Shown here: in pieces, positions 1-64,000 of the stretch
Layout of the letters: every line of letters begins with the position of its first letter
How positions within the stretch are numbered: the stretch's first letter is position 1
Source of the DNA: an uncultured Acidimicrobiales bacterium
Lineage (GTDB): Bacteria; Actinomycetota; Acidimicrobiia; Acidimicrobiales; SZUA-35
Direction: 5' to 3'
Assembly: GCA_937922785.1 (NCBI GenBank)
Contig: CALAJQ010000017.1
Coordinates: 62,001 to 126,000, forward strand
Length of the DNA: 64,000 nucleotides
Program-made: the position numbers and the translations under genes
The notes under the pieces: generated by a model
The model's input: only the letters and a program-made list of their open reading frames with translations
Told to the model about the DNA's origin: nothing
Databases searched by the model: none

Positions 1-531
1 ACTCCGAACGTTGGCGATATCAAAGCAATGGTTGACGCCGTTCGGCTTGAGGCTCCTCAGGCCAAGCTCGTTTACAACAACTCGCCTTCGTTCAACTGGA
101 CACTCAACTTCCGCCAGCAGGTATATGACGCATGGGCCGAAGAAGGTAAGGACCTTTCAGACTACAACCGTGACGAGCTGATGGCCGCCAAGTACGACGA
201 GACTCCGCTTTCGGTAGAAGCTGACAGCCAAATCCAGTCATTCCAGGCTGACGCCTCACGCGACGCTGGCATGTTCCACCACCTGATCACTCTTCCGACC
301 TACCACACCACAGCGCTGTCCATGGACAACTTGGCTCGTGGCTACTTCGGTAAAGAAGGAATGCTTGCATACGTTGCAAACGTTCAGCGCCAGGAGATTC
401 GCCAGGGCGTTCAGTGCGTAAAGCACCAGGACATGGCTGGATCGAACATGGGTGACGATCACAAGGAGTACTTCGCCGGCGACCAGGCTCTAAAGGCCGG
501 CGGCAAAGACAACACCATGAATCAATTTTGA
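1..531 (+). CDS. aceA: Isocitrate lyase, C-terminal part (5' end outside window)
   Basis: Cleaves isocitrate to glyoxylate and succinate in the glyoxylate shunt, which allows growth on acetate and fatty acids. The reading frame is open from base 1, so the gene starts upstream and only the last 176 residues are visible. Family landmarks are the NNSPSFNW stretch of the barrel, the FHHLITLPTYHTTAL region that covers the active site, and the end KHQDMAGSNMGDDHKEYF typical of bacterial AceA. The catalytic KKCGH loop lies outside the window. Several acyl-CoA genes follow in the window, which fits a cell that feeds on two-carbon units. Two hairpins follow the stop. The family assignment is firm. Confidence 0.95.
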   Translation, partial: TPNVGDIKAMVDAVRLEAPQAKLVYNNSPSFNWTLNFRQQVYDAWAEEGKDLSDYNRDELMAAKYDETPLSVEADSQIQSFQADASRDAGMFHHLITLPTYHTTALSMDNLARGYFGKEGMLAYVANVQRQEIRQGVQCVKHQDMAGSNMGDDHKEYFAGDQALKAGGKDNTMNQF

Positions 532-548
532 TGGTGAGTTAGGCTGAC

Positions 549-569
549 GGTAACGATTTCACCGTTACC
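549..569 (+). terminator. Small hairpin after aceA
   Basis: A 7-bp perfect stem (GGTAACG / CGTTACC) with a 7-nt loop lies 17 bp after the aceA stop. It has no clear U tract, so it is a weak terminator or an mRNA 3'-end stabiliser. The larger palindrome at 591-634 follows. Confidence 0.4.
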
Positions 570-590
570 AAATACTTCCTAACAACGCTT

Positions 591-634
591 CTGTCAGAGG
601 TTTATCGGTCTATAGACCGATAAACCTCTGACAG
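591..634. repeat. 44-bp perfect palindrome between aceA and an acetyltransferase gene
   Basis: Two 22-nt arms (591-612 and 613-634) are exact reverse complements with no spacer. The element begins CTGTCAGAGG and ends CCTCTGACAG. Flanking AACGC (584-588) and GCGTT could extend the stem past a small internal loop, and TTTGCGTTTT follows, so it could terminate aceA. The right arm also supplies the -35 box of the next gene's promoter, so it could equally be an operator. The sequence alone does not decide between these. Confidence 0.7.
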
Positions 635-657
635 TTTGCGTTTTGGGGACATATTCT
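628..657 (+). promoter_or_regulatory. Predicted leaderless promoter of the acetyltransferase
   Basis: A -35-like CTGACA (628-633) and a -10-like TATTCT (652-657) are separated by 18 nt. The -10 box ends 6 nt before the ATG at 664, so transcription would begin at about the start codon. The -35 box lies inside the right arm of the 44-bp palindrome. Confidence 0.5.
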
Positions 658-663
658 GAGGTC

Positions 664-1440
664 ATGGCAGTGTCTGAAGTGGAACAGATCGAAGCGTTCC
701 AAGAGCGGTTTGCGAAGGCCCAGGCCAGTGAAGTGATAGATCTGCCTTGGGGCTACGCCTTGCTACAAAGTGAGTTCCCGACGTCCCATGATCACAACCG
801 GGTAGTGGTCACCTCAGCTGCGGAAGCTGAAGAGATTGTCTCGACCGTCGACGCTGTGTTGGGTGATGCGGGCCTTACTCATCGGTTTCTGTCGCTGCCC
901 GATGATGCCTCCTTTGTTGGTATCAGCGACCAATTGGTGGCATCTGGGTACGAACTTGAGACGATCGCAACGATGATTTTCAAGGGCGATCCGGTTAGGC
1001 CGCCTGAGAACAAGGTGAAGTCGGTGTCGCCAGCGACACTTCGGTCTGCGCTACTGAGTGAATGGAAGGCGTTGTTGCCTGAGTCGGCCGATGCGGTTCA
1101 CGAGCAATTGGCCGACCGAATCCGCCTATATGCCAACGGAGCGGAAGTGGAGCGGCTAGTCGTATTTGACGATCTCGAAATCGCGGCTCACGTTGATCTG
1201 TTTATTGACAGAGCGAACGGCATTGCCCAGATCGAGAATCTGACCACAGATGCCAATCATCGAGGTCACGGGTATGCGACTTCATTAATCGGTGAAGCTC
1301 ACGGGCGAAGCGAAGCCGCTGGAAGCAGGCTCTTGTTCCTCGCTGCGGATCTCAATGATTGGCCTTACTCGTGGTACGAGCGTCTCGGCTACGTTGACGT
1401 AGCGCACACCCACTACTTCACGCTTGCTTCGGTCCCGTAG
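664..1440 (+). CDS. GNAT-family N-acetyltransferase
   Basis: Predicted acetyl-CoA-dependent acyltransferase of unknown substrate, 258 residues. The C-terminal 100 residues form the GNAT fold, with the acetyl-CoA pyrophosphate-binding motif RGHGYATSL after a beta strand (IAQIENLTTD) and the late motif SWYERLGYVDV. The N-terminal half is divergent and may be a degenerate second GNAT domain. I chose ATG 664 rather than the upstream TTG at 643 because a -10-like box lies 6 nt before it and no good ribosome site serves the TTG. It faces the carbonic anhydrase gene tail to tail. The fold is confident and the substrate cannot be read from the sequence. Confidence 0.8.
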   Translation: MAVSEVEQIEAFQERFAKAQASEVIDLPWGYALLQSEFPTSHDHNRVVVTSAAEAEEIVSTVDAVLGDAGLTHRFLSLPDDASFVGISDQLVASGYELETIATMIFKGDPVRPPENKVKSVSPATLRSALLSEWKALLPESADAVHEQLADRIRLYANGAEVERLVVFDDLEIAAHVDLFIDRANGIAQIENLTTDANHRGHGYATSLIGEAHGRSEAAGSRLLFLAADLNDWPYSWYERLGYVDVAHTHYFTLASVP

Positions 1441-1449
1441 TAAGCAGCT

Positions 1450-2097
1450 CTAGTTTGGCGGGATCTCTCGGAAGTTGCCGTCGGGGCCATCACCAAAAAA
1501 CAGCACGCCTCTAATTACCGAGAAATACGCTCCCATCAGTTCGAGCGTCCCTGACTCGACTCGAGTCCGGACGCAGTCGAAGCTCATCAGGTTCTTCAGT
1601 GACTCGCGGATGCCTTCGAATTCCATCTCGCTCTGGTGAGCGTCGGGGGAGTGAGCAGCTTTGATCACGACTCGTGGCTCGTCCAGGATCGAGATCCACT
1701 TGTCGATGTAACCTCCGGGCTTAGGCGCCCCTTCTAGGCATGCCTTGATGCCGCCGCAACTCTCGTGACCCATCACAATGATCGCGTCCACTTCAAGAGA
1801 TTCGACGGCGAACTCAAGCGCGGCACTGGTGCCGTGGTAGCCAGCGGTTTCATCCTTTGGTGGGACCAGGTTTGCGACGTTGCGAACCACAAACATCTCG
1901 CCAGGAATGGTGTCAAAAATATCGCCCGGTTCGACGCGGCTGTCGGCGCAGGCGATCAGCATCACCTTGGGCGATTGACCGTGACGTCCTAGTTCCTCAT
2001 ACAGGTCCTTTTGTCGGCGGAAGTTGCTAGATCGGAAGGTCGAGTAACCATCAAGCAGCTGTTGTTTCCATTCAGGGGTGGGCGCGGTATCAGACAC
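1450..2097 (-). CDS. can: Beta-class carbonic anhydrase
   Basis: Zinc enzyme that interconverts CO2 and bicarbonate in the cytoplasm, supplying carboxylases. At 215 residues it is the usual beta-class length. The zinc ligands and catalytic dyad are visible: C50, D52 and R54 in CADSR, and H111 and C114 in GHESCGG. The segment FVVRNVANLVPP between them is also typical. It stands alone, convergent with the acetyltransferase and divergent from the secreted protein gene. Classification is confident. Nothing here separates a housekeeping role from a cyanate- or carboxylase-linked role. Confidence 0.93.
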   Translation of the reverse strand: MSDTAPTPEWKQQLLDGYSTFRSSNFRRQKDLYEELGRHGQSPKVMLIACADSRVEPGDIFDTIPGEMFVVRNVANLVPPKDETAGYHGTSAALEFAVESLEVDAIIVMGHESCGGIKACLEGAPKPGGYIDKWISILDEPRVVIKAAHSPDAHQSEMEFEGIRESLKNLMSFDCVRTRVESGTLELMGAYFSVIRGVLFFGDGPDGNFREIPPN

Positions 2098-2196
2098 CTG
2101 CCCAAGCTATCAAGCGGCAGGCGATTGGTCAGGACCCATCGGCGCGCTACCTTATTGTCAAGGAACACTTAAGCGATGCCGGCGGAGGCTATGAGA

Positions 2197-3516
2197 ATGA
2201 AGAAGTTTGGTTCTGGATCGATCGCGATCCTGATGCTGTGCGCGCTGATGGCAAGCATCTCGCCGGCTGCCGGAGCGCAGGCTGAAGCGGTTAGTAGCGG
2301 CTCACTGTCGTGCTCAGTGCAACTCTCTAACTCGATTCCGACGGTGTCGGTTGAAACGACAGCAACCAGCGGTCGAGTAGTCATTGAACGCAAAGCCTTT
2401 TCACGGCACTGGTGGCGCGGAGCAATACAACTTGATCAGGCCGATCGAGTTCTAGTGGACGGCCCGTTGCCGAAGAACGCGTCGCTGGTCGAATACAGGG
2501 CAGTTTTGAAGGCCAACAACGGTGAAGTTTTAGGGCAAGCCAATTGCGAGCTAGTCAACTCAGGGCTTGCGTTCTGCCGTGCTATTGCCACAGTAGATGG
2601 CTATGCAACGCTGGCGTTGTTCACAGGTCCAAGGAGGCCAAACGTCGACACCGTCTACCGGCGCAGTGTAACGCCTGATGGGCCAAACTATTGGCGTGGA
2701 GTAGTACCCGGTCGCAATGCTCGATTTACTGATGGGCCATCGCCAACTGGAGTGGTCACCTACCAAGCGTTCGATCGTTCCGACGGCGTGATCTTCCAAG
2801 CAGCAACCTGCACAGGTGGCACAAGGGATCTTCAGTGCGTCGACATCGATCCTGAGATACTAGTCAATCCCCGAGAGAGCGGGCAGCCATTTCAGACCGA
2901 CTCCGGCTTCACCGTCACCCAGGTCTCCGGCGCTGACGGACCACCGGTAATTGCTATCGAATCACCTAACGGAGGCCCAGTCTTCACATGTGGACCCGAT
3001 GGTGGCGCCACTCTGATCAGCGTCAGCGGCGACCGGGTCATCTTTGTCTCCGGCCTCACGATCAAGTCGATGTTCACGGTCGTGCTTGACGGCGATCCTA
3101 AGCCAGCCTCTATTAGTCCACCAATATCGCGGTCTGTCGTTACGCCTGGAATCAACGTGGCTGCGGCGGATGGCAAGGTCTATGCCATGACTCGCAACGA
3201 ACTGATCGTTTTTGACCAGTCAAGTGGAGAACCAGTCTCAGCTGCAGACTTTGGCGATGCAGAGGCCAACCAGATCCCGATGGTTGTTGGCCCCGACGGC
3301 GTCGCCTATTTCACTGTCTTTGCCAACGGCGTCGGTCGCATACTTGTGAAATTTGACCCGAGGACTCAGGATCTTCAGACGATTGGCCAATTTAGTGAGG
3401 GCTGGGGCAACCAGGGCCGACTTGAGGTTCTGGCTGATGGCACCGTTACCTATACCCATTGTGGGAAAGATTCTTGTTCTTCCGAGATTTTTGAACCGGT
3501 GAACCCGACTGGTTAA
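2197..3516 (+). CDS. Secreted protein with duplicated N-terminal module and propeller-like C-terminus
   Basis: A 439-residue exported protein of unknown function. It starts with a signal peptide (MKKFGSGSIAILMLCALMAS, then a likely AxA cleavage site near residue 27). ATG 2197 is preferred over 2176 and 2191 because GGAGG at 2184-2188 lies 8 nt before it. Two similar segments follow: RHWWRGAIQLDQADRVLVDG...NCE and NYWRGVVPGRNARFTDG...TC, each about 90 residues and ending in a cysteine-bearing strand, which suggests an internal duplication of an Ig- or FN3-like module. The last 200 residues resemble beta-propeller blades (AAADGKVYAMTRNELIVFD, VGPDGVAYFTVF). No enzyme motif or anchor is visible, so it is probably a released or cell-wall-associated protein. 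Confidence 0.7.
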   Translation: MKKFGSGSIAILMLCALMASISPAAGAQAEAVSSGSLSCSVQLSNSIPTVSVETTATSGRVVIERKAFSRHWWRGAIQLDQADRVLVDGPLPKNASLVEYRAVLKANNGEVLGQANCELVNSGLAFCRAIATVDGYATLALFTGPRRPNVDTVYRRSVTPDGPNYWRGVVPGRNARFTDGPSPTGVVTYQAFDRSDGVIFQAATCTGGTRDLQCVDIDPEILVNPRESGQPFQTDSGFTVTQVSGADGPPVIAIESPNGGPVFTCGPDGGATLISVSGDRVIFVSGLTIKSMFTVVLDGDPKPASISPPISRSVVTPGINVAAADGKVYAMTRNELIVFDQSSGEPVSAADFGDAEANQIPMVVGPDGVAYFTVFANGVGRILVKFDPRTQDLQTIGQFSEGWGNQGRLEVLADGTVTYTHCGKDSCSSEIFEPVNPTG

Positions 3517-3532
3517 GAATTTTGGGACGCCG

Positions 3533-4255
3533 CTAGGGCGCGACTAAGTCGACAATCTCTGACAGCGAGCTAACTACGTAGGTTGGTGAGATTTGGACAG
3601 ACGACACGAGCTGGTTTGGGTTGTACCAACACGTGTGCAGGCCGAAACTGTTGCCGCCAGTAATGTCGGCGGAAAGACTGTCGCCGACCATCAGCACCGA
3701 CTCCAGCGGCGGATTTCCGATGCTGTCTAGTGTCGCTCGGAAGATCTCAGGATCGGGCTTGGCCCAGCCGATCTCGCTTGAGACCGTGATTGATTCGAAG
3801 AAGTGAGCGATTTCCAGACGTTCAATCCGGCCCCTTTGAATGTGGCTGATACCGTTCGTGATCAACGCCATGGTCAGGGTGGGCTTTAGTAATTCCAGTG
3901 TTTCGAATGTGCCTGGGTAGAGCTCGCCATGAGCCTGCATGCCGCCTGCGAACCCTTCGGCCATGGCTGCTGGATCTCCATCGAGATGAAGTAACTCTGT
4001 GAGCTCTTCAAACCGGCGAGTGTGAACAGCGTCTGGCGTGATTGTTCCCGCCTCCACTTGTTTCCAGAGCCGTGAGTTGATCGTTTGGAAGGTGGGATAG
4101 TGGCCCGTTGGATCCACACCGACCCTAGCCATCGCGTCGGTAAACGCAAGCTTGAGCGACGCTTCTGTGTCGAACAGCGTGTGATCGAGATCGAACAAGA
4201 TGTGGGTGTAGTTCTGGCTTCGGGCAGCTCGGTGAATGGTATGACCTTCAGGCAT
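3533..4255 (-). CDS. HAD-superfamily phosphatase, YjjG-like, with glycosylase-like leader
   Basis: Predicted cytoplasmic phosphatase, nearest to the YjjG type that dephosphorylates nucleoside monophosphates. Motif I is FDLDHTLFD, motif II TNG, motif III the lysine of WAKPDPEIF, and motif IV VGDSLSADI. The start is odd. HAD proteins of this type begin just before the ILFDLDHTL strand, but here the chain begins MPEGHTIHRAARSQ, which is the N-terminal signature of Nei/Fpg DNA glycosylases (catalytic Pro and Glu). No other start codon lies between that segment and the HAD domain, so it is probably translated as a leader. A GTG at 4297 would add 14 more residues drawn from repeat-like DNA. HAD identity is firm; the origin of the leader is an inference. 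Confidence 0.85.
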   Translation of the reverse strand: MPEGHTIHRAARSQNYTHILFDLDHTLFDTEASLKLAFTDAMARVGVDPTGHYPTFQTINSRLWKQVEAGTITPDAVHTRRFEELTELLHLDGDPAAMAEGFAGGMQAHGELYPGTFETLELLKPTLTMALITNGISHIQRGRIERLEIAHFFESITVSSEIGWAKPDPEIFRATLDSIGNPPLESVLMVGDSLSADITGGNSFGLHTCWYNPNQLVSSVQISPTYVVSSLSEIVDLVAP

Positions 4256-4324
4256 CGAGACATTCTGGCCTGCTAACTCCGAACTGACCGAACCCACCGC
4301 GAGAATCCACCGTTGTTGACCCGG

Positions 4325-5287
4325 TCAGAAACGGAGGACTTGTTCGGCTAGAGCGTTGGCGGCGGCTAAGGGTGAGATTTGTCCGGCTGCGGCCTGGGTG
4401 AGAACCCTCGTGTCGGAATCGAGAACACCTTCTAGGTTGGCCTCAAACTGCTGACGCAGCCGGTTTGCCACCTCAAACCGGGCTCGACCCGCTCGCCGCT
4501 CGACGCCCTTGCCTGAACTCTGCAAGTACTGCTTGTGGGTATCGATTGCATCGGCGATCTCGCCGACGGTGTCGCCAACGAGTGAGTTGCACATGATGAT
4601 TGGCGGCCGATACTCGGTGTCTTCCTGGCCTGTCATGTGGCTTAGATCCAGCATCAGGTCAAGATCTCGCCGAGTGTCGCTAGCGCCAGGCCGATCCGCC
4701 TTGTTCACAACAAATATGTCGGCCACTTCCAACAGGCCAGCTTTGTTCGCCTGGACGGCATCGCCCATGCCGGGGCTCACTACTACGACGGTTGTGTCAG
4801 CCGCGGCGGTGATGTCCACCTCAACCTGACCGACACCAACGGTTTCAATAATGACCGGGTCATACGCCATCGCGTCAAAGACGCGAACACAGCCCGGTAC
4901 CGACATGGCAAGGCCCCCAGCGTGACCGCGGGTGGCAACTGAGCGAATAAATGCGACATCGTCGACATCCATCATCCGCACCCGGTCACCCAAGATCGCG
5001 CCTCCTGATAAAGGCGACGAGGGGTCGATTGCCAGAACGGCCGGAGGAGTCTGGGAGTCCTTCGTCAAGTGGGCTACGAGCTGGCCGACCATGGTTGACT
5101 TCCCTGCGCCGGGCGAGCCAGTGATGCCAACGATGTGGGCTGCTTTTGACAGCCCAAACGTTGCCTCGGTAACCGCTTCTGATGTTGCGGAGTTCTCGGC
5201 CAAGGTGAGCAGGCGGCCCAGGGCACCTCGGTGTCCGGTGCTCGCCCGCTCAAGAAGTTGTTCAACGGACAGTTTGCGGAGGCTCAC
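4325..5287 (-). CDS. meaB: MeaB/ArgK-family G-protein chaperone of a B12 mutase
   Basis: GTPase that gates cobalamin loading and protects or rescues adenosylcobalamin-dependent acyl-CoA mutases. It has 320 residues. The P-loop GITGSPGAGKST is at residues 54-65; also visible are the Mg-binding AIDPSSPLSGGAILGDRVRM segment, the ETVGVGQ switch and the NKAD base-recognition motif. It overlaps the small mutase subunit gene by 4 bp (ATGA), so the two are translationally coupled, and it is the last gene of the icmA-icmB-meaB order. Family members were once annotated as LAO/AO transport ATPases; the context makes the chaperone role far more likely. Confidence 0.94.
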   Translation of the reverse strand: MSLRKLSVEQLLERASTGHRGALGRLLTLAENSATSEAVTEATFGLSKAAHIVGITGSPGAGKSTMVGQLVAHLTKDSQTPPAVLAIDPSSPLSGGAILGDRVRMMDVDDVAFIRSVATRGHAGGLAMSVPGCVRVFDAMAYDPVIIETVGVGQVEVDITAAADTTVVVVSPGMGDAVQANKAGLLEVADIFVVNKADRPGASDTRRDLDLMLDLSHMTGQEDTEYRPPIIMCNSLVGDTVGEIADAIDTHKQYLQSSGKGVERRAGRARFEVANRLRQQFEANLEGVLDSDTRVLTQAAAGQISPLAAANALAEQVLRF

Positions 5288-5715
5288 CCGGCTTCTGGTC
5301 CACTTTCCGATGATCTGGCAACTGCAGCCACCGCAGTTCGCACGATGTCCACGACTTCTTCAGCCGATGCACCTGGTCCAATCACGCCGCTGACCCCAGC
5401 CGACAGCAGTTCGTCAACATCTTGGGTCGGGATAATCCCGCCGATAACCAGTGGCACATCCATCTCGGCATCTTTCAAAGCGTGAAGCATCGACGGAGCC
5501 AAGGTTAGGTGTCCGGCATTGTGCATCGAAAGGCCGATTGCGTCGGCGTCCTCCTGTTCGGCCGCGGCGATAATGCTGTCGGTTGTTTGACGGAGGCCAA
5601 GGTAAATGACTTCCATGCCGGCGTCTCGCAAGATGCGAGCGACTACTTTGATTCCTCGGTCATGGCCGTCAAGGCCCAGCTTGGCCAGGACTACTCGAAT
5701 GCGAGACTCTGACAT
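5284..5715 (-). CDS. icmB: Cobalamin-binding small subunit of acyl-CoA mutase
   Basis: B12-binding subunit of 143 residues that carries adenosylcobalamin for the large subunit encoded just upstream. The base-off ligand motif DxHxxG is DGHDRG at residues 16-21 with His18 as lower axial ligand, followed by IGLSMHNAGHLTL and VIGGIIPTQD, all typical of the fold. A separate subunit of about 140 residues is the arrangement of isobutyryl-CoA mutase IcmB and of split methylmalonyl-CoA mutases. The stop of icmA and the ATG of this gene are directly adjacent. The symbol is chosen for consistency with the pocket residues of the large subunit; mcmA2 is the alternative. Confidence 0.85.
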   Translation of the reverse strand: MSESRIRVVLAKLGLDGHDRGIKVVARILRDAGMEVIYLGLRQTTDSIIAAAEQEDADAIGLSMHNAGHLTLAPSMLHALKDAEMDVPLVIGGIIPTQDVDELLSAGVSGVIGPGASAEEVVDIVRTAVAAVARSSESGPEAG

Positions 5716-7356
5716 CTAGACGATTGCCTTTTCTACGTAGGTGCCAAACTCTTTCTCCATCGCCGCAGCGATTTCTTCGAGAGTGGCATAGGCCTTGGTG
5801 GCTTCGAGTATGGCCGGCATCAGGTTGATGGTCGGATCGGCTGCGTCGGCGGTTAGTTGTGTCAGGCTGGCGGCGACCGCGTCAGAGTCCCGCTCTTGCT
5901 TGATGCTCTCCAGCCGCTTCAGTTGATAGTCCTCGACGGCTGCGTCGATTCGAAGCAGCTCGCCTTCGCCTTCGTCACCTTCGGTGAAATCGTTGACTCC
6001 AACCACAATTCGCCGGCCGGCGTTTACTTCGCGTTCGAAGCGGTAGGCAGAGTCAGCAATCTCGCCCACGAAATAGCCATTTTCGATACCGACGTAGCAG
6101 CCCTCCAAGATAGATCCGTTTCCGAGGTCATCGAGGTGGGCGAAGATCTCCTCAGCCTGGCGCTCCATCTCATCGGTCATCCACTCAACATAAGGCGATC
6201 CGCCAAGCGGGTCCGCCACATGAGTTACGCCAGTCTCGTGGGCAACGATCTGCTGGGTCCGCAAAGCGATTCGAGCCGCCTTTTCGGTGGGGAGGGCCAA
6301 CGCTTCATCGTAAGAATCAGTGTGAAGACTTTGGGTTCCGCCCAGTGCTCCGGCCAACGCTTGAATGGCGACCCGGGCGATGTTGATCTCGGGCTGTTGT
6401 GCCGTCAGCGAGACGCCAGCGGTCTGGGTATGAAACCGGCACAACATCGCACGTTCGTCAGTGGCACCGTAACGTTCTTTCATCCACCGGGCCCAGATTC
6501 GGCGGGCTGCCCGGAACTTGCCGATCTCTTCGAAGAAGTCAGAGTGGCTGTTGAAGAAGAACGACAGCCGCTTACCGAACTCATTGACGTCTTGGCCTTC
6601 AGCGAGTGCCGCTTCGACGTAGGCAAAGCCATTGGCCAAAGTAAACGCTAGTTCTTGAGCGGCAGTAGAGCCGGCCTCGCGAATGTGGTAGCCGGAGATC
6701 GAAACCGGGTTGAACATCGGCATCTTTGCGGTTGTGTACTTGACCATGTCGGTGACGATGCGCATCGAAGGCCGCGGCGGGTAGATGTATTCTTTCTGCG
6801 CTTGGTACTCCTTCAGAATGTCGTTCTGAATGGTTCCACGCAGCTGGTTTACCTCAACGCCAGTTTTCTCGGCAACTGCCACATACATGGCCAGCACGGT
6901 TGCGGCTGGCCCGTTGATGGTCATCGAAGTGGAGACGTCACCCAAGTTGATGTCGGCGAACAAGTCCTCCATGTCGGCCAAAGTGTCAACCGCGACGCCG
7001 GCTCGGCCTACTTCGCCAAGGGCCCAGGGACTAGAGGAATCTCGGCCCATGAGTGTGGGCATATCAAACGCCGTCGAGAGCCCGGTGCTGCCAGAGCGCA
7101 ACAGCTCTTTGAAGCGGGCGTTAGTGTCTTCGGCGGTGCCGAAACCAGCAAACATGCGCATGGTCCAAAGTCGAGACCGGTACATGGAAGCGTGTACGCC
7201 TCGAGTGAACGGATACTGGCCTGGGTACGGGGCATCTCCATAGACGGCATCTACTGGAACACCCGACATGGTCTCAAAGGGCACGTCACGCTTTTTGGTG
7301 GCGTCGTAGGCCTCTTTCCAAGCGTCATATTCAGGACCAGAAGGGCTTGTGCTCAT
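5716..7356 (-). CDS. icmA: Acyl-CoA mutase large subunit, isobutyryl-CoA-mutase-like pocket
   Basis: Radical carbon-skeleton mutase of 546 residues that works with the B12 subunit and MeaB encoded downstream. The TIM-barrel domain is complete (GLSTAFDMPTLMGRDS, GTIQNDILKEY, SISGYHIREAG with H224). Two residues set substrate choice in this family. Methylmalonyl-CoA mutases have Tyr89 and Arg207 (Propionibacterium numbering); isobutyryl-CoA mutases have Phe and Gln. Here the aligned positions are F69 (RMFAGFG) and Q187 (EYQAQKEYI), the Icm pair. I infer isobutyryl/butyryl-CoA mutase rather than methylmalonyl-CoA mutase, although such split mutases are often annotated as the latter. Start is ATG 7356; a TTG lies two codons upstream. 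The leader contains the repeat array at 7405-7567. Confidence 0.85.
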   Translation of the reverse strand: MSTSPSGPEYDAWKEAYDATKKRDVPFETMSGVPVDAVYGDAPYPGQYPFTRGVHASMYRSRLWTMRMFAGFGTAEDTNARFKELLRSGSTGLSTAFDMPTLMGRDSSSPWALGEVGRAGVAVDTLADMEDLFADINLGDVSTSMTINGPAATVLAMYVAVAEKTGVEVNQLRGTIQNDILKEYQAQKEYIYPPRPSMRIVTDMVKYTTAKMPMFNPVSISGYHIREAGSTAAQELAFTLANGFAYVEAALAEGQDVNEFGKRLSFFFNSHSDFFEEIGKFRAARRIWARWMKERYGATDERAMLCRFHTQTAGVSLTAQQPEINIARVAIQALAGALGGTQSLHTDSYDEALALPTEKAARIALRTQQIVAHETGVTHVADPLGGSPYVEWMTDEMERQAEEIFAHLDDLGNGSILEGCYVGIENGYFVGEIADSAYRFEREVNAGRRIVVGVNDFTEGDEGEGELLRIDAAVEDYQLKRLESIKQERDSDAVAASLTQLTADAADPTINLMPAILEATKAYATLEEIAAAMEKEFGTYVEKAIV

Positions 7357-7404
7357 GCTCAAAGAATAGCAGCAGTAACAAATTGCTCTGAATTAGGTGC
7401 ATTC

Positions 7405-7490
7405 TGACCTGGCTACCAGCCACCAATTCCGAACTGACCTGGCTACCAGCCACGATTTTCGAACCGACCTGGGAAACAGCCGGGTTTGAC
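7405..7490. repeat. 30-bp tandem repeat A with hairpin cores (leader of icmA)
   Basis: Units begin at 7405, 7435 and 7465, a period of exactly 30 bp. The first two carry the hairpin core CTGGCTACCAGCCA (stem TGGCT/AGCCA). The third is degenerate (CTGGGAAACAGCCGGG). The array lies just before repeat array B, in the spacer between icmA and tesB, both read from the minus strand, so it would be in the icmA leader or the tesB 3' region. Confidence 0.8.
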
Positions 7491-7567
7491 TGGCTACACC
7501 GCCAGAACGGGGGAGCGTGACTGGCTACACCGCCAGAACAGGGGAGCGTGACTGGCTACATCGCCAG
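7488..7567. repeat. 31-bp tandem repeat B with hairpin cores
   Basis: Three units start at 7488, 7519 and 7550, a period of 31 bp. Each carries CTGGCTACACCGCCAG or a one-base variant, able to fold as a 5-bp stem (CTGGC/GCCAG) with a 6-nt loop. The first two units also share GAAC(G/A)GGGGAGCGT. No U tract follows, so these are not ordinary terminators. Confidence 0.8.
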
Positions 7568-7595
7568 TTGGGCGGATCAGATTGGGCGGATCAGG
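7568..7595. repeat. 14-bp direct repeat across the tesB stop
   Basis: TTGGGCGGATCAGA and TTGGGCGGATCAGG are adjacent 14-bp copies at 7568-7581 and 7582-7595. The second copy encodes the last tesB codons (LIRP) and the first contains the stop, so the gene end has been locally duplicated. Confidence 0.75.
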
Positions 7596-8425
7596 CCTTC
7601 TTGGACGACAGTGGCTACTAACCGACCGTCGTGGGTGAAGACTTTGGCCGTCGCTAGCCCTCGAGCGTTGCCGGCGAAGGGCGTGTGCTGGTCATAAAGC
7701 ATCCACTCGTCAGCGCGGAATGGGCCGTGGAACCACATTGCGTGATCGAGGCTTGCCATCATCACGTTTGTGTCGCCATAAGAATGGCCGTGCGGCAGCA
7801 TCGTCGTGTCCAACAAAGTCATGTCTGATGCATAGGTCAGCAAGCAAGTGTGCAAGACCGGGTCGTCGGGCAGCGTCCCGTCGGTCTTGAACCAAACTAA
7901 TTGGTTCGGAGGCTGAGGCTCGTGGCGATCGAAAGGGTGTTGAGAGGCCCAGCGAGTGTCGATCGGTCGGTCTTCGTCAGGGTCCCAGCCGGCAGGAACA
8001 GTTTCCATGGCCTTCAGAATCTCACTGCGGGTCTTGAGGGTTTCCGGAGCTGGAGCATCTGGCATCGGGTCGCTGTGTTCAAACCCAGGTTCCTCTTTGT
8101 GGAACAAAACAGCCATGTTGAAGATCGCCCGGCCGTGTTGAATCGCTACCACACGTCGGGTTCCAAACGAGCGGCCGTCACGAATTCGGTCCACCTCGTA
8201 AAGAACTGGAATCTCGGGGTCGCCGGGACGGAGAAAGTAGGAGTGGAGGGAATGTACTCGCAACTCAGGTTCGACCGTCCGCACTGCTGCTACTAGCGAT
8301 TGTCCTGCCACTTGGCCGCCGAACAGGCGTTGACGATCTTCGTCGGGGTTGAACCCCCGGAAGATGTTTACCTCAATTGGTTCGAGGTCAAGAAGATTTA
8401 CGAGGGCGTCAACGGCGTCTTGCAC
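7577..8425 (-). CDS. tesB: Acyl-CoA thioesterase II (TesB family)
   Basis: Hydrolyses acyl-CoA to free fatty acid and CoA in the cytoplasm. The protein has 282 residues and two hotdog domains. N-terminal landmarks are the RLFGGQVAGQSL segment and LHSYFLRPGDP; the C-terminal hotdog has SLDHAMWFH with the conserved Asp, the YDQHTPFAGNARG loop and the terminal Gln in VVQEGLIRP. Length and motifs match E. coli TesB (286 residues). It is upstream of the icmA operon on the same strand but separated by the repeat arrays, so it is probably transcribed on its own. Confidence 0.93.
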   Translation of the reverse strand: MQDAVDALVNLLDLEPIEVNIFRGFNPDEDRQRLFGGQVAGQSLVAAVRTVEPELRVHSLHSYFLRPGDPEIPVLYEVDRIRDGRSFGTRRVVAIQHGRAIFNMAVLFHKEEPGFEHSDPMPDAPAPETLKTRSEILKAMETVPAGWDPDEDRPIDTRWASQHPFDRHEPQPPNQLVWFKTDGTLPDDPVLHTCLLTYASDMTLLDTTMLPHGHSYGDTNVMMASLDHAMWFHGPFRADEWMLYDQHTPFAGNARGLATAKVFTHDGRLVATVVQEGLIRPI

Positions 8426-8463
8426 CTGATCATTATGCCCTTCTCGGCTGAGCCAACAGGCAG

Positions 8464-8721
8464 TTAGCTAGCGCGCGTCCGGGCAATCCGTCGCAACGGT
8501 GGCTCGGTCTTAGGTGGAACCTTTCGCGGTGGCAACTCGGCCAGAACCTCAGTAGTTGCCTTTGCGATGATGGCAACTGCGCGCTCAAAGGCCTCTTCGG
8601 TAGCTGCGGAAGTATTTTGCACACCAGTGATCTTGCGGACATATTGGCGGGCGCCCGCTTCGATTTCTGCGGTTGTGGCGGAGGGCTCTAACCCTCTCAA
8701 AGTGGTGATGTTTCGGCACAT
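8464..8721 (-). CDS. DUF2277 family small protein
   Basis: Cytoplasmic protein of 85 residues and unknown function. The N-terminus MCRNITTLRGLEPSATTAEI followed by ARQYVRKITGVQ is characteristic of DUF2277, a family common in actinobacteria and proteobacteria. The C-terminal 25 residues are Pro/Arg-rich and probably disordered. The start codon is preceded on the minus strand by TATCTT and 7 nt, which suggests a leaderless transcript. It is divergent from egtB with a 41-bp shared promoter region. Confidence 0.8.
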   Translation of the reverse strand: MCRNITTLRGLEPSATTAEIEAGARQYVRKITGVQNTSAATEEAFERAVAIIAKATTEVLAELPPRKVPPKTEPPLRRIARTRAS

Positions 8722-8751
8722 GTAACGGAAGATACCTCACGTTCGGTGGGT

Positions 8752-8757
8752 TAGTCT
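8752..8757 (+). promoter_or_regulatory. -10-like box of egtB (leaderless)
   Basis: TAGTCT ends 5 nt before the GTG start at 8763 and there is no Shine-Dalgarno sequence, the geometry of a leaderless transcript. I see no convincing -35 box. Confidence 0.35.
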
Positions 8758-8762
8758 TAAGT

Positions 8763-10085
8763 GTGAGCTTGATTGACACGTCAAACGCAGCCGCTCTCTC
8801 AGCCCTGTATTTGCGGGTCCGCAATTACACCGAAGAGTTGTCTGAACCTCTTTCGCCGGAAGATCAGACCGTCCAGTCGATGCCCGACACCAGTCCAACA
8901 AAGTGGCATCGAGCCCACACAACCTGGTTCTTTGAGACCTTCATACTCGAACCGTATGAGTCCAACTTTGCTCGTTATGACGAGATCTACAACTTCTTGT
9001 TCAACAGCTACTACGTCCAGGTCGGCGACCGTTTCTCGCGCCCTGACCGTGGACTGATTTCCCGTCCTGGGGCGGCTGAAATTGCCCAGTACAGGGCAAA
9101 CGTCGACGGGCGGATCGTTGCGCTTATCGAATCGGCTGACGACGCGACACGGGCCGAAATCGCAACACTTCTAGTTCTCGGCTGCCATCACGAGCAGCAA
9201 CACCAGGAGCTGCTCTTGATGGACATCAAACACGTTTTGTCCATCAACCCGACCGAGCCCGCCTATTCCGCCAATTCCGCCAATTCCGCCTATTCCGACT
9301 CAGCTGCCGACGGATCAGCTCCAACCCAGCCCAGTGCGCCACCGGATCTTGGCTGGGTCGAGTTCGAAGGTGGGGTCTTCCCCATTGGCAAGAACCACTC
9401 GGACTCGGGTTTCACCTTCGACAATGAGGGTCCTGAACACGACGCTCTTATCGGGCCCTTCAAACTGGCTGACCGGCTAATTACTTGCGGCGAATGGCTC
9501 AACTTTATGGCCGACGACGGGTACCACCGAGCCGAACTGTGGCTGTCTGAAGGTTGGGCCTATCGCAACGAGCACAACTGGGAAGCGCCTCTTTACTGGC
9601 ATGGGTCTGATCATGGTTGGGTAATGCACACCCTGACAGGAACGCGTCCAGTGGATCCGAACGAACCGGTGTGTCATGTCTCTTTCTATGAAGCTGATGC
9701 CTTTGCATCTTGGGCAGATGCTCGCTTGCCTACCGAATTCGAATGGGAGCGGGCAGCCCAGCTTCACATCGATGCGGGGGCAACCGCAGAACTAACCCCA
9801 CGTCTTCATCCAGTTGTCGCTAGCGATTCCGAACTCGGCCTGCTTGGTCAGATGTTCGGTGAGTGCTGGGAGTGGACTGGTTCTCAGTATCGGCCTTACC
9901 CGGGCTTTAAGGCCCCCGATGGGGCAATTGGGGAGTACAACGGCAAGTTCATGATTAACCAAATGGTTCTTCGGGGCGGATGCGCGTATACCTCCGAGGG
10001 TCACATTCGTCCGACATACAGGAACTTCTTTCCGGCTCACACCCGCTGGCATTTGTCAGGGGTCAGGCTGGCAAAGGACTCCTGA
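8763..10085 (+). CDS. egtB: Ergothioneine biosynthesis iron enzyme EgtB
   Basis: Non-haem iron enzyme that makes the C-S bond of ergothioneine by oxidative coupling of hercynine with gamma-glutamylcysteine or cysteine. It has 440 residues. The N-terminal DinB-like helical domain carries the iron-binding histidines: WHRAHTTWFF (H49, H52) and GCHHEQQHQE (H143, H147). The C-terminal FGE-sulfatase domain has GWVEFEGGVFPIG, PTEFEWERAA, GECWEWTGSQYRPYPGF and RGGCAYTSEGHIRPTYRNFF. Between the domains is a low-complexity Ala/Ser/Asn/Tyr linker encoded by four 9-bp repeats. The start is GTG. EgtD (histidine methyltransferase), usually a neighbour, is not in the window. Confidence 0.95.
   Translation: MSLIDTSNAAALSALYLRVRNYTEELSEPLSPEDQTVQSMPDTSPTKWHRAHTTWFFETFILEPYESNFARYDEIYNFLFNSYYVQVGDRFSRPDRGLISRPGAAEIAQYRANVDGRIVALIESADDATRAEIATLLVLGCHHEQQHQELLLMDIKHVLSINPTEPAYSANSANSAYSDSAADGSAPTQPSAPPDLGWVEFEGGVFPIGKNHSDSGFTFDNEGPEHDALIGPFKLADRLITCGEWLNFMADDGYHRAELWLSEGWAYRNEHNWEAPLYWHGSDHGWVMHTLTGTRPVDPNEPVCHVSFYEADAFASWADARLPTEFEWERAAQLHIDAGATAELTPRLHPVVASDSELGLLGQMFGECWEWTGSQYRPYPGFKAPDGAIGEYNGKFMINQMVLRGGCAYTSEGHIRPTYRNFFPAHTRWHLSGVRLAKDS
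9261..9296 (+). repeat. 9-bp coding minisatellite inside egtB
   Basis: Four exact-period copies of GCC(T/A)ATTCC encode the interdomain linker (Ala-Tyr/Asn-Ser units). Slippage would keep the reading frame because the period is 9 bp. Confidence 0.85.
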
Positions 10086-10184
10086 GAAACAACAGCGATT
10101 ACTGGCCCATGGCGCCAGATGTAAATTGTGGTAGTCGAATTCGCGACCAAGTAGATTGTCGCGGCGTCTTGTAATGGATTCGTA

Positions 10185-10200
10185 ACGCGCACAAGCGCGT
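10185..10200. other. GC-rich hairpin between egtB and the Cache-HAMP gene
   Basis: ACGCGC-ACAA-GCGCGT forms a 6-bp perfect stem in the 176-bp spacer 10086-10261. It has no U tract and may be a weak terminator of egtB or a leader structure of the next gene. The rest of the spacer shows no coding signal or RNA gene that I recognise. Confidence 0.4.
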
Positions 10201-10261
10201 AACAGAGCGCATCGGTCTCGGACCTAATACTTGGCCCGTGACAGTTACCTAAGGGGACATC

Positions 10262-11563
10262 GTGAAAATCTCAATCCGTGGTCTGGTTGCAGCCCTTCTC
10301 GCACTATTGCTGTTTTCGTTCGGCGGCATCATCTGGACCAATCGATCTACGGCAAATGCAGAGATCATTTCAGGCATGGAATCGATTTTGTCGAACGTGT
10401 CCCAAAGCACCACTGCCCGATCTGAAGATTTCCTCGCAGACGCCAGAGCCAGTTCCGAAGTGGCGGCGGTTGCGCTTACGCAACAGGCCATGGCCACCCC
10501 AGAAGAGCTTGAAAGCTATTTTGGAGCCTTGCTCAGGTCCACCCCGAGCGCAAACGGGGCCTTCTATGGGACCGTCGACGGGGATTTCGTATTTGTGTCA
10601 AGAACCGACGCTGACAACGGGCCAGGTTTTCGAACCAAGGTGATTAGCACAGACGATGGTGAGCGGACCGTCGAGCTAATCGACCGGGATGTCGACTTCG
10701 CAGTGACAGAGACTGCGCTTGATCCACAAGATGAGTACGACCCACGAACTAGAACGTGGTTCCAGTCTGCAATTGAGCGTTCGGGAACGGTTCTGACCGA
10801 CCCGTACGTTTTCTTTACCAGTCAACGTCCTGGTATCACTGCTGCGACTCCGGTGCTGGACGCAGGCGGTCAGGTGTCTGGTGTTGTTGGTGTTGACGTC
10901 GAATTGAGCGATCTTTCTTCGTTTCTAAGTGATCTCAGCCTGGGCGACAACGGCTCGGCATTTGTTTTCAACGTCCAGGGAGAGGTTATAGCGCTTGAAG
11001 ATCTTGATCGGATCCGCCAACCCGATGGCGCCGGATTTAGGCTGACGTCAGTAAGTGAACTTGATAGTCCGGTGCTGTCAGCATCGTTTGCGGCCAGTTC
11101 AGACCTTGGCTTGACGCCCAAGACGTTCACCGTTGACAGCGAGGATTCAACTCTTCACGCATTTGTTGCGCCCATTGAACAGACCGACTGGATTCTCGGT
11201 GTTGCCTTAGACGAGCGAGACTTTCTCGGCGAAGTCCGTAGCGAGCAACAGCGCAGCAACCTAATTGCCTTGGCCCTTGGGCTGATTGGCCTCGCAGTCG
11301 GTTGGCGACTGATTCAGAACGTGACTGTCCCGCTAACTGAACTTCGGAATCGAGCACGTGAAATCGAGGCTGGAAACCTAGTTGAAGCCGAACCCTCAAC
11401 CGCGGTCATCAACGAGCTGAGAACGACCTCGGATGCGTTTGACCTCATGGTTAAGGCATTGTTGAAGGAGCGCAGCGCCGGGGGTGAGGCACACACAATC
11501 GACCTGGATGGCCAGGATGATGTCTCGGCGATGCCTGCCGATGCTGCGAAACCGTCGAAGTGA
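10262..11563 (+). CDS. Membrane Cache-HAMP sensor protein without output domain
   Basis: Predicted receptor of 433 residues that binds a small ligand outside the cell. TM1 is at about residues 7-25 (LVAALLALLLFSFGGIIW). An extracellular dCache-type domain follows, with the family motif YDPRTRTWFQSA and strand pattern ITAATPVLDAGGQVSGVVGVDVEL. TM2 (LIALALGLIGLAVGWRLI) is at about residues 336-354 and a HAMP domain follows (VTVPLTELRNRAREIEAGNL). The chain ends about 50 residues later with no kinase, GGDEF or methyl-accepting domain. The GTG start has AAGGGGAC upstream. It must signal through a partner or be a truncated receptor; no partner gene is adjacent. Confidence 0.85.
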   Translation: MKISIRGLVAALLALLLFSFGGIIWTNRSTANAEIISGMESILSNVSQSTTARSEDFLADARASSEVAAVALTQQAMATPEELESYFGALLRSTPSANGAFYGTVDGDFVFVSRTDADNGPGFRTKVISTDDGERTVELIDRDVDFAVTETALDPQDEYDPRTRTWFQSAIERSGTVLTDPYVFFTSQRPGITAATPVLDAGGQVSGVVGVDVELSDLSSFLSDLSLGDNGSAFVFNVQGEVIALEDLDRIRQPDGAGFRLTSVSELDSPVLSASFAASSDLGLTPKTFTVDSEDSTLHAFVAPIEQTDWILGVALDERDFLGEVRSEQQRSNLIALALGLIGLAVGWRLIQNVTVPLTELRNRAREIEAGNLVEAEPSTAVINELRTTSDAFDLMVKALLKERSAGGEAHTIDLDGQDDVSAMPADAAKPSK

Positions 11564-11660
11564 GGGCTGGCTAGACGGCGATCCTCCTAGCTAGCCAAAG
11601 TCGTCGGGTAGGTATCTGCTTCGTCTGGACTGTTTGTGTTCCACCAGTCAGAATCAATCG

Positions 11661-12074
11661 ATGGCAATAAGGTCAATCAAAGACATCGTCGGCGAGGCAA
11701 AAGCGGAGATCGACAACATAAGCCCCGAGGAAGCGTTGCGTCGAAGCAACGAAGAGGGTGCTCAGCTCGTCGACATTCGAGACGTGCGTGAGCTTCAACG
11801 AGAAGGAACACTGGACGGCGGCATGCATGCACCTCGGGGAATGCTGGAGTTCTGGGTGGCCCCTGACTCGCCGTATGCCAAAGAAGCTTTCGCAGCAGAT
11901 CGAGAGTTCATCCTTTGTTGTGCCAGCGGTTGGCGCTCTGCGCTGTCGGCCAAAATGCTCCAGGACATGGGCATGGAAAAAGTGAGCCATATCGAGACCG
12001 GCTTCAAGGGTTGGAGCGGGGATGGCATGCCTGTAGTTGACTACGACACCTGGAAGCAGTCGAGCAAGAAATGA
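11661..12074 (+). CDS. Rhodanese-domain sulfurtransferase
   Basis: Single-domain rhodanese of 137 residues that would move a sulfane sulfur through a persulfide on Cys87. Seen are the LVDIRDVREL strand with the CH2A-type Asp-Arg, the active loop CASGWRSA, and the C-terminal HIETGFKGWSGDGMPV. ATG 11661 is preferred; a TTG at 11634 would only add a nonconserved tail. Its stop overlaps the start of the CaiB gene by 4 bp (ATGA), so the two are coupled, though their biochemical link is not obvious. Confidence 0.88.
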   Translation: MAIRSIKDIVGEAKAEIDNISPEEALRRSNEEGAQLVDIRDVRELQREGTLDGGMHAPRGMLEFWVAPDSPYAKEAFAADREFILCCASGWRSALSAKMLQDMGMEKVSHIETGFKGWSGDGMPVVDYDTWKQSSKK

Positions 12075-13159
12075 GACCTCTAGAGGGCGTCAAGGTTGTT
12101 GAGGCCGCTGCCTATATCTCAATTCCGTTTGGCGCAATGGCCTTGGCAGATCTCGGAGCTGACGTCATTAAGGTCGAACCACCGCGTGGCGAAACTTACC
12201 GACACTTCGGGCCCCAATATGGCACCTCCTCACTGGCGTACAAAGCCGTCAACCAGAACAAGCGAGGGGTCTTCATTGACCTAAAGGCGCCTGAGGGGAT
12301 AGCGCAGCTAAAGGAACTGCTGGCTGACGCTGATCTATTCATGACGAACTGGCGGCCCACAGTGGCGCCCTCGCTCGGACTGACTGACGAAGTGATCCGA
12401 ACTGAGTTCCCCCAACTCATCTGGGTTCGTGTCAGCGGTTATGGCCCGACTGGCCCGATGGCGAACATGCCGGCATATGACGGCATCGTTCAAAGCCGAT
12501 CGGGCCTAATGCGAATGGAACCGGGCGAACCGCAGGTGCCTACGAACCTGTTGGCAGACAAAGTCAGCGCAATGACGGCGGCTCAAACAGCGACGGCCGC
12601 CTTGTTGGCTCGACACCGCACCGGCAAAGGTGCAATATGTGACGTTTCGATGCTTGATGCTTTGGCCTATTTCGCTGGCGCCGACTTCTCGGCCGGTCAC
12701 CGCATAGTCGATAACGATCCTGACCTACGGGTCTACGGCCAGATCAAAGGCACGTCTCCAATGCCAACCGCTGACGGTTGGATCACTCTGTCACCAGTCA
12801 CGGGCCGACAGCTCCGTGCATGCCTTGCGGCCACCGGATTTGGAGATAGTTGGGATGAGATTCTGGCCGGCGGCAAAGCAAACATCTGGGCTAATTGCAC
12901 TGCCAAGTTTGGAAAGCGCTTAACCGAAGAGACCACCGAGTTCTGGGAACGAGCGTTTCGAGACGCCGATGTACCAGCCGGCGCTGTCATGACACTCGAG
13001 CAGCACATTAATGATGCGCAGACCCTCCACAACGAAACCTATGAGGTAACAAACGAGCCTGGCGTTGGTCATTACCGCCGAGTTCAGTACCCGGCATGGT
13101 TTAACGGTTCCAAACCCGAGACAGCAGGTTTGGTATCACCTCAACTTGAGGCCCCTTGA
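12071..13159 (+). CDS. CaiB/BaiF class III CoA-transferase
   Basis: Transfers CoA between an acyl-CoA and a free acid through an aspartyl-CoA anhydride. It has 362 residues. N-terminal family motif: GVKVVEAAAYISIPFGA...LGADVIKVEPPRGE. The catalytic Asp is in AICDVSMLDALAY, at about residue 192. NKRGVFIDLKAPEG and VSGYGPTGPMANMPAYDGI are also typical. It overlaps the rhodanese gene by 4 bp. The acid substrate cannot be predicted; alternatives include alpha-methylacyl-CoA racemase, which shares the fold. Confidence 0.9.
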   Translation: MRPLEGVKVVEAAAYISIPFGAMALADLGADVIKVEPPRGETYRHFGPQYGTSSLAYKAVNQNKRGVFIDLKAPEGIAQLKELLADADLFMTNWRPTVAPSLGLTDEVIRTEFPQLIWVRVSGYGPTGPMANMPAYDGIVQSRSGLMRMEPGEPQVPTNLLADKVSAMTAAQTATAALLARHRTGKGAICDVSMLDALAYFAGADFSAGHRIVDNDPDLRVYGQIKGTSPMPTADGWITLSPVTGRQLRACLAATGFGDSWDEILAGGKANIWANCTAKFGKRLTEETTEFWERAFRDADVPAGAVMTLEQHINDAQTLHNETYEVTNEPGVGHYRRVQYPAWFNGSKPETAGLVSPQLEAP

Positions 13160-13183
13160 CTTTGGTTGTGTCAGGCCTAATCT
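13156..13183 (+). promoter_or_regulatory. Leaderless promoter of the EamA transporter
   Basis: TTGACT (13156-13161), a 16-nt spacer, then TAATCT (13178-13183) and 6 nt to the ATG at 13190. The -35 box overlaps the stop codon of the CoA-transferase gene. This is one of the best promoter matches in the window. Confidence 0.65.
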
Positions 13184-13189
13184 ACGCCG

Positions 13190-14080
13190 ATGCAGACGGG
13201 GTCAACGATGTCGCATTTGAAGGGATCAGTGTTGGTCCTCTGTGTTGGCGTCGTTGTCAGCTTCGGAGCGTTGGCCTTCCGCTTTGCGTCAGACGAAGGA
13301 ACCGCGGACGCGTGGGAGTACCTGTTCTTTCGCGGTGTCGGGATGGTAATCGCAGTTTCGCTGGTTCTCGGATTTCGCCACCGATCAAAGGTCTGGAGCG
13401 AGTTCGCACAGATTCGACCTAGTCACGTTGGTATTGGTGTTGTGCTCGGGTTTATCTCGTGTGCGTTCATCATTGCGCTTGAGGTTACGACAGTTGCATT
13501 TGTGCTGTTTTTGCAGACTATGGCACCCATTATCGCTGCCTACCTCAGCTGGGTGATCATGTCTGAGCGAGTGTCTCGGCAGGCCGTCGTGGCCACTGCG
13601 CTTAGCATTGTTGGCATCGTGGTGATGTTTTCCGGGACCGTTACCCAGGACATCAGGCCAGCCGCGTTGTTCGCCATTACCATCCCTATCGGGTTCGGGC
13701 TTTACGCAACGTTGGTCAGGGCTACCGAAAACATGAACAGCGCAGTGCCGTTGCTAACCGCCGGCATCACTTTGATGATCGCGGGAGCTATTGCGGTAGC
13801 ACTCGGAAATGGCTTCAGTATCGACCTTCGCGATGCTCTAATAGGAATCTTTGCTGGCAGCTTCCTGTTGGGATTCCCGATGGCAGTCTTCAACGTGGCC
13901 CAGAAGGTTGTCCCCTCTCCTGAGACAGCCTTGCTGCTAATGAGCGAGGTCGTTCTTGCACCTCTATGGGCTTGGATATTTGTAGAGGAGATCCCTGAGT
14001 TAACCACACTTATAGGTGGGTCGATCGTCCTCGGGTCGGTAGTTTGGCTCACATTGAGCCGACGCCAGCCCGCCCGGTAG
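13190..14080 (+). CDS. EamA/DMT-family membrane transporter
   Basis: Predicted drug/metabolite-type transporter of 296 residues with about ten membrane helices in two EamA repeats (about residues 10-145 and 155-292). Helix examples are SVLVLCVGVVVSFGALAF, HVGIGVVLGFISCAFIIAL and TTLIGGSIVLGSVVWLTL. The second repeat contains the conserved ETALLLMSEVVLAPLWAWIFVEE-like stretch. ATG 13190 is supported by the promoter 6 nt upstream; ATG 13208 is the alternative. Exporter direction and substrate are unknown. Confidence 0.88.
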   Translation: MQTGSTMSHLKGSVLVLCVGVVVSFGALAFRFASDEGTADAWEYLFFRGVGMVIAVSLVLGFRHRSKVWSEFAQIRPSHVGIGVVLGFISCAFIIALEVTTVAFVLFLQTMAPIIAAYLSWVIMSERVSRQAVVATALSIVGIVVMFSGTVTQDIRPAALFAITIPIGFGLYATLVRATENMNSAVPLLTAGITLMIAGAIAVALGNGFSIDLRDALIGIFAGSFLLGFPMAVFNVAQKVVPSPETALLLMSEVVLAPLWAWIFVEEIPELTTLIGGSIVLGSVVWLTLSRRQPAR

Positions 14081-14083
14081 CCT
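14054..14083 (+). promoter_or_regulatory. Possible promoter of the ABC exporter genes
   Basis: TTGAGC (14054-14059), an 18-nt spacer, TAGCCT (14078-14083), then 7 nt to the GTG start at 14091. The -35 match is weak; the leaderless geometry resembles the other promoters here. Confidence 0.4.
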
Positions 14084-14090
14084 GCAACAA

Positions 14091-15842
14091 GTGAAAGCTA
14101 TTGCAAGAATCTGGCCGTGGGCTAGAAACTACCGCCGTTACATGTTTGCGGCTATGGCCTCCACACTTGTCTCGGTCGCAGTAAACCTGATTATTCCGCT
14201 CCAGACTTCACGAGTCATCGACGACGGCATCGTGCCTGATGATCGAGGGCTGGTAGCGCGAACAATCTTGCTAATGGTCGGCCTGATCGTGTTCGGCATG
14301 GTGGCTTCAGGCCTGTCCAGCATCATGGCTGTTCGTTTTGCCTTCAATACGGTGTCAGACCTCAGACGCGACCTATACAGCCACACGCAGGACTTCTCCT
14401 ACGCAAACCTCGACAAGGTCTCAACCGGGGAGATTCTCGTTCGGCTAACCAGCGACATGTCCAAGGTTCTGAACATGATGACCATGGGTCTCTCGCTTGT
14501 AGCCCAGACACCATTGATGTTCTTTGGTGCCTTGTTGGCAATCGTTGCGTTAGATGCGTCGCTGTCAGTGGTGTTGCTCTTCATGATTCCAGCGATTGGC
14601 TTGGTGGTCTGGTACGTGCTGACTCGTTCGGGGGCTCTATATGAAGCCGTCCAGTCTCGGCTTGATCGAATGAACACTGTTCTTCAGGAGAACATTCAGG
14701 GAATCGAAGTAGTTAAAGCGTTTGTCCGTCAGGAATATGAGATTGATCGGTTTGATGACGTCGCCGACGATCTAGCTGCGCAAGCAACAACTGTTAACCA
14801 GCTAGTGGCATCGCTGTTTCCAACTCTCATTACGATCTCAAGTTTCGGCGTAGCTGGTGTGATCTGGTTGGGTGGTTACAACGTGATCGACGGTGACTTG
14901 TCCGCTGGCAATTTGGTGGCATTCATCAGCTATCTGGGCCTTGTTTCGTTCCCGTTGATCATGTTCGCCTTTGTCCAGCCGATGTTGTCGGCTGCCGGAG
15001 CGTCAATGGTTCGGATCACTGCAGTACTTGACCAGCCAGCCGCGGTAACCGAGGCTCAGAATCCAGTCACCCTCGAAGCGGTAGCCAGACCAGGCGATGT
15101 CCGCTTTGAAAACGTCTGTTTCCGATACGAAGGTCAGGCCGACAGCGCGGCGCCTGACGAAGCGTTGTCTGGCGTGAACCTGGACATCCCCCAAGGTCGG
15201 ACTGTCGCCATTTTGGGCGCTACCGGGTCCGGCAAATCAACACTGGTAAACCTTATTCCCCGGCTCTATGACGCAACTCGTGGCACGGTTTCGGTAGGTG
15301 GGGTAGATGTTAAGCAGCTGTCCAAACAATCGCTTAGACGCAATGTCGGCATAGCTCTCCAAGAACCACAACTGTTCGCTGGTTCGGTGATGGACAACTT
15401 GCGTTACGGCCGGCCTGAAGCAAGCGACGCCGAGGTTTTTGCAGCAGCAAAGGCCGCTCAGGCCGATGCGTTCATCCGGGAGATGTCCGATGGATATCGC
15501 TCTAAGGTCGAACAAAGTGGTTCCAACTTCTCCGGTGGTCAACGACAGCGCATGTCGATTGCTCGCACGTTGGTTACCGATCCCAACATCCTGATTTTGG
15601 ATGATTCAACCAGTGCTGTTGATCTCGACACCGAGGCTCGTATCCAAGAAGCGCTAAGAGTTTTCGAAGATCGGACGGTGATATTGGTTGCTCAGCGAAT
15701 CAGTACAGCGCTAGGTGCGGACTGGATCGTTGTTCTAGACCGAGGCCAAGTGCGAGCAGTCGGCACTCACGACGAATTGATTGCTAGCAGCGAGATTTAT
15801 TCTGAGATCTACCGCTCCCAACTTGGCGAGCCAGCTAACTGA
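14091..15842 (+). CDS. ABC exporter half-transporter, subunit with degenerate ATP site
   Basis: Membrane-fused ATPase of 583 residues that pairs with the product of the next gene. An ABC membrane domain of six helices (about residues 15-310) is followed by a nucleotide-binding domain. Walker A is GATGSGKST (about 376), the signature FSGGQRQR, and Walker B ILILDDSTSAVD (about 500). The catalytic Glu after Walker B is Asp, and the H-loop His is Gln (LVAQRIST, about 533). Both changes mark the non-hydrolysing site of heterodimeric exporters such as TM287/288. The start is GTG. Substrate is unknown; lipids or drugs are usual for the family. Confidence 0.9.
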   Translation: MKAIARIWPWARNYRRYMFAAMASTLVSVAVNLIIPLQTSRVIDDGIVPDDRGLVARTILLMVGLIVFGMVASGLSSIMAVRFAFNTVSDLRRDLYSHTQDFSYANLDKVSTGEILVRLTSDMSKVLNMMTMGLSLVAQTPLMFFGALLAIVALDASLSVVLLFMIPAIGLVVWYVLTRSGALYEAVQSRLDRMNTVLQENIQGIEVVKAFVRQEYEIDRFDDVADDLAAQATTVNQLVASLFPTLITISSFGVAGVIWLGGYNVIDGDLSAGNLVAFISYLGLVSFPLIMFAFVQPMLSAAGASMVRITAVLDQPAAVTEAQNPVTLEAVARPGDVRFENVCFRYEGQADSAAPDEALSGVNLDIPQGRTVAILGATGSGKSTLVNLIPRLYDATRGTVSVGGVDVKQLSKQSLRRNVGIALQEPQLFAGSVMDNLRYGRPEASDAEVFAAAKAAQADAFIREMSDGYRSKVEQSGSNFSGGQRQRMSIARTLVTDPNILILDDSTSAVDLDTEARIQEALRVFEDRTVILVAQRISTALGADWIVVLDRGQVRAVGTHDELIASSEIYSEIYRSQLGEPAN

Positions 15843-15852
15843 TGAGCTCATC

Positions 15853-17667
15853 ATGACTAGCGCACGGCGCGACGGAGGCTTTCAGCCGGGGCGAATGGGC
15901 CAGCCTTTGGGCAGCGAAGAGAACTCTCGGGCCGTCTTCAAGCGGCTCTTGGGCTACCTGAAGCCGTACCGGGCCATGATTGGGTTGTGCGTGCTTGGAA
16001 TGGTGGCCGCTGCTGGCCTCAACTTGATCGGGCCGTGGCTTCAGGGCGTCGCAATTGATTCCTACATCGCCAACGGTGACAAAGGCGGCCTCCGCAGAAT
16101 CATTGCGATATTGGCATTGGTTTACGTTGGCTCTTGGATCTTCTCAATCTTCTATGCCCGCAAGATTGCGTCGATTGCCCAACAAGTCATGGCAACGTTG
16201 CGGAGCCAGCTGTTTACCCATCTCCAGAAGTTGTCAATGCGGTTCTATGACAAGAACCGAACCGGCGACCTAATGAGCAGGGTTACAAACGACGTAGACG
16301 CCGTGGATCAGTTGCTAAGCCAGAACCTGATGAACGTCGCCAGCTCGATCGTACAGATCGTTTCGCTCGTGACGATCATGACTGTGCTTGATTGGCGTAT
16401 GACTCTCGCTGCACTGCTTCCGGTGCCCCTAATGCTGGGGATAGTCAGCCAGATTGCCAAGTTCTCCCGTCCTGCCTTCGGGGTCTACGCCAGGACTATT
16501 GGAGGTCTCAATTCGGTAGCTCAAGAGCGCCTTGGCGGCCAACGGGCGGTCATATCGATGGACCGGCAGGGAGAAGCCAAGGAAGAGTTCGAGGTTGCAA
16601 ACGAGGAAACCAGAGCGGCAGGCATCAAGGCGCAAACCTTGACGGTTCTGATGATGCCACTGATGTTTGGCATCGGAAACCTATCTGTGGTTTCGGTTGT
16701 TGGAGTCGGGGCGCTGCTTGCGACGTCCGGCGATGGTAACGGTGTGACGATTGGACTGATCGCAGCGTTTGTAACTTATGCCAGTCGAGTCGGACGTCCG
16801 CTTGGTTCGATCGCTAACACAATTACATCGGTGTTTGGTGCGTTGGCCGGCGCAAACCGAGTGTTCGAAGTTCTTGACGAGGAGCCGGACTTAGTTGATG
16901 CCGTCAATGCTGACCACCTCAAGCCTGTGGATGGGTTGGTGAAGTTCACAGACGTAGATTTTGAATACGACGAGAACGTCCCGATCCTCAGCGATATTGA
17001 TTTCGTTGCTCAACCTGGTCAGATGATTGGCCTCGTTGGTCCAACTGGCGCCGGCAAGTCGACGATCATAAATGTGTTGAACAGGTTCTATGACATCTCA
17101 AACGGATCGGTCGAAATCGATGGAAACGACATCAGAGATGTTAAACAAGATTCACTCCGAGATCAGCTCGGAATTGTGCTTCAGCGGACGTACCTGTTCA
17201 CCGAAACAGTTCGTGAAAACATCCGCTTTGGTCGGCTTGACGCCACCGATGCCGAAGTCGAAGAGGCAGCGAAGCTAGCCAACGCTCACCAGTTCATTCG
17301 GGCTCTGCCAAACGGTTACGACACCAGGGTTTCTGAAGGGGGTAACAACCTCTCACTAGGGCAGCGTCAGCTTCTGGCAATAGCCAGGGCGATGTTGTCT
17401 GAGCCTCAGCTGCTAGTGCTTGATGAGGCCACAAGTTCGGTAGACACCAGAACTGAACGAGACATACAGACAGCTCTATTGAACCTAATGTCAGACCGAA
17501 CTTCGTTTGTCATTGCCCATCGGCTTTCTACGGTTCGCGAAGCAGACATGATTCTGGTTATCGAGGATGGCAGGATCTCAGAGTCCGGTACTCACGAAGA
17601 GCTGTTGGTCAGCGGCGGCCTCTACTCTCACCTTTACGAAAGCCAGTTCCGCGGCACCGCAATCTAA
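15853..17667 (+). CDS. ABC exporter half-transporter, catalytic subunit
   Basis: Partner of the preceding gene, 604 residues. A cytoplasmic lead-in (MTSARRDGGFQPGRMGQPLG) precedes the six-helix domain, which starts near LLGYLKPYRAMIGLCVLG. The ATPase domain is canonical: GPTGAGKSTI (about 395), LSLGQRQLL, LLVLDEATSSVD (about 521) with catalytic Glu, and IAHRLSTV with the H-loop His (about 555). The signature LSLGQ has Leu for Gly at the third position, a common variant. ATG 15853 lies 10 bp after the preceding stop. The pair should export one substrate using one hydrolytic and one degenerate site. Confidence 0.92.
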   Translation: MTSARRDGGFQPGRMGQPLGSEENSRAVFKRLLGYLKPYRAMIGLCVLGMVAAAGLNLIGPWLQGVAIDSYIANGDKGGLRRIIAILALVYVGSWIFSIFYARKIASIAQQVMATLRSQLFTHLQKLSMRFYDKNRTGDLMSRVTNDVDAVDQLLSQNLMNVASSIVQIVSLVTIMTVLDWRMTLAALLPVPLMLGIVSQIAKFSRPAFGVYARTIGGLNSVAQERLGGQRAVISMDRQGEAKEEFEVANEETRAAGIKAQTLTVLMMPLMFGIGNLSVVSVVGVGALLATSGDGNGVTIGLIAAFVTYASRVGRPLGSIANTITSVFGALAGANRVFEVLDEEPDLVDAVNADHLKPVDGLVKFTDVDFEYDENVPILSDIDFVAQPGQMIGLVGPTGAGKSTIINVLNRFYDISNGSVEIDGNDIRDVKQDSLRDQLGIVLQRTYLFTETVRENIRFGRLDATDAEVEEAAKLANAHQFIRALPNGYDTRVSEGGNNLSLGQRQLLAIARAMLSEPQLLVLDEATSSVDTRTERDIQTALLNLMSDRTSFVIAHRLSTVREADMILVIEDGRISESGTHEELLVSGGLYSHLYESQFRGTAI

Positions 17668-17718
17668 GGAAGTCGGGCCAGACCAGTTGCGGCCTCACAA
17701 CCTGCCGGGAGCACCTGT

Positions 17719-18792
17719 TTAGGCCGGGGAGACTGAAATTTCGGTGGCTTTGATCGCCACCCAGATCGACTGGCCGGCGCTCAAGCCAAGCTGTTCAACC
17801 GAACCTGGAGTTACGTCTGCAGCCAAAGGCAAAGGCGCATCAAGGTAGACGCGGGCGACGTCGCCCAAGTTCTCCACCGAGGCGATCTTGGCTTGCCAGG
17901 AGTTTCTGGGTGAGCCATCAGGCTGGGAAGGATGAAGCGCCAGCGCGCTAGGACGAACCGTCACGATGACTCGTCCGTCAGTTGTGGTGTCAGAGGTCTT
18001 CAGCACAACGTTTGACTCATCAAGGGTTATGGACCCTCGGAACGTTGAACCAGTTAGGAAGTTTGTGCCTGCGAGCGCCCCAACGTAGGCGGTCGCCGGT
18101 GAGCGCCGGATCTCAGCTGCTGTGCCGCTTTGGGTGATCCGACCGTTTTCCATTATGTGGATTCGGTCGGCCAGAAGGAACGCTTCGGCCGGCTCGTGAG
18201 TGATAATCAGGCGAGGGCCGTCGAAGGCCTCCAGGTTCGTGGACAGGATTCTCCGCAAGGTCGCCTTCGTGCCGACATCCAGCGCCGCTAGAGGCTCATC
18301 CAGCAGAATCAGATCTGGATTGGCGGCCAGGGTTCGGGCCATTGCCACCCTTTGGGCTTGACCACCTGAAAGATCACTTGCCTTGCGGCCAGCAAGGTCG
18401 ATGAGATCAAACTTGTGGGTCCACTCGGCTGCGGCCAAACGGGAGGCACTCTTACTGAGTCCAGCACTTCGGGGACCGAAGGCGATGTTGTCCTCGACGC
18501 TGAGATGGCCGAAGAGGGCATAATCCTGGAACATCAACCCGATCTTGCGGTCGGGAGGTGGTATAGCAATCCCCACACTTGGATCGTTCAGCGTGCGTCC
18601 GTTTAGCCGGATCGATCCGCCCTCGATGTTGATGAGACCAGCGAGGGCGCCTACGGCTGTCGATTTGCCTGCTCCGTTTGGACCCAATAGGCAAGCAGTG
18701 GTTCCGGCGGCGATGTTTAACTCGACGTCGAGCTTAAAGCCGTTGCTGCGCTGCAACTGAATGCTGGCCTGGAGTCCCGAGACCTCACTCAT
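17719..18792 (-). CDS. modC: Molybdate ABC transporter ATP-binding protein
   Basis: ATPase that drives molybdate (or tungstate) import with ModB and ModA. It has 357 residues. The ABC domain has GPNGAGKST, the signature LSGGQAQRVAMAR, LILLDEPLAALD and the switch His in IITHEPAEAF. A C-terminal TOBE/Mop-like domain (RVIVTVRPSALAL...VAIKATEISVSPA) fits oxyanion sensing. The start is ATG 18792, which overlaps the modB stop by 4 bp; an open frame extends further upstream but only through modB. Assignment to molybdate rests on the modA and modB neighbours and the single TOBE domain. Confidence 0.88.
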   Translation of the reverse strand: MSEVSGLQASIQLQRSNGFKLDVELNIAAGTTACLLGPNGAGKSTAVGALAGLINIEGGSIRLNGRTLNDPSVGIAIPPPDRKIGLMFQDYALFGHLSVEDNIAFGPRSAGLSKSASRLAAAEWTHKFDLIDLAGRKASDLSGGQAQRVAMARTLAANPDLILLDEPLAALDVGTKATLRRILSTNLEAFDGPRLIITHEPAEAFLLADRIHIMENGRITQSGTAAEIRRSPATAYVGALAGTNFLTGSTFRGSITLDESNVVLKTSDTTTDGRVIVTVRPSALALHPSQPDGSPRNSWQAKIASVENLGDVARVYLDAPLPLAADVTPGSVEQLGLSAGQSIWVAIKATEISVSPA

Positions 18793-19589
18793 TGTGTTGA
18801 CCACCATCGATTGCGAAGAATCAATAGGACGGCAACGGAGATGACAACAAGGATCAGGCTTATGGCAATGGCAGCGTCGCGGTCCGCCTCTAGCGACACA
18901 AACACTGCCAGCGGAAGCGTTTGGGTTCGTCCGCTGAGGTTGCCGGCGAAGGTAATTGTTGCGCCGAACTCGCCTAACGCTCGGGCCCACGCCAGAACTA
19001 GCCCGGCCAAGATGGACGGTCGAATCATCGGTACCGTCACTCGGTTGAACACGGCCAGCCGTGATGCTCCCAAAGTGGCTGCAGCCGCCTCTTGACGGTG
19101 GTCGGTGTTGTTCAGGGCAGCCTCAATTGTGAGAACAAGAAATGGCATGGCTACGAAGGTATTTGCCAGGATGACTCCCCAAACCGAAAACGGCAGGGCG
19201 AAACCTGTCAGGTCATAGATCGGCTCGCCAACTACACCGCGGCGACCAAGAGCAAACAAAAGAGCAGCGCCGCCAACAACCGGCGGTAGCACCATCGGCA
19301 GCGTGACAAAGGCTCGAAGGAGTGACCGGCCCCAGAATCTCGTGCGGCTAAGAATCCAGGCAAGCGGGAGGCCTAAGCACAGCGAGATGCCGGCGGCAGC
19401 GAAGGACGTGATCAGCGAAAGCCTTAAGGCGTCGCCAACAATGGGTTTGCCCAGAAGCTCGCCAAGTCGGCTCCATGGGGTACGAGCCAGTAACCCCACG
19501 ATCGGGAGCAGGATGACTGCAGCGCCTAACACCGCTAAGGCGATCAGTCCTTTCGGAGCAGGTCCCTTCGGACCGCCTAACTCAGCCAC
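18789..19589 (-). CDS. modB: Molybdate ABC transporter permease
   Basis: Inner-membrane channel subunit of 266 residues with about six helices. The ABC-coupling EAA loop is visible as EAAAATLGASRLAVFNRVTVPM, ending in the proline-rich turn IRPSILAGLVLAWARALGEFGATITFAG, a stretch typical of molybdate/sulfate permeases. The GTG start (19587-19589) directly follows the modA stop, and its end overlaps modC, so modABC is one transcript. Confidence 0.9.
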   Translation of the reverse strand: MAELGGPKGPAPKGLIALAVLGAAVILLPIVGLLARTPWSRLGELLGKPIVGDALRLSLITSFAAAGISLCLGLPLAWILSRTRFWGRSLLRAFVTLPMVLPPVVGGAALLFALGRRGVVGEPIYDLTGFALPFSVWGVILANTFVAMPFLVLTIEAALNNTDHRQEAAAATLGASRLAVFNRVTVPMIRPSILAGLVLAWARALGEFGATITFAGNLSGRTQTLPLAVFVSLEADRDAAIAISLILVVISVAVLLILRNRWWSTQ

Positions 19590-23262
<3,673 letters not shown>

Positions 23263-23322
23263 TTAGAGGCATAACTCTCAGGTGTTTATTTGTGGGCTGA
23301 GAAAATCTCGGTCGGACCGGAG

Positions 23323-24429
23323 CTATTGAGCTTTTTGCTTAGCCCGGCTGGAGTCGGACAGTCTAAGTGTGGCCAGCGGATCGTAGGGGTCCGATGAAAT
23401 CGCTGTGAGTTCAACCATCGTTCCCAGTCCCAGCCGGTCGGCATGTTCGGCAAACAGCTCGGCCACGATGAGGTCTTCATATGACCAACCGGTTGAGTCG
23501 AACAGGGTCTTGGTATCGACTAGGTCCGTGTGTAGTTCTGGCTCAGACAGGATCTCTACCATTGTGGGGCCAAGTTGGTCAGGGGCTAGGCGCTGCGCTT
23601 CGCCTTCAATGAGGCATTGCTCGACAAGGTCAGGGATGACGACTGCCTCGGTTACAAACGACAATGGCATCTCGGTCTTGCCCGGGAAGTCCGAACCCAC
23701 GGCGTTCACGTGAACTGTGGGCTTGGCATCGTCTAGCTGGATTACTGGACCATCACCAGGTTCAACCGATGTGCAGGTGCAGATGACGTCCATCTCGCTG
23801 ACTAGTTCCTGGAATTCAGACAGGGTGACTGCTTCAACTTCGGCCATGCCACTCGGGAGCCGACCTGCCAAAGACAAAGTGTTTTCAGGGTTGGAGTCTG
23901 TTGCGATGAGACGGGCGATTGGCCGAACCCGCGAAATTGCGTGAATTTGAGTGACTGCTTGGGCCCCTGAACCGACGACGCCCAGCGTGATTGGCCGATT
24001 GGGCGATGTTCTATCGGTAACAACGGCGGAGGCAGAACCGGTCCGAAGAGCGGTTAGGACGGTTGCTTCAACGATTGCCTTTAGGCCGCCGGTCGTTGTG
24101 TCATAGAGAGCGGTTGTAGCCAGCACACTTGGAATGTTGCGGTCCTGGGGGTTGTCCGGGTGATACCCAACGGTCTTCACCGAGACGACATCACCGACCT
24201 GGTGAACCGGCATCCACTCGACCAGACCGAGGCCAGGATTCATGTAGCTGAACCCGCTGCGGATCTGACTTTGTACAACATCGGAGTTGAAGGAGGAAAA
24301 ACCGTCACGAAGACGGGCAATCAGCTGATCAACAAATGAGTCAAGTCCGGTGTCTCGAATGACCACGCCCAAGTCGTTAACGTCGAGTACTCGAGTTAAG
24401 GATCTTGAAAGGTCCGAATTCTTGCTCAT
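23323..24429 (-). CDS. Ornithine cyclodeaminase/mu-crystallin family protein
   Basis: NAD(P)-dependent enzyme family of 368 residues that includes ornithine cyclodeaminase, alanine dehydrogenase of the AlaDH type and imine reductases. Landmarks are VSVKTVGYHPDNP, the EATVLTALRTGSASAV stretch that bears the substrate-binding Arg, and the dinucleotide fold GVVGSGAQAVTQIHAI with VEAVTLSEF later. The C-terminus is longer than usual (a tail after DRLGLGTMVEL). It is on the same strand as the flanking genes but about 185 bp from the upstream crotonase, so it may have its own promoter. The reaction cannot be assigned. Confidence 0.85.
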   Translation of the reverse strand: MSKNSDLSRSLTRVLDVNDLGVVIRDTGLDSFVDQLIARLRDGFSSFNSDVVQSQIRSGFSYMNPGLGLVEWMPVHQVGDVVSVKTVGYHPDNPQDRNIPSVLATTALYDTTTGGLKAIVEATVLTALRTGSASAVVTDRTSPNRPITLGVVGSGAQAVTQIHAISRVRPIARLIATDSNPENTLSLAGRLPSGMAEVEAVTLSEFQELVSEMDVICTCTSVEPGDGPVIQLDDAKPTVHVNAVGSDFPGKTEMPLSFVTEAVVIPDLVEQCLIEGEAQRLAPDQLGPTMVEILSEPELHTDLVDTKTLFDSTGWSYEDLIVAELFAEHADRLGLGTMVELTAISSDPYDPLATLRLSDSSRAKQKAQ

Positions 24430-24573
24430 TAGGGTTGCACTCCGCGCTGATAGTCCCAGGACTAGTGGTATCGGGCCCGCTACGCAGGCTCAACAACCGA
24501 TTTACCTAGCGGACCCAGGCATTCGGACCTAGTGGGTCCTAACACACCAATGCCCGCTCGATACTTGGGTCTA

Positions 24574-24591
24574 CGTAGCCAATTGGCTACG
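24574..24591. repeat. 18-bp perfect palindrome upstream of the cyclodeaminase-like gene
   Basis: CGTAGCCAATTGGCTACG is an exact 18-bp palindrome in the 185-bp spacer 24430-24614, 23 bp beyond the stop of the crotonase gene. It may be a regulator site or the stem of a crotonase terminator; no U tract is present. The remainder of the spacer shows no gene. Confidence 0.6.
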
Positions 24592-24614
24592 CGGATGCAT
24601 GCCGGCGCACTGGC

Positions 24615-25418
24615 TCAGATGTCTGTGAAGTCTCCGCCACGACCAGCTCCAGAGGCGAAGCGGCGCGCACCGGCGATTCCCTCAGCTGCTACGACGCCCT
24701 TACTTGTCTCGAATTCGTTGCGCAAAGCGTCATTGACACTCATCCCATGGGATTCAATCGCACTCTGGCGATCAGCTCGCAAGCATTGTTGAGGGAATCT
24801 AGCAATCTCGCGGGCTAGGGATTCAGCCTTGTCTCGGGCTTCACCTTCGGCAACGACATATTCACACAGGCCGATGCGCTCACACTCGGTAGCCAGCACT
24901 TGGCGCCCGGTCAGAATGAGGTCTAGCGCCCGGCCTTGGCCTACAAGTCTGGGTAGACGGACTGTGCCTCCGTCAATTAGCGGGACGCCCCACCGACGGC
25001 AATAGACGCCCATGTAGGCAGATTCTTCCATGACCCTAATGTCGGCCCACATGGCTAGTTCCATACCGCCAGCGACCGCTGGCCCAGCAATGGCTGCTAT
25101 GACCGGCTTAGATAGTTCTAGCCTACTTGGGCCCATAGGCGCCCGGGAATGAGAATCGTGAGTCTTGGCATCGAAGCTAAGCCGGTCGATGCTGCTGTCA
25201 CCGTCGTTAAGTGAAGCGGCTTGCTTCAGGTCGAAGCCGGCACAGAACGCGCCACCCTCGCCCCAAAGCACAGCCACCGACGCAGAGTCGTCTCGCTCGA
25301 ACTCAACAAAGGCCTCGAAGAGTTCTCGAGCGCTTGTTGGATCCATTGCATTGCGCACCTCGGGCCGCGAATGGATAACAGTCCAAACCGGCCCGGAACG
25401 CTCAACTCTTACAGTCAC
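24615..25418 (-). CDS. Crotonase-family enoyl-CoA hydratase-like protein
   Basis: Crotonase-fold protein of 267 residues acting on an acyl-CoA thioester. Oxyanion-hole segments are GGAFCAGFDLKQ and AIAGPAVAGGMELAMWADIRV. The first catalytic Glu of enoyl-CoA hydratases (GGMEL) is present; the second position falls in WGVPLIDGGTVRLPRL and is Asp rather than Glu, so hydratase activity is likely but not certain. The GTG start sits in a 16-bp tandem repeat. It lies downstream of an aldehyde dehydrogenase gene on the same strand with a 56-bp gap, a probable operon. Confidence 0.85.
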   Translation of the reverse strand: MTVRVERSGPVWTVIHSRPEVRNAMDPTSARELFEAFVEFERDDSASVAVLWGEGGAFCAGFDLKQAASLNDGDSSIDRLSFDAKTHDSHSRAPMGPSRLELSKPVIAAIAGPAVAGGMELAMWADIRVMEESAYMGVYCRRWGVPLIDGGTVRLPRLVGQGRALDLILTGRQVLATECERIGLCEYVVAEGEARDKAESLAREIARFPQQCLRADRQSAIESHGMSVNDALRNEFETSKGVVAAEGIAGARRFASGAGRGGDFTDI

Positions 25419-25446
25419 AATCTCTTACAGGCACAATCTCTTACAG
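25415..25446 (-). repeat. 16-bp tandem repeat at the crotonase start
   Basis: Two exact-period copies of xCACAATCTCTTACAG (25415-25430, 25431-25446), with a partial third at 25405-25414. On the coding strand each copy reads CTGTAAGAGATTGTG, so the Shine-Dalgarno-like AAGAG and GTG start have been duplicated; 16 bp is not a multiple of 3, so only the last GTG is in frame. Confidence 0.75.
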
Positions 25447-25474
25447 CCACAAAGGAGTCAGGGTCAGGGCTGAC

Positions 25475-26908
25475 TTATTCCCAACCGGAAACTGACTTGA
25501 CCTCTAGGAAGTCTTCGATTCCCCAAACGCCACCTTCACGACCGTTGCCCGACTGTCCGTAGCCGCCAAACGGGGCTCCGGCTCCTCGGCTTTGGCCGTT
25601 CATCTCAACCATGCCTGAACGCAGTTGACGGGCGACTCGACGAGCCTTCTCGGTGTCTTGGGTCTGGACGTAGTTGGTGAGGCCATACAAAGTGTCGTTC
25701 GCAATCTGGATGGCTTCCTCCTCGGTGTCGAACGGAATCATCGACAGCACTGGGCCGAAGATCTCTTCGTTAGCGATTGTCATGTCAGGGGAGACGTCAG
25801 CAAAGACAGTTGGCTTTACGAAATAGCCAGCGTCGTGTCCGTCAGCTCGGCCTGGGCCACCAGCGAGCAAGCGGGCGCCCTCGGAGACTCCCGTTTCGAT
25901 GAGCCCTTGAATCTTGTCATATTGAAGCTGGCTAACTACGGGTCCAATGTGGCGGCCTTCTAGCGATGCGTTGTCAACAGCGGTCTGCTCGGCAACCGTC
26001 TGGGCGGTGGCCACAGCGTCGTCGTAAATTGAGCGCTCAACTAGCATTCGAGTTGGAGCGTTACATGACTGGCCTGAGTTCATGAAACAACCACGAACTC
26101 CGCGAACAACGGCCTTTTCATCAGCGTCAGCGAACACAATGTTTGCGCCCTTGCCGCCAAGCTCAAGCGCAACTCGCTTAACAGTGTCGGCAGCGTTCTT
26201 GGTGATAGCAACGCCAGCTCTTGTTGAGCCGGTGAATGAAACCATGTTCACGTCGGGGTGACCAGACAATTGGGTACCAACCCCGACGCCGTCACCCTGG
26301 ACCATGTTGAATACGCCAGCAGGGAACCCTGCTTCGTGAACCATCTCGGCGAAAAGCGCCGACGACAACGGGGCTACTTCCGATGGCTTGAGCACCATCG
26401 TGCAGCCAACACCCAATGCTGGTATCACCTTCAGGGTGACCTGGTTCATCGGCCAGTTCCAAGGTGTGATCAGTGCACATACGCCAACTGGTTCGAGCAG
26501 AATCTGGGCGCCCGGGGCGTGATCGCCCAGTGGTCGATCAAACTCGAAGTCTTTCAGTTCTTTGATGAAGGTCTTGATGTGGCCAGCGCCTGCGCCAACC
26601 TGTGCGGCCTGTGACAGTGCAGCGGGGGCGCCCATCTCCATTGTGATGGCCTCGGCCATTTCGGCGCCGCGGGCCACATAGATCTCAAGAAGTTTCTCGA
26701 GCAGTTCGATCCGCTCGGCGTGAGGGGTCATCATCCAGGGGACAAATGCTTCCTTGGCCGCTGCAACGGCTGCGTTTGTATCGGCTTCTGAGCCTAGGGA
26801 AATGACTGCGCATTTCTCTTCTGTAGATGGGTTGATGACATCGAAGTCATTCGGTTGGGACGGGGCTACCCATTCGCCATTGATGTAGAAATTGCGCCTA
26901 TCAAGCAT
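25475..26908 (-). CDS. NAD(P)-dependent aldehyde dehydrogenase
   Basis: Oxidises an aldehyde to the acid; 477 residues, standard ALDH length. Visible are the Asn of ITPWNWPMNQ, the cofactor loop FTGSTRAGVAI, the general base in LELGGKGANIVF, the nucleophilic Cys in NSGQSCNAPTR and the late EEIFGPVLSMIPF. The C-terminal GYGQSGNGREGGVWGIEDFLEVK is typical of the betaine/phenylacetaldehyde-type subgroup. Starts at ATG 26908. Together with the downstream crotonase it suggests catabolism of an aldehyde to an acyl chain; the substrate is unknown. Confidence 0.92.
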   Translation of the reverse strand: MLDRRNFYINGEWVAPSQPNDFDVINPSTEEKCAVISLGSEADTNAAVAAAKEAFVPWMMTPHAERIELLEKLLEIYVARGAEMAEAITMEMGAPAALSQAAQVGAGAGHIKTFIKELKDFEFDRPLGDHAPGAQILLEPVGVCALITPWNWPMNQVTLKVIPALGVGCTMVLKPSEVAPLSSALFAEMVHEAGFPAGVFNMVQGDGVGVGTQLSGHPDVNMVSFTGSTRAGVAITKNAADTVKRVALELGGKGANIVFADADEKAVVRGVRGCFMNSGQSCNAPTRMLVERSIYDDAVATAQTVAEQTAVDNASLEGRHIGPVVSQLQYDKIQGLIETGVSEGARLLAGGPGRADGHDAGYFVKPTVFADVSPDMTIANEEIFGPVLSMIPFDTEEEAIQIANDTLYGLTNYVQTQDTEKARRVARQLRSGMVEMNGQSRGAGAPFGGYGQSGNGREGGVWGIEDFLEVKSVSGWE

Positions 26909-26979
26909 TGATTGTCTCTCTTGTCAGTTTGCGTTGGTCCCAGACTAGAGACTTGAAACGGGAGAGGCTAGCCCGAGCG

Positions 26980-28419
26980 TCAGGAAGTCAAAGCCTGATT
27001 AAAGGCGCTGCGGATTTCTGCGCCTTGGGCGTCGTCACGAGGCTCGACAATACGACCCGAACCTAGATTCCAAGCTTGGGCGACTTCGCTGAAACTTCTT
27101 GAATCGAGGATGGCTGCTGCCTGAAGTGCTGCTCCTGTGGCCACGGCCTCGTCGGCGTCAGGAATTGTCACCGGAGCTCCATATAGATCGGCACATCGTT
27201 GTTGGTACGCGGCCGATCTAGCTCCGCCGCCTATCAGGTTAAGGGCACCTGTTGCGTCTACTCCTGAATTCGTGAGAGCGTCCAGGCCAAAGAACAAACC
27301 GCAAAGAACCCCGTCATGGGCCGCGCGGGCGATGCTCTCTCGGCTGGTGTCGGTGGTCAGTCCGGTTAATGTGCCCGTCGCACTGGGCAAGTTGGGCGTA
27401 CGTTCCCCGTCGAAGTGAGGAATCAGGGTGAGGCCATCGGGGCTGGCCCCGGCCGCAATCGCAAGCTGGCTTAAGCCTTGTGGGTCGGTTCCAAGCCAAG
27501 TCGCCACCGAGTCAGTAACTCGTGTTGCGTTTAAAGTACAGACAAGCGGTAGAAACAGGCCGCTTGCGTCCGCGAATCCGGCCACTAGTCCGGTTGCGTC
27601 AGCAGTTGGAGTTGCCGACACCGAATACACCGTGCCCGATGTTCCCAGAGACATTGCCACATCGCCGGCTTGAAGTCCGAGGCCAAGCGCCGCCCCCATG
27701 TTGTCCCCGGTTCCAGGACCTACAACGACTGTTGGGTCTAGGCCTAACTCTTGGGCTACTGAACCGAGAATTGGGCCCACTGCCTCGTCAAAGGAAACCA
27801 CCTCGGGCAAACAGGTCAATAGATCTCGTTCATCGCCAACTGCGGCAGCAAGCAGCTCGGGAACGTAGATCCCCGATGTTGGACTAAACCAGCCGGAACC
27901 TGAGGCATCGCCCCGATCGGTCACGTGGCGGCCGGTGAGACGCCACGTCAGGTAGTCATGCGGGAGCATCACGTGAGTGGTTCGTTCAAGCACGTCTGGC
28001 TCGTTCTCTTTGACCCAGGCAAGCTTTGTCACTGTGAACGAGGCAACGGGAACCGAACCCGTGTTGGCGGCCCAGCTTTGCGCTCCAAGGCGCTCTACCA
28101 ACGCGTTGGCTTGTGGCGCCGAGGTTGTGTCGTTCCAGAGCTTTGCGGGCCGAAGAACGTCGCCATTTTCATCCAACAAGACGAGACCGTGCTGCTGCCC
28201 AGCCACCGACATCGCAACTATGTCTTTTCGATGGTCGCCAAGCTGGCCAACAGCCGAAGCGAGTGCAGTCCACCACGCGTGGGGATCTTGTTCTGAAGAT
28301 GGGGAGCCGGTTGGCGGGTGGGCGGCTTTGCCCGTGGCTATGACTTCACCCGTTTCGATGTTTCGAGCCTCGACCTTTGTGGATTGGGTTGAGGAGTCAA
28401 CTCCTAGCACTAACCGCAT
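26980..28419 (-). CDS. xylB: Xylulokinase (FGGY carbohydrate kinase)
   Basis: Phosphorylates D-xylulose for entry to the pentose phosphate pathway. It has 479 residues. The N-terminal phosphate motif is LGVDSSTQSTKVE, followed by AMSVAGQQHGLVLLDE (substrate loop with Gln-His), KLWNDTTS and LPHDYLTWRLTG; the C-terminal FGGY domain has GGGARSAAYQQRCADLYG. The catalytic Asp is in DRGDASGSGWF. No xylose isomerase is adjacent. The ATG directly abuts the stop of the upstream unknown gene, so the two are co-transcribed. Related FGGY kinases of ribulose or glycerol are less likely given the AGQQHGLV motif. Confidence 0.9.
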   Translation of the reverse strand: MRLVLGVDSSTQSTKVEARNIETGEVIATGKAAHPPTGSPSSEQDPHAWWTALASAVGQLGDHRKDIVAMSVAGQQHGLVLLDENGDVLRPAKLWNDTTSAPQANALVERLGAQSWAANTGSVPVASFTVTKLAWVKENEPDVLERTTHVMLPHDYLTWRLTGRHVTDRGDASGSGWFSPTSGIYVPELLAAAVGDERDLLTCLPEVVSFDEAVGPILGSVAQELGLDPTVVVGPGTGDNMGAALGLGLQAGDVAMSLGTSGTVYSVSATPTADATGLVAGFADASGLFLPLVCTLNATRVTDSVATWLGTDPQGLSQLAIAAGASPDGLTLIPHFDGERTPNLPSATGTLTGLTTDTSRESIARAAHDGVLCGLFFGLDALTNSGVDATGALNLIGGGARSAAYQQRCADLYGAPVTIPDADEAVATGAALQAAAILDSRSFSEVAQAWNLGSGRIVEPRDDAQGAEIRSAFNQALTS

Positions 28420-29013
28420 CTACTTCATCCCCGCAGCTTTGATATTGCGTTGAGCGACCTCAACCAACTTGTTTCGTTTCACCTTGTAAGACACAACTTT
28501 GTCTGCCGAGTGCTGTCCGGAACGGGCTCGGGCTGTAACCACGTCGAGGGTCATTCCGTTGAGAATTGGTACCAACGCAATGGCCCGAAATCCTTCATTA
28601 GACCCAGGAATCGATCGCTTGTCTTCTCTCATCACTTCTGGTGAGTCCCAAACCCAGTGGTCGTTGACGCTTATGAAGCGACAGCGGTGGTTGGTCTTTG
28701 ACTTGTTGATGATCGAACCCGGGCAAACGATTACCGAACCCTGGATCCATGGGGGATGTCCCATTCCGTCTGGCCCGAACCCCTGTTCAAATGCTTCGTC
28801 GATGATCGCGTCTGGGTCGCCGTCGGCAACCGCACGGTTGCGCTGGATCTGATGAACTACCTCTCCTAGGTTGGAGAGATCATCTGCGTCGAGTCGGTCA
28901 AGTACTCGAACCGCGTCGGCGGGATTGCCGGCAAGAATCTTCGCTGCAGCGTTGATACGACGTGTTGAGACTTCTTCTTCCACCCATGGAACGTTATCGA
29001 GCGGTCGCCCCAT
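28420..29013 (-). CDS. Unrecognised 197-residue protein
   Basis: I do not recognise a family. The protein is soluble, with no signal peptide or membrane helix. The N-terminal half is helical and acidic (AAAKILAGNPADAVRVLDRL). The middle holds a probably structured core rich in Gly/Pro/Trp (GFGPDGMGHPPWIQGSVIVC) and a strand-rich stretch with NHRCRFISVNDHWVWD. The end is basic (VKRNKLVEVAQRNIKAAG). It abuts xylB with no gap and lies 22 bp after the start of the large HD-GYP gene's end, all on one strand. Coding is supported by its tight spacing and lack of a competing frame. Confidence 0.6.
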   Translation of the reverse strand: MGRPLDNVPWVEEEVSTRRINAAAKILAGNPADAVRVLDRLDADDLSNLGEVVHQIQRNRAVADGDPDAIIDEAFEQGFGPDGMGHPPWIQGSVIVCPGSIINKSKTNHRCRFISVNDHWVWDSPEVMREDKRSIPGSNEGFRAIALVPILNGMTLDVVTARARSGQHSADKVVSYKVKRNKLVEVAQRNIKAAGMK

Positions 29014-29035
29014 ATTGTCAGTGCACTAGATGCGC

Positions 29036-32000
29036 TCAGTTGTAGAAGTAGAAGCTCATCAACATGCCCGCGTTGTGGTCCGCCGTGAGGCTCTCAATCG
29101 ATCGTGAAACGAACGTGTCGGCACTCGGACAAACGTAGGTACCCACTGAGGCTGCGCCGGAAGTGGTGAATTCCCAGCAGGCAGCAGTGTTTGCGTTTGT
29201 ACGGGTTGCCAGCGACATGCTGGTGTAGTCAGAGTCGGAGTACTCGCCCGAGTAATGAGCCATTGCCCCGTAGTCGTCAATGTTCCAAATGCCGAGTTCG
29301 ACTTCGGGTGCCTCATCAGAGTGGTCATGGCCCAAGTGGGTGAGGGTTGACCAGCCCATGTAGTCAATGATCAGCCCGTCGCCGTCGAGAAGCCAAACGT
29401 GGTCTCTGTCTTTGTCGAGTTTGGTGTAGTCGTCAGGTTGTCCTTGGCCACCTAGCCATCGGGTGTGGAAGACGGTGCCATTGCCCGCAACTGCAGTGGT
29501 GTTCCAAACGGTGACGCCCGGAGCTGGTGTTGCTCCTGGTCCAATGTCTATGACGAGGTCGCCATTTCCAGGAGTGGTTCCTGGCTTGTGGGATTGAATC
29601 CTCCAGGTGGACATATCGACTGTGTTGCTACTGATATTTGTCACTTCAATGAGTTCGGCTTCAACACAAATCTCGGTGCCGGTTTCGTCATGGCACCAGC
29701 TCATGTTTTCGGCCAGGACTTCGGTGATGATCACGTCACCCTCTAGCGGTGACAGCCCCGTCGCGCTGATCTTGAAGAACACTGAGCTTGTGCTCGTCTT
29801 GCCCAAGTCGTCGGTGACGGTGATGTCGCTCAAAACATCAGTGCCCAGTAGAGCAGGGTCAGTGACAGTTCCCGAGATCGAGATTTCGTCTGGGCCTTGG
29901 ATTATTGAGAGTCCGGCCGGGAGATCATGGACGTAGCTCAGGTTGGTCGAGTTCGGGTTGTCCACAGCAAAAGGTCCCGCTGCAAATGGCACTCCGATGA
30001 AGACTTGCTGTTCGCCTATGTCCTCGATGCTCGGGGACCCAACAAAGACTACGTTTATTTCCCAGCTCGAGAGTTGAGGGTCGCTGGTGCATCCGGTGGG
30101 GTCGCATAGATCGAAAGTGACAGAAGTTTGACCTGAGAAGCCGAGAGTTGGCGTGAACTCGATTGTGTTGTCAGGTAGTCGTACAGCAACGCCATCGGGT
30201 GAGGCGAAGTTCTGGGCAACTGGGGTGTCGCCATCGGCGTCGTAGAACGTGTAGTCCTCGTCCAGGGTTACGGGCGTGTCAGCCGGAGTTGATTTCGGCG
30301 TGGGAGCGCCAGTTGTAACTGGGGTATCGGGCTGGGGTGTGATGTTGAAGTTGATTGTTCCAACCGAGCAGTTCGGGTCTGGAGCGGTGTTGTCACAAAC
30401 TTCATAGGTCGTCGCTTGTGGTCCGTTTGCATCTGGTTCAGGGACAAAGGTGAGCGAGGTAAGTGGTCCTGACGCAGGTGTCACCGAGATGTGGCCACGG
30501 TCATAGTTGACGTCTGTGAATGTGAAGGTGAGATCAGCTGGCGCCGTGTCGCTGTCATTTGCCACGCTCTCGAGGGCCGCCCGCTGAATGGTCACGCTTG
30601 AGTCTTCATCCAGAGTCCTGGCAATTTGGGCTGGCTCAGGAGAGTCGAATACTTCGTCAAAGGTCAGCGTGATCGAGCCGGGCACACAGGTGGCGAGATC
30701 GCACACTTCATACTGAATCGACTGATCTGCGGTGGAGTTAGTCGGGGGTGTGTAGACAAAGCCTGAACCGTCGCCGTTGTCCACGAAGTTGCCGTCGGCC
30801 GGATCGGTGTAGGTAACCGTCAAGTCTGCTGTGTCGGTGTCAACATCGGTAACTGCCAGCAGCAACTCAGCGGTGGTGAAGTTCGATGGTGTGTCTTCGA
30901 GGCCGCTGTGAACGTAAGGGCTTGCTGCATTTGTGAGGACTGGAGGGTCATCCACGGCTGAGAATGTCAGTGCAAGAACTACCTCGTCGGAGCAGAGTAA
31001 ACTCGGATCACAAACGATGTACGGGATTGTGACGATGCCATTGAAATCAGCTGGCGGGATGTAGACCACACCTGATGCGTTTGCTTCAAACTGTCCAGGT
31101 GGGTTAGGCGTACCCCAGGCGATAGAAAGCGCGTCACCGTCGGGGTCCGAATCGTTTGAAAGAATCGTCGCCTCGTCACCGGTGAATGTTTGGTCTTCGA
31201 GAACTGCGGGGAGAGACTCGCCAAAAGCTCGAGGGGCGTCCGGTACAGGAGTCATGACGATGGTGGCCATACTCGCAGCACAACTAATCGGATCACAGAG
31301 TTGGTATGTGAGATCCACTTCGCCATTGAAGTCAGCAGGTGGGGTGTAGACAGGTGGGGTTACCGATTGATCGATCGAGGGATTTGGCACCCAGTTGACG
31401 CGGATCGGATCTCCATCAACCTCGATGTCATTAGCCAGAACAAGGTGTTCTTCAAGTTCCAAGCCAACGTCTTCTGCCGTCTCGATGCGGTCATCGACAG
31501 CAATCGGCTGATCGTTCACTGGTGTGACGCTGACGGTTACAAACGCCGTCTCTCCACACCCGTCGGCGTCGCAAGCACGGTAGGGAACAACTCCCTGAGC
31601 CGTGGAGTTCTCGAGCGGGACGTAGGTGAGGTCATTGTTGTTGAGAACAGAGTTGGCGCCAGATGGAACTCCCCATCGGACAGTCATTGAGTCGCCCTCA
31701 ACATCGCTGTCGTTGGCCAGAACCAGAGCTGGAGTCAGCGTTACTGACCCGTCTTCGAGAACTGTTGCCAAGTCTTCAACCGATGTCGGGAGGTCGTTAG
31801 CTGGTGTGACGTTGACGGTGACTTTGCCGTCACCACACCTGGTCTCGCGTTGTACCGAACACGCAGAGAAGTTGAACGATTGAACGCCGAACTCATTGGG
31901 ATTAGGTGCAAACGTGACGCTTTGCTGCGCGACGCCGTTGGTTGGAGTAACTGTGCTTCCAAAGCTGACAGCAGGGCTAGTGACCCTTCCCTGTGCCGGA

Positions 32001-33559
32001 CCCTGGGTGAGAATGAACTTAACTTGCTCTTCAGTGGACGCTGCCAAGATTAACGACACCGATTGATCCTCAGCTGTCACCACAAAGCTAGTTTCGGCCA
32101 CTGGCGAAAGTGGTTCGTTCGTTTGGGGCTGGGTTACAGGTGCGGCGGTAGTTGGTACGGTCGTTACTGGCGGCTGTGTAGTTGTCGGTTGTGTCGTTGT
32201 CGGTTGAGTAACTGCGGGACCGGTGGTGGGAGTAGTCGGCCCTGGATTAGGGCTTGTTGTGGGCGGTGTCGATATAGCTGGCGCAGTGGAGGTAGTTGGC
32301 ACAGTTGAGGGCACTTCGTCAGCCGGTAACGTGATCGCCGTCGGCGGAGCGGCGAAAGCAATCTCGGCAGGGGTGGCAGGTCCAACGCCGGCAGCGACTG
32401 TTGCAGCAACGGCGGTGGCAACCGTGAAGACGGGCTGGGCCAGGGTTCCAACTGGTAGCTGAGTTGCAGCCTGGACGTTGGCTAGCCAGCTAAGCGGTCC
32501 GGCAGCAAAACGAAGTCTGCCGAGGCCGATGTTTAAGAAAGCTCGTGCCACGTGCGGATCGAACTGACCTCCTGCGCAAGCTGCGATTTCGGCCCGAGCT
32601 TCTGCCGGAGGTCTTGGCTCCTTGTAGCTTCTCGTGGAAGTCATTACGTCATACGCGTCGGCGACGGCAACGATTCTTGCGCCCAGAGGAATGTCGCCGC
32701 CCCCCAAACTGTCCGGGTAGCCCTTGCCGTCCCAACGCTCGTGGTGGTTTCTAACTGACTGGCCCCATTCACCCAAGAAGTCCTTCAAGGGTTCGATCAG
32801 CTCGTCACCCCTCCAAGTATGGGACTTGAGAGTGACCCACTCGGATTCGGTCGGTCGTCCTGGCTTGTTAAGAATTTCAGACGGAACGTAGATCTTTCCG
32901 ACGTCGTGCAGCAGGGCAGCCCAGCGCAACTTGCCGGCGTCCTCTTCGGAGAGTTTCATCTCCTCGGCAATCATGTCGGTGTAGGCCCGAACTCGTTCCG
33001 AATGACCCCGAGTCATCCGGTCGTGCATTGACAGGCCAGCGACGAGCTCCAACATCGTCTCGGCGTATTCACTTTCATCAGTAGGAAATCCGGAGACTCG
33101 AACTTCCTCCATTCGACGCTCAACTTTTTTGGTGCTGTTGTTGCGCATGGCAACACTGAACCGAGACGGCGCTTCGTCTGGAAAAACAAGTGAAAGTTTG
33201 AACAGGGCGGCCAAAGGCAAAAGACCGCGAGAAACTCGTTCGGTTGAGAGCAACACAACAAGCCCCAGCGCAAACAGACATATCCACCACGAATACGTGG
33301 GTATCCCAACTTCTGCAGCCGGATACACCCGTGCAAGAGACCAAGTCACAAAGAAGGACAACACTGACGGCAACAGCATGATCGTCCAACGAATTGCAGT
33401 TGAAACTGCTGTGTTGGCCTTCCACGAGTTAGCGCCCGCTCCGTGGCGAGTTGGTCCGTCCGCGTGCACAGGCGTATCAACGGGCGCAGCCGCTTCTACG
33501 GCAGCTTCGCTGACAGGTCCGTCAGAAGCCTTCCGCCTTGGAAGAGGGGTGTTGTGCAC
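29036..33559 (-). CDS. Membrane HD-GYP protein with extracellular cadherin-like and lamin-tail domains
   Basis: A 1507-residue protein joining an intracellular phosphodiesterase to a large surface region. TM1 is at about 58-78 and TM2 at 91-107. A complete HD-GYP domain covers about 165-345: the HD pair H218-D219 in LLHDVGK, HHERWDGKGYP (272-282) and RIVAVADAYDVMTS, as in cyclic-di-GMP phosphodiesterases. TM3 at about 371-392 is followed by a Pro/Thr-rich stalk (408-486). Then come about seven cadherin-like repeats (recurring VLEDGSVTLTPALVLANDSD and ANDSDVEGD motifs, paired cysteines), a putative Ig domain ending near 1270 (LPAGLSIIQGPDEISISGTV) and a lamin-tail domain at about 1274-1400 (GDVIITEVLAEN...IEVTN). 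Three helices keep HD-GYP inside and the repeats outside. No sorting signal is seen. The GTG start is provisional. Confidence 0.88.
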   Translation of the reverse strand: MHNTPLPRRKASDGPVSEAAVEAAAPVDTPVHADGPTRHGAGANSWKANTAVSTAIRWTIMLLPSVLSFFVTWSLARVYPAAEVGIPTYSWWICLFALGLVVLLSTERVSRGLLPLAALFKLSLVFPDEAPSRFSVAMRNNSTKKVERRMEEVRVSGFPTDESEYAETMLELVAGLSMHDRMTRGHSERVRAYTDMIAEEMKLSEEDAGKLRWAALLHDVGKIYVPSEILNKPGRPTESEWVTLKSHTWRGDELIEPLKDFLGEWGQSVRNHHERWDGKGYPDSLGGGDIPLGARIVAVADAYDVMTSTRSYKEPRPPAEARAEIAACAGGQFDPHVARAFLNIGLGRLRFAAGPLSWLANVQAATQLPVGTLAQPVFTVATAVAATVAAGVGPATPAEIAFAAPPTAITLPADEVPSTVPTTSTAPAISTPPTTSPNPGPTTPTTGPAVTQPTTTQPTTTQPPVTTVPTTAAPVTQPQTNEPLSPVAETSFVVTAEDQSVSLILAASTEEQVKFILTQGPAQGRVTSPAVSFGSTVTPTNGVAQQSVTFAPNPNEFGVQSFNFSACSVQRETRCGDGKVTVNVTPANDLPTSVEDLATVLEDGSVTLTPALVLANDSDVEGDSMTVRWGVPSGANSVLNNNDLTYVPLENSTAQGVVPYRACDADGCGETAFVTVSVTPVNDQPIAVDDRIETAEDVGLELEEHLVLANDIEVDGDPIRVNWVPNPSIDQSVTPPVYTPPADFNGEVDLTYQLCDPISCAASMATIVMTPVPDAPRAFGESLPAVLEDQTFTGDEATILSNDSDPDGDALSIAWGTPNPPGQFEANASGVVYIPPADFNGIVTIPYIVCDPSLLCSDEVVLALTFSAVDDPPVLTNAASPYVHSGLEDTPSNFTTAELLLAVTDVDTDTADLTVTYTDPADGNFVDNGDGSGFVYTPPTNSTADQSIQYEVCDLATCVPGSITLTFDEVFDSPEPAQIARTLDEDSSVTIQRAALESVANDSDTAPADLTFTFTDVNYDRGHISVTPASGPLTSLTFVPEPDANGPQATTYEVCDNTAPDPNCSVGTINFNITPQPDTPVTTGAPTPKSTPADTPVTLDEDYTFYDADGDTPVAQNFASPDGVAVRLPDNTIEFTPTLGFSGQTSVTFDLCDPTGCTSDPQLSSWEINVVFVGSPSIEDIGEQQVFIGVPFAAGPFAVDNPNSTNLSYVHDLPAGLSIIQGPDEISISGTVTDPALLGTDVLSDITVTDDLGKTSTSSVFFKISATGLSPLEGDVIITEVLAENMSWCHDETGTEICVEAELIEVTNISSNTVDMSTWRIQSHKPGTTPGNGDLVIDIGPGATPAPGVTVWNTTAVAGNGTVFHTRWLGGQGQPDDYTKLDKDRDHVWLLDGDGLIIDYMGWSTLTHLGHDHSDEAPEVELGIWNIDDYGAMAHYSGEYSDSDYTSMSLATRTNANTAACWEFTTSGAASVGTYVCPSADTFVSRSIESLTADHNAGMLMSFYFYN

Positions 33560-33596
33560 CCTCCCAGCATCGTCTGGCCATTACTTGCACTTTAGA

Positions 33597-33613
33597 TAAA
33601 CAGCCACTGTTTA
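33597..33613. other. Small hairpin upstream of the HD-GYP gene
   Basis: TAAACAG-CCA-CTGTTTA is a 7-bp perfect inverted repeat 38 bp upstream of the HD-GYP start. It could be an operator or part of a leader structure. The rest of the spacer up to 33722 holds only the hairpin at 33616-33652. Confidence 0.4.
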
Positions 33614-33615
33614 AG

Positions 33616-33652
33616 GGCCTATTCCTGGTTGTTGAACGAGGAATCGAGGGCC
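33616..33652 (-). terminator. Imperfect stem-loop after the enolase-superfamily gene
   Basis: GGCC and ATTCCT (33616-33626) pair with AGGAAT and GGCC (33639-33652) around an AT-rich apex with an internal bulge. It lies about 70 bp after the stop of the minus-strand dehydratase gene. A short run of A and T follows on the minus strand, so a weak terminator is plausible. Confidence 0.4.
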
Positions 33653-33722
33653 TTATGGGCCGTTGTAACTAGGCGCATGCTTGTCTACCCATGCGGGTCA
33701 TCTTGGCTGTGCGGCTCAGGGG

Positions 33723-34805
33723 TCAAATAGCAAAACGCTCAATCGCTGATTGGTCGAACGTAAACCCGTGACCTGGTCGATCAGGGATCTTCAGCTTCCC
33801 ATTCTCAAGCTCTGGCGATTCGTTGAACAACGGACTGAACCAATCGACGTGCTCCACCGACATGAAGTTCGGGATAGAACCGGCCAGACACAAGCTCGCT
33901 TCAGTAAAAAAGTGGCTGGACACGGCGATGTGTTGAGCTTCGGCGAGAGCAGCCGACTTCCTGAACTCGGCGTACCCGCCGATTCGTTGTAGATCCGGCA
34001 TGAGCACATCCGCCGCGCCAGCTTCCAACATCGCGGCCATGCCCATCATCGTGTATTCAGTTTCGCCGGATGCGATCGGCACATCCAAGGCCGTAACGAC
34101 TCGGGCGTGCCCTTTCAGATCGAACGCGGAAACTGGCTCTTCGAACCAGGTGAGGTCAAACTCCTCCAACTTGTGGCCTAGTCGGATCGCGGTCTTTGGG
34201 TCGAATTTCTGATTGGCGTCGCCAAGTAAGCCTATGTCGGGCCCGATGGCCTCTCGGACGGCCCTAACCCTTTCAATGTCAGTTGCCATCTTCTCGGACC
34301 CAAGCCGGATTTTCATCGCCCGAAACCCTGAGTCAAGAAATACCTGGGCTTCGGCCAACAGCTCGTCGATCGTATAGGAAAGCCAAAGTCCTGAAGAAGC
34401 GTAGGTGTCTACCTCGTTCCTGGCTGCGCCCCACATCTTGTGCAAAGCAATGTTCCCTGCTTTGCCGACAGCGTCCCAGCAAGCCTGTTCGAGTGCAGAC
34501 AACGCCGAGACTGTCACACCCTTGTGGCCGGTCGGGTTGAGTTCGGCGAAGATGACCGAGCTGATTGCGTTTGTGTAGTGCGGATCCTTGCCCACCACAT
34601 ACTTCGACAATCCCTGGACCATTTCGTCGAAGGCTCTCAGCCGATCGCCGTTGAGAGTGAAGATGTGACTCTGGCCAACAACCCCAGAGTCTGTTCTAGC
34701 TTCAACCAAAACCAGACCCGTGGAGTCCATCTGATGGATCGCAGTCCCGATTGGTTTGGGTAGCGGGAGCTGTACCAGCGTCGTCTGAATCGACTCGATC
34801 TTCAT
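33723..34805 (-). CDS. Mandelate racemase/muconate lactonizing enzyme family protein
   Basis: Enolase-superfamily enzyme of 360 residues that abstracts a proton alpha to a carboxylate, probably a sugar-acid dehydratase or racemase. The N-terminal capping domain is intact. In the barrel, FRAMKIRLG supplies the Kx(K/R) base motif; metal ligands are Asp in LLGDANQKF, Glu in WFEEPVS and Glu in IASGETEYT; and the second base region is VSSHFFTEASL with His. It heads a minus-strand run with class II aldolase and a 3-hydroxyisobutyrate-dehydrogenase-type reductase, the classical order of activities for sugar-acid breakdown. The actual substrate is unknown. Confidence 0.88.
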   Translation of the reverse strand: MKIESIQTTLVQLPLPKPIGTAIHQMDSTGLVLVEARTDSGVVGQSHIFTLNGDRLRAFDEMVQGLSKYVVGKDPHYTNAISSVIFAELNPTGHKGVTVSALSALEQACWDAVGKAGNIALHKMWGAARNEVDTYASSGLWLSYTIDELLAEAQVFLDSGFRAMKIRLGSEKMATDIERVRAVREAIGPDIGLLGDANQKFDPKTAIRLGHKLEEFDLTWFEEPVSAFDLKGHARVVTALDVPIASGETEYTMMGMAAMLEAGAADVLMPDLQRIGGYAEFRKSAALAEAQHIAVSSHFFTEASLCLAGSIPNFMSVEHVDWFSPLFNESPELENGKLKIPDRPGHGFTFDQSAIERFAI

Positions 34806-34810
34806 AGTCG

Positions 34811-35587
34811 TTACTGACGGAAAGACGGATCTTTACGGTCCATCAGTCGCATCAGAGCGGGCCACTCATTCTCGCCAAGAGGGAAGTGGTCATACTGTCG
34901 CTTGGAGAGTTCCCAGATGTCGGTTGGACCAGGGTTGATCTCAAGACCAGAACCATAAGCGGCCAACATTGCCCGAGCGCCCCTGATTAGGTAATGCATC
35001 ACCATGAAGGCTTCGCCGGCGGTTTCGCCTACGGTGAGAAATCCGTGGTTGCGCATGATCAGGGCTCGGTTGCCCTCCATGTTTTTTGCCAGACGCTCAC
35101 GCTCTTCAAGTGTCAGACTGAGACCTTCCCAGTCGTGGTAGCCAATGTCTCCGTACAGCATTGAGGTGTCCTGAATAATGTGCTTGTAACCGTCGGCAAG
35201 AGCCGTGATGGCCAACGCCTCGGGAACATGGGCGTGGAAGACAACCTTCCATTTTGGGAAATCGTTGTGAATAGCGGAGTGGATGACAAACCCGGCCGTG
35301 TTGACATCTGCCGGCCCTTCCAACACGGTCCCGTCAGAATCAACCTTGATTAGGTTTGATGCAGTGACCTCGTCGTAAAGGAGCCCGAATTTGTTGAGGA
35401 AGAAGGCATGGTCGGTGCCAGGAGCCCTCATCGTGATGTGATTCCACACTGTGTCGTCGTAGCCGAAGTGTGCAGATAGTCGGTACATGGCGGCGAGGTC
35501 CACGCGGGCATCCCAGTCGTCCCCGGTGAAGCTGGTTTCATTCTTAGCTTTAAAGTCTTCAGCTACAACTTCTCGATTTTCAGTCAC
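34811..35587 (-). CDS. Class II aldolase/adducin family protein
   Basis: Zinc-dependent aldolase-fold protein of 258 residues from the GTG at 35587; an ATG at 35647 would give 278 but overlap the upstream gene by 68 bp. Landmarks are YDDTVWNHITMRAPG, the metal site in VVFHAHVPEALA (HxH) and the third His in LIMRNHGFLTVGET. Family members cleave or decarboxylate phosphorylated or keto sugars. Its neighbours suggest it acts on the product of the enolase-superfamily dehydratase. Adducin-like proteins without aldolase activity have the same fold, so catalysis is likely but unproven. Confidence 0.85.
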   Translation of the reverse strand: MTENREVVAEDFKAKNETSFTGDDWDARVDLAAMYRLSAHFGYDDTVWNHITMRAPGTDHAFFLNKFGLLYDEVTASNLIKVDSDGTVLEGPADVNTAGFVIHSAIHNDFPKWKVVFHAHVPEALAITALADGYKHIIQDTSMLYGDIGYHDWEGLSLTLEERERLAKNMEGNRALIMRNHGFLTVGETAGEAFMVMHYLIRGARAMLAAYGSGLEINPGPTDIWELSKRQYDHFPLGENEWPALMRLMDRKDPSFRQ

Positions 35588-36527
35588 TGGTTTTCCGGTC
35601 CTGTCTTGTGATGAGTTCTGCCTGAGTTTCATGGAGGAGTTCGTCATTGTCGCGCTCGATCAGCTGTGCTGCCAGCAGATGGGCCGCAGTTGGACCGTAA
35701 AGGGCCTCAGTTTGCTGATAGAGCTTGGCGACACCGCCCATGAACGGCAACGTAGCACCCAAACTGGCGGCCAGTTCCATGGCGAGGCGCATGTCCTTTG
35801 CAGCATGGCTTATCGGGAACGACGCATCGTATGTTCCAGCAACGATTTCTGGTCCGTAACTATCAGCTACATAGCTGGAACCGGCGGACGTTTGAATCAG
35901 GTCAAGCATCTTGGCCGGCTCGATGCCACCCTTCACTCCAAGAAGTAATGCCTCGGTCAGCGCGACCGTTTGGGTGTAGCAAAGAGTGACTTGGGCGATC
36001 TTGGCTACAACGCCTGTCCCGTTGCCACCCAAGTGGCGCACTTTGGAACCGATCACTTCCAGCAAAGGCATAACTTCGATGATGTCGGCATCAGCACCTC
36101 CGGCAAAGATTGAAAGGGTTCCAGCCGAGGCACCCTCTGGCCCACCCGAGACCGGAGCGTCGATGAGGCGGACGCCAACTTCGTCGCACAGCCTCAGTAG
36201 CTCTGCAGCTGTTTCAAGATCGTTTGTTGAAAGCTCAACCCAGATCGAGCCCGCCTTCATGACCGGAAGTATCTCTGTTGCGACCGACAGGATTTGTTTG
36301 GGTCCGGGCAGGGAAGTGAAAACAACATCGGCGTTCTCCACCGCCGCGCTAGCAGACCCAGCAGCAAGTCCGCCTTTAGCCGCCAACGCTGAAACCAAGG
36401 CCTCATCGAGATCAGCGCCCCAGACTTGGAACCCTGCGGCTGCCAGATTTTGGCTGACGCCTCCGCCAATGTTCCCAAGCCCAATGACAGCAACCACCTG
36501 GCTAATGTCTGAGTCCATTTCTGGCAT
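35580..36527 (-). CDS. 3-Hydroxyisobutyrate dehydrogenase/tartronate semialdehyde reductase family
   Basis: NAD(P)-dependent reductase of beta-hydroxyacids, 315 residues. The nucleotide fold is VIGLGNIGGGVSQNLAAAGF; the substrate loop is DAPVSGGPEGASAGTLSIFAGG; the catalytic lysine lies in GTGVVAKIAQVTL. In this family the Lys is usually followed by a conserved Asn (KxxNN), replaced here by Val, which may alter the substrate. It overlaps the class II aldolase gene by 8 bp and follows the 2OG-oxygenase gene with a 6-bp gap. Tartronate semialdehyde reduction would fit the sugar-acid context. Confidence 0.88.
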   Translation of the reverse strand: MPEMDSDISQVVAVIGLGNIGGGVSQNLAAAGFQVWGADLDEALVSALAAKGGLAAGSASAAVENADVVFTSLPGPKQILSVATEILPVMKAGSIWVELSTNDLETAAELLRLCDEVGVRLIDAPVSGGPEGASAGTLSIFAGGADADIIEVMPLLEVIGSKVRHLGGNGTGVVAKIAQVTLCYTQTVALTEALLLGVKGGIEPAKMLDLIQTSAGSSYVADSYGPEIVAGTYDASFPISHAAKDMRLAMELAASLGATLPFMGGVAKLYQQTEALYGPTAAHLLAAQLIERDNDELLHETQAELITRQDRKTSD

Positions 36528-36533
36528 CCCGCG

Positions 36534-37382
36534 TCAGTCCAGCAAGCCGTCGGACATAACCATGGCGCGCTGATGATGAGCGTCAGTGGCCCGGCCGTAG
36601 TACTGAATTGAATGGTGTGGACTATTCATCCGCCACGGATCATAGACATAAGTTGGCAACGCGATGTAGCGAGTCGTGGGTCCGACGATTCGTGTTACTC
36701 GGTGCATTGAGAACCTGCCTTTAAACAGCTGGAGGTCGCCTGGCAGTAGGTCTAGTTCTCGGACGCCCTCTCGGCCCCCTTCAAGAATCTGTTGAACTCG
36801 TTCATAGTTTTCGTGGCCTGGAGTTCGGATATCAGGCACGTACTCAAAGACACCTCCACTCTCGGCCTTCTGCACCAGTATTGAGACTGTGAACTCGTTG
36901 CCATCGAAGTGCCAAGGAAAGTAATGATCGGTTTCCATGACCCCGTAAGGGTTGCGTCCCAGCGGGTCAGCCCACTGATAGACCGGGCGGTCAGTGCTAA
37001 GTGTTTCCCACACAAAGTGGGTTACAACGTTCGAGTTGTAGATCTGGTTCAGAAGAGATTGTTGAGACAGGAGATCGGAGTTGATGAAGCCACTCATGCG
37101 ACGTTGCATGAAGTTCCGGGGGTGGTTCGACGGCACAGACACATCCGGGGCTGAGGCGTACGGGTTGTGCTCTTGTTCGGCCCAGAAGGTCTGAGGGTGT
37201 AGTCGAGTCGCCTCGGCCAACATTGTTTCAATTGCTTCAGGGCGGATGAAATTGGAGATTCGAAAGCAACCAAAGGCCTTCATCTGCTGGCGAGCCTCTG
37301 CCACAAGCTCCGCACGAGCCGGCGACCCGGCCCTGTGGATCGGGTAAGTGTCTAGGTCAACGACCGAATCCAGATCGAACAT
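36534..37382 (-). CDS. 2-Oxoglutarate/Fe(II)-dependent oxygenase
   Basis: Predicted hydroxylase of 282 residues. The iron triad reads HxD in PWHFDGNEF and a distal His in FSMHRVTRIVG, with the 2OG-binding Arg in TTRYIALPTYVYDP. Start ATG 37382 (MFDLDSVVDLDTY) is chosen because an upstream extension of 52 residues is Arg-rich, non-conserved in appearance and would run into the YbaK gene region. It lacks the phytanoyl-CoA hydroxylase N-terminus and looks closer to HalD/ArpA-like small-molecule hydroxylases. It sits at the head of the reductase-aldolase-dehydratase run; its substrate is unknown. Confidence 0.82.
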   Translation of the reverse strand: MFDLDSVVDLDTYPIHRAGSPARAELVAEARQQMKAFGCFRISNFIRPEAIETMLAEATRLHPQTFWAEQEHNPYASAPDVSVPSNHPRNFMQRRMSGFINSDLLSQQSLLNQIYNSNVVTHFVWETLSTDRPVYQWADPLGRNPYGVMETDHYFPWHFDGNEFTVSILVQKAESGGVFEYVPDIRTPGHENYERVQQILEGGREGVRELDLLPGDLQLFKGRFSMHRVTRIVGPTTRYIALPTYVYDPWRMNSPHHSIQYYGRATDAHHQRAMVMSDGLLD

Positions 37383-37432
37383 GTGCGACACGCTACATAT
37401 CGTCAGACCGCCCGTCCAGCATCTGTCTGGCT

Positions 37433-37912
37433 CTAGGGCTCTGGGGCCACGAACTCGGCAATCTCGGCGCCTGCGATCTCCATCAAAGTTGCTGGATCGA
37501 TCTTGAAGATGTGGTTTGGGGTTCCCGCAGCCGCCCACACTTCGGTGAAGGTCAACAATGTTGGGTCAAAGAATGCTCTGATCGGGTTGATGTGGCCCAC
37601 CGGCGAGACGCCGCCGATGGCAAAACCAGTCTGAGAGCGGATCAGCGCAGCGTCTGCTTTGCCCATGTCCTCGCCGGCAACCGCTGTCGCCAAGTTAGAG
37701 TCAACTTGATTGCCGCCCGCTGTTACAAAAAGGATCGCCTCGCCGGAGGATTGTCCAACAAAGACGATTGACTTTGCGATCTGGTCCACCTCACACCCGG
37801 CGGCCTCGGCCGCAGCTTTGGCAGTTCGAGTGCCTTCGTCCAAGTTCAATATTTCGGCGTCTACGCCAGCATTAACTAAAGCGGCGGTAACCCGCTTCAA
37901 ACTCTTACTCAT
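37433..37912 (-). CDS. YbaK/EbsC-type aminoacyl-tRNA deacylase
   Basis: Hydrolyses mischarged aminoacyl-tRNA, typically Cys-tRNA(Pro) or a related species. It has 159 residues. The catalytic Lys lies in IAKSIVFVG; VTAGGNQVD and GFAIGGVSPVGH (the GxxSP loop) are diagnostic of the fold. It lies between the oxygenase gene (gap of about 50 bp) and a hydroxyproline epimerase gene. A 17-bp tandem repeat fills its upstream spacer. Confidence 0.88.
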   Translation of the reverse strand: MSKSLKRVTAALVNAGVDAEILNLDEGTRTAKAAAEAAGCEVDQIAKSIVFVGQSSGEAILFVTAGGNQVDSNLATAVAGEDMGKADAALIRSQTGFAIGGVSPVGHINPIRAFFDPTLLTFTEVWAAAGTPNHIFKIDPATLMEIAGAEIAEFVAPEP

Positions 37913-37926
37913 CGGCTGTCCTGTCT

Positions 37927-37967
37927 AACTGCTGTGTTGATTTGACTGCTGTGTTGATTTAACTGCT
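37927..37967. repeat. 17-bp tandem repeat upstream of the YbaK gene
   Basis: Copies of (A/G)ACTGCTGTGTTGATTT at 37927-37943 and 37944-37960, then AACTGCT, a partial third copy that runs into the TAG stop of the epimerase gene (37966-37968). The array forms most of the 53-bp spacer. Confidence 0.75.
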
Positions 37968-39021
37968 AGGCCCATATGTCGCCGACTGTGAATCCATTCG
38001 GGAACGGGTCGGTTTTGTCGAGTACATATTCTGAGTATCCCGTGATCCAACCCTGACCGGTGATTTCAGTGACAATTGCGGGGTACTGGCCGACAAGGGT
38101 TTCCTCCAACACCTTGCCCGAGAAAGTGGTGTCGAGAGGGCCCTGGTGCACAAACTCATCGCCAACTGCCAGTTGGCCACGGGCGTGCAAAACAGCCATC
38201 TTTGCTGAAGTGCCGGTTCCGCACGGACAACGATCTAGAGCACCCGTCCAAGTGTCAGGCCGGTCCCAATCGAGTGATCCGACCGAGAGTGTCACCGCAT
38301 TCCTTCGGCTGGCATGTTCCAAGGTTGCAACGCCGCTTAGCTGGCTGATGGATGGCCCTGTTAGTGAGGGGTGAAGTGGATGGGTCACCGGATACTGGGC
38401 AACCGTCGCAACCCTAATCATCTCAGATGTCCGAGCGATTTCAGAGCCGTTGCTTGCGTCCAATTCGATTCCGAGTGCATCCGCATCGGCAATTACAAAG
38501 AACATCCCGCCCCATGCAATGTCCACCAGCACCGGCCCAAGATGTGGAACCTCAATCTCCAAGTCGAGCGCCATGGCGAACGCCGGTACGTTCTGTATTG
38601 CCACACCCGTCACCTTCCCGTTTGCACATGTGGCCCTAACACCAACAAGTCCAGCGGGGGTCTCCAACGTCAGCTCGGTCACGGGCTCATTCATCGGCAC
38701 GATGCCAGTCTCAAGCAAAGCAGTGGTCACACAAATCGTGTTGCTGCCAGACATTGGCGCGTACTCGGACTGTTCCATGATGATGAAGCCGGCATCTGCC
38801 CGGGGATCTGTTGGTTCCACCAGCACGTTTGCACACAGGCCCGGATAGCCGCTTGGCTCTCGCAACATCCAGTGCCGGAGGTCGTCAGCGTTGGCCTCGA
38901 GCCAGTGCATTTTCTCCAACATCGAATTGCCTTGAGGTTCGGGATAACCGGCGGTGATAACTCGGCCCGGTTCACCTTCAGCGTGAACCTCGATTGCGGT
39001 AACTCGCCTTTGAACTGCCAT
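37966..39021 (-). CDS. Proline racemase superfamily, Ser/Cys-type 4-hydroxyproline epimerase
   Basis: Likely interconverts trans-4-hydroxy-L-proline and cis-4-hydroxy-D-proline. It has 351 residues from ATG 39021; an upstream extension would overlap the divergent membrane protein gene. The two catalytic positions read Ser91 (YAPMSGSNTICV) and Cys267 (DRCPCGTGTS). Cys/Cys pairs occur in proline racemases and epimerases, Cys/Thr in 3-hydroxyproline dehydratases, and Ser/Cys in a 4-hydroxyproline epimerase subgroup, which this matches. Hydroxyproline is abundant in collagen-like and algal wall proteins. The further pathway enzymes are not in the window. Confidence 0.85.
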   Translation of the reverse strand: MAVQRRVTAIEVHAEGEPGRVITAGYPEPQGNSMLEKMHWLEANADDLRHWMLREPSGYPGLCANVLVEPTDPRADAGFIIMEQSEYAPMSGSNTICVTTALLETGIVPMNEPVTELTLETPAGLVGVRATCANGKVTGVAIQNVPAFAMALDLEIEVPHLGPVLVDIAWGGMFFVIADADALGIELDASNGSEIARTSEMIRVATVAQYPVTHPLHPSLTGPSISQLSGVATLEHASRRNAVTLSVGSLDWDRPDTWTGALDRCPCGTGTSAKMAVLHARGQLAVGDEFVHQGPLDTTFSGKVLEETLVGQYPAIVTEITGQGWITGYSEYVLDKTDPFPNGFTVGDIWA

Positions 39022-39069
39022 CGAGTTCGACCTTAGCGGTCCGATGTCAGGTCGGATAAGTGGAAGGAT

Positions 39070-39075
39070 TATTCT
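39070..39075 (+). promoter_or_regulatory. -10-like box of the small membrane protein (leaderless)
   Basis: TATTCT ends 6 nt before the ATG at 39082, in the 60-bp divergent region with the epimerase gene. The same hexamer and spacing occur at the acetyltransferase gene. Confidence 0.45.
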
Positions 39076-39081
39076 GCGCTG

Positions 39082-39534
39082 ATGACAACCGTCGAGGCCC
39101 TGATCTTGCTGGCCCATCTGGTCTCCACATCGGCGATGGCCGGTCTCATCTGGTTTGTGCAACACGTGCACTACCCGCTGTTTGCCCAAGTTGGAAACCA
39201 ACAGTTCGTGGCTTATGAGAGTCAGCACCAGTCTCGGACGGCGGCCGTCGTCGGGCCGCTGATGTTGGTGGAAGGCTTGGCCACGTTGGCGATCTTCTTC
39301 ACCATGACCGACCTAGTAGGCAAAGCGTTGCCCTTGATCGGGGGAGTGCTATTGGCAATTGCCTTAGGATCCACGATCGTGTTGTCAGTGCCGTGCCACA
39401 CGAAGTTGAGCAGCGGCTTCGATCATTCCGTGCTGGCCAAGCTGGTCAGAACAAACTGGATAAGAACCTGTGCCTGGACAGCTCGAAGTCTGGTCGGTGT
39501 TCTGATGCTGATGAAAGCGATCGAGACCGTCTAG
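39082..39534 (+). CDS. Small integral membrane protein
   Basis: A 150-residue protein with four likely membrane helices: residues 5-27, 56-77, 82-104 and 128-147. The segment HYPLFAQVGNQQFVAYESQHQSRTA between helices 1 and 2 is a recurrent pattern in a family of small membrane proteins (DUF1772-like) of unknown function. It is transcribed alone, divergent from the epimerase gene and convergent with cysC. Confidence 0.75.
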   Translation: MTTVEALILLAHLVSTSAMAGLIWFVQHVHYPLFAQVGNQQFVAYESQHQSRTAAVVGPLMLVEGLATLAIFFTMTDLVGKALPLIGGVLLAIALGSTIVLSVPCHTKLSSGFDHSVLAKLVRTNWIRTCAWTARSLVGVLMLMKAIETV

Positions 39535-39554
39535 TTATCCACAGTCTCGGGGAC

Positions 39555-40181
39555 CTAACTACTTTTGAGACTTGACCCCATTAGGTAAGCAACGATTTCG
39601 GCTACGCAGTCATCCAGTGGTTTGGAAGTGTCCACTGTGATCTCTGGGCTGGGCGGCGGCTCGTAGGGAGCGCTGATTCCGCTGAACTCACCAATCTCAC
39701 CAGCTCGGGCCTTCTTGTACAGACCCTTCACATCTCGGGCTTCGCAGACCTCTAGTGGAGTGTCGACAAAGACTTCTACGAAGCTGCCCTCAGGATGTAG
39801 CGACCGGACCTTGGCCCGGTCAGCTACATAAGGGGAGATGAAAGCAGTCAAAACCACCATGCCCGAATCCTGAAACAGTCGGCAAACTTCACCGATTCGT
39901 CGGATGTTTTCTGTACGGTCCTCTGGCGAGAAACCGAGATCAGAGTTCAAACCAAAGCGAACGTTGTCTCCATCAAGAACGTAGGCGGCTACGCCTTTGG
40001 CAATCAGAGCCTTCTCGACTGCAAACGCCAACGTCGACTTGCCAGAACCAGAAAGTCCGGTGAACCAGACCGTCTTCGACTCGTGGCCGAAGTTCTCAGC
40101 TCGATCCGCGCCCGAGATGTGTCCTTCGGCCCGAACGATGTTCTTTGAAACTGGCTCGCCAGAGACTGGTTGGTTAGACAA
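39555..40181 (-). CDS. cysC: Adenylylsulfate kinase (stand-alone)
   Basis: Phosphorylates APS to PAPS. It has 208 residues from a TTG at 40181, 5 bp after the cysN-cysC stop; an earlier frame start at 40241 would overlap that gene by 55 bp. The P-loop is [28 protein letters not shown], the lid [15 protein letters not shown], and the [22 protein letters not shown] loop are all canonical. It is a second APS kinase directly behind a CysN-CysC fusion that already has one, and its motifs are closer to the standard enzyme than those of the fused domain. Confidence 0.88.
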
Positions 40182-40186
40182 GTGTC

Positions 40187-42106
40187 TTAGCCCCTCAGGA
40201 ATCCACGATCGCCCAGCAAGCTCAAGATTGCGCTTACACAATCCTGGGTGCTCTGGACCGAAGTGTCCACAGTGAGGTCAGCGTTGGTTGGTCGTTCATA
40301 GGTGGCCGAAACACCCGGGAACATCGGAATGTCGCCGCGCTCAGCTGCCGCGTAGAGGCCTTCTGGATCACGGTCTTTGCAGACCGTCAGTGGCGTATCT
40401 ACGAAGACCTCGATGTAACGCTCATCGCCGATTAGATCGCGAGCGCGATCTCGAACTTCGGATCTTGGTGCAACAAGAGCAGCGATTGCGATCACGCCCT
40501 GGTTGTTAGCCAGTCGAGCAACTTCAGAGACTCTTCGTAGGTTCTCAGATCGTTCCTGGGCGCTGAAGCCAAGGTCTCTACTGATGCCCATTCTGACGTT
40601 CTCGCCATCGAGGCGGATAGAAACCTTGCCTCTATCGAACAGCTCTCGCTCTAGCGCTGTAGCGATGGTCGACTTGCCTGCAGCGGTAAGGCCGGTAAGA
40701 AGAACAGTAAGAGGCTGTTGGCCGTAGCGAACGCTTCTCTCCGCAGGGGTGATTTCTGAAACCTGACGGATTAGGCCAGCTTCTGGCGCACGGTCCCACG
40801 TGGATGACGCTCCGGTGATCATGCCAGCGGCAACCGTTGCGTTAGTCATGCGGTCTACCAAGACAAAAGAGCCGGTCTGGCGGTTCGTGTTGTAGGCGTC
40901 AAACAGCAGTTCGCCTTCTGAGCTGATGCCGCACATGGCAATGTCGTTTAATGCGAGTGAATCAGCGTGTTCGCTTTCAAGCGTGTTGATGTCTATTCGG
41001 TGGCGGATTGCAGTGATGGATGCGTTGTTTACGCCATTGCTAGAACGCAGTAGGTACTGGCGTCCAGGTTCCATTTTGGCCTCTGCCATCCACACAATCA
41101 TGGCGTCAACATCATGAGCCCGAAGCGGCTTAGAGTCGGCCTTGACCAGAAGGTCTCCACGACTCACGTCGATTTCGTCTTCGAGGGTCACCGTGATTGC
41201 TCGGCCCGGGCCAGCTACGTCGAGGTCGCCATCGAAGGTCACGATCCGGGCAACCTTGGAGCTAACTCCAGATGGAAGTGAAACGACCTCATCTCCCGGA
41301 CGGATTACACCCGAAGCGATCGTGCCAGCGAACCCGCGGAAGTCGAGGTTCGGCCGTGTTACCAGCTGAACCGGCATGCGGAAATTCTCAAGATCAACGC
41401 CAGCTTCCACGTCGACGGTCTCAAGGTGAGCCATCAGGGGGTTACCGTCAAACCAGTTGAGGTTGTCGCCCTTGTCAACGACGTTGTCGCCCAAAAGAGC
41501 CGACATTGGAAGGAAGTACGGGTTGATGAGCTCAAGTGACTTCGTGAACTCGCGATACTCCTCGCAGATTTCGTTGTAGCGATCTTCAGACCAGTCGACA
41601 AGGTCCATCTTGTTGATGGCTACTACTACGTTGCGGATACCAAGAAGGCTGGCAATGTAGGAATGACGCTTTGTCTGAGCCTGCACCCCATAACGGGCGT
41701 CAACCAGGATGATCGCAAGCTGGCAGTTTGAGGCTCCCGTAACCATGTTTCGGGTGTACTGCTCATGGCCGGGCGTGTCGGCAATGATGAACTTGCGCTT
41801 GGCGGTTGAGAAGTAGCGGTACGCCACGTCGATTGTGATTCCCTGCTCACGTTCGGCCTTGAGTCCGTCAGTGAGTAACGCCAAGTCGACTGCGTCTCCC
41901 GCAGAACCTTGGGTAGTTGAGTCAGCTTCAAGCAACGCAAGCTGATCCTCATAGATCATCTTCGAGTCGTGGAGCAGACGCCCAATCAGGGTCGACTTAC
42001 CGTCATCGACTGAGCCACATGTTAGGAAGCGCAGGAGATCCTTGCGCTCGTGCTCGGCCAAATAGGCCTCGATGTCATCTGCGATTAGTTCGGATTGGTG
42101 GCTCAT
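40187..42106 (-). CDS. cysN-cysC: Bifunctional sulfate adenylyltransferase large subunit/APS kinase
   Basis: The first part (about residues 1-435) is the GTPase subunit of ATP sulfurylase, with [29 protein letters not shown] and NKMDLVDW; the C-terminal part is an APS kinase domain with the P-loop [11 protein letters not shown] (about 470) and [21 protein letters not shown] hydrolysis drives APS formation with CysD. The kinase lid of the fused domain reads [16 protein letters not shown] rather than the usual SPY(R)xxR, so it is divergent. 639 residues, the fusion layout common in actinobacteria. It follows cysD by 1 bp. Confidence 0.93.
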
Positions 42107-42107
42107 A

Positions 42108-43034
42108 TCAGAAGTAACCTTCTCGCTTCTTGTCTTCCATAGAACCGGAAGAGTCGTGGTCGATTACTCGACCTTCACGCTCTGACCTTGTGGCCAGCAG
42201 CATTTCTTGGATGATTTGGGGCATGGTGTCAGCGGTCGATTCGACTGCGCCAGATAGTGGGTAACAACCCAATGTTCTGAAGCGAACCGAACGCATCTGC
42301 GGCTCTTCACCGTCTTCGAAGCGGAAGCGATCGTCGTCAACCATGATTAATGTGCCGTCGCGCTCTACTACTGGTCGGACTGCTGAGTAGTAAAGGGGAA
42401 CGATCTCGATTTCCTGAAGGTGGATGTACTGCCATACATCGAGTTCAGTCCAGTTGGAGATCGGGAAAACGCGAATGCTCTCGCCCTTGTTGACTCGTCC
42501 GTTGTAGTGGTTCCACAACTCTGGTCGCTGGTTTTTGGGATCCCAGCGGTGGTTCTTGTCACGGAAGGAGAACACGCGCTCTTTGGCCCGGCTCTTCTCT
42601 TCGTCGCGGCGGGCGCCGCCGAATGCGGCGTCGTAACCGCCTTCGTTTAGTGCCTGTTTTAGACCTTGGGTTTTCATGATGTCGGTGTAGTTCGCCGAAC
42701 CGTGATCGAAGGGGTTAATTCCTTGAGCAACCCCTTCCATGTTCGAGTGAACCTTGAGATCGAGTCCGTATTCGACTGCGATTCGGTCACGAAACTTGAT
42801 CATTTCGCTGAACTTCCAAGTGGTATCCACGTGTAGCAGCGGGAAAGGGATCTTGCCGGGAGCAAACGCTTTGCGAGCGAGGTGCAGCAGAACCGAGGAG
42901 TCCTTGCCGATTGAATAAAGCATCACAGGCCGCTCAAACTGGGCGACTACTTCACGAATGATGTGAATACTCTCAGCCTCAAGTTGCTTTAGATGGGTTA
43001 ACCGCAGCTCAGGCGGCATGGTGGCAGTAGCCAT
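42108..43034 (-). CDS. cysD: Sulfate adenylyltransferase small subunit
   Basis: Forms APS from ATP and sulfate with CysN. It has 308 residues. The PP-loop [16 protein letters not shown] is at about residue 40, followed by [17 protein letters not shown], then [23 protein letters not shown] and [20 protein letters not shown] 43034 is chosen because GGAG lies 6 nt before it; a frame start at 43061 would only add nine residues. First gene of the cysD-cysNC-cysC order, read away from the divergent reductase gene. The PAPS reductase and sulfite reductase genes are not in view. Confidence 0.95.
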
Positions 43035-43132
43035 TGGGTCTCCACGATCGGGTAGTAGCAATCACCTTTTCATCGGCAATTATGGCCAGTTCTTAACGGT
43101 TCCACATATTGCATGTGACACAATCGTTTCCG

Positions 43133-44176
43133 ATGATAACCATCCCCGATGTAATGGCCGCGGTCTTGCTTAACGGATACGGCGACTACGACATGCTTGA
43201 GTATCGCACTGATGTGCCCACGCCCAAGCCCGGGCCGGGTGAAGTGCTAATTCGTGTGGGAGGGGCCGGAATAAACAACACCGACATAAACACCCGGATT
43301 GCCTGGTATTCAGACGGCGAGGCCGGTTCCTGGGGTGGCCCGCCACTGAAACTCCCGCTTATCCAAGGCGCTGATGTGTGCGGAGAAATCGTTGGCCTGG
43401 CCCAAGGCGTACCTATTAGCCGGATCGGGGAACGAGTCCTGGTGCGGACTATGCAACCCCGGCCCACAGATGCTGACCCCAAAGCATTTGTAGTTATTGG
43501 TTCTGAATACAACGGCGGATATGCGCAGTATGTAACAGCCCCAAGCCAAGATGCTCTAGCTATCAAATCCGATTGGACTGACCTTGAATTGGGCTCTATT
43601 CCGTGCGCTTATTCAACCGCGGAAGGGATCATCGATCGGACCGAACTAGGGGCTGAACGAGTGATCATCACCGGAGCCTCGGGTGGAGTAGGCACGGCGG
43701 CTGTTCAACTGGCCAAACGCCGAGGGGCCTACGTCATCGCAATTAGTGGCGAAGCCAAAGCCGCCGAGGTGCAGTCGTTGGGAGCCGACGAAGTCCTAGA
43801 CAGAAATGCTGACCTAACCAAGGCGTTGGGCAAAAACTCGATAGACGTAGCGGTAGATGTCGTGGCGGGCGCCGGGTTCGAGTCACTAATTGACGTGCTT
43901 CGACCAGGCGGTCGATATGGGACAGTCGGAGCAATTGGAGGCCCGCTAGTCACTTTGGATGTCCGCTCTCTGTACCTCAAGGACCTCTCTTTGTTCGGAG
44001 CGACCTATCAAGACCCGGCCATATTTGAGAACTTGGTTGGTTACATCGAGCGTGATGAGATCAGGCCGTTCGTTTCCAAGACTTACGGGCTTTCTGAGGT
44101 TGTTCAGGCCCAGCAAGCGTTTGTGGCAAAGAAGTTTGTGGGAAAGCTGGTGCTTGACCCTCTCAAAGGCCCATAA
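43133..44176 (+). CDS. Zinc-independent MDR alcohol dehydrogenase/quinone oxidoreductase-like protein
   Basis: Medium-chain reductase of 347 residues. The N-terminal GroES-like domain (PGPGEVLIRVGGAGINNTDI) lacks a clear catalytic-zinc GHE motif and structural-zinc cysteine cluster, which places it near quinone oxidoreductases and enoyl reductases. The Rossmann motif is ITGASGGVGTAAVQLAKRRG; VAVDVVAGAGFESLIDVLRPGGRYGTVGAI follows. ATG 43133 is preferred; ATG 43154 and a TTG at 43109 are alternatives. It is divergent from cysD and 26 bp from the E1-like gene. Confidence 0.85.
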   Translation: MITIPDVMAAVLLNGYGDYDMLEYRTDVPTPKPGPGEVLIRVGGAGINNTDINTRIAWYSDGEAGSWGGPPLKLPLIQGADVCGEIVGLAQGVPISRIGERVLVRTMQPRPTDADPKAFVVIGSEYNGGYAQYVTAPSQDALAIKSDWTDLELGSIPCAYSTAEGIIDRTELGAERVIITGASGGVGTAAVQLAKRRGAYVIAISGEAKAAEVQSLGADEVLDRNADLTKALGKNSIDVAVDVVAGAGFESLIDVLRPGGRYGTVGAIGGPLVTLDVRSLYLKDLSLFGATYQDPAIFENLVGYIERDEIRPFVSKTYGLSEVVQAQQAFVAKKFVGKLVLDPLKGP

Positions 44177-44202
44177 CTCCCTAGGTGTAGGCTCCCACTG
44201 GG

Positions 44203-46473
44203 ATGGATATTTCAGTACTAAAAGCAATCGAGCAACGGGTGCTTTGGCTGTCCGCTCGGATCATCGACGCAGCGAACAGCCGAGAAGGTGGCGAGGTAAA
44301 GGTCGGAGGTCATCAAGCGTCCAGCGCGTCGCTGGTCTCGGTCATGACTGCTTTGTGGTTCGGGCACATAACTGGCGAAGACAAGGTGGCTGTAAAGCCT
44401 CATGCCTCACCCGTGTACCACGCCATCAAATACCTAACCGGAGAACTAGACCGCAGCTACCTGACCACCTTGCGTCAGCGCGGAGGGCTTCAGGCTTACC
44501 CTTCGCGCACGAAAGATCCCGACGTCGCGGACTTCTCCACGGGTTCTGTCGGACTCGGGGCCGTTGCGCCCCTGTTCTCGGCGCTAACTCGTCGATACCT
44601 CGACTCGCACTTTGAAGCTCAGCCTGAGGCCCGATTCATTTCGCTAGTTGGCGACGCCGAGCTTGATGAGGGCAACGTCTGGGAGGCAATTGCAGACCCA
44701 ACCACAAAAGGTCTTTCGAACTTCACAATGGTGATTGACCTGAACCGTCAAAGCCTCGACCGCGTGATTCCCGATATCGCAGCGATTCGTATGGAGAAGT
44801 TCTTTGCCGATGCTGGCTGGCATGTAGCTAGCGCAAAGTATGGCAACCGGCTCACAGAGGCCTTTGAGCTAGACGGTGGCGACGTCTTGAAGGCCCACAT
44901 CGACGAAATGCCAAACGAGGCCTACCAGGCTCTATTTGCAATGGATGGGTCGAGGCTTCGTTCAAAGTTCCTAGACGGCGCCGACCCCTCCCTGCATCGA
45001 TTTGCGCGAAACTACGACGACGATCAGCTGAAGGCACTGGTAACGGACCTCGGTGGGCACGACCTTGGCCGCCTGCTAGAAACCTTCGCCGAGTGTGACG
45101 CAGAACTAGAGCGCCCCAGCGTGGTGTTCGCCTACACAATCAAAGGATGGGGTTTGCCTATGGCCGGTGACCCGATGAATCATGCTGCGCTGATGACCCC
45201 CGGCCAAATAGATGAGTTCAGAGCGCGGCTTGGGTTGACCGAGTCCACTGAGTGGGACCGTTTCGATCCAAGCTCGGCAGCGGGGATCCTTTGTGATTCC
45301 GTTGGTGGCGACATCAATAACGCCGAACCGGAACCTCGGCCAACTTTGCCAATTCCGGTCGCGGCTCGGCCAGCGGTAACAAATGGCAAGACATCAACCC
45401 AAGAGGCATTTGGCCGGGTTTTAGCATCGCTTGCCGAGGTGGAAGGGGTTGCCGAGGCCATAGTGACAACGGCGCCTGATGTTTCGATCTCCACCAATCT
45501 TGGGGGCTGGATCAACAAGACAGGTGTCTATTCGGCAACCGAACGAGATGACCACGGAGGCGCTGACCGCCTCTTGAAGTGGGCACCGTCGCCCTCCGGT
45601 CAGCACATTGAGCTGGGAATTTCAGAAATGAATCTGTTCATGCTTTTGGGTCAACTTGGCCTCAGTCATGATCATCACGGGCGTCATCTGATACCTGTCG
45701 GCGCGGTATATGACCCGTTTGTGCTTCGAGGCCTTGATGCGTTGATATATGGCCTATACAACGATTCGCGATTCCTTGTGGCGGGAACTCCTTCCGGTGT
45801 TTCGTTAGCGCCCGAAGGCGGTGCCCACCAAAGCACAATCACCGCTTCGGTAGGTGCGGAACTGCCAGGGCTGCACTACTGCGAGCCGGCTTTTGCGACC
45901 GAGGTTGACTGGCTCATGTGTGATGCAATGACGCGGCTCGCAACTCCTGATGGCGAAAGCTGTTATCTGCGCCTGTCGACCCGACCGATTGACCAGATGC
46001 CCTTTGATCGGGCGTTGAAGCGTCATGGCGAGGATCAGTTGAGGGATCTGGTTTTGGCTGGCGGATACCGGCTAAAGCCAGCTTTGGCAGATGGCCGTGA
46101 CGGAGTGACAATCGTGACAACAGGAGTGATGGCTCCGGAGGCCCTAGCAGCGTCAGCGATCCTGGAAGAAGAAGGAGTCGCCTCTACGGTTATTCACCTA
46201 ACCAGCCCCGACCGGGTCTACCGAACCCGCAATGTTCCAGGCAACCTCTTGCACGCTCTAATTCCGTCCGAAGAGCAGGCGCGTCCGATCGTCAGTGTGC
46301 ACGACGCATCCAGCCACGCGCTCGCATGGATCGGCTCAGCACTGGGCACCAAACAAATGAGCTTGGGCGTAGATCAGTTCGGAGAGTCCGGAACGATTCA
46401 GGACCTACACGAAATAGTCGGCATCTCTGCCGACCACATCGTGAATGCTGCTCTACAAACGCTGTATGGCTAA
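44203..46473 (+). CDS. Transketolase/pyruvate-dehydrogenase-E1-like enzyme
   Basis: Thiamine-diphosphate enzyme of 756 residues with the layout of homodimeric 2-oxoacid dehydrogenase E1 and transketolase. The cofactor motif is GDAELDEGNVWEA(x)nN (about residue 150), the start of the PP domain FSTGSVGLGAVAPLFSAL, and the Pyr domain ends in ELGISEMNLFMLLGQLGL with its Glu. Homodimeric pyruvate dehydrogenase E1 (AceE) is about 890 residues and transketolase about 660, so this is intermediate. No lipoyl E2 or E3 gene is near. It could be a truncated-type AceE or an uncharacterised transketolase; I cannot decide. Confidence 0.75.
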   Translation: MDISVLKAIEQRVLWLSARIIDAANSREGGEVKVGGHQASSASLVSVMTALWFGHITGEDKVAVKPHASPVYHAIKYLTGELDRSYLTTLRQRGGLQAYPSRTKDPDVADFSTGSVGLGAVAPLFSALTRRYLDSHFEAQPEARFISLVGDAELDEGNVWEAIADPTTKGLSNFTMVIDLNRQSLDRVIPDIAAIRMEKFFADAGWHVASAKYGNRLTEAFELDGGDVLKAHIDEMPNEAYQALFAMDGSRLRSKFLDGADPSLHRFARNYDDDQLKALVTDLGGHDLGRLLETFAECDAELERPSVVFAYTIKGWGLPMAGDPMNHAALMTPGQIDEFRARLGLTESTEWDRFDPSSAAGILCDSVGGDINNAEPEPRPTLPIPVAARPAVTNGKTSTQEAFGRVLASLAEVEGVAEAIVTTAPDVSISTNLGGWINKTGVYSATERDDHGGADRLLKWAPSPSGQHIELGISEMNLFMLLGQLGLSHDHHGRHLIPVGAVYDPFVLRGLDALIYGLYNDSRFLVAGTPSGVSLAPEGGAHQSTITASVGAELPGLHYCEPAFATEVDWLMCDAMTRLATPDGESCYLRLSTRPIDQMPFDRALKRHGEDQLRDLVLAGGYRLKPALADGRDGVTIVTTGVMAPEALAASAILEEEGVASTVIHLTSPDRVYRTRNVPGNLLHALIPSEEQARPIVSVHDASSHALAWIGSALGTKQMSLGVDQFGESGTIQDLHEIVGISADHIVNAALQTLYG

Positions 46474-46498
46474 AGCGGGTTAGCCTCGGGCCTAATGC

Positions 46499-48250
46499 CT
46501 AGGGGAGGGCAATGATGGTGACCGTCCCAGTGTCACCGTTTACCTCGATCGTTGCGCCATCAGGAATTCGTTTGGTTGCGTCAGTGGCTGAAACAACACA
46601 CGGAATACCGAGTTCCCTCGAAACGATGATTGCGTGACTTAGCGGGGCGCCAACGTCAACAACAACACCGCCCGCTGGCACAAACAACGGTGTCCATGAC
46701 GGGTCGGTAATCGGAGCCACCAAAATGTCGCCGGGCTCCAAGGCTGTGGGGTCATGGGAGTCGGTGACAACTCGGGCAATACCCTGGTAAGTGCCTGGGC
46801 ATCCTGGCACGCCTTGGACTACCTCGTCCTTGGTGACCAAGTTGATTACAACGGCATCGCGTCGCGGGTAGTCGTTTACATCGCCGGGGTTGTCTACAAA
46901 CAGGAACGGTTCTTGTAGCTCGCCGTATGTAACCAATAGGTCCTCTCGTTCGGTGAGAGCGTCTTGGTACTTGGCGGGATCGCTTAGGAAGTCGACCAGC
47001 TCGGTTCGGTTCAACATGCCATATGAGTTGACGGCGGGGAACACACCCTCTGCTACCCGGCGTCTTCCGTACTCGTGCAAGGCCATCCTGAGCATGTGAA
47101 CCAGCTTGATGCAGTTCGTCTTGGTTCTTTCTCGTCCGGGCATAAAGACTTTGGCGGCACTAAGTGCTGCCACGAACTGGCCCTGTGTCTCGGGATCTCC
47201 GGCCAGCATCTCGGCGATTTCGGCACCAAGAGCCTCTCGTTCACTTGCTTTTTCGGCGTTGTGGCCAGCTGGTGCCGCAGATTCGGGAGAAACTCGCATT
47301 CGGTCGATCGCTGCCAAAGCAAGATCCGGTTCGGTTTCCCAGGTCGGTGATCTTGACTCCCACTCGTTCGGGCCGCGGCAGCCGTACTCAAAGAGGAACG
47401 TGTCGAAGTTCGCCACAAAGGCCTGAACCTCAGCTGAGTCCGAAGCCCGAAGCCGGGCGTCGAGGCCAGAGTTGCCTTCGCCGAAAATGGCTGTGATGTC
47501 TGCCGATGAGCTTGCTTCGCGGCCCAACTTCCACATTTCCATTGATGGGGCGGCGGACTCGACATCTCCGAGACCGGCAAGCAACTTCAGCGTCGATTCG
47601 GGCTGGCCAACGGCAGCACAAACTGCAGTAATTATTCCGATCGGCAAGGTTGCCAGGAACGAAATGAAGATGTGTTCGGTGAACAAATACTCGAAATGCT
47701 CGTCCATGAGATCAAGCGAGTTCTTGACAAGTTCATCGTCTGTCATGGCTGCATAGTCGGGCCGGTTGGCTCGCATCGTGTTCAGCCGTTCCTCATGCTC
47801 AAGGACATCAGGCAGTGACGGGGTTGTGAGAACCCATCCGAAGGTGGCGCCGATTTTCTCAGTCAGGTCTGGTCGATCGAAACCGGGCTTGACAATAAAT
47901 TCGGGAACCCCAGGGGCAGCACCGAAGAACGCGTCGTCGATATCTTCTGATGTCATGCCTGGGGCTCGGTGGCCAAGCATTCTTAAGGCGCTGGCGTTTA
48001 GGTATCCGTATCCGTTTGCCACTCCAAGGAAGACACATTCGTCATCGGGCATTTCCGATGGCTCCATTACGCCGATGCGATAGTACGCGTTTCGGAAGCC
48101 CATCTCTGCGCCGCCGAGTCCATCGTCATGTTGAAAGTAGGAGAAGGTGAGAGGAGCAACAGGATCTGGGAACACCTCGCCGATGTTGGCCCTGGTGTAG
48201 AAGTTCCACTCCGGACTTAAATCGGTTTCTACCATCCACTTGTCAACCAT
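46499..48250 (-). CDS. PEP-utilizer swivel-domain protein without ATP-grasp domain
   Basis: A 583-residue protein whose last 90 residues form the mobile phosphohistidine domain of PEP synthase and rifampin phosphotransferase (VPGCPGTYQGIARVV... and GAPLSHAIIVSRELGIPCVV, with the swivelling His in SHA). In those enzymes an ATP-grasp domain precedes it. Here the first 480 residues are helical and resemble the middle region of such proteins (TFSYFQHDDGLG, ERTKTNCIKLVHMLRMALHEYGRR), with no ATP-grasp motif that I can see. GGGGAA upstream is a good ribosome site for ATG 48250. Function is unknown; it may need a separate ATP-grasp partner. Confidence 0.75.
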   Translation of the reverse strand: MVDKWMVETDLSPEWNFYTRANIGEVFPDPVAPLTFSYFQHDDGLGGAEMGFRNAYYRIGVMEPSEMPDDECVFLGVANGYGYLNASALRMLGHRAPGMTSEDIDDAFFGAAPGVPEFIVKPGFDRPDLTEKIGATFGWVLTTPSLPDVLEHEERLNTMRANRPDYAAMTDDELVKNSLDLMDEHFEYLFTEHIFISFLATLPIGIITAVCAAVGQPESTLKLLAGLGDVESAAPSMEMWKLGREASSSADITAIFGEGNSGLDARLRASDSAEVQAFVANFDTFLFEYGCRGPNEWESRSPTWETEPDLALAAIDRMRVSPESAAPAGHNAEKASEREALGAEIAEMLAGDPETQGQFVAALSAAKVFMPGRERTKTNCIKLVHMLRMALHEYGRRRVAEGVFPAVNSYGMLNRTELVDFLSDPAKYQDALTEREDLLVTYGELQEPFLFVDNPGDVNDYPRRDAVVINLVTKDEVVQGVPGCPGTYQGIARVVTDSHDPTALEPGDILVAPITDPSWTPLFVPAGGVVVDVGAPLSHAIIVSRELGIPCVVSATDATKRIPDGATIEVNGDTGTVTIIALP

Positions 48251-48369
48251 TGTTGTTCCCCTTGTTGTTGTTCTGGCGTTTCGAACTGGTGTTGTTTCGA
48301 ATCGGTTATTCGCACATTACTCGCCAGTGTGACCACCGTCACTTTCACTGGCCAGGCTTCGATCGAAGG

Positions 48370-49833
48370 TCAGCGCGAAGTGCTTAGCGCTGCGTCAGCC
48401 TCGGCTGGAAGGCAGTCGCACCCGATCGGCAGCTCGTTCGCCAGCAGTCGCCCCTTTGCCGCTTCAGGCTGCGTTTGCACAACACGTATCAGAGCCTCGA
48501 CCACCTGTTCGTCCCATTGAGACCCAGAGTGTTCGCGAAGAATGGCTATCGCCTTGGAGCGACCCATCCCTTGGCGATATTGGCGCGTATTGACCATTGC
48601 ATCAAACGAGTCGCAGACCGACACAATTCGGGCCTCGAGGCAGACTTGATCGCCACGAAGTTGATCTGGGTACCCGGTGCCATCGACGCGTTCGTGGTGA
48701 GAGCGGATGGCAGCGGCAATGTCGGAAATGGTCAGGGTCTTAGCAACCATGTCTGCACCCGCAGATGCGTGACCTTTTATCACCTCGTACTCTTGAGCTG
48801 TCAGGCGATCCGGTTTGGTCAGAATGGCATCCGGAATTTCGAGTTTGCCGATGTCGTGCAAGAGCCCAGCAAGTCCAGCTCGCCTCATCGACTCTGAATT
48901 CATTCCCAATTCTTCAGCGACCGCAATAGCCAATTCCGAAGTTCGTACAACGTGGTCCCTGGTTATTGGGTCCTTGGCCTGAAGCTGACCGATGAACTCA
49001 TGCACTATCGGCTCGAGCCCGACTTCCAGCGCGGCCACCGGCTCAACCGCAATGATCGGAGCCAAGACCCTGCGGGTTGACTCAGACCTTCTATAAACCA
49101 CAATTGCTGCGGCCAATCCGCTTAGAACTCCTGCGATGTCAAACAAGTGGGCTGCCCAGAAACCGATCGAGAAAGGAGCAGAGCCAAGCCACATCGCCGC
49201 CGAGGCTCCCACCAATCCGTATCCCATTGAGACCGCCAGCGGCGCAGAGGACTTTGCTATCTGTGCCAGCCGATAGTGGCGATAAGACAAACCAATGCAG
49301 CCTGAAATGGACACGGCCGCTACTAGCACGCCGGCATATGAACCCGGAGCGAAGCTTGGAATCATCTCGGGCTCAGTCAATAAGATTGCGGCGGTCGCAC
49401 CGATAAATGCCAGACTTCCACCTACCCAAATCTTCCACCTTCGGAAAACGGTGGTTCTGCGCCCGCCGAACATCGGGCTTGCTACAACCAGGCCCACCGG
49501 AATTGCCCACAGCGCCGCTGCCATGGTTGCGGTGTTCTCGTCGTAGAGAATGCCTGGAGTGGTTATGCCATGAACCAGCGGAAGTACCGAGACTGACATA
49601 TAGAACAGTCCTAAGAAACCCAGTTCGGCGGTGTTGGTTGCGAAGGCTCGACGCAAGAGTGCCATTGCCAGGATCACGCAAGCAGTAGCTGCAAATACAA
49701 CAAGCCAAAACAGCAATGCTGGGCTCTCAAGTACACCCGCGGATTCATAGCGCAAGGCAAGCGTCGCCTGCGCCCCCAGCGGAACGCTCCAACTCAAGAT
49801 CCAAAGAGCGCCAAGCCGGAGACGGAAACCCAC
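48370..49833 (-). CDS. Membrane HD-GYP phosphodiesterase-like protein
   Basis: The protein has 487 residues. The N-terminal half is a membrane region of about eight helices (LRLGALWILSWSVPLG onward), likely a sensory module of a MHYT/MASE-like type, although I cannot name it. The C-terminal HD-GYP domain is complete: DPITRDHVVRTSELA, GLLHDIGKLEIPDAIL with the HD pair, HHERVDGTGYPDQL, and RIVSVCDSFDAMVNTRQY. Probably degrades cyclic di-GMP. Start is GTG 49833. It is the second HD-GYP gene in the window, unrelated in its N-terminus to the cadherin one, and lies next to soxR. Confidence 0.85.
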   Translation of the reverse strand: MGFRLRLGALWILSWSVPLGAQATLALRYESAGVLESPALLFWLVVFAATACVILAMALLRRAFATNTAELGFLGLFYMSVSVLPLVHGITTPGILYDENTATMAAALWAIPVGLVVASPMFGGRRTTVFRRWKIWVGGSLAFIGATAAILLTEPEMIPSFAPGSYAGVLVAAVSISGCIGLSYRHYRLAQIAKSSAPLAVSMGYGLVGASAAMWLGSAPFSIGFWAAHLFDIAGVLSGLAAAIVVYRRSESTRRVLAPIIAVEPVAALEVGLEPIVHEFIGQLQAKDPITRDHVVRTSELAIAVAEELGMNSESMRRAGLAGLLHDIGKLEIPDAILTKPDRLTAQEYEVIKGHASAGADMVAKTLTISDIAAAIRSHHERVDGTGYPDQLRGDQVCLEARIVSVCDSFDAMVNTRQYRQGMGRSKAIAILREHSGSQWDEQVVEALIRVVQTQPEAAKGRLLANELPIGCDCLPAEADAALSTSR

Positions 49834-49880
49834 AACCGGGTTTTCGGCCAGTTACTAAGTCTTCTTTAGCCTGGCAGCAC

Positions 49881-50345
49881 CTAGGGCAAGTCTCTGAATG
49901 AGTTGCCCATTAGATAGCGAGGCCCGGTGCCCAACGCAGATGCCCCATCTTCACTGTTGTAGAGCTGGCAGCGCTGAAGCGAGAGGCAGCCACAACCAAT
50001 ACATCCGTCTAGCTTCTCCTTGAGATCGCTAAGCCCGGCAATACGGCGATCAATATCAACGCGGAAGTTCTCCGCGAGCTTGCGCCAGTCGGCTTCGGTC
50101 GGTGTCCGCTTGCTAGGGAGCACTTCAAGCTGGGCGTCTATCTCGCTGAGCGAGTAGCCCAGCTGCTGGCATATTCGGATGAAGGAAATTCTACGAATCG
50201 TGGACCGGGCGAAACGCCGGTGACCAGCCGAAGACCTTTGGGCTTCGACGAGGCCCTGTTCTTCATAGAAGCGGACCGCTGACACGGCAAGGCCCGTTCG
50301 TTCTGCGACAGCACCGATAGTTAGTAGCTCGCTAGAACTCGACAT
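49881..50345 (-). CDS. soxR: SoxR-type redox-sensing MerR regulator
   Basis: Transcription factor of 154 residues that senses redox-cycling compounds or nitric oxide through a [2Fe-2S] cluster. The winged helix starts TIGAVAERTGLAVSAVRFYEEQGL; after a long dimerisation helix the cluster motif is CIGCGCLSLQRC, with Cys115, 118, 120 and 126 (CX2CXCX5C). Actinobacterial SoxR regulons usually control oxidoreductases and exporters. The stop is 47 bp from the HD-GYP start codon and its start is 14 bp from surE. Its target genes cannot be told from this window. Confidence 0.93.
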   Translation of the reverse strand: MSSSSELLTIGAVAERTGLAVSAVRFYEEQGLVEAQRSSAGHRRFARSTIRRISFIRICQQLGYSLSEIDAQLEVLPSKRTPTEADWRKLAENFRVDIDRRIAGLSDLKEKLDGCIGCGCLSLQRCQLYNSEDGASALGTGPRYLMGNSFRDLP

Positions 50346-50359
50346 TAGTTGAGAACTTA

Positions 50360-51187
50360 CTAGAGCAGCCGATTCATCGCAGCGTCCAGAGCCGGCGAGT
50401 TTGGATCTTCTGCAACTATTTTGCTGAGCCAGCTAAGTGAGACTCGATTGTCAATGACCGTAGCGGTGTCGCTGTTGTTGATCAGATCTCCGGATTCGCC
50501 GAAGGTGTAACTAATCAGATGTGAACCTAGGTGTCCGGGCTTGGGGGTCAAAGTAACGCTGCTCATCGACCGTGGGGGAGAGGCGCCTATTTCGGCCCAT
50601 GCCCAGCCTTTGATCTCCGAAATTGGGAGGTCAGGGACATTTACGTTCAATACGCCCGCAGGATCTCGTGGGTTGGCCAACATCGCCTCTACCAATTCAG
50701 CAGTGATCTTTGCTGCTGTAGCCCAGTGAAGATCAGCGATAACGTCGCCCCAAGCCTGGCCTTCGACCCCGAAGTCAGAGACCGACTGGCTAACGGCGAT
50801 GCCTGGTATTGCAGCATTGCGGCCAGTTAGAGCTGCCCCAATCGTGCCTGAGTGATAGACCGAGCGTCCAACGTTTGCGCCTGGATTAATGCCACTGACT
50901 ATTAGATCTGGCTTAGGGCCGAACGCTCCGTTGCGGGCCAACAAAACACAAAGGGCGGGTGGCCCCGACACAGTCCACGCAGTGTCGATCCCTTCTACAT
51001 GAGATTCATGCGCCTCGGGCGTTTGTTCCCAGATGGCACCGATGGCCGCTCCAGCCCCAGAGAACTCGCGGTCAGGGGCGATTACTGTGACCTCGCCAAA
51101 TGGTTTCATAGCTCTCGCCAAGACGTGCAGCCCAACCGAATCTATGCCGTCGTCGTTGGTCACCATTATTCGCAGTGGGTCAGTCAT
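50360..51187 (-). CDS. surE: SurE-type 5'/3'-nucleotidase
   Basis: Dephosphorylates nucleoside monophosphates and short polyphosphates. It has 275 residues from ATG 51187. The metal-binding start is MVTNDDGIDSVGLHVLARAM; the SGAG loop follows; SGINPGANVGRSVYHSGTIGAA supplies the conserved Asn and the Gly-rich loop. C-terminal extension is slightly longer than in E. coli SurE (253). It is followed 14 bp later by soxR on the same strand. Confidence 0.92.
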   Translation of the reverse strand: MTDPLRIMVTNDDGIDSVGLHVLARAMKPFGEVTVIAPDREFSGAGAAIGAIWEQTPEAHESHVEGIDTAWTVSGPPALCVLLARNGAFGPKPDLIVSGINPGANVGRSVYHSGTIGAALTGRNAAIPGIAVSQSVSDFGVEGQAWGDVIADLHWATAAKITAELVEAMLANPRDPAGVLNVNVPDLPISEIKGWAWAEIGASPPRSMSSVTLTPKPGHLGSHLISYTFGESGDLINNSDTATVIDNRVSLSWLSKIVAEDPNSPALDAAMNRLL

Positions 51188-51207
51188 CGGGCTGACTCTA
51201 TGCACAA

Positions 51208-51990
51208 CTAGCCAAAGTTTGGCTTGCGTTTGTTTATGAAGGCGTCGATTCCTTCAACTGCTTCTGGGTGGCTGGCCTGGTTGGAGATCGCAAACGACTC
51301 ACGATCCATTGCTTCCTCAAGCGAAGACGCCGCGCCCGCCACGAGCAGTCGCTTCACCCCGCCGAAAGCATTTGTTGGACCGGAGGCAAGTTTTGCTGCA
51401 AGCGTTCGGGCTTCGTCTAGTACCTGATCATCAGCTACGACCGAGTTGACCAAGCCCCAGTCAAGAGCCTCTTGAGCCGACAGCATTCGATTGGTTAGGG
51501 CCATTTCAGTGGCCCGTCGGAGGCCGATCGTGCGAGCCAAGAAGAATGACGAAGACCCGTCGATGGTTAGTCCGGACGCGGTATAGCCACTTACGAACCT
51601 TGCGGACTCGCCTGCGATAACTAGATCAAGCGAGGCCACAAGGCTTAGGCCAGCACCGCCTGCAGTTCCGGTTATCGCGCCAACAACTGGAGCGTTCATC
51701 TTCGATAGGCGACTGATGGCTCCGTGGTAGTCAATAGTCATCTCGTGCAAATTGGCCGGAGTTTGATCGCCGCCAGACTGGAACTCGACTAGATCCCCGC
51801 CGCCAAAGAAGACCTTTCCTTCGCCTCGCAACACCAGGGCCCGCAAAGTTTTGTCGGCTACGAAGTTCGATGCGGCTTTGCGTAGTTCAAATGCCATTTG
51901 GATGCTCAGAGCGTTCGCTGGCGGGCGAGTAAGAACCAACTCTTTGACCCCGTCGCCTAAATCGTCGACGCGAATAGTCTCAAAATCCAT
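51208..51990 (-). CDS. Crotonase-family isomerase-like protein
   Basis: Acyl-CoA enzyme of 260 residues, ending 20 bp before surE. Oxyanion-hole segments are GKVFFGGGDLVEF and AITGTAGGAGLSLVASLDLVIAG. The hydratase Glu of the first active-site position is Leu here, while the second position carries Asp (GLTIDGSSSFFLARTIG), the pattern of Delta3-Delta2 enoyl-CoA isomerases and PaaG-like epoxide isomerases. I infer an isomerase rather than a hydratase. Confidence 0.82.
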   Translation of the reverse strand: MDFETIRVDDLGDGVKELVLTRPPANALSIQMAFELRKAASNFVADKTLRALVLRGEGKVFFGGGDLVEFQSGGDQTPANLHEMTIDYHGAISRLSKMNAPVVGAITGTAGGAGLSLVASLDLVIAGESARFVSGYTASGLTIDGSSSFFLARTIGLRRATEMALTNRMLSAQEALDWGLVNSVVADDQVLDEARTLAAKLASGPTNAFGGVKRLLVAGAASSLEEAMDRESFAISNQASHPEAVEGIDAFINKRKPNFG

Positions 51991-52025
51991 AACCAGTTCT
52001 CCTCAGTTGCTGTGACTTAGTTTCG

Positions 52026-52640
52026 TCAAACGTGTGCTTCGCTCTTGCCACGTTCGCGGACCCAGCGGACTATTTCAATTAGAGCCGTGATTCCCAGCGC
52101 CGCACCGAAGGCCAAGTAGAAAGCTTTGGTGTGGTCATCTTTGAACTGCTCGCCAAAGAGATAGCCCAGGCCTCCTGCGTAGCTGGCCCAAAGGATGGTT
52201 GCCACTGCATCCCACTTCAAGAACCAATCCAGCGGTTGACGAGTGATTCCTGATGAGCACGTCAGCGCCGTTCGACCGCCCGGGATGAAACGGGCCGTGA
52301 TCAACAGAGGGCCGCCCCGCTTTTCGATCTGAGCTGCAGCTCGGTTAAGTCGGTCGGCTCCAGATTCTGATTTGAAGAGGGTTCGCTTCAAGAAGTCAGA
52401 AGCCCGAAGGCCTAGCTGATAAGCGATGTTGTCCCCGATAAAGGCACCGAGGGCTCCAACAAAGATGACGGCAACGATAAACAGGTGGCCTTGCCCAGCC
52501 GCTATGCCGCCCAAGATCACCGTTGTTTCACTCGGTACGATTGGAATGACGGAGTCAAACATGGCAACAGCAAAGATCGCTAAGTAAAACCAAGGGCTGG
52601 TTGATGCTGTCTCTAGGGCATCGAAGAGGTCGTTGAGCAT
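52026..52640 (-). CDS. DedA-family membrane protein
   Basis: Integral membrane protein of 204 residues of the DedA/SNARE-associated family, linked to undecaprenyl phosphate or lipid scrambling and envelope stress. Family markers are IPIVPSETTVILGG, GAFIGDNIAYQLG, and the reentrant loop with ITARFIPGGRTALTCSSG, where the Arg is functional in E. coli YqjA/YghB. ATG 52640 preferred over TTG 52652. It is divergent from the GGCT-like gene with a 31-bp gap. Confidence 0.88.
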   Translation of the reverse strand: MLNDLFDALETASTSPWFYLAIFAVAMFDSVIPIVPSETTVILGGIAAGQGHLFIVAVIFVGALGAFIGDNIAYQLGLRASDFLKRTLFKSESGADRLNRAAAQIEKRGGPLLITARFIPGGRTALTCSSGITRQPLDWFLKWDAVATILWASYAGGLGYLFGEQFKDDHTKAFYLAFGAALGITALIEIVRWVRERGKSEAHV

Positions 52641-52658
52641 TGGTCCAACCAATCTAAC

Positions 52659-52664
52659 TAGGGT
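52659..52664 (+). promoter_or_regulatory. -10-like box of the GGCT-like gene (leaderless)
   Basis: TAGGGT ends 7 nt before the ATG at 52672. No Shine-Dalgarno sequence is present. The match is modest. Confidence 0.3.
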
Positions 52665-52671
52665 TTGGCCT

Positions 52672-53295
52672 ATGCAATACGTTTGGTACGCGGCCTACGG
52701 CTCGAATCTTTCTTCGATGCGCCTGTCGACCTATCTCGAAGGTGGGCGTGCCCGCGGCTCCACCAGAGCAGTGGCGGGAGCCAGGGACTCGACCCCGCCA
52801 ACTGACACTGACACGATGGTCGTTGGTCACCAGCTTGGTTTTGGCTACGAATCAAACACTTGGGGTGGGGGAGGCGTAGCGTTCATCTCAGCCGAACCCG
52901 TTCCTAGCGCTAGCTGCATGATGCGCCTCCACCGAGTTACGGCTGAACAACTCGAAGACATCTACTCTCAGGAGAATCGGCTCGGCAAGCCGGCCGCAAT
53001 CGACACCGAGGCTTTGGAGCGGGCTCAAGCATTTGAACTGATGCCAACTTTGTACGGCCAACTTCTACACCTAGGTCGGCATCCGGATACAAGCGAACAC
53101 GTGATCACCTTTACCAGCCGCCTAGCACAGACCCCAAATGCGCCGAGCGTTGCTTATCTGAAGGTGATCTGTGAGGGCCTGGCGGATGCTTACGGCATGG
53201 CCAAGCCTGACGTAATCAGCTACCTAAGTGCGGCTGTGGGGATGACAGGCTGGAGCGACTCGGACTGGGATCAGATTTTTCCAACCACGCTGTAA
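52672..53295 (+). CDS. Gamma-glutamylcyclotransferase-like protein
   Basis: A 207-residue protein with the GGCT-type opening VWYAAYGSNLSSMRLSTYL, where the YGSN loop binds the gamma-glutamyl group. The rest is divergent and includes LGFGYESNTWGGGGVAFI and a late segment DVISYLSAAVG. Actinobacterial members are often annotated histone deacetylase by error. The start ATG 52672 agrees with the conserved Tyr position. It is convergent with an alpha/beta hydrolase gene and their ends overlap by 80 bp. Confidence 0.75.
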   Translation: MQYVWYAAYGSNLSSMRLSTYLEGGRARGSTRAVAGARDSTPPTDTDTMVVGHQLGFGYESNTWGGGGVAFISAEPVPSASCMMRLHRVTAEQLEDIYSQENRLGKPAAIDTEALERAQAFELMPTLYGQLLHLGRHPDTSEHVITFTSRLAQTPNAPSVAYLKVICEGLADAYGMAKPDVISYLSAAVGMTGWSDSDWDQIFPTTL

Positions 53296-53983
53296 GTGCA
53301 GAGTTAGTTTCGTCCGGTTGTTCCAGCGTTGGTAGGTGCCCGGCGTTGGCAATCACGACAAGGCTTGCGCCTGGAATTAGATCTCGCATGAGTTCGTGCC
53401 GCTCGACGGGGCATAGCCGATCATGTTCGCCACACAAAACGAGGCAAGGCATCGAGATCTGCCTGAGCGTTTCGGTCTGGTCGGGCCGACTTTGTAACGC
53501 CTCAGACTGATTGGCGAAGCCGACGGGCCCAATTGCGTCGGCCATGTCCATGCAGAGCTTCATGATTTGTTCCAGCTTTGGCCCCGGCGCAAGGTAGTTG
53601 GGTTTCATCTCCTCGCTCATCACTTCCCGAAGGCCACCGCCTCTTACTTTGCGCACCTGAGCCTCGCGAATCGGCCCTTTTTCGGCCGGGTCCGCCAAGG
53701 GGTTTGTGTCGAGAAGAGCAACTCTAGTGACCCGCTCGGGAGCCAATCGGATGATCTCCATCGCAACAATCCCGCCCATCGACAGCCCAGCAAGAGCGAA
53801 TTGCGGGGGCGCTTCATTCAAGACTCGCTCGGCAAGGCCGCCCACCGTTGACGAGGCTGTCAGCGGCATTGTCATGACCGCTCGAGACGCAGAAAACGCG
53901 GCTATCTGCGGAGTGAAGAGTCGGGCGTCGCACATCATGCCGGGGAGAAGAACTAGCGGCTCGTTCATCACTTGAGGTGCCAT
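53216..53983 (-). CDS. Alpha/beta hydrolase
   Basis: Esterase/lactonase-like hydrolase of 255 residues. The oxyanion region is LVLLPGMMCDARLF, the nucleophile Ser is in LAGLSMGGIVAM, the acid in CGEHDRLCPVERH, and the catalytic His in NAGHLPTLEQP. The last 20 residues (SDPSPSRSSLSSPQPHLGS) are low-complexity and are antisense to the end of the GGCT-like gene, so the natural stop has probably been lost and the chain extended. Substrate is unknown. Confidence 0.88.
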   Translation of the reverse strand: MAPQVMNEPLVLLPGMMCDARLFTPQIAAFSASRAVMTMPLTASSTVGGLAERVLNEAPPQFALAGLSMGGIVAMEIIRLAPERVTRVALLDTNPLADPAEKGPIREAQVRKVRGGGLREVMSEEMKPNYLAPGPKLEQIMKLCMDMADAIGPVGFANQSEALQSRPDQTETLRQISMPCLVLCGEHDRLCPVERHELMRDLIPGASLVVIANAGHLPTLEQPDETNSALTAWLEKSDPSPSRSSLSSPQPHLGS

Positions 53984-54012
53984 GAGTGGTACACACTAAC
54001 GCAAATGGCAAG

Positions 54013-54028
54013 ATGCAATCGTATTCAT
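54013..54028. promoter_or_regulatory. LacI-type operator candidate upstream of the first SnoaL-like gene
   Basis: ATGCAATCGTATTCAT, read on the other strand as ATGAATACGATTGCAT, has a CG centre and 5 of 8 symmetric pairs. Its ATGAATACG half-site is identical to that of the operator at 55072-55087. It occupies the spacer between a weak -35-like TGGCAA (54006-54011) and -10-like TACATT (54029-54034), where a repressor would block RNA polymerase. Confidence 0.55.
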
Positions 54029-54062
54029 TACATTCAACCGAAACCGAGCACACGGAGGCGCA

Positions 54063-55031
54063 GTGAAGGGTTTTGATCCTAAGTTCAAGGACCTGCCGGA
54101 CTACATAATTGGTATTACCAATGAGATTTGGGAAGGTCGTGGCATAGACACTCTCAATCACTATTACGCGCCTGATATTCCAGTTCGTTCACCCGATGGT
54201 GTTGTGATTGGCAATCAAAGCGTCATTGCTGCCACCAGAGCCACACTTGAAGAGTTTCCCGACCGCCAGCTACTAGCCGAGGACGTGATCTGGAGCGGAA
54301 ACGAAGACGAGGGATTCTTGTCGTCGCACCGGATTCTGAGCACAGCCACACACGTCAACGACGGGCTTTACGGAACGGCCCAGGGTGCGAAGCTTCAGTA
54401 TCGAATCATCGCCGATTGTGCGGTGAAGAACAATCAGATCTATGACGAGTGGCTCATTCGAGATCAGGGAGCAATCGTTTCCCAGCTGGGCGTTGATCCG
54501 AAAACCTTCGCCGCGACCCAGATCGCTAACCAGGGCGGTCCAGAAGCGGCCGCCCGGCCGTTCAGGCCTGAACACGACGTTGCTGGAGACTATGCAGGCA
54601 CCGGTAACGACAATCAGTGGGGTCAGCGATACGGATCGCTTCTGCAAGGGCTACTTGCCGGCGATACATCCGAGCTTCGAGGCGAGTACGACCGTGCTAT
54701 CCAACAGGACCTACCGGGCGGGATCGTGGCCTACGGCTGGGAGTCGCCGGAGAGCTTTTGGTCTGAGCTTTTAAGTTCAATGCCAGACGCCAGTTTCGAG
54801 ATCCACCACCAGATTGGCAACGACCCCGATCTGGGTCCAGGCCGTGCAGCGCTGCGATGGTCCTTAACAGGTACCCATTCCGGAACCGGGCGCTATGGCA
54901 AACCAACCGGGGCACCAGTGCACGTCATGGGTCTTAGTCACGCCGAATATGGTCCGCGCGGCCTTAAGCGGGAATTTGTGCTGTTTGACGACACCCAGGT
55001 CTGGAAACAGATTCTGCTTCACACCGGTTGA
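54063..55031 (+). CDS. Two-domain SnoaL-like protein, copy 1
   Basis: Cytoplasmic protein of 322 residues with two NTF2/SnoaL-like cone folds. Domain 1 (about 10-140) has ITNEIWEGRGIDTLNHYYAPDI and VIWSGNEDEGFLSSHRI; domain 2 (about 195-320) has GLLAGDTSELRGEYDRAI and GRAALRWSLTGTHSGTGRYGKPTGAPVHVMG, the latter a typical SnoaL strand pair. Such folds act as cyclases, isomerases or dehydratases, or only bind small molecules. GTG 54063 has GGAGG 4 nt upstream. It is alone before lacI but shares its operator type, so it is probably in the same regulon. Confidence 0.75.
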   Translation: MKGFDPKFKDLPDYIIGITNEIWEGRGIDTLNHYYAPDIPVRSPDGVVIGNQSVIAATRATLEEFPDRQLLAEDVIWSGNEDEGFLSSHRILSTATHVNDGLYGTAQGAKLQYRIIADCAVKNNQIYDEWLIRDQGAIVSQLGVDPKTFAATQIANQGGPEAAARPFRPEHDVAGDYAGTGNDNQWGQRYGSLLQGLLAGDTSELRGEYDRAIQQDLPGGIVAYGWESPESFWSELLSSMPDASFEIHHQIGNDPDLGPGRAALRWSLTGTHSGTGRYGKPTGAPVHVMGLSHAEYGPRGLKREFVLFDDTQVWKQILLHTG

Positions 55032-55063
55032 GTGCCCATATCCGCCGCACACGGTGAAACTTT

Positions 55064-55092
55064 TTGACTTGATGAATACGTAGTCATATGGT
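55064..55092 (+). promoter_or_regulatory. Promoter of lacI and the downstream operon
   Basis: TTGACT (55064-55069), a spacer of exactly 17 nt, then TATGGT (55087-55092). ATG 55102 lies 9 nt after the -10 box, so the transcript would have a leader of about 2 nt. The spacer is filled by the operator at 55072-55087. Confidence 0.6.
55072..55087. promoter_or_regulatory. LacI-type operator candidate in the lacI promoter
   Basis: ATGAATACGTAGTCAT is a 16-bp palindrome with 7 of 8 symmetric pairs and the central CG usual for LacI-family sites. Placement between -35 and -10 predicts autoregulation by repression. Confidence 0.65.
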
Positions 55093-55101
55093 GTGCATGC
55101 A

Positions 55102-56160
55102 ATGAGTTCCAGGGGATCGAACTTGAACAGGCCGAAGGCTGTCACGTCGGTTGACGTGGCCGCTGAGTCCGGAGTTTCACAAGCCACGGTCACCCGCGCT
55201 TACTCTTCCCCACACCTGGTATCTGACAAGACCCAAGCCAAGGTGTTCGAAGCGGCAGATCGCCTCGGATATGTGCCAAACGCAATTGCGAGAAGCCTCA
55301 AGTCCCAACGTACTGACATCATCGGGGCAGTCGTTCCCGCTCAGGGTGAGTACTGGCAAGGGTTTCTCACTGCGACGTCACAACAGTTGGTGGCTAAGGG
55401 GAAACAACTTCTGCTCTTTAGCTTTGTGTCCACCGATGAGGTGGATGAAGTACTAGCGGCAATCAGGCAATACCGTCTCGACGGACTGATTTTGGCATCG
55501 GCCAACATCGAACAACCCCAGATCCTGCGGACCGCTCAAACGGGTCTGCCAATTGTGGCCTTTAACCAACCCGCCGCCTCCGGTGTTGTGCCTTCGGTTT
55601 CGGTAGACAACAAGGCGGGTTCCCAAGCTCTGGCTGAGCACCTGGTGTTCCAGGGAGCTCGCACCGTCCTATTCGTTGGTGGTATGTCTCATACCTCAAC
55701 CGATCAACTTCGCTACCGAGGCGCCGCCCAGGCGCTAGGTGGTAACGGGGTGGCTTGTCCTTATATGGAGGCAGGCTCCTACACCTACGACGCAGGCTTC
55801 AAGGCAGCAGGTCAGATTATTGAGATGCAGGACCGGCCCGACGCTGTGATGGTTGCTTCGGATGAAATAGCCTTCGGAGTAATAGACGGATTGCGCCTCG
55901 GTGGCCTTGACGTGCCGAATGACATCATGGTGACCGGATTCGACGGCTTGCCTCAAGCCAGCTGGGCTGGCTATGACCTCACAACGCTTGTTCAGTCCAC
56001 CCCGGTTCTGGTTGAGCAGACCATACGGCTGTTGATCGAGTCTGACTCAGGCCCGGCCGAACGCATCGCCGAATCACCGGCAGATCTCGTGGTGTCGGGC
56101 ACGCTTCGTCTCGGCCGAACCACCAACAACTTTGAACGCAACGATCTAAAGACTGGTTAA
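55102..56160 (+). CDS. LacI-family transcriptional regulator
   Basis: DNA-binding repressor of 352 residues. The N-terminal helix-turn-helix with hinge ([22 protein letters not shown], about residues 15-36, then [19 protein letters not shown]) is typical, followed by a periplasmic-binding-like effector domain ([49 protein letters not shown]). ATG 55102 is supported by the promoter; a GTG at 55093 is in frame but touches the -10 box. It controls a downstream dehydrogenase/transporter operon 7 bp away and probably the SnoaL-like gene upstream. Effector unknown, likely the operon's substrate or an early intermediate. Confidence 0.9.
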
Positions 56161-56167
56161 TAGGACA

Positions 56168-57460
56168 ATGGTTGAAATTCTAAAAGACGCAATTGCAAAG
56201 GGCGTCCACGGCGCAGACTCAGATCTGTCGAATCTTGTCGGTGGCATCCTCAGCGAGATCGAGTCTCGAGGCGAGGCTGCGGTTCGAGAACTCTCGGCAA
56301 AATTCGACAACTGGGAGCCCGAGTCGTTCCAACTAAGCGAAGAGCAAATTCGAGACGTTGTCGCGTCAGTCGATCCCGAGACCATTGAAGACATCAAATT
56401 TGCGCAAACCCAGATTCGCCGCTTTGCCGAGGCTCAGCTGGCGACGATGCACGACGTCGAAATCGAGACGTTGCCCGGAGTTTTCCTCGGGCATAAGAAC
56501 CTGCCTGTGTCTGCTGTTGGGGCCTATGTCCCCGGAGGCCGTTACCCCATGGTCGCATCGGCCCACATGAGTGTGCTCACTGCGAAGGTTGCCGGTGTCA
56601 AGAGAGTTGCGGCTTGCACGCCACCAATTGACGGAGAGCTTCCAGCGGAAACAATCGCGGCAATGCACCTTGCCGGCGCTGATGAAATCTACATCCTGGG
56701 CGGAGTCCAGGCCGTCGGCTCGCTGGCAATCGGAACCGAGTTCGTAGATTCAGTTGATGTACTGGTTGGCCCCGGCAACGCATTCGTGGCTGAAGCCAAG
56801 CGGCAGCTCTACGGTCGGGTCGGAATTGATCTCCCCGCCGGCCCGACCGAAACTCTGCTGCTTGCCGATGACACCGTCGACGCTGAAATGTGCGCCACAG
56901 ACCTCCTTGGTCAAGCCGAACATGGCCCAACTTCGCCTGCTGTCCTGATCACAACCTCAAGAGCTCTTGGTGAGGCCACAATCGTTGAGGTCGCAAGACA
57001 GCTTGAGACGCTAGCCACCGCCGACGTCGCCTCAGTCGCCTGGGAAAGCTACGGCCGGGTCATTGTGGTGGATGACAACGCAGAAATGCTCGAGTTGGCA
57101 AACGAGCTTGCATTTGAACACGTTCAGGTCATGACAAATGACGATGACTACTTCTTGGCCAACATGGTTAACTACGGGGCGCTGTTCCTGGGGCCAATGA
57201 CCAATGTCTCCTACGGAGACAAAGTCATCGGCACGAACCACACGCTCCCAACCCAAGGCGCTGCTCGATACACCGGGGGATTGTGGGTAGGGAAATTCCT
57301 GAAGACATGCACCTACCAGCGGATCACTAACGCTGAATCCAGCGCAATCATCGGAGAGTATTGCAGCCGACTTTGTGCCATCGAGAACTTCGCTGGCCAT
57401 CAAGCCCAAGCAGACATCCGGGTTCGCCGTTATGGAAAGTCTGAAGTCGGCGTCGAATGA
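56168..57460 (+). CDS. Histidinol-dehydrogenase-family dehydrogenase, HpsN-like
   Basis: NAD-dependent four-electron dehydrogenase of the HisD fold, 430 residues, catabolic by context rather than histidine biosynthesis. Zinc ligands and bases of HisD are all present: Gln249 and His252 (GQAEHGPTS), Glu317-His318 (FEHVQV), Asp351 (YGDKVIG) and His411. Unlike HisD, the loop reads [13 protein letters not shown] and [12 protein letters not shown], which I associate with sulfopropanediol 3-dehydrogenase HpsN and relatives. The substrate should be an alcohol oxidised through an aldehyde to an acid. It overlaps the SDR gene by 4 bp, second in the lacI operon. HpsN identity is an inference. Confidence 0.85.
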
Positions 57461-58197
57461 CTAGCGAGCCAACCAAGACCGCAGTAATCACTGGTGCCAC
57501 CGGCGGCATCGGGTCTGCAATTGCGCGTAACCTGGCGGCCGACGGGATGGCGGTCACCGTGGGCTATCGCAGTTCCAAACGTGCCGCCGAAGAAGTAGTG
57601 GACACGATGGCTGGTGCTGGTCATACCACTGCGCGGATGGACGTGAGCGATTCTGGCTCGCTGACGCAGTTGGGAGCGTCCTTCGACGAGCTGGATGTTT
57701 TGGTGAACTGTGCCGGCGTGACTCAACCTGTTGCCCATGACGATCTCGATGGTCTGACCGACGAGACCATTGACCAGATCTTTCAAACCAATTGGCGTGG
57801 CCCGTTTGCATGCATCAGAGCATTTAGGCCCGCGCTCGAAGCCAGCGGCGATGCTGTTGTGATCAACATTTCCTCCATCGCCGCGGTTACCGGACAAGGT
57901 TCTAACGTGGCCTACTGCGCTTCTAAAGCAGCGCTGGACTCAATGACCCGTTCGCTGGGTAGATCGCTTGCTCCGGCAATCCGAGTCGTTTCAGTTTCGC
58001 CTGGTTGGGTGCGGGGCGAGTACGCAGATCGAATGGAGCCAGCAATTCTTGAAGGTCATCAATCACAAACCCCACTGCAGAAGCTGGCTACCCCAGAAGA
58101 CGTCGCCAGTGCCGTAAACGCCGTGGTTAACTATCTACCTATGACAACTGGATCGATCGTTGCCGTCGATGGCGGCCGTCAGCTGGGCGCTTCATGA
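57457..58197 (+). CDS. SDR-family oxidoreductase
   Basis: NAD(P)-dependent dehydrogenase/reductase of 246 residues. The cofactor motif is [17 protein letters not shown] is the structural motif, and catalytic Ser and Tyr-Lys are in [10 protein letters not shown] and [11 protein letters not shown]. The Arg in [12 protein letters not shown] after the second strand suggests NADP preference. It overlaps both neighbours by 4 bp (ATGA), so hisD-like, SDR and bicupin genes are translationally coupled. Probably oxidises or reduces the same compound or a stereoisomer of it. Confidence 0.92.
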
Positions 58198-59324
58198 CGG
58201 CGATTGAGAGCAGCTACACAGTGCTGCCAGAAGATGTCGACCGTCGCGTCATCGAGCCCGGTTCGTTTGTGGCCGACACCGAGGCCTTTATTGACGTCCG
58301 CATCCCAGGGTCAGTCGGCAAAGCCTCTTACTCGTTCATCGGTCCTGGCGTTTCCCAGAACGATGACCAAAGCATAAACCTGACCGAGCCTCACGGCTTT
58401 AATGTTGGCGGCGCAGCGATGCCCCATGGCGTAGTTAACAACCCGCACTTGCACTACACGGCCGAAGTATTCATCTGCACCAAAGGTTCCTATCGCTTCT
58501 TCATCGGCGAACACGGTGAACAGCACATTGACGTCAACGAAGGCGACGTGTTCTCGGTGCCAACTTGGGTGTTCCGTGGCTTCTCAAACACCGGGCCTGA
58601 CGACGGGTTCATGTTTGCGGTATTGGGAGGCGATGACACCGGAGGAATAATCTGGGCCCCTCATATCCTTGCGGCTGCGGCAGAAACCGGTCTTTACCTG
58701 GGCAAGGACTACTCGATAATTGAAGCCACCAACGGGTCAGCCCCCGCTGACGTTATTGCCCCGCTCACCGCAGCCGAGTTGATCAGTGTCGACTCATATT
58801 CTGATGCTGAGCTACAGAACCAGCTAGTCCGGCCTCGGGATCTGGATTGGGCCGATCATGGCCTTTTGTCTTCGGTCCTTGAGAACCACGACGTAAAGGT
58901 CGCACCGGTGATTGGGCGCGGCATATCAGAGCACCGACGCCACCTCGCCCAGGTCATGAACGCTCACGGATTTTCTGCGGAGTGGCTCAAGATTGCGCCT
59001 GGTAGTTCAACCGGTTTCCATCAACACGACGACACCCAAGTGATGTTCCTCGTCGAGGGCGATTTTGAACTATCAATCAACAGGGGATCAGATCTTGTCT
59101 CCAGAAGGCCATCAACAGGTTCCATCGTTTCGGTGCCTGCAGGAAGCTGGCGCGATCTTCGAAACGCTGGCTCAACTGAAGCTCTTGCTTTGGTGGTCTG
59201 TGGCGGTGACGCCCGCACAGTGCTCAACTGGGATGAAGACATCGTCGCGGCTGCTGGTTCAGCTGGATACGCGATAGACGCAAACGGCTATGTCGCACCG
59301 ACTCAAATGCTGGGGCTCAAATGA
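58194..59324 (+). CDS. Bicupin protein
   Basis: A 376-residue protein with two cupin domains. Domain 1 (about 60-150) has NNPHLHYTAEVFICTKGSYRFFIG, an HxHxxxxE metal-site pattern; domain 2 (about 260-345) has GFHQHDDTQVMFLVEGDFELSI, again with two His and a partner position where Gln may replace Glu. Bicupins include dioxygenases, isomerases and sugar-binding proteins. Shape resembles gentisate dioxygenase, but the family cannot be named. It is cotranscribed with the dehydrogenases, so it probably acts on their product. Confidence 0.75.
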   Translation: MTAIESSYTVLPEDVDRRVIEPGSFVADTEAFIDVRIPGSVGKASYSFIGPGVSQNDDQSINLTEPHGFNVGGAAMPHGVVNNPHLHYTAEVFICTKGSYRFFIGEHGEQHIDVNEGDVFSVPTWVFRGFSNTGPDDGFMFAVLGGDDTGGIIWAPHILAAAAETGLYLGKDYSIIEATNGSAPADVIAPLTAAELISVDSYSDAELQNQLVRPRDLDWADHGLLSSVLENHDVKVAPVIGRGISEHRRHLAQVMNAHGFSAEWLKIAPGSSTGFHQHDDTQVMFLVEGDFELSINRGSDLVSRRPSTGSIVSVPAGSWRDLRNAGSTEALALVVCGGDARTVLNWDEDIVAAAGSAGYAIDANGYVAPTQMLGLK

Positions 59325-59370
59325 GCTTCACGAATTCTCAAAACAAGAAAACACCTAACAGGGGAGAAAC

Positions 59371-60777
59371 ATGAGAACAGCAACACCAAAGTGGTGGCGT
59401 ATTTTCGCCATCCTTTGCGCTATCTGTCTGACTGCCGCAGCGTGTGGCAGCGACGACGAAACGAGCGCAACAACTGAAGCAGACTCCGGTGCTGAGACCA
59501 CCGAAGCTATGGAGGATGAAGACGAAGAGTCTCCAGACACCACAGCAGCGATGGAAGAAGCAGGATTGATCTCTGACGAGTGTGCAATTCCAAACCCAGC
59601 AGAGGTTCAAGAGATTGACGTGATGGGTTGGGAGTTTCCAATCATCGAGCAATACGCCAAGGAATTCGAAGACTGCGAAGAGGGCAACTACAGCTTCAAC
59701 CTTCAGTTCCTAGACTCTTCAGCCGCTCAGGACGCGATGCGTCTTGATGGTGCTTCAGGTTCACCAGAGTTCGAGCTCTACCAGGGTTCGAACAGCTTTA
59801 TCGTAGAGATGGCCAACACCGGCGCACTTATGCCGCTGAACGATCTCATCGAGAAGTACAGCGACGAGTACGGCCTAGCTGACATTGATGACGCTTTCTG
59901 GGACTTCATGTCCATCGACGGCAACATCTATGCAGTTCCAATGGTGTCGAACACAATGCACCTTTTCTACAACGAAACCATCCTCAACGAAATTGGTGTG
60001 GAAGTTCCCACAACATTCGAAGAGGCATTGGCAACTTGTGCACCAATCCAGGAAGCCGGTTATGACGCTGGATTCTTCTACAACCTTTCAGCCAACTGGT
60101 CATGGCGAATCGAGTTTGACTCTGTACTTGGTTCATTGGGTGTAGATCCAATTGACGAGGCAACTGGTCAACCAAACTTCAACAGCCCAGAAGGCATCCA
60201 AGCTGCCAACACACTGAAGTCATTCCTGGACGATTGTGGCGGCAACACTGCTGCGACTTACAGCCTCGATGACATGCAGGCAGGCTTCCAGACCGGCGAA
60301 ATCATCCTTGGTCACACCTGGGCATCACGCGCCGGTGCAATGGATGATCCCGAAGCATCAACAGTTGTAGGCGAGATCCAGTACGCGCCAGCCCTTAGTG
60401 GTGGCGTCAAGCTTGCATCTCCTGCATACGTTGACGGCTGGGGTATCCCAGTTGGCGCCGACGGCGACATTGACGCTTTGTTCCTAGCGATCATTGCTGC
60501 AGCCGACCTTGAAAGCCAAGAGGCTGCTGCAGAGTTCGGTCTAGTAACTCGAGCCGGTGTAACCAACCCGAACGGTCCACGTAACGCTGCTGCTGCTGAA
60601 GCCAGCTTGGTAAATGGCAAGGGTCCAGACCTTGGATCTGCTGCTGCTGCTATTGCTCGTGCTCAATTGGGCGACGCGCTAATCAAGATCCTTGACGGCA
60701 CTTCGGTTGAGGATGCGTTGGCAGAAGCCGAAGCTGCTTACCTCGAAGAGGCTGAAGCTCAGGGCCTTCTGAGCTAA
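59371..60777 (+). CDS. Extracellular sugar-type solute-binding lipoprotein
   Basis: Substrate-binding protein of an ABC importer, 468 residues. A lipoprotein signal peptide (MRTATPKWWRIFAILCAICL) ends at the lipobox AAC near residue 26, followed by a 40-residue acidic Thr/Glu linker. The mature domain is of the family-1 (maltose-type) fold: FYNETILNEIGVEVPTTFEEAL, WSWRIEFDSVLGSL, and ALSGGVKLASPAYVDGWGIP. GGGGAG lies 5 nt before the ATG, a strong ribosome site. The hairpin that follows would raise its mRNA level over that of the permeases. Confidence 0.9.
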   Translation: MRTATPKWWRIFAILCAICLTAAACGSDDETSATTEADSGAETTEAMEDEDEESPDTTAAMEEAGLISDECAIPNPAEVQEIDVMGWEFPIIEQYAKEFEDCEEGNYSFNLQFLDSSAAQDAMRLDGASGSPEFELYQGSNSFIVEMANTGALMPLNDLIEKYSDEYGLADIDDAFWDFMSIDGNIYAVPMVSNTMHLFYNETILNEIGVEVPTTFEEALATCAPIQEAGYDAGFFYNLSANWSWRIEFDSVLGSLGVDPIDEATGQPNFNSPEGIQAANTLKSFLDDCGGNTAATYSLDDMQAGFQTGEIILGHTWASRAGAMDDPEASTVVGEIQYAPALSGGVKLASPAYVDGWGIPVGADGDIDALFLAIIAAADLESQEAAAEFGLVTRAGVTNPNGPRNAAAAEASLVNGKGPDLGSAAAAIARAQLGDALIKILDGTSVEDALAEAEAAYLEEAEAQGLLS

Positions 60778-60804
60778 TCAACGCTGCAGTTACCTAATGC
60801 AAGT

Positions 60805-60840
60805 TGGTGGCTGAGGGAGCATTGCCTCCCTCAGCCACCA
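60805..60840 (+). terminator. 15-bp hairpin between the binding protein and permease genes
   Basis: Perfect 15-bp stem (60805-60819 with 60826-60840, GGTGGCTGAGGGAG core) with a 6-nt loop CATTGC. No U tract follows. Such hairpins often protect the 3' end of binding-protein mRNA or partly terminate transcription. The next gene starts 47 bp later. Confidence 0.7.
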
Positions 60841-60886
60841 CAGGCTCACGCAAGTCCGATTCAGTCGAATCAAAGGGGGAAAGACA

Positions 60887-61753
60887 TTGAATAGACGCAC
60901 CTTCTGGGGGTTTACGCTGCCCAGCGTCTTCGTAATGGCAACGCTGATGGTCGTGCCCCTAGTGGCCACGATCTGGCTGAGCATGAATCAGCTGTTCTTG
61001 CGTGACATCAACAACCCATCCTTCATCGGCCTCGATAACTATCGTGAAGTTCTTGGCGACGAAGAGTTCTGGGCTGCCGCCCGATTCACTCTTGTTTTTG
61101 TTGCCATAACTGTGCCAGTCCAAATGTTGATGGGGCTGGGTGTCGCTCTTCTGCTCGACACCGTCGAACGGGTGAGAGCCATATATCTCGCAGCACTTTT
61201 GCTGCCCTTTATCGTCACGCCAGTTGTTGGCACCCTTATCTATAAGGACCTATTCGACCGAGGCGGTCTGGTTGCATGGCTTTGGGAAGTCATCTCTGGC
61301 GATCCGTTCATTGTCACTGCCAGCAACGTCAAGTGGCTAATAATCGTCCAGGCAATCTGGCACGTGATGCCCTTTGCCATGGTCACATTCTTCGCCGGGC
61401 TACAGACACTTCCCGGCTCCCGGGTTGAGGCGGCCTCCATTGATGGCGCAAGCTACTTCCGGCAGTTGTGGCATGTCACGTTGCCCCACTTGAGGGTGCT
61501 GATTCTGTTTGTGGCCCTTGTATCGATCATGGATGCCTATCGCGTTTACGACAGTGTCTTTGTGTTTGCGGGTTCTCGCTTTACCGAGGCCCACACCCTC
61601 CAGGTCTACACCGTTGAAGTAGCCGTTGATCCTCAGATTGGACGGGTAGGCAAAGGCAACGCCATTGGTGTTCTAAATGTGATCGGCATCTTTGTGGTGT
61701 TGATTCCATTCTTAGTAATTAGCTACAAGGACCAGATTCGAGAGAGGCACTAG
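60887..61753 (+). CDS. ABC importer permease, MalF/UgpA-type
   Basis: Inner-membrane subunit of 288 residues with six helices. The EAA loop is in VEAASIDGASYFRQLWHVTLPHL, contacting the ATPase. Opens with FWGFTLPSVFVMATLMVVPLVATIWLS and continues with VFVAITVPVQMLMGLGVALLL. TTG 60887 has AGGGGGAA upstream, a good ribosome site. It pairs with the next permease; the ATP-binding subunit is not in the window and could be shared or lie further downstream. Confidence 0.9.
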   Translation: MNRRTFWGFTLPSVFVMATLMVVPLVATIWLSMNQLFLRDINNPSFIGLDNYREVLGDEEFWAAARFTLVFVAITVPVQMLMGLGVALLLDTVERVRAIYLAALLLPFIVTPVVGTLIYKDLFDRGGLVAWLWEVISGDPFIVTASNVKWLIIVQAIWHVMPFAMVTFFAGLQTLPGSRVEAASIDGASYFRQLWHVTLPHLRVLILFVALVSIMDAYRVYDSVFVFAGSRFTEAHTLQVYTVEVAVDPQIGRVGKGNAIGVLNVIGIFVVLIPFLVISYKDQIRERH

Positions 61754-61755
61754 CC

Positions 61756-62832
61756 ATGAACAATCGAAATTTCGTCTCTCGTCTCGGAGTCCACTCGGTG
61801 CTGCTGGTGCTGGTGGTATGGAGCGTGGTTCCATTCCTTTGGGCGTTCCAGACCTCCATCAAGTTCACACGTGATGTGGCAGCGAAGACCCCAGTGCTGT
61901 GGGGGTACGAAACAACAGCCAACGCGTACAACGCATTCTGGTTCAAAGACGACGAAATCAACATGTTCAGCGTGTTGTACTTCATCGTGGCGGTGTTCCT
62001 CATTGCCGTTGTAATCGGGCAAATTGGTAAGCGGGTCACGGTCGGTTGGCCGTGGTTCACGGGAGTATTTGTCTTTCTAGCGTTCTCGCTGTGGATCTTT
62101 CCGAGGATCTTTGAGGTAGACAACAACTACCAATTCTTCATCAACTCGCTTGTAGTTACAGTGCTGACGGTGCTGATCTCAATCAGTATCGGGTTGCTTG
62201 CCGGCTACGGGCTTGCGCGTTACACCGGAATCTCCGGTGCTCTCATTCTTGTGGTTGCACTTGCGTTCAGGGCACTGCCAAGAAGCGCGTTTGTGCTGCC
62301 GTATTTCTTTGGCGCAAAGAGAATTGACCAGTGGTTAGAAAACACCGGAATTGCAGAGTGGGACTTCCCGCTTATCGACTTTCCGCTTATCGACGAGTTT
62401 GGAATCTTTGACTCTCGACTGGCCATCGTCATATCACTTGTTGCAATCAATCAGCCGTTCACGATTTGGATGCTTCGAACGTTCTTTATGGACGTGCCTC
62501 GTGAAATGGAAGAGGCGGCGATGATGGATGGAGCGACTCGGTTTGAAGCGTTCCGCAAGGTCATCATCCCCATCATGTGGCCTGGGATCATCGCAACGGC
62601 GTTGTTCACGATGTTGTTGGCCTACAACGAGTTCTTGTTTGTTCGCCTGTTGGCTACGACGAACTGGACGCTCCCTGTAGCGATTGTCTCCCTTACTGGC
62701 GGCGAGAGTTCCAGGACGATCACCGAAGGTGCGGCCGCTTCAGTCTCGATCACGATGCCGATTGTGTTTGTGATCTTGCTGTTCCAGAAGCACCTGGTGA
62801 AGGGGCTTGGCGCGGGAGCGGTGAAAGGTTGA
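61756..62832 (+). CDS. ABC importer permease, MalG/UgpE-type with extra N-terminal helices
   Basis: Second permease, 358 residues, about 75 longer than usual MalG-type proteins (about 280). TM1 (LLVLVVWSVVPFLWAF) is followed by two extra helices, FSVLYFIVAVFLIAVVIGQIG and WFTGVFVFLAFSLWIFP, before the core domain begins at about residue 125. The EAA loop EEAAMMDGATRFEAFRKVIIPI is canonical. A 15-bp direct repeat (62362-62391) encodes the tandem DFPLI-DFPLI in a periplasmic loop. Starts ATG, 2 bp after the preceding stop. Confidence 0.9.
   Translation: MNNRNFVSRLGVHSVLLVLVVWSVVPFLWAFQTSIKFTRDVAAKTPVLWGYETTANAYNAFWFKDDEINMFSVLYFIVAVFLIAVVIGQIGKRVTVGWPWFTGVFVFLAFSLWIFPRIFEVDNNYQFFINSLVVTVLTVLISISIGLLAGYGLARYTGISGALILVVALAFRALPRSAFVLPYFFGAKRIDQWLENTGIAEWDFPLIDFPLIDEFGIFDSRLAIVISLVAINQPFTIWMLRTFFMDVPREMEEAAMMDGATRFEAFRKVIIPIMWPGIIATALFTMLLAYNEFLFVRLLATTNWTLPVAIVSLTGGESSRTITEGAAASVSITMPIVFVILLFQKHLVKGLGAGAVKG
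62362..62391 (+). repeat. 15-bp in-frame tandem duplication in the permease gene
   Basis: GACTT(C/T)CCGCTTATC occurs twice in succession (62362-62376 and 62377-62391), adding DFPLI. One base differs between the copies, so the duplication is recent but not brand-new. Confidence 0.85.
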
Positions 62833-62836
62833 TGGC

Positions 62837-63871
62837 TTGACTAACTTGGCCAGCGCAAAGGAGATAGTGCGGCGCTTTCACGCCGCGCTCGACAACTCCA
62901 CTGCCGAAGAGCTTGAGGCGGTTTACGCCGAGTTCACCTCTTCTGAATATCTGTGGCGGGGCGTTCAGCCCTTTGGAACTCAGCTGACTCCTGCCGACGT
63001 GGTCGAGGTGTTTTGGAAGCCAATCAGGGCTGCCTTTTCGCCAATCCAGCGACGCGCAGATGTGTTCCTCGCTGGAAACAATGTTGCTGACGCCACCGAC
63101 TCGGTTTGGGTTTGTGAGATGGGTCATCTGCTTGGCCTGTTCGATCAGCCCTGGCTGGACATACCTCCAACAAACCGAATGTGCTTCCTGCGTTACGCCG
63201 AGTTCAATCGTGTGGAGGGTTCAGAAATCGTTGAGTCTTCAATGTTCATCGACGTGATTTCTGTAATGTGTCAGGCCGGGGTGTATCCGTTGCCGCCCCA
63301 AACCGGGTCTTCTCATATCTATCCCGGTCCGATGACCCACGATGGTTTGTTGTTCGCAGAGCAAGATCCTGGTGAGGGTCAAAAGACGATGGATCTGGTC
63401 CATCGGATGGTGGAGGACCTGTCGGCTGCCAATGAGCACGCCAACGAAACTGGTGAGCACCGGGTAAAGGCCGACGTACTCAGGAAGACCTGGCATGAAG
63501 ACATGATTTGGTCTGGCCCCGAAGGTATCGGTGCCACCTACACAATCGAGCGCTATCAGCAACAGCATCAGTTCCCGTTCCGATTCAATTTGGATGGCAA
63601 GAAATTCAACGGGCACGTGGCTCGGTTCGCAGAAGGAAATTACGCGTGTTTCTTCGGCTGGCCAAACCTCACAAACACAGCTACCGGTGGATTCTTGGGG
63701 ATGACCGCAAGTTCAGTCCCCGCCGACATGCGCGTGGTTGACGTTTACCGTCGCGACGGAGACAAATTGGCCGAAAACTGGGTGTTCATCGATTTGCTCT
63801 ATTGGCTCTCTCAACAGGGCCTGGACGTGCTTCAACGCATGCGTCAGAGCCTAGGAATAGAAGGATTCTGA
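62837..63871 (+). CDS. Two-domain SnoaL-like protein, copy 2
   Basis: A 344-residue protein with the same two-domain plan as the product of 54063-55031. Domain 1 (about 5-150) starts IVRRFHAALDNSTAEELEAVYAEF and has LWRGVQPFG; domain 2 (about 185-340) has LRKTWHEDMIWSGPEGIGATYTIERYQQQHQFPF and VARFAEGNYACFFGWPNL, then WVFIDLLYWLSQQGLDVL. Paired aromatic residues line the presumed pocket. TTG 62837 is the likely start, reading just past the permease stop. It is in the operon with the transporter, so it probably handles the imported compound or a product. Confidence 0.75.
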   Translation: MTNLASAKEIVRRFHAALDNSTAEELEAVYAEFTSSEYLWRGVQPFGTQLTPADVVEVFWKPIRAAFSPIQRRADVFLAGNNVADATDSVWVCEMGHLLGLFDQPWLDIPPTNRMCFLRYAEFNRVEGSEIVESSMFIDVISVMCQAGVYPLPPQTGSSHIYPGPMTHDGLLFAEQDPGEGQKTMDLVHRMVEDLSAANEHANETGEHRVKADVLRKTWHEDMIWSGPEGIGATYTIERYQQQHQFPFRFNLDGKKFNGHVARFAEGNYACFFGWPNLTNTATGGFLGMTASSVPADMRVVDVYRRDGDKLAENWVFIDLLYWLSQQGLDVLQRMRQSLGIEGF

Positions 63872-64000
63872 TGGCCGGTTCGAGACCTCCACAGGGAGAG
63901 TTGACCAACAACACCGACATGACAAAGACAGCCGAGACCAAGGCTGTGATCGAAGGCATGGTCGATGGCCTTAACGACCACCGAATTGCCGACATTGGCG
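63871..64000 (+). CDS. Start of a third gene, probably SnoaL-like (3' end outside window)
   Basis: ATG 63871 overlaps the stop of the preceding gene by one base (TGATG). The 43 visible codons read MAGSRPPQGELTNNTDMTK..., then the segment TKAVIEGMVDGLNDHRIADIG, which resembles the first helix of NTF2/SnoaL domains (compare ITNEIWEGRGIDTLNHYYA in copy 1). The frame is open to the end of the window. Family assignment rests on 25 residues and is tentative. Confidence 0.5.
   Translation, partial: MAGSRPPQGELTNNTDMTKTAETKAVIEGMVDGLNDHRIADIG

Follow-up and report, generated by a model that had tools for sequence, protein, structure and literature searches.

A methylmalonyl-CoA mutase-type gene and a tesB-like gene are separated by short tandem arrays of palindromic units, and the question raised by this locus is whether the arrays serve the mutase gene, arose by a local duplication or belong to a larger family of sequences. 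The window analysed here is the whole stretch of 64,000 nucleotides that contains them (G000:C17:62001-126000), part of a genome of 4,913,539 bases in 45 contigs. We consider it probable (roughly 0.7) that the arrays together form a single copy of a mobile palindromic repeat, non-coding and non-autonomous, which works like a REPIN or BIME and is lineage-restricted in the sense of not being seen outside this genome, the sole member of its genus among those compared.

Anatomy of the element in the window

The element spans positions 7404-7567 of the window (164 bp, plus-strand orientation) in the layout A-A-A2-B-B-B and is bordered by A/T pairs at 7402-7403 and 7568-7569. TRF reported a 30-bp array (7404-7472), a 31-bp array (7487-7567) and a 13-bp direct repeat (7568-7594) with scores, in that order, of 110, 148 and 54, so that the arrays of the initial annotation were located again to within a base. 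Two forward A-unit cores (CTGACCTGGCTACCAGCCA) lie at 7404-7422 and, 30 bp further on, at 7434-7452. The next 30-bp unit, at 7464-7487 on the plus strand (CCGACCTGGGAAACAGCCGGGTTT), had been taken as a third member of the same family. It is devoid of an intact CTGG/CCAG hairpin and is a distinct, diverged junction module (A2), unequal to the two A units before it, which forms the conserved centre of the element. It is followed by three B-unit cores, inverted relatives of A that are assigned to the minus strand and read GACTGGCTACACCGCCAG on the plus strand, at 7488-7505, 7519-7536 (31 bp after the first) and 7550-7567 (with one substitution).

Both flanking genes are encoded on the minus strand. 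The start of the mutase large-subunit gene (5716-7362; PF01642; named icmA in the initial annotation) is 41 bp from the A end of the element, and the stop of the tesB-like gene (7577-8425; the name is likewise that of the initial annotation) is 9 bp from the B end. The direct repeat TTGGGCGGATCAG at 7568-7594, originally given as 14 bp, is indeed present at the tesB stop; it measures 13 bp, however, and adjoins the element without being part of it. It duplicates the tesB 3' end, copying the last codons, so that the present tesB stop codon lies within the duplicated stretch. Further tandem repeats in the window are a 9-bp repeat at 9259-9297 (CCGCCAATT, 4.3 copies), which encodes a short Ser/Ala/Asn repeat in the open reading frame 8763-10085, and two short arrays at 25406-25452 (16 bp x 2.9) and 37926-37967 (17 bp x 2.5).

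Recurrence in the genome

A search for the cores in the rest of the genome had been suggested at the outset. With up to three mismatches the A core matched 84 times and the B core 72 times, as opposed to four matches for each reversed-pattern control, and recurrence is therefore far above chance. The matches cluster, with A units preceding B units. A sequence model of the A2-B centre detected 45 copies of nearly full length (46.6-70.5 bits) and, as isolated sites, four that are partial or degenerate (C18:42644, C29:93786, C13:45788 and C15:3058). Of the degenerate sites, two (L112 and L201) consist of a plain inverted doublet; in the latter (L201 2775-2822; G000:C13:45788) the arms make up an almost perfect palindrome around TGTTTT. 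From the surrounding sequence 44 copies comprising 168 units were parsed, the copy at C20:174730 being counted among the 45 and absent from the 44 because it failed the parsing rule; a spurious A unit (L117) and a weak B unit (L091) were removed before A/T pairs and base pairs were counted. Individual copies are about 45-165 bp long. Their distribution over all 45 contigs is indistinguishable from an even spread (p 0.08 for the bases in large empty contigs; p 0.24 in a chi-square test).

A one-off local tandem duplication would be in keeping with the adjacent 13-bp repeat, which is local. Given some 45 copies of the element elsewhere, this origin has virtually no probability left and was discarded, even though close relatives do without the family. 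Among 39 genomes of the bacterium's taxonomic family, including its own, the other 38 had at most six matches each at two mismatches, similar to the reversed control, and no arrays. An order-wide sample of 347 genomes yielded its own genome plus one partial match of 26 bits in G321, and a phylum-wide sample of 396 genomes, overlapping the former, its own genome alone. In the contigs of 84,980 species a 27-mer of the element had no match and a 22-mer had one, in Actinoplanes italicus, which by our arithmetic is about chance level. Viral contigs contained no match to the element.

A single unit in two orientations

The layout is uniform. All 44 parsed copies consist of one to three A units followed by one to three B units, and 13 of them then carry an inverted A (TGACTGTTTCCCAGGTCAG), one of these with a weak B match further on. 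In its basic form the element is a doublet around GGGTTT, with A2 forward and B inverted. The A unit has the consensus GWW-CYGACCTGG-SWA-CMAGYCA plus an 11-nt linker, which is replaced by CCGGGTTT in the last A unit; the consensus of the B unit is TTTGACTGGSTACACCGCCAG-WWC plus a linker. In an alignment that we made from the unit counts, the reverse complement of B (GWWCTGGCGGTGTAGCCAGTCA) matches A without gaps and shares with it the outer GWWCTG, the inner CCAGYCA and the Y positions. The two supposed families are thus the same unit in opposite orientations, and each copy consists of forward units that meet inverted units at one centre. What had been described as separate 30-bp and 31-bp repeats is a single modular element, a head-to-head array around a conserved centre.

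Spacing within the array is almost invariant. A cores follow each other at 30 bp in 43 of 45 cases, and the distance from A2 to B is 24 bp in 39 of the 44 copies; in the other five A2 is too diverged for the core search (in one it is shifted by a base), so that the A-B distance reads 54-55. B cores are 31 bp (13 of 23) or 30 bp (10 of 23) apart, and the inverted A follows B at 29 bp (10 of 13) or 30 bp (3 of 13). Even stricter is the composition of the unit edges: the two outermost bases are A or T in all 168 units (AA 86, TT 67, TA 13, AT 2). The spacer between CTGG and CCAG differs in length between A (3) and B (8).

Linkers vary, yet they fall into recurring classes such as CCAATTCCGAA in ten units and AAAAATCCGAA in six. 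This recurrence between loci, together with the presence of copies at about 45 loci, led us to dismiss a CRISPR array. A linkers are more alike within one copy (80%, 12 pairs) than between copies (65%, 1164 pairs), a pattern that local duplication of units would produce; no such excess is seen in the ten bases that follow B cores (52%, 26 pairs, versus 49%, 2252 pairs).

Placement relative to genes

Genes were predicted by our own codon statistics (coding density 0.88), and the following counts refer to these calls rather than to an annotation. All parsed copies are intergenic by these calls, except that six overlap a predicted gene at the edge by 4-50 bp. The flanking genes are convergent in 19 cases, codirectional in 17 and divergent in seven, one copy being located close to the end of a contig. 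The control gaps (30 bp or more, n=73), taken from loci not centred on elements and from the rest of the window, comprise 10 convergent, 49 codirectional and 14 divergent ones. Convergent gaps are thus enriched among the elements (19 of 43 versus 10 of 73; Fisher odds ratio 5.0, p 3.7e-4), while divergent placement does not differ from the control (p 0.81). Gene pairs around the elements were rejected as a control because a convergent pair cannot be directly followed by another, which makes them biased. Gene 3' ends account for 55 of the 87 flanks, at a median distance of 14 bp, and gene starts for 32, at a median distance of 55 bp. The neighbours have no function in common: 86 flanking proteins match 134 Pfam families, none of which occurs in more than three proteins.

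A proposed constraint on DNA rather than on a transcript

Placement close behind stop codons could indicate a transcription terminator or a 3' RNA stabiliser, with tandem hairpins that are read from both sides. Compared with dinucleotide shuffles, the copies fold better, and equally so on either strand (mean z -3.1 and -3.2); an inverted layout has this effect on both strands, and there is no strand preference. The copy in the window, for which folding of the minus strand had been proposed as a check, folds more weakly (z -1.5 on the minus and -2.5 on the plus strand). The predicted base pairs, however, are not maintained by compensatory changes. A consensus of 44 centres computed with RNAalifold has a covariation term of +0.15, i.e. 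none, and only one of ten predicted pairs has a single change on both sides. In the CTGG/CCAG hairpin of 101 A units, disruption affects two of the four pairs (in 20 and 28 units), and in no unit had both sides changed with the pair kept; among 67 B units there is one such case. Behind 3' ends that carry an element, terminator-like sites (8 of 55) are about as frequent as in shuffled sequences (6.4). Intrinsic terminators, defined as a GC stem followed by a T run, were not found in the arrays, and the two matches between 7300 and 8900 lie outside them, in line with the initial remark that U tracts are missing. Since base pairs are uncompensated and terminators do not exceed the shuffled level, we infer that the constraint acts on DNA, through recognition by an enzyme or protein, and not on the transcript. 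A terminator or stabiliser as the main role of the element is accordingly improbable.

Even less can be said for a cis-acting leader RNA or operator of the mutase gene, a role that had been considered because the copy in the window ends 41 bp before the mutase start. It is the only one of 44 copies in front of a mutase gene, and the family as a whole sits beside 86 genes that share no theme. A search with the Rfam 15 covariance models gave no match up to E = 1, covariation is next to absent, and tesB is nearby in none of 29 mutase loci examined in relatives. An icmA-specific role is largely refuted by these data and has hardly any probability.

Evidence for copying

Two lines of evidence argue that the element has been copied around: near-identical copies in unrelated surroundings and an element-free counterpart site in a relative. 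Among 171 pairs of similar length the best agree over 102-103 bp to 97% (L100 and L107) and 96% (a pair in L093, separated by 1.1 kb), whereas identity between their 60-nt flanks is 20-28%, which is the random level. At locus L108 an element of 133 bp separates trpA from a lipoprotein-like gene in a gap of 196 nt (55 + 133 + 8). The relative G003 (L215) has these two genes side by side, separated by 71 nt that contain no element. Of 29 trpA loci examined in relatives five had the downstream gene: one adjacent (G003), three with another gene in between (G007, G016 and G018) and one in inverted order. At the window locus the corresponding comparison failed, as none of the relatives' 29 mutase loci has tesB beside the mutase. 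With about 45 copies and up to 97% identity in unrelated flanks, the mobile palindromic element listed among the initial suggestions is the one that is supported.

Three points count against mobility: no mobilising gene is linked to the element, no target-site duplication was seen by eye in copies ending in inverted A, and an empty site was found in one relative only. A MITE would have terminal inverted repeats in common with an IS as well as a target-site duplication; in the element, CTGACC/GGTCAG forms the ends of those 13 copies that close with an inverted A. In three copies (L093, L104 and L110) the gene predicted next door overlaps the element by 4 bp and has the TGA of CTGACC as its stop codon; the Pfam domains of the encoded proteins reach profile positions 264/271, 208/208 and 88/89, and the genes are therefore not visibly truncated.

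A second repeat family with its own transposase

Two genes for Y1 transposases are present in the genome (95.7% complete), and neither is flanked by the element. Given this completeness, a RAYT may be missing from the assembly. At 82.6 bits RAYT1 (C12:209252) exceeds the NCBIfam cutoff of 80 bits for REP-associated tyrosine transposases, whereas RAYT2, with 39.8 bits, falls below it. Scored with the unit matrices, the flanks of RAYT1 were at random level. The best A score at RAYT2 was -5.1, slightly above the random 95th percentile (-7.3) and well below the random maximum (5.7), and was taken as chance.

RAYT1 is flanked by a 59-nt inverted repeat of its own, the core of which is dispersed (46 genome matches versus one in the reversed control). 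RAYT1 (G000:C12:209252-209581; L160) and the TCAAGTCTCRAAAGTAGCTAGG repeat constitute a RAYT with its own REP family, separate from the element studied here; a copy of this REP is found in the window at 39554-39575 on the minus strand. On both sides of the second Y1 gene (L161 991-1869; G000:C12:164226) lies GGGGACAGGCCTGGCTCACCT, a perfect inverted repeat of 21 nt. At L188 (3058-3109; G000:C15) a minimal element doublet lies about 50 bp from a RAYT1-type REP, a constellation which we regard as a lead only; at a distance of about 0.9 kb there is another REP of this type in opposite orientation.

Possible mechanism and function

Based on these findings we propose that a putative enzyme acting in trans recognises the doublet as DNA, probably as a single strand folded into a hairpin or double hairpin, and copies it to new sites. 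The basic doublet is extended at a phase of 30-31 bp by additional A units on its one side and additional B units on its other, and the number of units may grow or shrink by slippage or recombination between them. At gene 3' ends copies would do little harm and would therefore persist. A secondary role as 3' boundary or protein-binding array is possible.

The strict phase of 30 bp and the A/T rule would also fit an array bound by a host protein, and multi-site protein binding had been among the original suggestions. According to such a model the units are phased sites for a putative DNA-binding protein (nucleoid, topology or transcription-boundary) that isolates chiefly convergent transcription units, the array having spread by copying and then been kept by selection. 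Spacing is near-invariant despite variable linkers (A-A 30 bp in 43 of 45; B-B 30 or 31 bp in 23 of 23), fixed spacing and the A/T pairs at 168 of 168 edges point to recognition of DNA, and tolerance of just two letters at these edges may reflect reading of the minor groove. Enrichment between convergent genes and the even distribution over contigs are likewise compatible with a host function. However, even spread and placement at 3' ends are equally expected of tolerated mobile repeats, close relatives live without the element, and the control set from the same genome includes 20 convergent pairs that lack it. Moreover, with different CTGG-CCAG spacers in A and B there is no single dyad operator. 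We therefore judge a primarily host-used array to be unlikely. It is tempting to speculate, as a rather doubtful variant, that a phased head-to-head recognition array was first mobile and later kept as a transcription-unit boundary; without a RAYT being involved, a putative protein would depend on A/T pairs at all unit edges as well as on a register of 30-31 bp, or about three helical turns.

The mobile-repeat interpretation, which we prefer, adds a lineage-restricted modular palindromic repeat family in an uncharacterised branch. It also makes the genome an internal contrast, with one repeat family that has a visible mobiliser and one that does not. Should a non-RAYT enzyme or a host protein read the element, the A/T edge rule and the fixed register would be direct handles for finding that protein.

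Relation to known repeat systems

No description of the element was found in the literature searched. Like REPINs (PMC3116915), it is intergenic and dispersed, has an inverted doublet as basic unit with conserved ends and a less conserved spacer, and can fold as a single strand; two inverted units around a spacer, forward A and inverted B, are present in 44 of 44 copies and in the 45 centre matches. It differs from them in that its arms are two diverged unit types extended by tandem units, no RAYT is linked, and standard copies show no compensatory changes: hairpin-preserving changes amount to 0 of 101 A units, 1 of 67 B units and 1 of 10 predicted pairs.

REPs and BIMEs of the GTAG and CGTC super-families are, according to PMC3733652, grouped palindromic units of 20-40 bp that sit between convergent and unidirectional genes, behind coding regions, with several REP types per genome. 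The element resembles them as a short palindromic unit in many dispersed intergenic copies (168 units in 44 copies) and in this placement. The same paper gives a terminal GTAG tag for more than 90% of the members of most families. The only GTAG-like stretch of the element is internal and, judged by the limiting positions, can be present in no more than 59 of 102 A units and 46 of 68 B units; the unit edges carry the strict A/T pair. A RAYT gene flanked by the same repeat is not found at either of the two Y1 genes of this genome. Because both the GTAG tag and the RAYT link are lacking, we do not file the element as a GTAG REP. The RAYT1-linked REP family TCAAGTCTCRAAAGTAGCTAGG is likewise a dispersed short repeat of the same genome, with 46 matches; it has a different sequence and flanks its own RAYT as an inverted repeat.

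The pneumococcal BOX element, as described in PMC3049150, is similar in its layout: it is modular, A-(B)n-C, with a variable number of units, over-represented between convergent genes and confined to few species. In contrast to BOX, the modules on the two sides of our element are related, inverted and held in a 30-bp register, and no target duplication is apparent by eye. New here is a modular, head-to-head, phased repeat family that obeys an A/T edge rule and has no visible mobiliser, and the general REPIN/BIME kind to which it is compared is already known.

Follow-up and report, generated by a model that had tools for sequence, protein, structure and literature searches.

A Candidate Family of Transmembrane HD-GYP Proteins with Interchangeable Adhesive Ectodomains in Acidimicrobiia

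How contact with a surface is turned into a change in c-di-GMP is an open question in bacteria, and the known routes run through pili, flagella, and multi-protein relays. The 64,000-nucleotide stretch of acidimicrobial DNA analyzed here (the window) raises the question of whether such a route could be contained in a single protein. One of its genes, P0001, appears to unite a surface-repeat fiber and an intact HD-GYP enzyme in one chain, which would make the step from contact to c-di-GMP directly testable. Proteins of its family may give a cell a means of sensing what it is in contact with.

P0001 occupies positions 29036-33559 of the minus strand as an unbroken open reading frame of 1507 codons with GTG as the first codon. 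The start is uncertain because a GGGAGG sequence directly abuts this GTG. The gene and the predicted features of its product are as follows.

29036..33559, minus strand: P0001, entire gene; 1507 aa, GTG start (uncertain)
33326..33394, minus strand: TM1, residues about 56-78; hydropathy 1.4-1.66, confident model helix, pLDDT 94-98
33242..33304, minus strand: TM2, residues about 86-106; hydropathy 1.94, helix in the model
33143..33235, minus strand: juxtamembrane conserved segment (residues 109-139) around LLPLAALFKLSLVFPDEAPSRFSVAMR, a family hallmark
32549..33034, minus strand: HD-GYP phosphodiesterase domain, residues 176-337; Pfam HD_5, 5e-33
32375..32443, minus strand: TM3, residues about 373-395; hydropathy 1.68, uncharged, low-confidence model helix
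32090..32374, minus strand: Pro/Thr/Ser stalk, residues 396-490; P+T+S 59%, no K/R
30050..32089, minus strand: roughly seven repeats of cadherin-like / Big_9 (tandem-95) type, residues 491-1170; CDx(n)C pair in six
29756..30049, minus strand: Ig-like domain, residues 1171-1268; model beta-sandwich, pLDDT 87-97, Foldseek matches to Ig domains
29348..29743, minus strand: lamin-tail domain, residues 1273-1404; Pfam LTD
29039..29347, minus strand: conserved C-terminal block past the LTD, with LATRTNANTAACWEFTTSGAASVGTYVCP, residues 1405-1507; C-W and C invariant, 23 homologous blocks

Pfam, NCBIfam, and hydropathy bear out the layout given in the preliminary description of this locus: two N-terminal helices and a complete HD-GYP domain are followed by a third hydrophobic stretch, then by a Pro/Thr stalk and about seven repeats of cadherin type, and finally by Ig-like and lamin-tail (LTD) domains. 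H218-D219 and GYP 280-282 also lie where that description had placed them. Its treatment of the chain as one gene, as opposed to two separated by a frameshift or assembly join near residue 400, holds as well. No frameshift is present near residue 400, and the identical join is found in three paralogues and in tens of other, independent assemblies. A chimera, in which misassembly or a lost stop joined two genes into P0001, is ruled out by this independent recurrence, and nothing was found in its favor; we regard such an artefact as vanishingly improbable. Directly downstream of the stop lies a gene of 197 aa (window 28420-29013, minus strand).

P0001 does not stand alone: its genome encodes four paralogues, P0001 included, and the family, a large one, is common in Acidimicrobiia. 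Five HD_5 matches occur in the source genome, and three genes besides the window gene have its module: C2 (1848 aa, with repeats and an LTD), C6 (1326 aa, with repeats and FG-GAP), and C19 (529 aa, with one repeat). The window contains a second HD-GYP gene (48501-48981, minus strand, 487 aa; L001), which has a different multi-helix N terminus and falls outside the P0001 family. From 84,980 species genomes, a scan retained 78 loci in named assemblies. The relatives from other assemblies, about 75 in number, are nearly all Actinomycetota and mostly Acidimicrobiia; the record of one is labeled Acidobacteria and is perhaps mis-binned. Family matches were present in 32 of 41 genomes (the source genome and those of its relatives), with up to 8 per genome. 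Among 396 genomes of the phylum, matches to the full module had E values below about 1e-110, compared with about 1e-72 and weaker for ordinary HD-GYP proteins, most of which aligned only from about model position 100. The roughly 75 loci share no conserved partner gene, only antisense shadows of the family gene. The C2 paralogue (L006) lies beside cysS and an ABC-transporter set, an arrangement that recurs in L020-L022, its close relatives in other assemblies, and is a mark of orthology; the window copy is without it and may be a later duplicate.

All family members have in common a module made up of two helices, the FPDxAPSR segment, the HD-GYP domain, and a further helix. Between TM2 and the HD-GYP domain the consensus is RLLPLxxLxxLSLVFPDxAPSRFxxALR, and among 77 members P115, F126, and R133 are each conserved in 99% and P127 and P131 each in 97%. 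An unannotated module, this juxtamembrane anchor segment has no entry in Pfam or NCBIfam. One gene of the source genome (L128:3810-4568, on C23; 253 codons) encodes the two helices and FPDHAPSRF followed by pentapeptide repeats, with no HD-GYP domain. Judging by this gene, the anchor with its FPDxAPSR segment is an independent module. At another locus (L130, G001:C116, minus strand), the anchor segment continues into ammonium-transporter-like sequence, probably through an assembly join.

In an AlphaFold2 model of P0001 (mean pLDDT 84), TM1, TM2, and the HD-GYP fold are predicted with high confidence. TM3 is the weakest element of the chain, with an AlphaFold confidence of about 50. A TM-like stretch is found at this position in 69 of 72 members, compared with 30 of the 408 tail stretches used as controls, and the stretch is charge-free in 60 of the 72, compared with 7 of the 408 controls. 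Lysine and arginine together account for 12.2% of residues between the anchor and TM3 and 3.6% beyond TM3, and their share is lower outside in 70 of 71 members. Within P0001 itself, the 95 residues of the stalk contain no K/R at all, and the repeats contain 16 K/R as against 115 D/E. There are also natural variants without the enzyme. In L131 (G019:C27; minus strand, bases 3514-5421 of the reverse strand), three hydrophobic stretches and cadherin-like repeats on the outside are present, but the HD-GYP domain is missing and the cytoplasmic loop is reduced to a short basic stretch. Because positive charge, hydropathy, and the HD-GYP-less variants agree, a three-helix, N-in topology with the enzyme inside and the repeats outside is well supported, though short of proof, and the orientation given in the preliminary description is favored over its opposite. 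The CDx(n)C pairs present in six of the P0001 repeats would be suited to forming disulfides outside the cell.

The HD-GYP domain has the complete set of motif residues, namely H186, H218-D219, K222, H247, H272-H273, D277, G280-Y281-P282, and D301. The HDxGK motif is represented by H218-D219-V-G-K222, and the HHxxxDGxGYP motif by HHERWDGKGYP (272-282). Its sequence matches in the PDB include 5z7c (2e-36), 4r8z (4e-30), and 4mcw (3e-27), and the top Foldseek match is 4r8z (PA4781, 5e-10). H186, HD, K222, H247, HH, GYP, and D301 are kept in 77 of 77 members; because the scan was seeded with HHERWD- and ADAYDVM-like sequences, part of the conservation in the HH-WD and ADAxDVM stretches is built into this figure. 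The full active-site pattern is also present in 35 of 37 loci found by a profile HMM without seeds; the exceptions are L120, which differs only around the first histidine, and L142, which has GYH for GYP. This change in L142 may represent a natural loss or alteration of activity.

The PmGH metal ligands H189, H250, and D305 correspond by alignment to H186, H247, and D301 of P0001. The third-metal ligand of PmGH, E185, is missing, and its position is occupied by M182 (the site is L in 32, M in 22, and R in 9 of 77 members). Because of this replacement, the metal site of P0001 is probably binuclear, and its activity may differ. M182 excludes P0001 from the tri-iron subtype only, since E185 does not define the HD-GYP family as a whole. 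With its active site intact, P0001 likely hydrolyzes a cyclic dinucleotide, and its substrate would most likely be c-di-GMP. That c-di-GMP is in use in the source genome follows from its 28 GGDEF, 21 EAL (one below cut-off), and 1 PilZ matches.

Beyond TM3, the repeats of P0001 score over the cut-off for Pfam Big_9 / Cadherin_5 / Cadherin_4 in 5-7 stretches and for NCBIfam tandem-95 in 7 stretches. The LTD scores 31.2 bits in the whole chain, which is below the cut-off of 34.3, and 34.6 bits when the C-terminal block is taken alone. Together with the Ig-like domain it forms a block with an invariant CW and C, of which 23 copies were aligned; the LTD is matched in 21 of these 23 homologous blocks and Pfam He_PIG in 7. 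No solved structure was found by sequence for the C-terminal block of P0001, and its Foldseek matches mainly reflect the Ig-like part. A role for the lamin-tail tip as a DNA binder is not favored, as residues 1261-1507 contain 35 D/E and 9 K/R.

Elsewhere in the family the tails are of varied content and length. Among 61 tails, Big_9 was found in 39, LTD in 20, Cadherin in 17, the CshA repeat in 4, FG-GAP_3 and pentapeptides in 3 each, and CBM_6 in 1; apart from the pentapeptides, these are adhesion or ligand-binding types. Tail length ranges from about 60 to 2236 aa, and in the 58 relatives with a complete 3' end, at least 300 residues lie past TM3 in 34 and at least 1000 in 19, with a maximum of 2236. 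P0001 and its closest paralogue are 82% identical in the HD-GYP part, 37% in the repeats, and 41% in the LTD end. The presence of the Ig-like and LTD block changes at least 8 times on the module tree, a quick tree with 23 open forks and an unknown root. In members across the phylum outside P0001's own family, the tails are mostly short and low in complexity, rich in P, T, S, G, and D. The cadherin repeats and LTD would thus be additions to a common core consisting of the enzyme and an exported flexible tail; and because most relatives outside the family have a low-complexity tail only, neither cadherin nor LTD domains can be required for what the core does. To judge from sequence comparison, then, P0001 belongs to a family in which a conserved membrane-enzyme module is kept and the exported tail is swapped or lengthened, as in receptor families.

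We put about even chances on P0001 being a one-chain surface receptor and c-di-GMP phosphodiesterase in which breakdown of the nucleotide is tuned by the outer part. P0001 would be a membrane-anchored phosphodiesterase with its HD-GYP domain in the cytoplasm, on the loop that connects TM2 to TM3. Beyond TM3, a flexible Pro/Thr stalk would pass through the wall and be followed by the cadherin-like repeats, the Ig-like domain, and the lamin-tail tip. Conceivably, the outer part binds or tethers to a surface, matrix, or neighboring cell, and this tethering is sensed as tension or clustering by way of TM3 and the conserved FPDxAPSR segment. Tension or clustering would then alter local c-di-GMP hydrolysis by P0001, with a regulation by the outer part and a sign of response that we infer. 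Rigid conformational signaling is unlikely because the stalk comprises roughly 95 disordered residues; because it is long and flexible, tension on TM3 or clustering of chains would be favored, if signaling exists. More tentatively, at somewhat below even chances, the family as a whole could be an undescribed, lineage-expanded group of receptors that, within a single chain, couple surface adhesion through cadherin-like repeats and a lamin-tail tip to c-di-GMP hydrolysis, with interchangeable ectodomains, the FPDxAPSR segment as transducer, and tension or clustering conveyed through the flexible stalk.

The simplest reading of a membrane-anchored, intact HD-GYP domain is a local phosphodiesterase, and it is the coupling of the outer part to this enzyme that we infer. 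The lasting union of enzyme and tail, together with a receptor-like evolution that is slow inside and fast or swapped outside, suggests such coupling. An alternative is a membrane-bound phosphodiesterase that acts locally and is tethered but uncoupled: it would be regulated through the membrane helices or by partners, and its exported tail would serve to span the wall or adhere, with no signal passing from it to the enzyme. The same intact enzyme does occur with tails from short and low-complexity to 2236 aa, the stalk is long and flexible, the anchor and repeats occur without HD-GYP, and the outer parts of the closest paralogues diverge much faster (37% versus 82% identity). However, fast ectodomains with slow catalytic domains are common in receptor families, and almost every complete member has enzyme and exported tail joined in a single chain, though the two could be split, so that we find the uncoupled arrangement somewhat doubtful.

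Signal flow in the other direction, with the HD-GYP domain binding c-di-GMP and thereby altering how the adhesive outer part is exposed or functions, in the manner of LapD and DvhD, seems quite unlikely. DvhD is a precedent for HD-GYP as a c-di-GMP-binding adhesion switch (PMC13090378), and the HD-GYP structures of DvhD (9rbz) rank with the closest fold matches. Yet DvhD is degenerate (PMC13090378), whereas all 77 members of the P0001 family examined for these residues preserve HD, HH, and the remaining ligands, and Peptidase_C93, the LapG-type protease, has no match in the source genome (95.7% complete), in a search that matched 1 of 14 control genomes, that of Caulobacter. We consider it very improbable that the substrate is another nucleotide, such as 3'3'-cGAMP or pGpG, and the output something other than c-di-GMP signaling: the motifs do not reveal the substrate and V-cGAP3 (5z7c), which hydrolyzes 3'3'-cGAMP, is the top match by sequence in the PDB, but the best Foldseek match, PA4781 (4r8z), was deposited as a cyclic di-GMP phosphodiesterase, and GGDEF and EAL domains abound in the genome.

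No description of the P0001 family or its architecture was found in the open-access literature searched, including that on HD-GYP with cadherin. The same literature yielded no paper on c-di-GMP in Acidimicrobiia and none that mentions Acidimicrobiia together with HD-GYP. In a census of c-di-GMP sensor domains, the terms "cadherin" and "Ig-like" are absent from the main text (PMC8846402). The solved HD-GYP enzymes PA4781 (4r8z), PmGH (4mcw), and V-cGAP3 (5z7c) have the catalytic fold and the metal and motif residues of P0001; they share with it a domain and not an architecture, no exported adhesive tail being noted in them. Among these, P0001 is nearer to the bi-metal PA4781 than to PmGH, as the E185 third-metal ligand is missing. 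The PgpH / 7TMR-HD c-di-AMP phosphodiesterases, like P0001, combine an HD-type enzyme with an extracellular part; they are 7TM proteins with an ectodomain of another type. The HD domain of PgpH is a weak fold match to P0001 (4s1b, E 7e-3, Foldseek).

In the LapD-LapG-LapA system, as proposed for P0001, c-di-GMP and large repeat adhesins are linked across the membrane; however, the receptor there is a GGDEF-EAL protein that works inside-out, the adhesin is a separate protein, and the system includes a LapG-type protease, for which the source genome gave no match. DvhD of Desulfovibrio vulgaris is a transmembrane, adhesion-linked HD-GYP receptor for c-di-GMP, in which SQ replaces HD, the double histidine is missing, and c-di-GMP is not hydrolyzed; its periplasmic domain is a dCache domain, and the adhesin and protease are separate (PMC13090378). 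Both DvhD and P0001 are transmembrane HD-GYP proteins, but P0001 keeps an intact active site and carries the repeats in its own chain. The Streptomyces proteins HdgA (6TM-HD-GYP) and HdgB (6TM-degenerate HD-GYP) (PMC6205966) are membrane HD-GYP proteins of Actinomycetota like P0001 and are set apart from it, by description, in having the enzyme after six helices and no exported repeats. Transmembrane HD-GYP proteins are already known; what is apparently undescribed is a family of them whose adhesive ectodomains are interchangeable.
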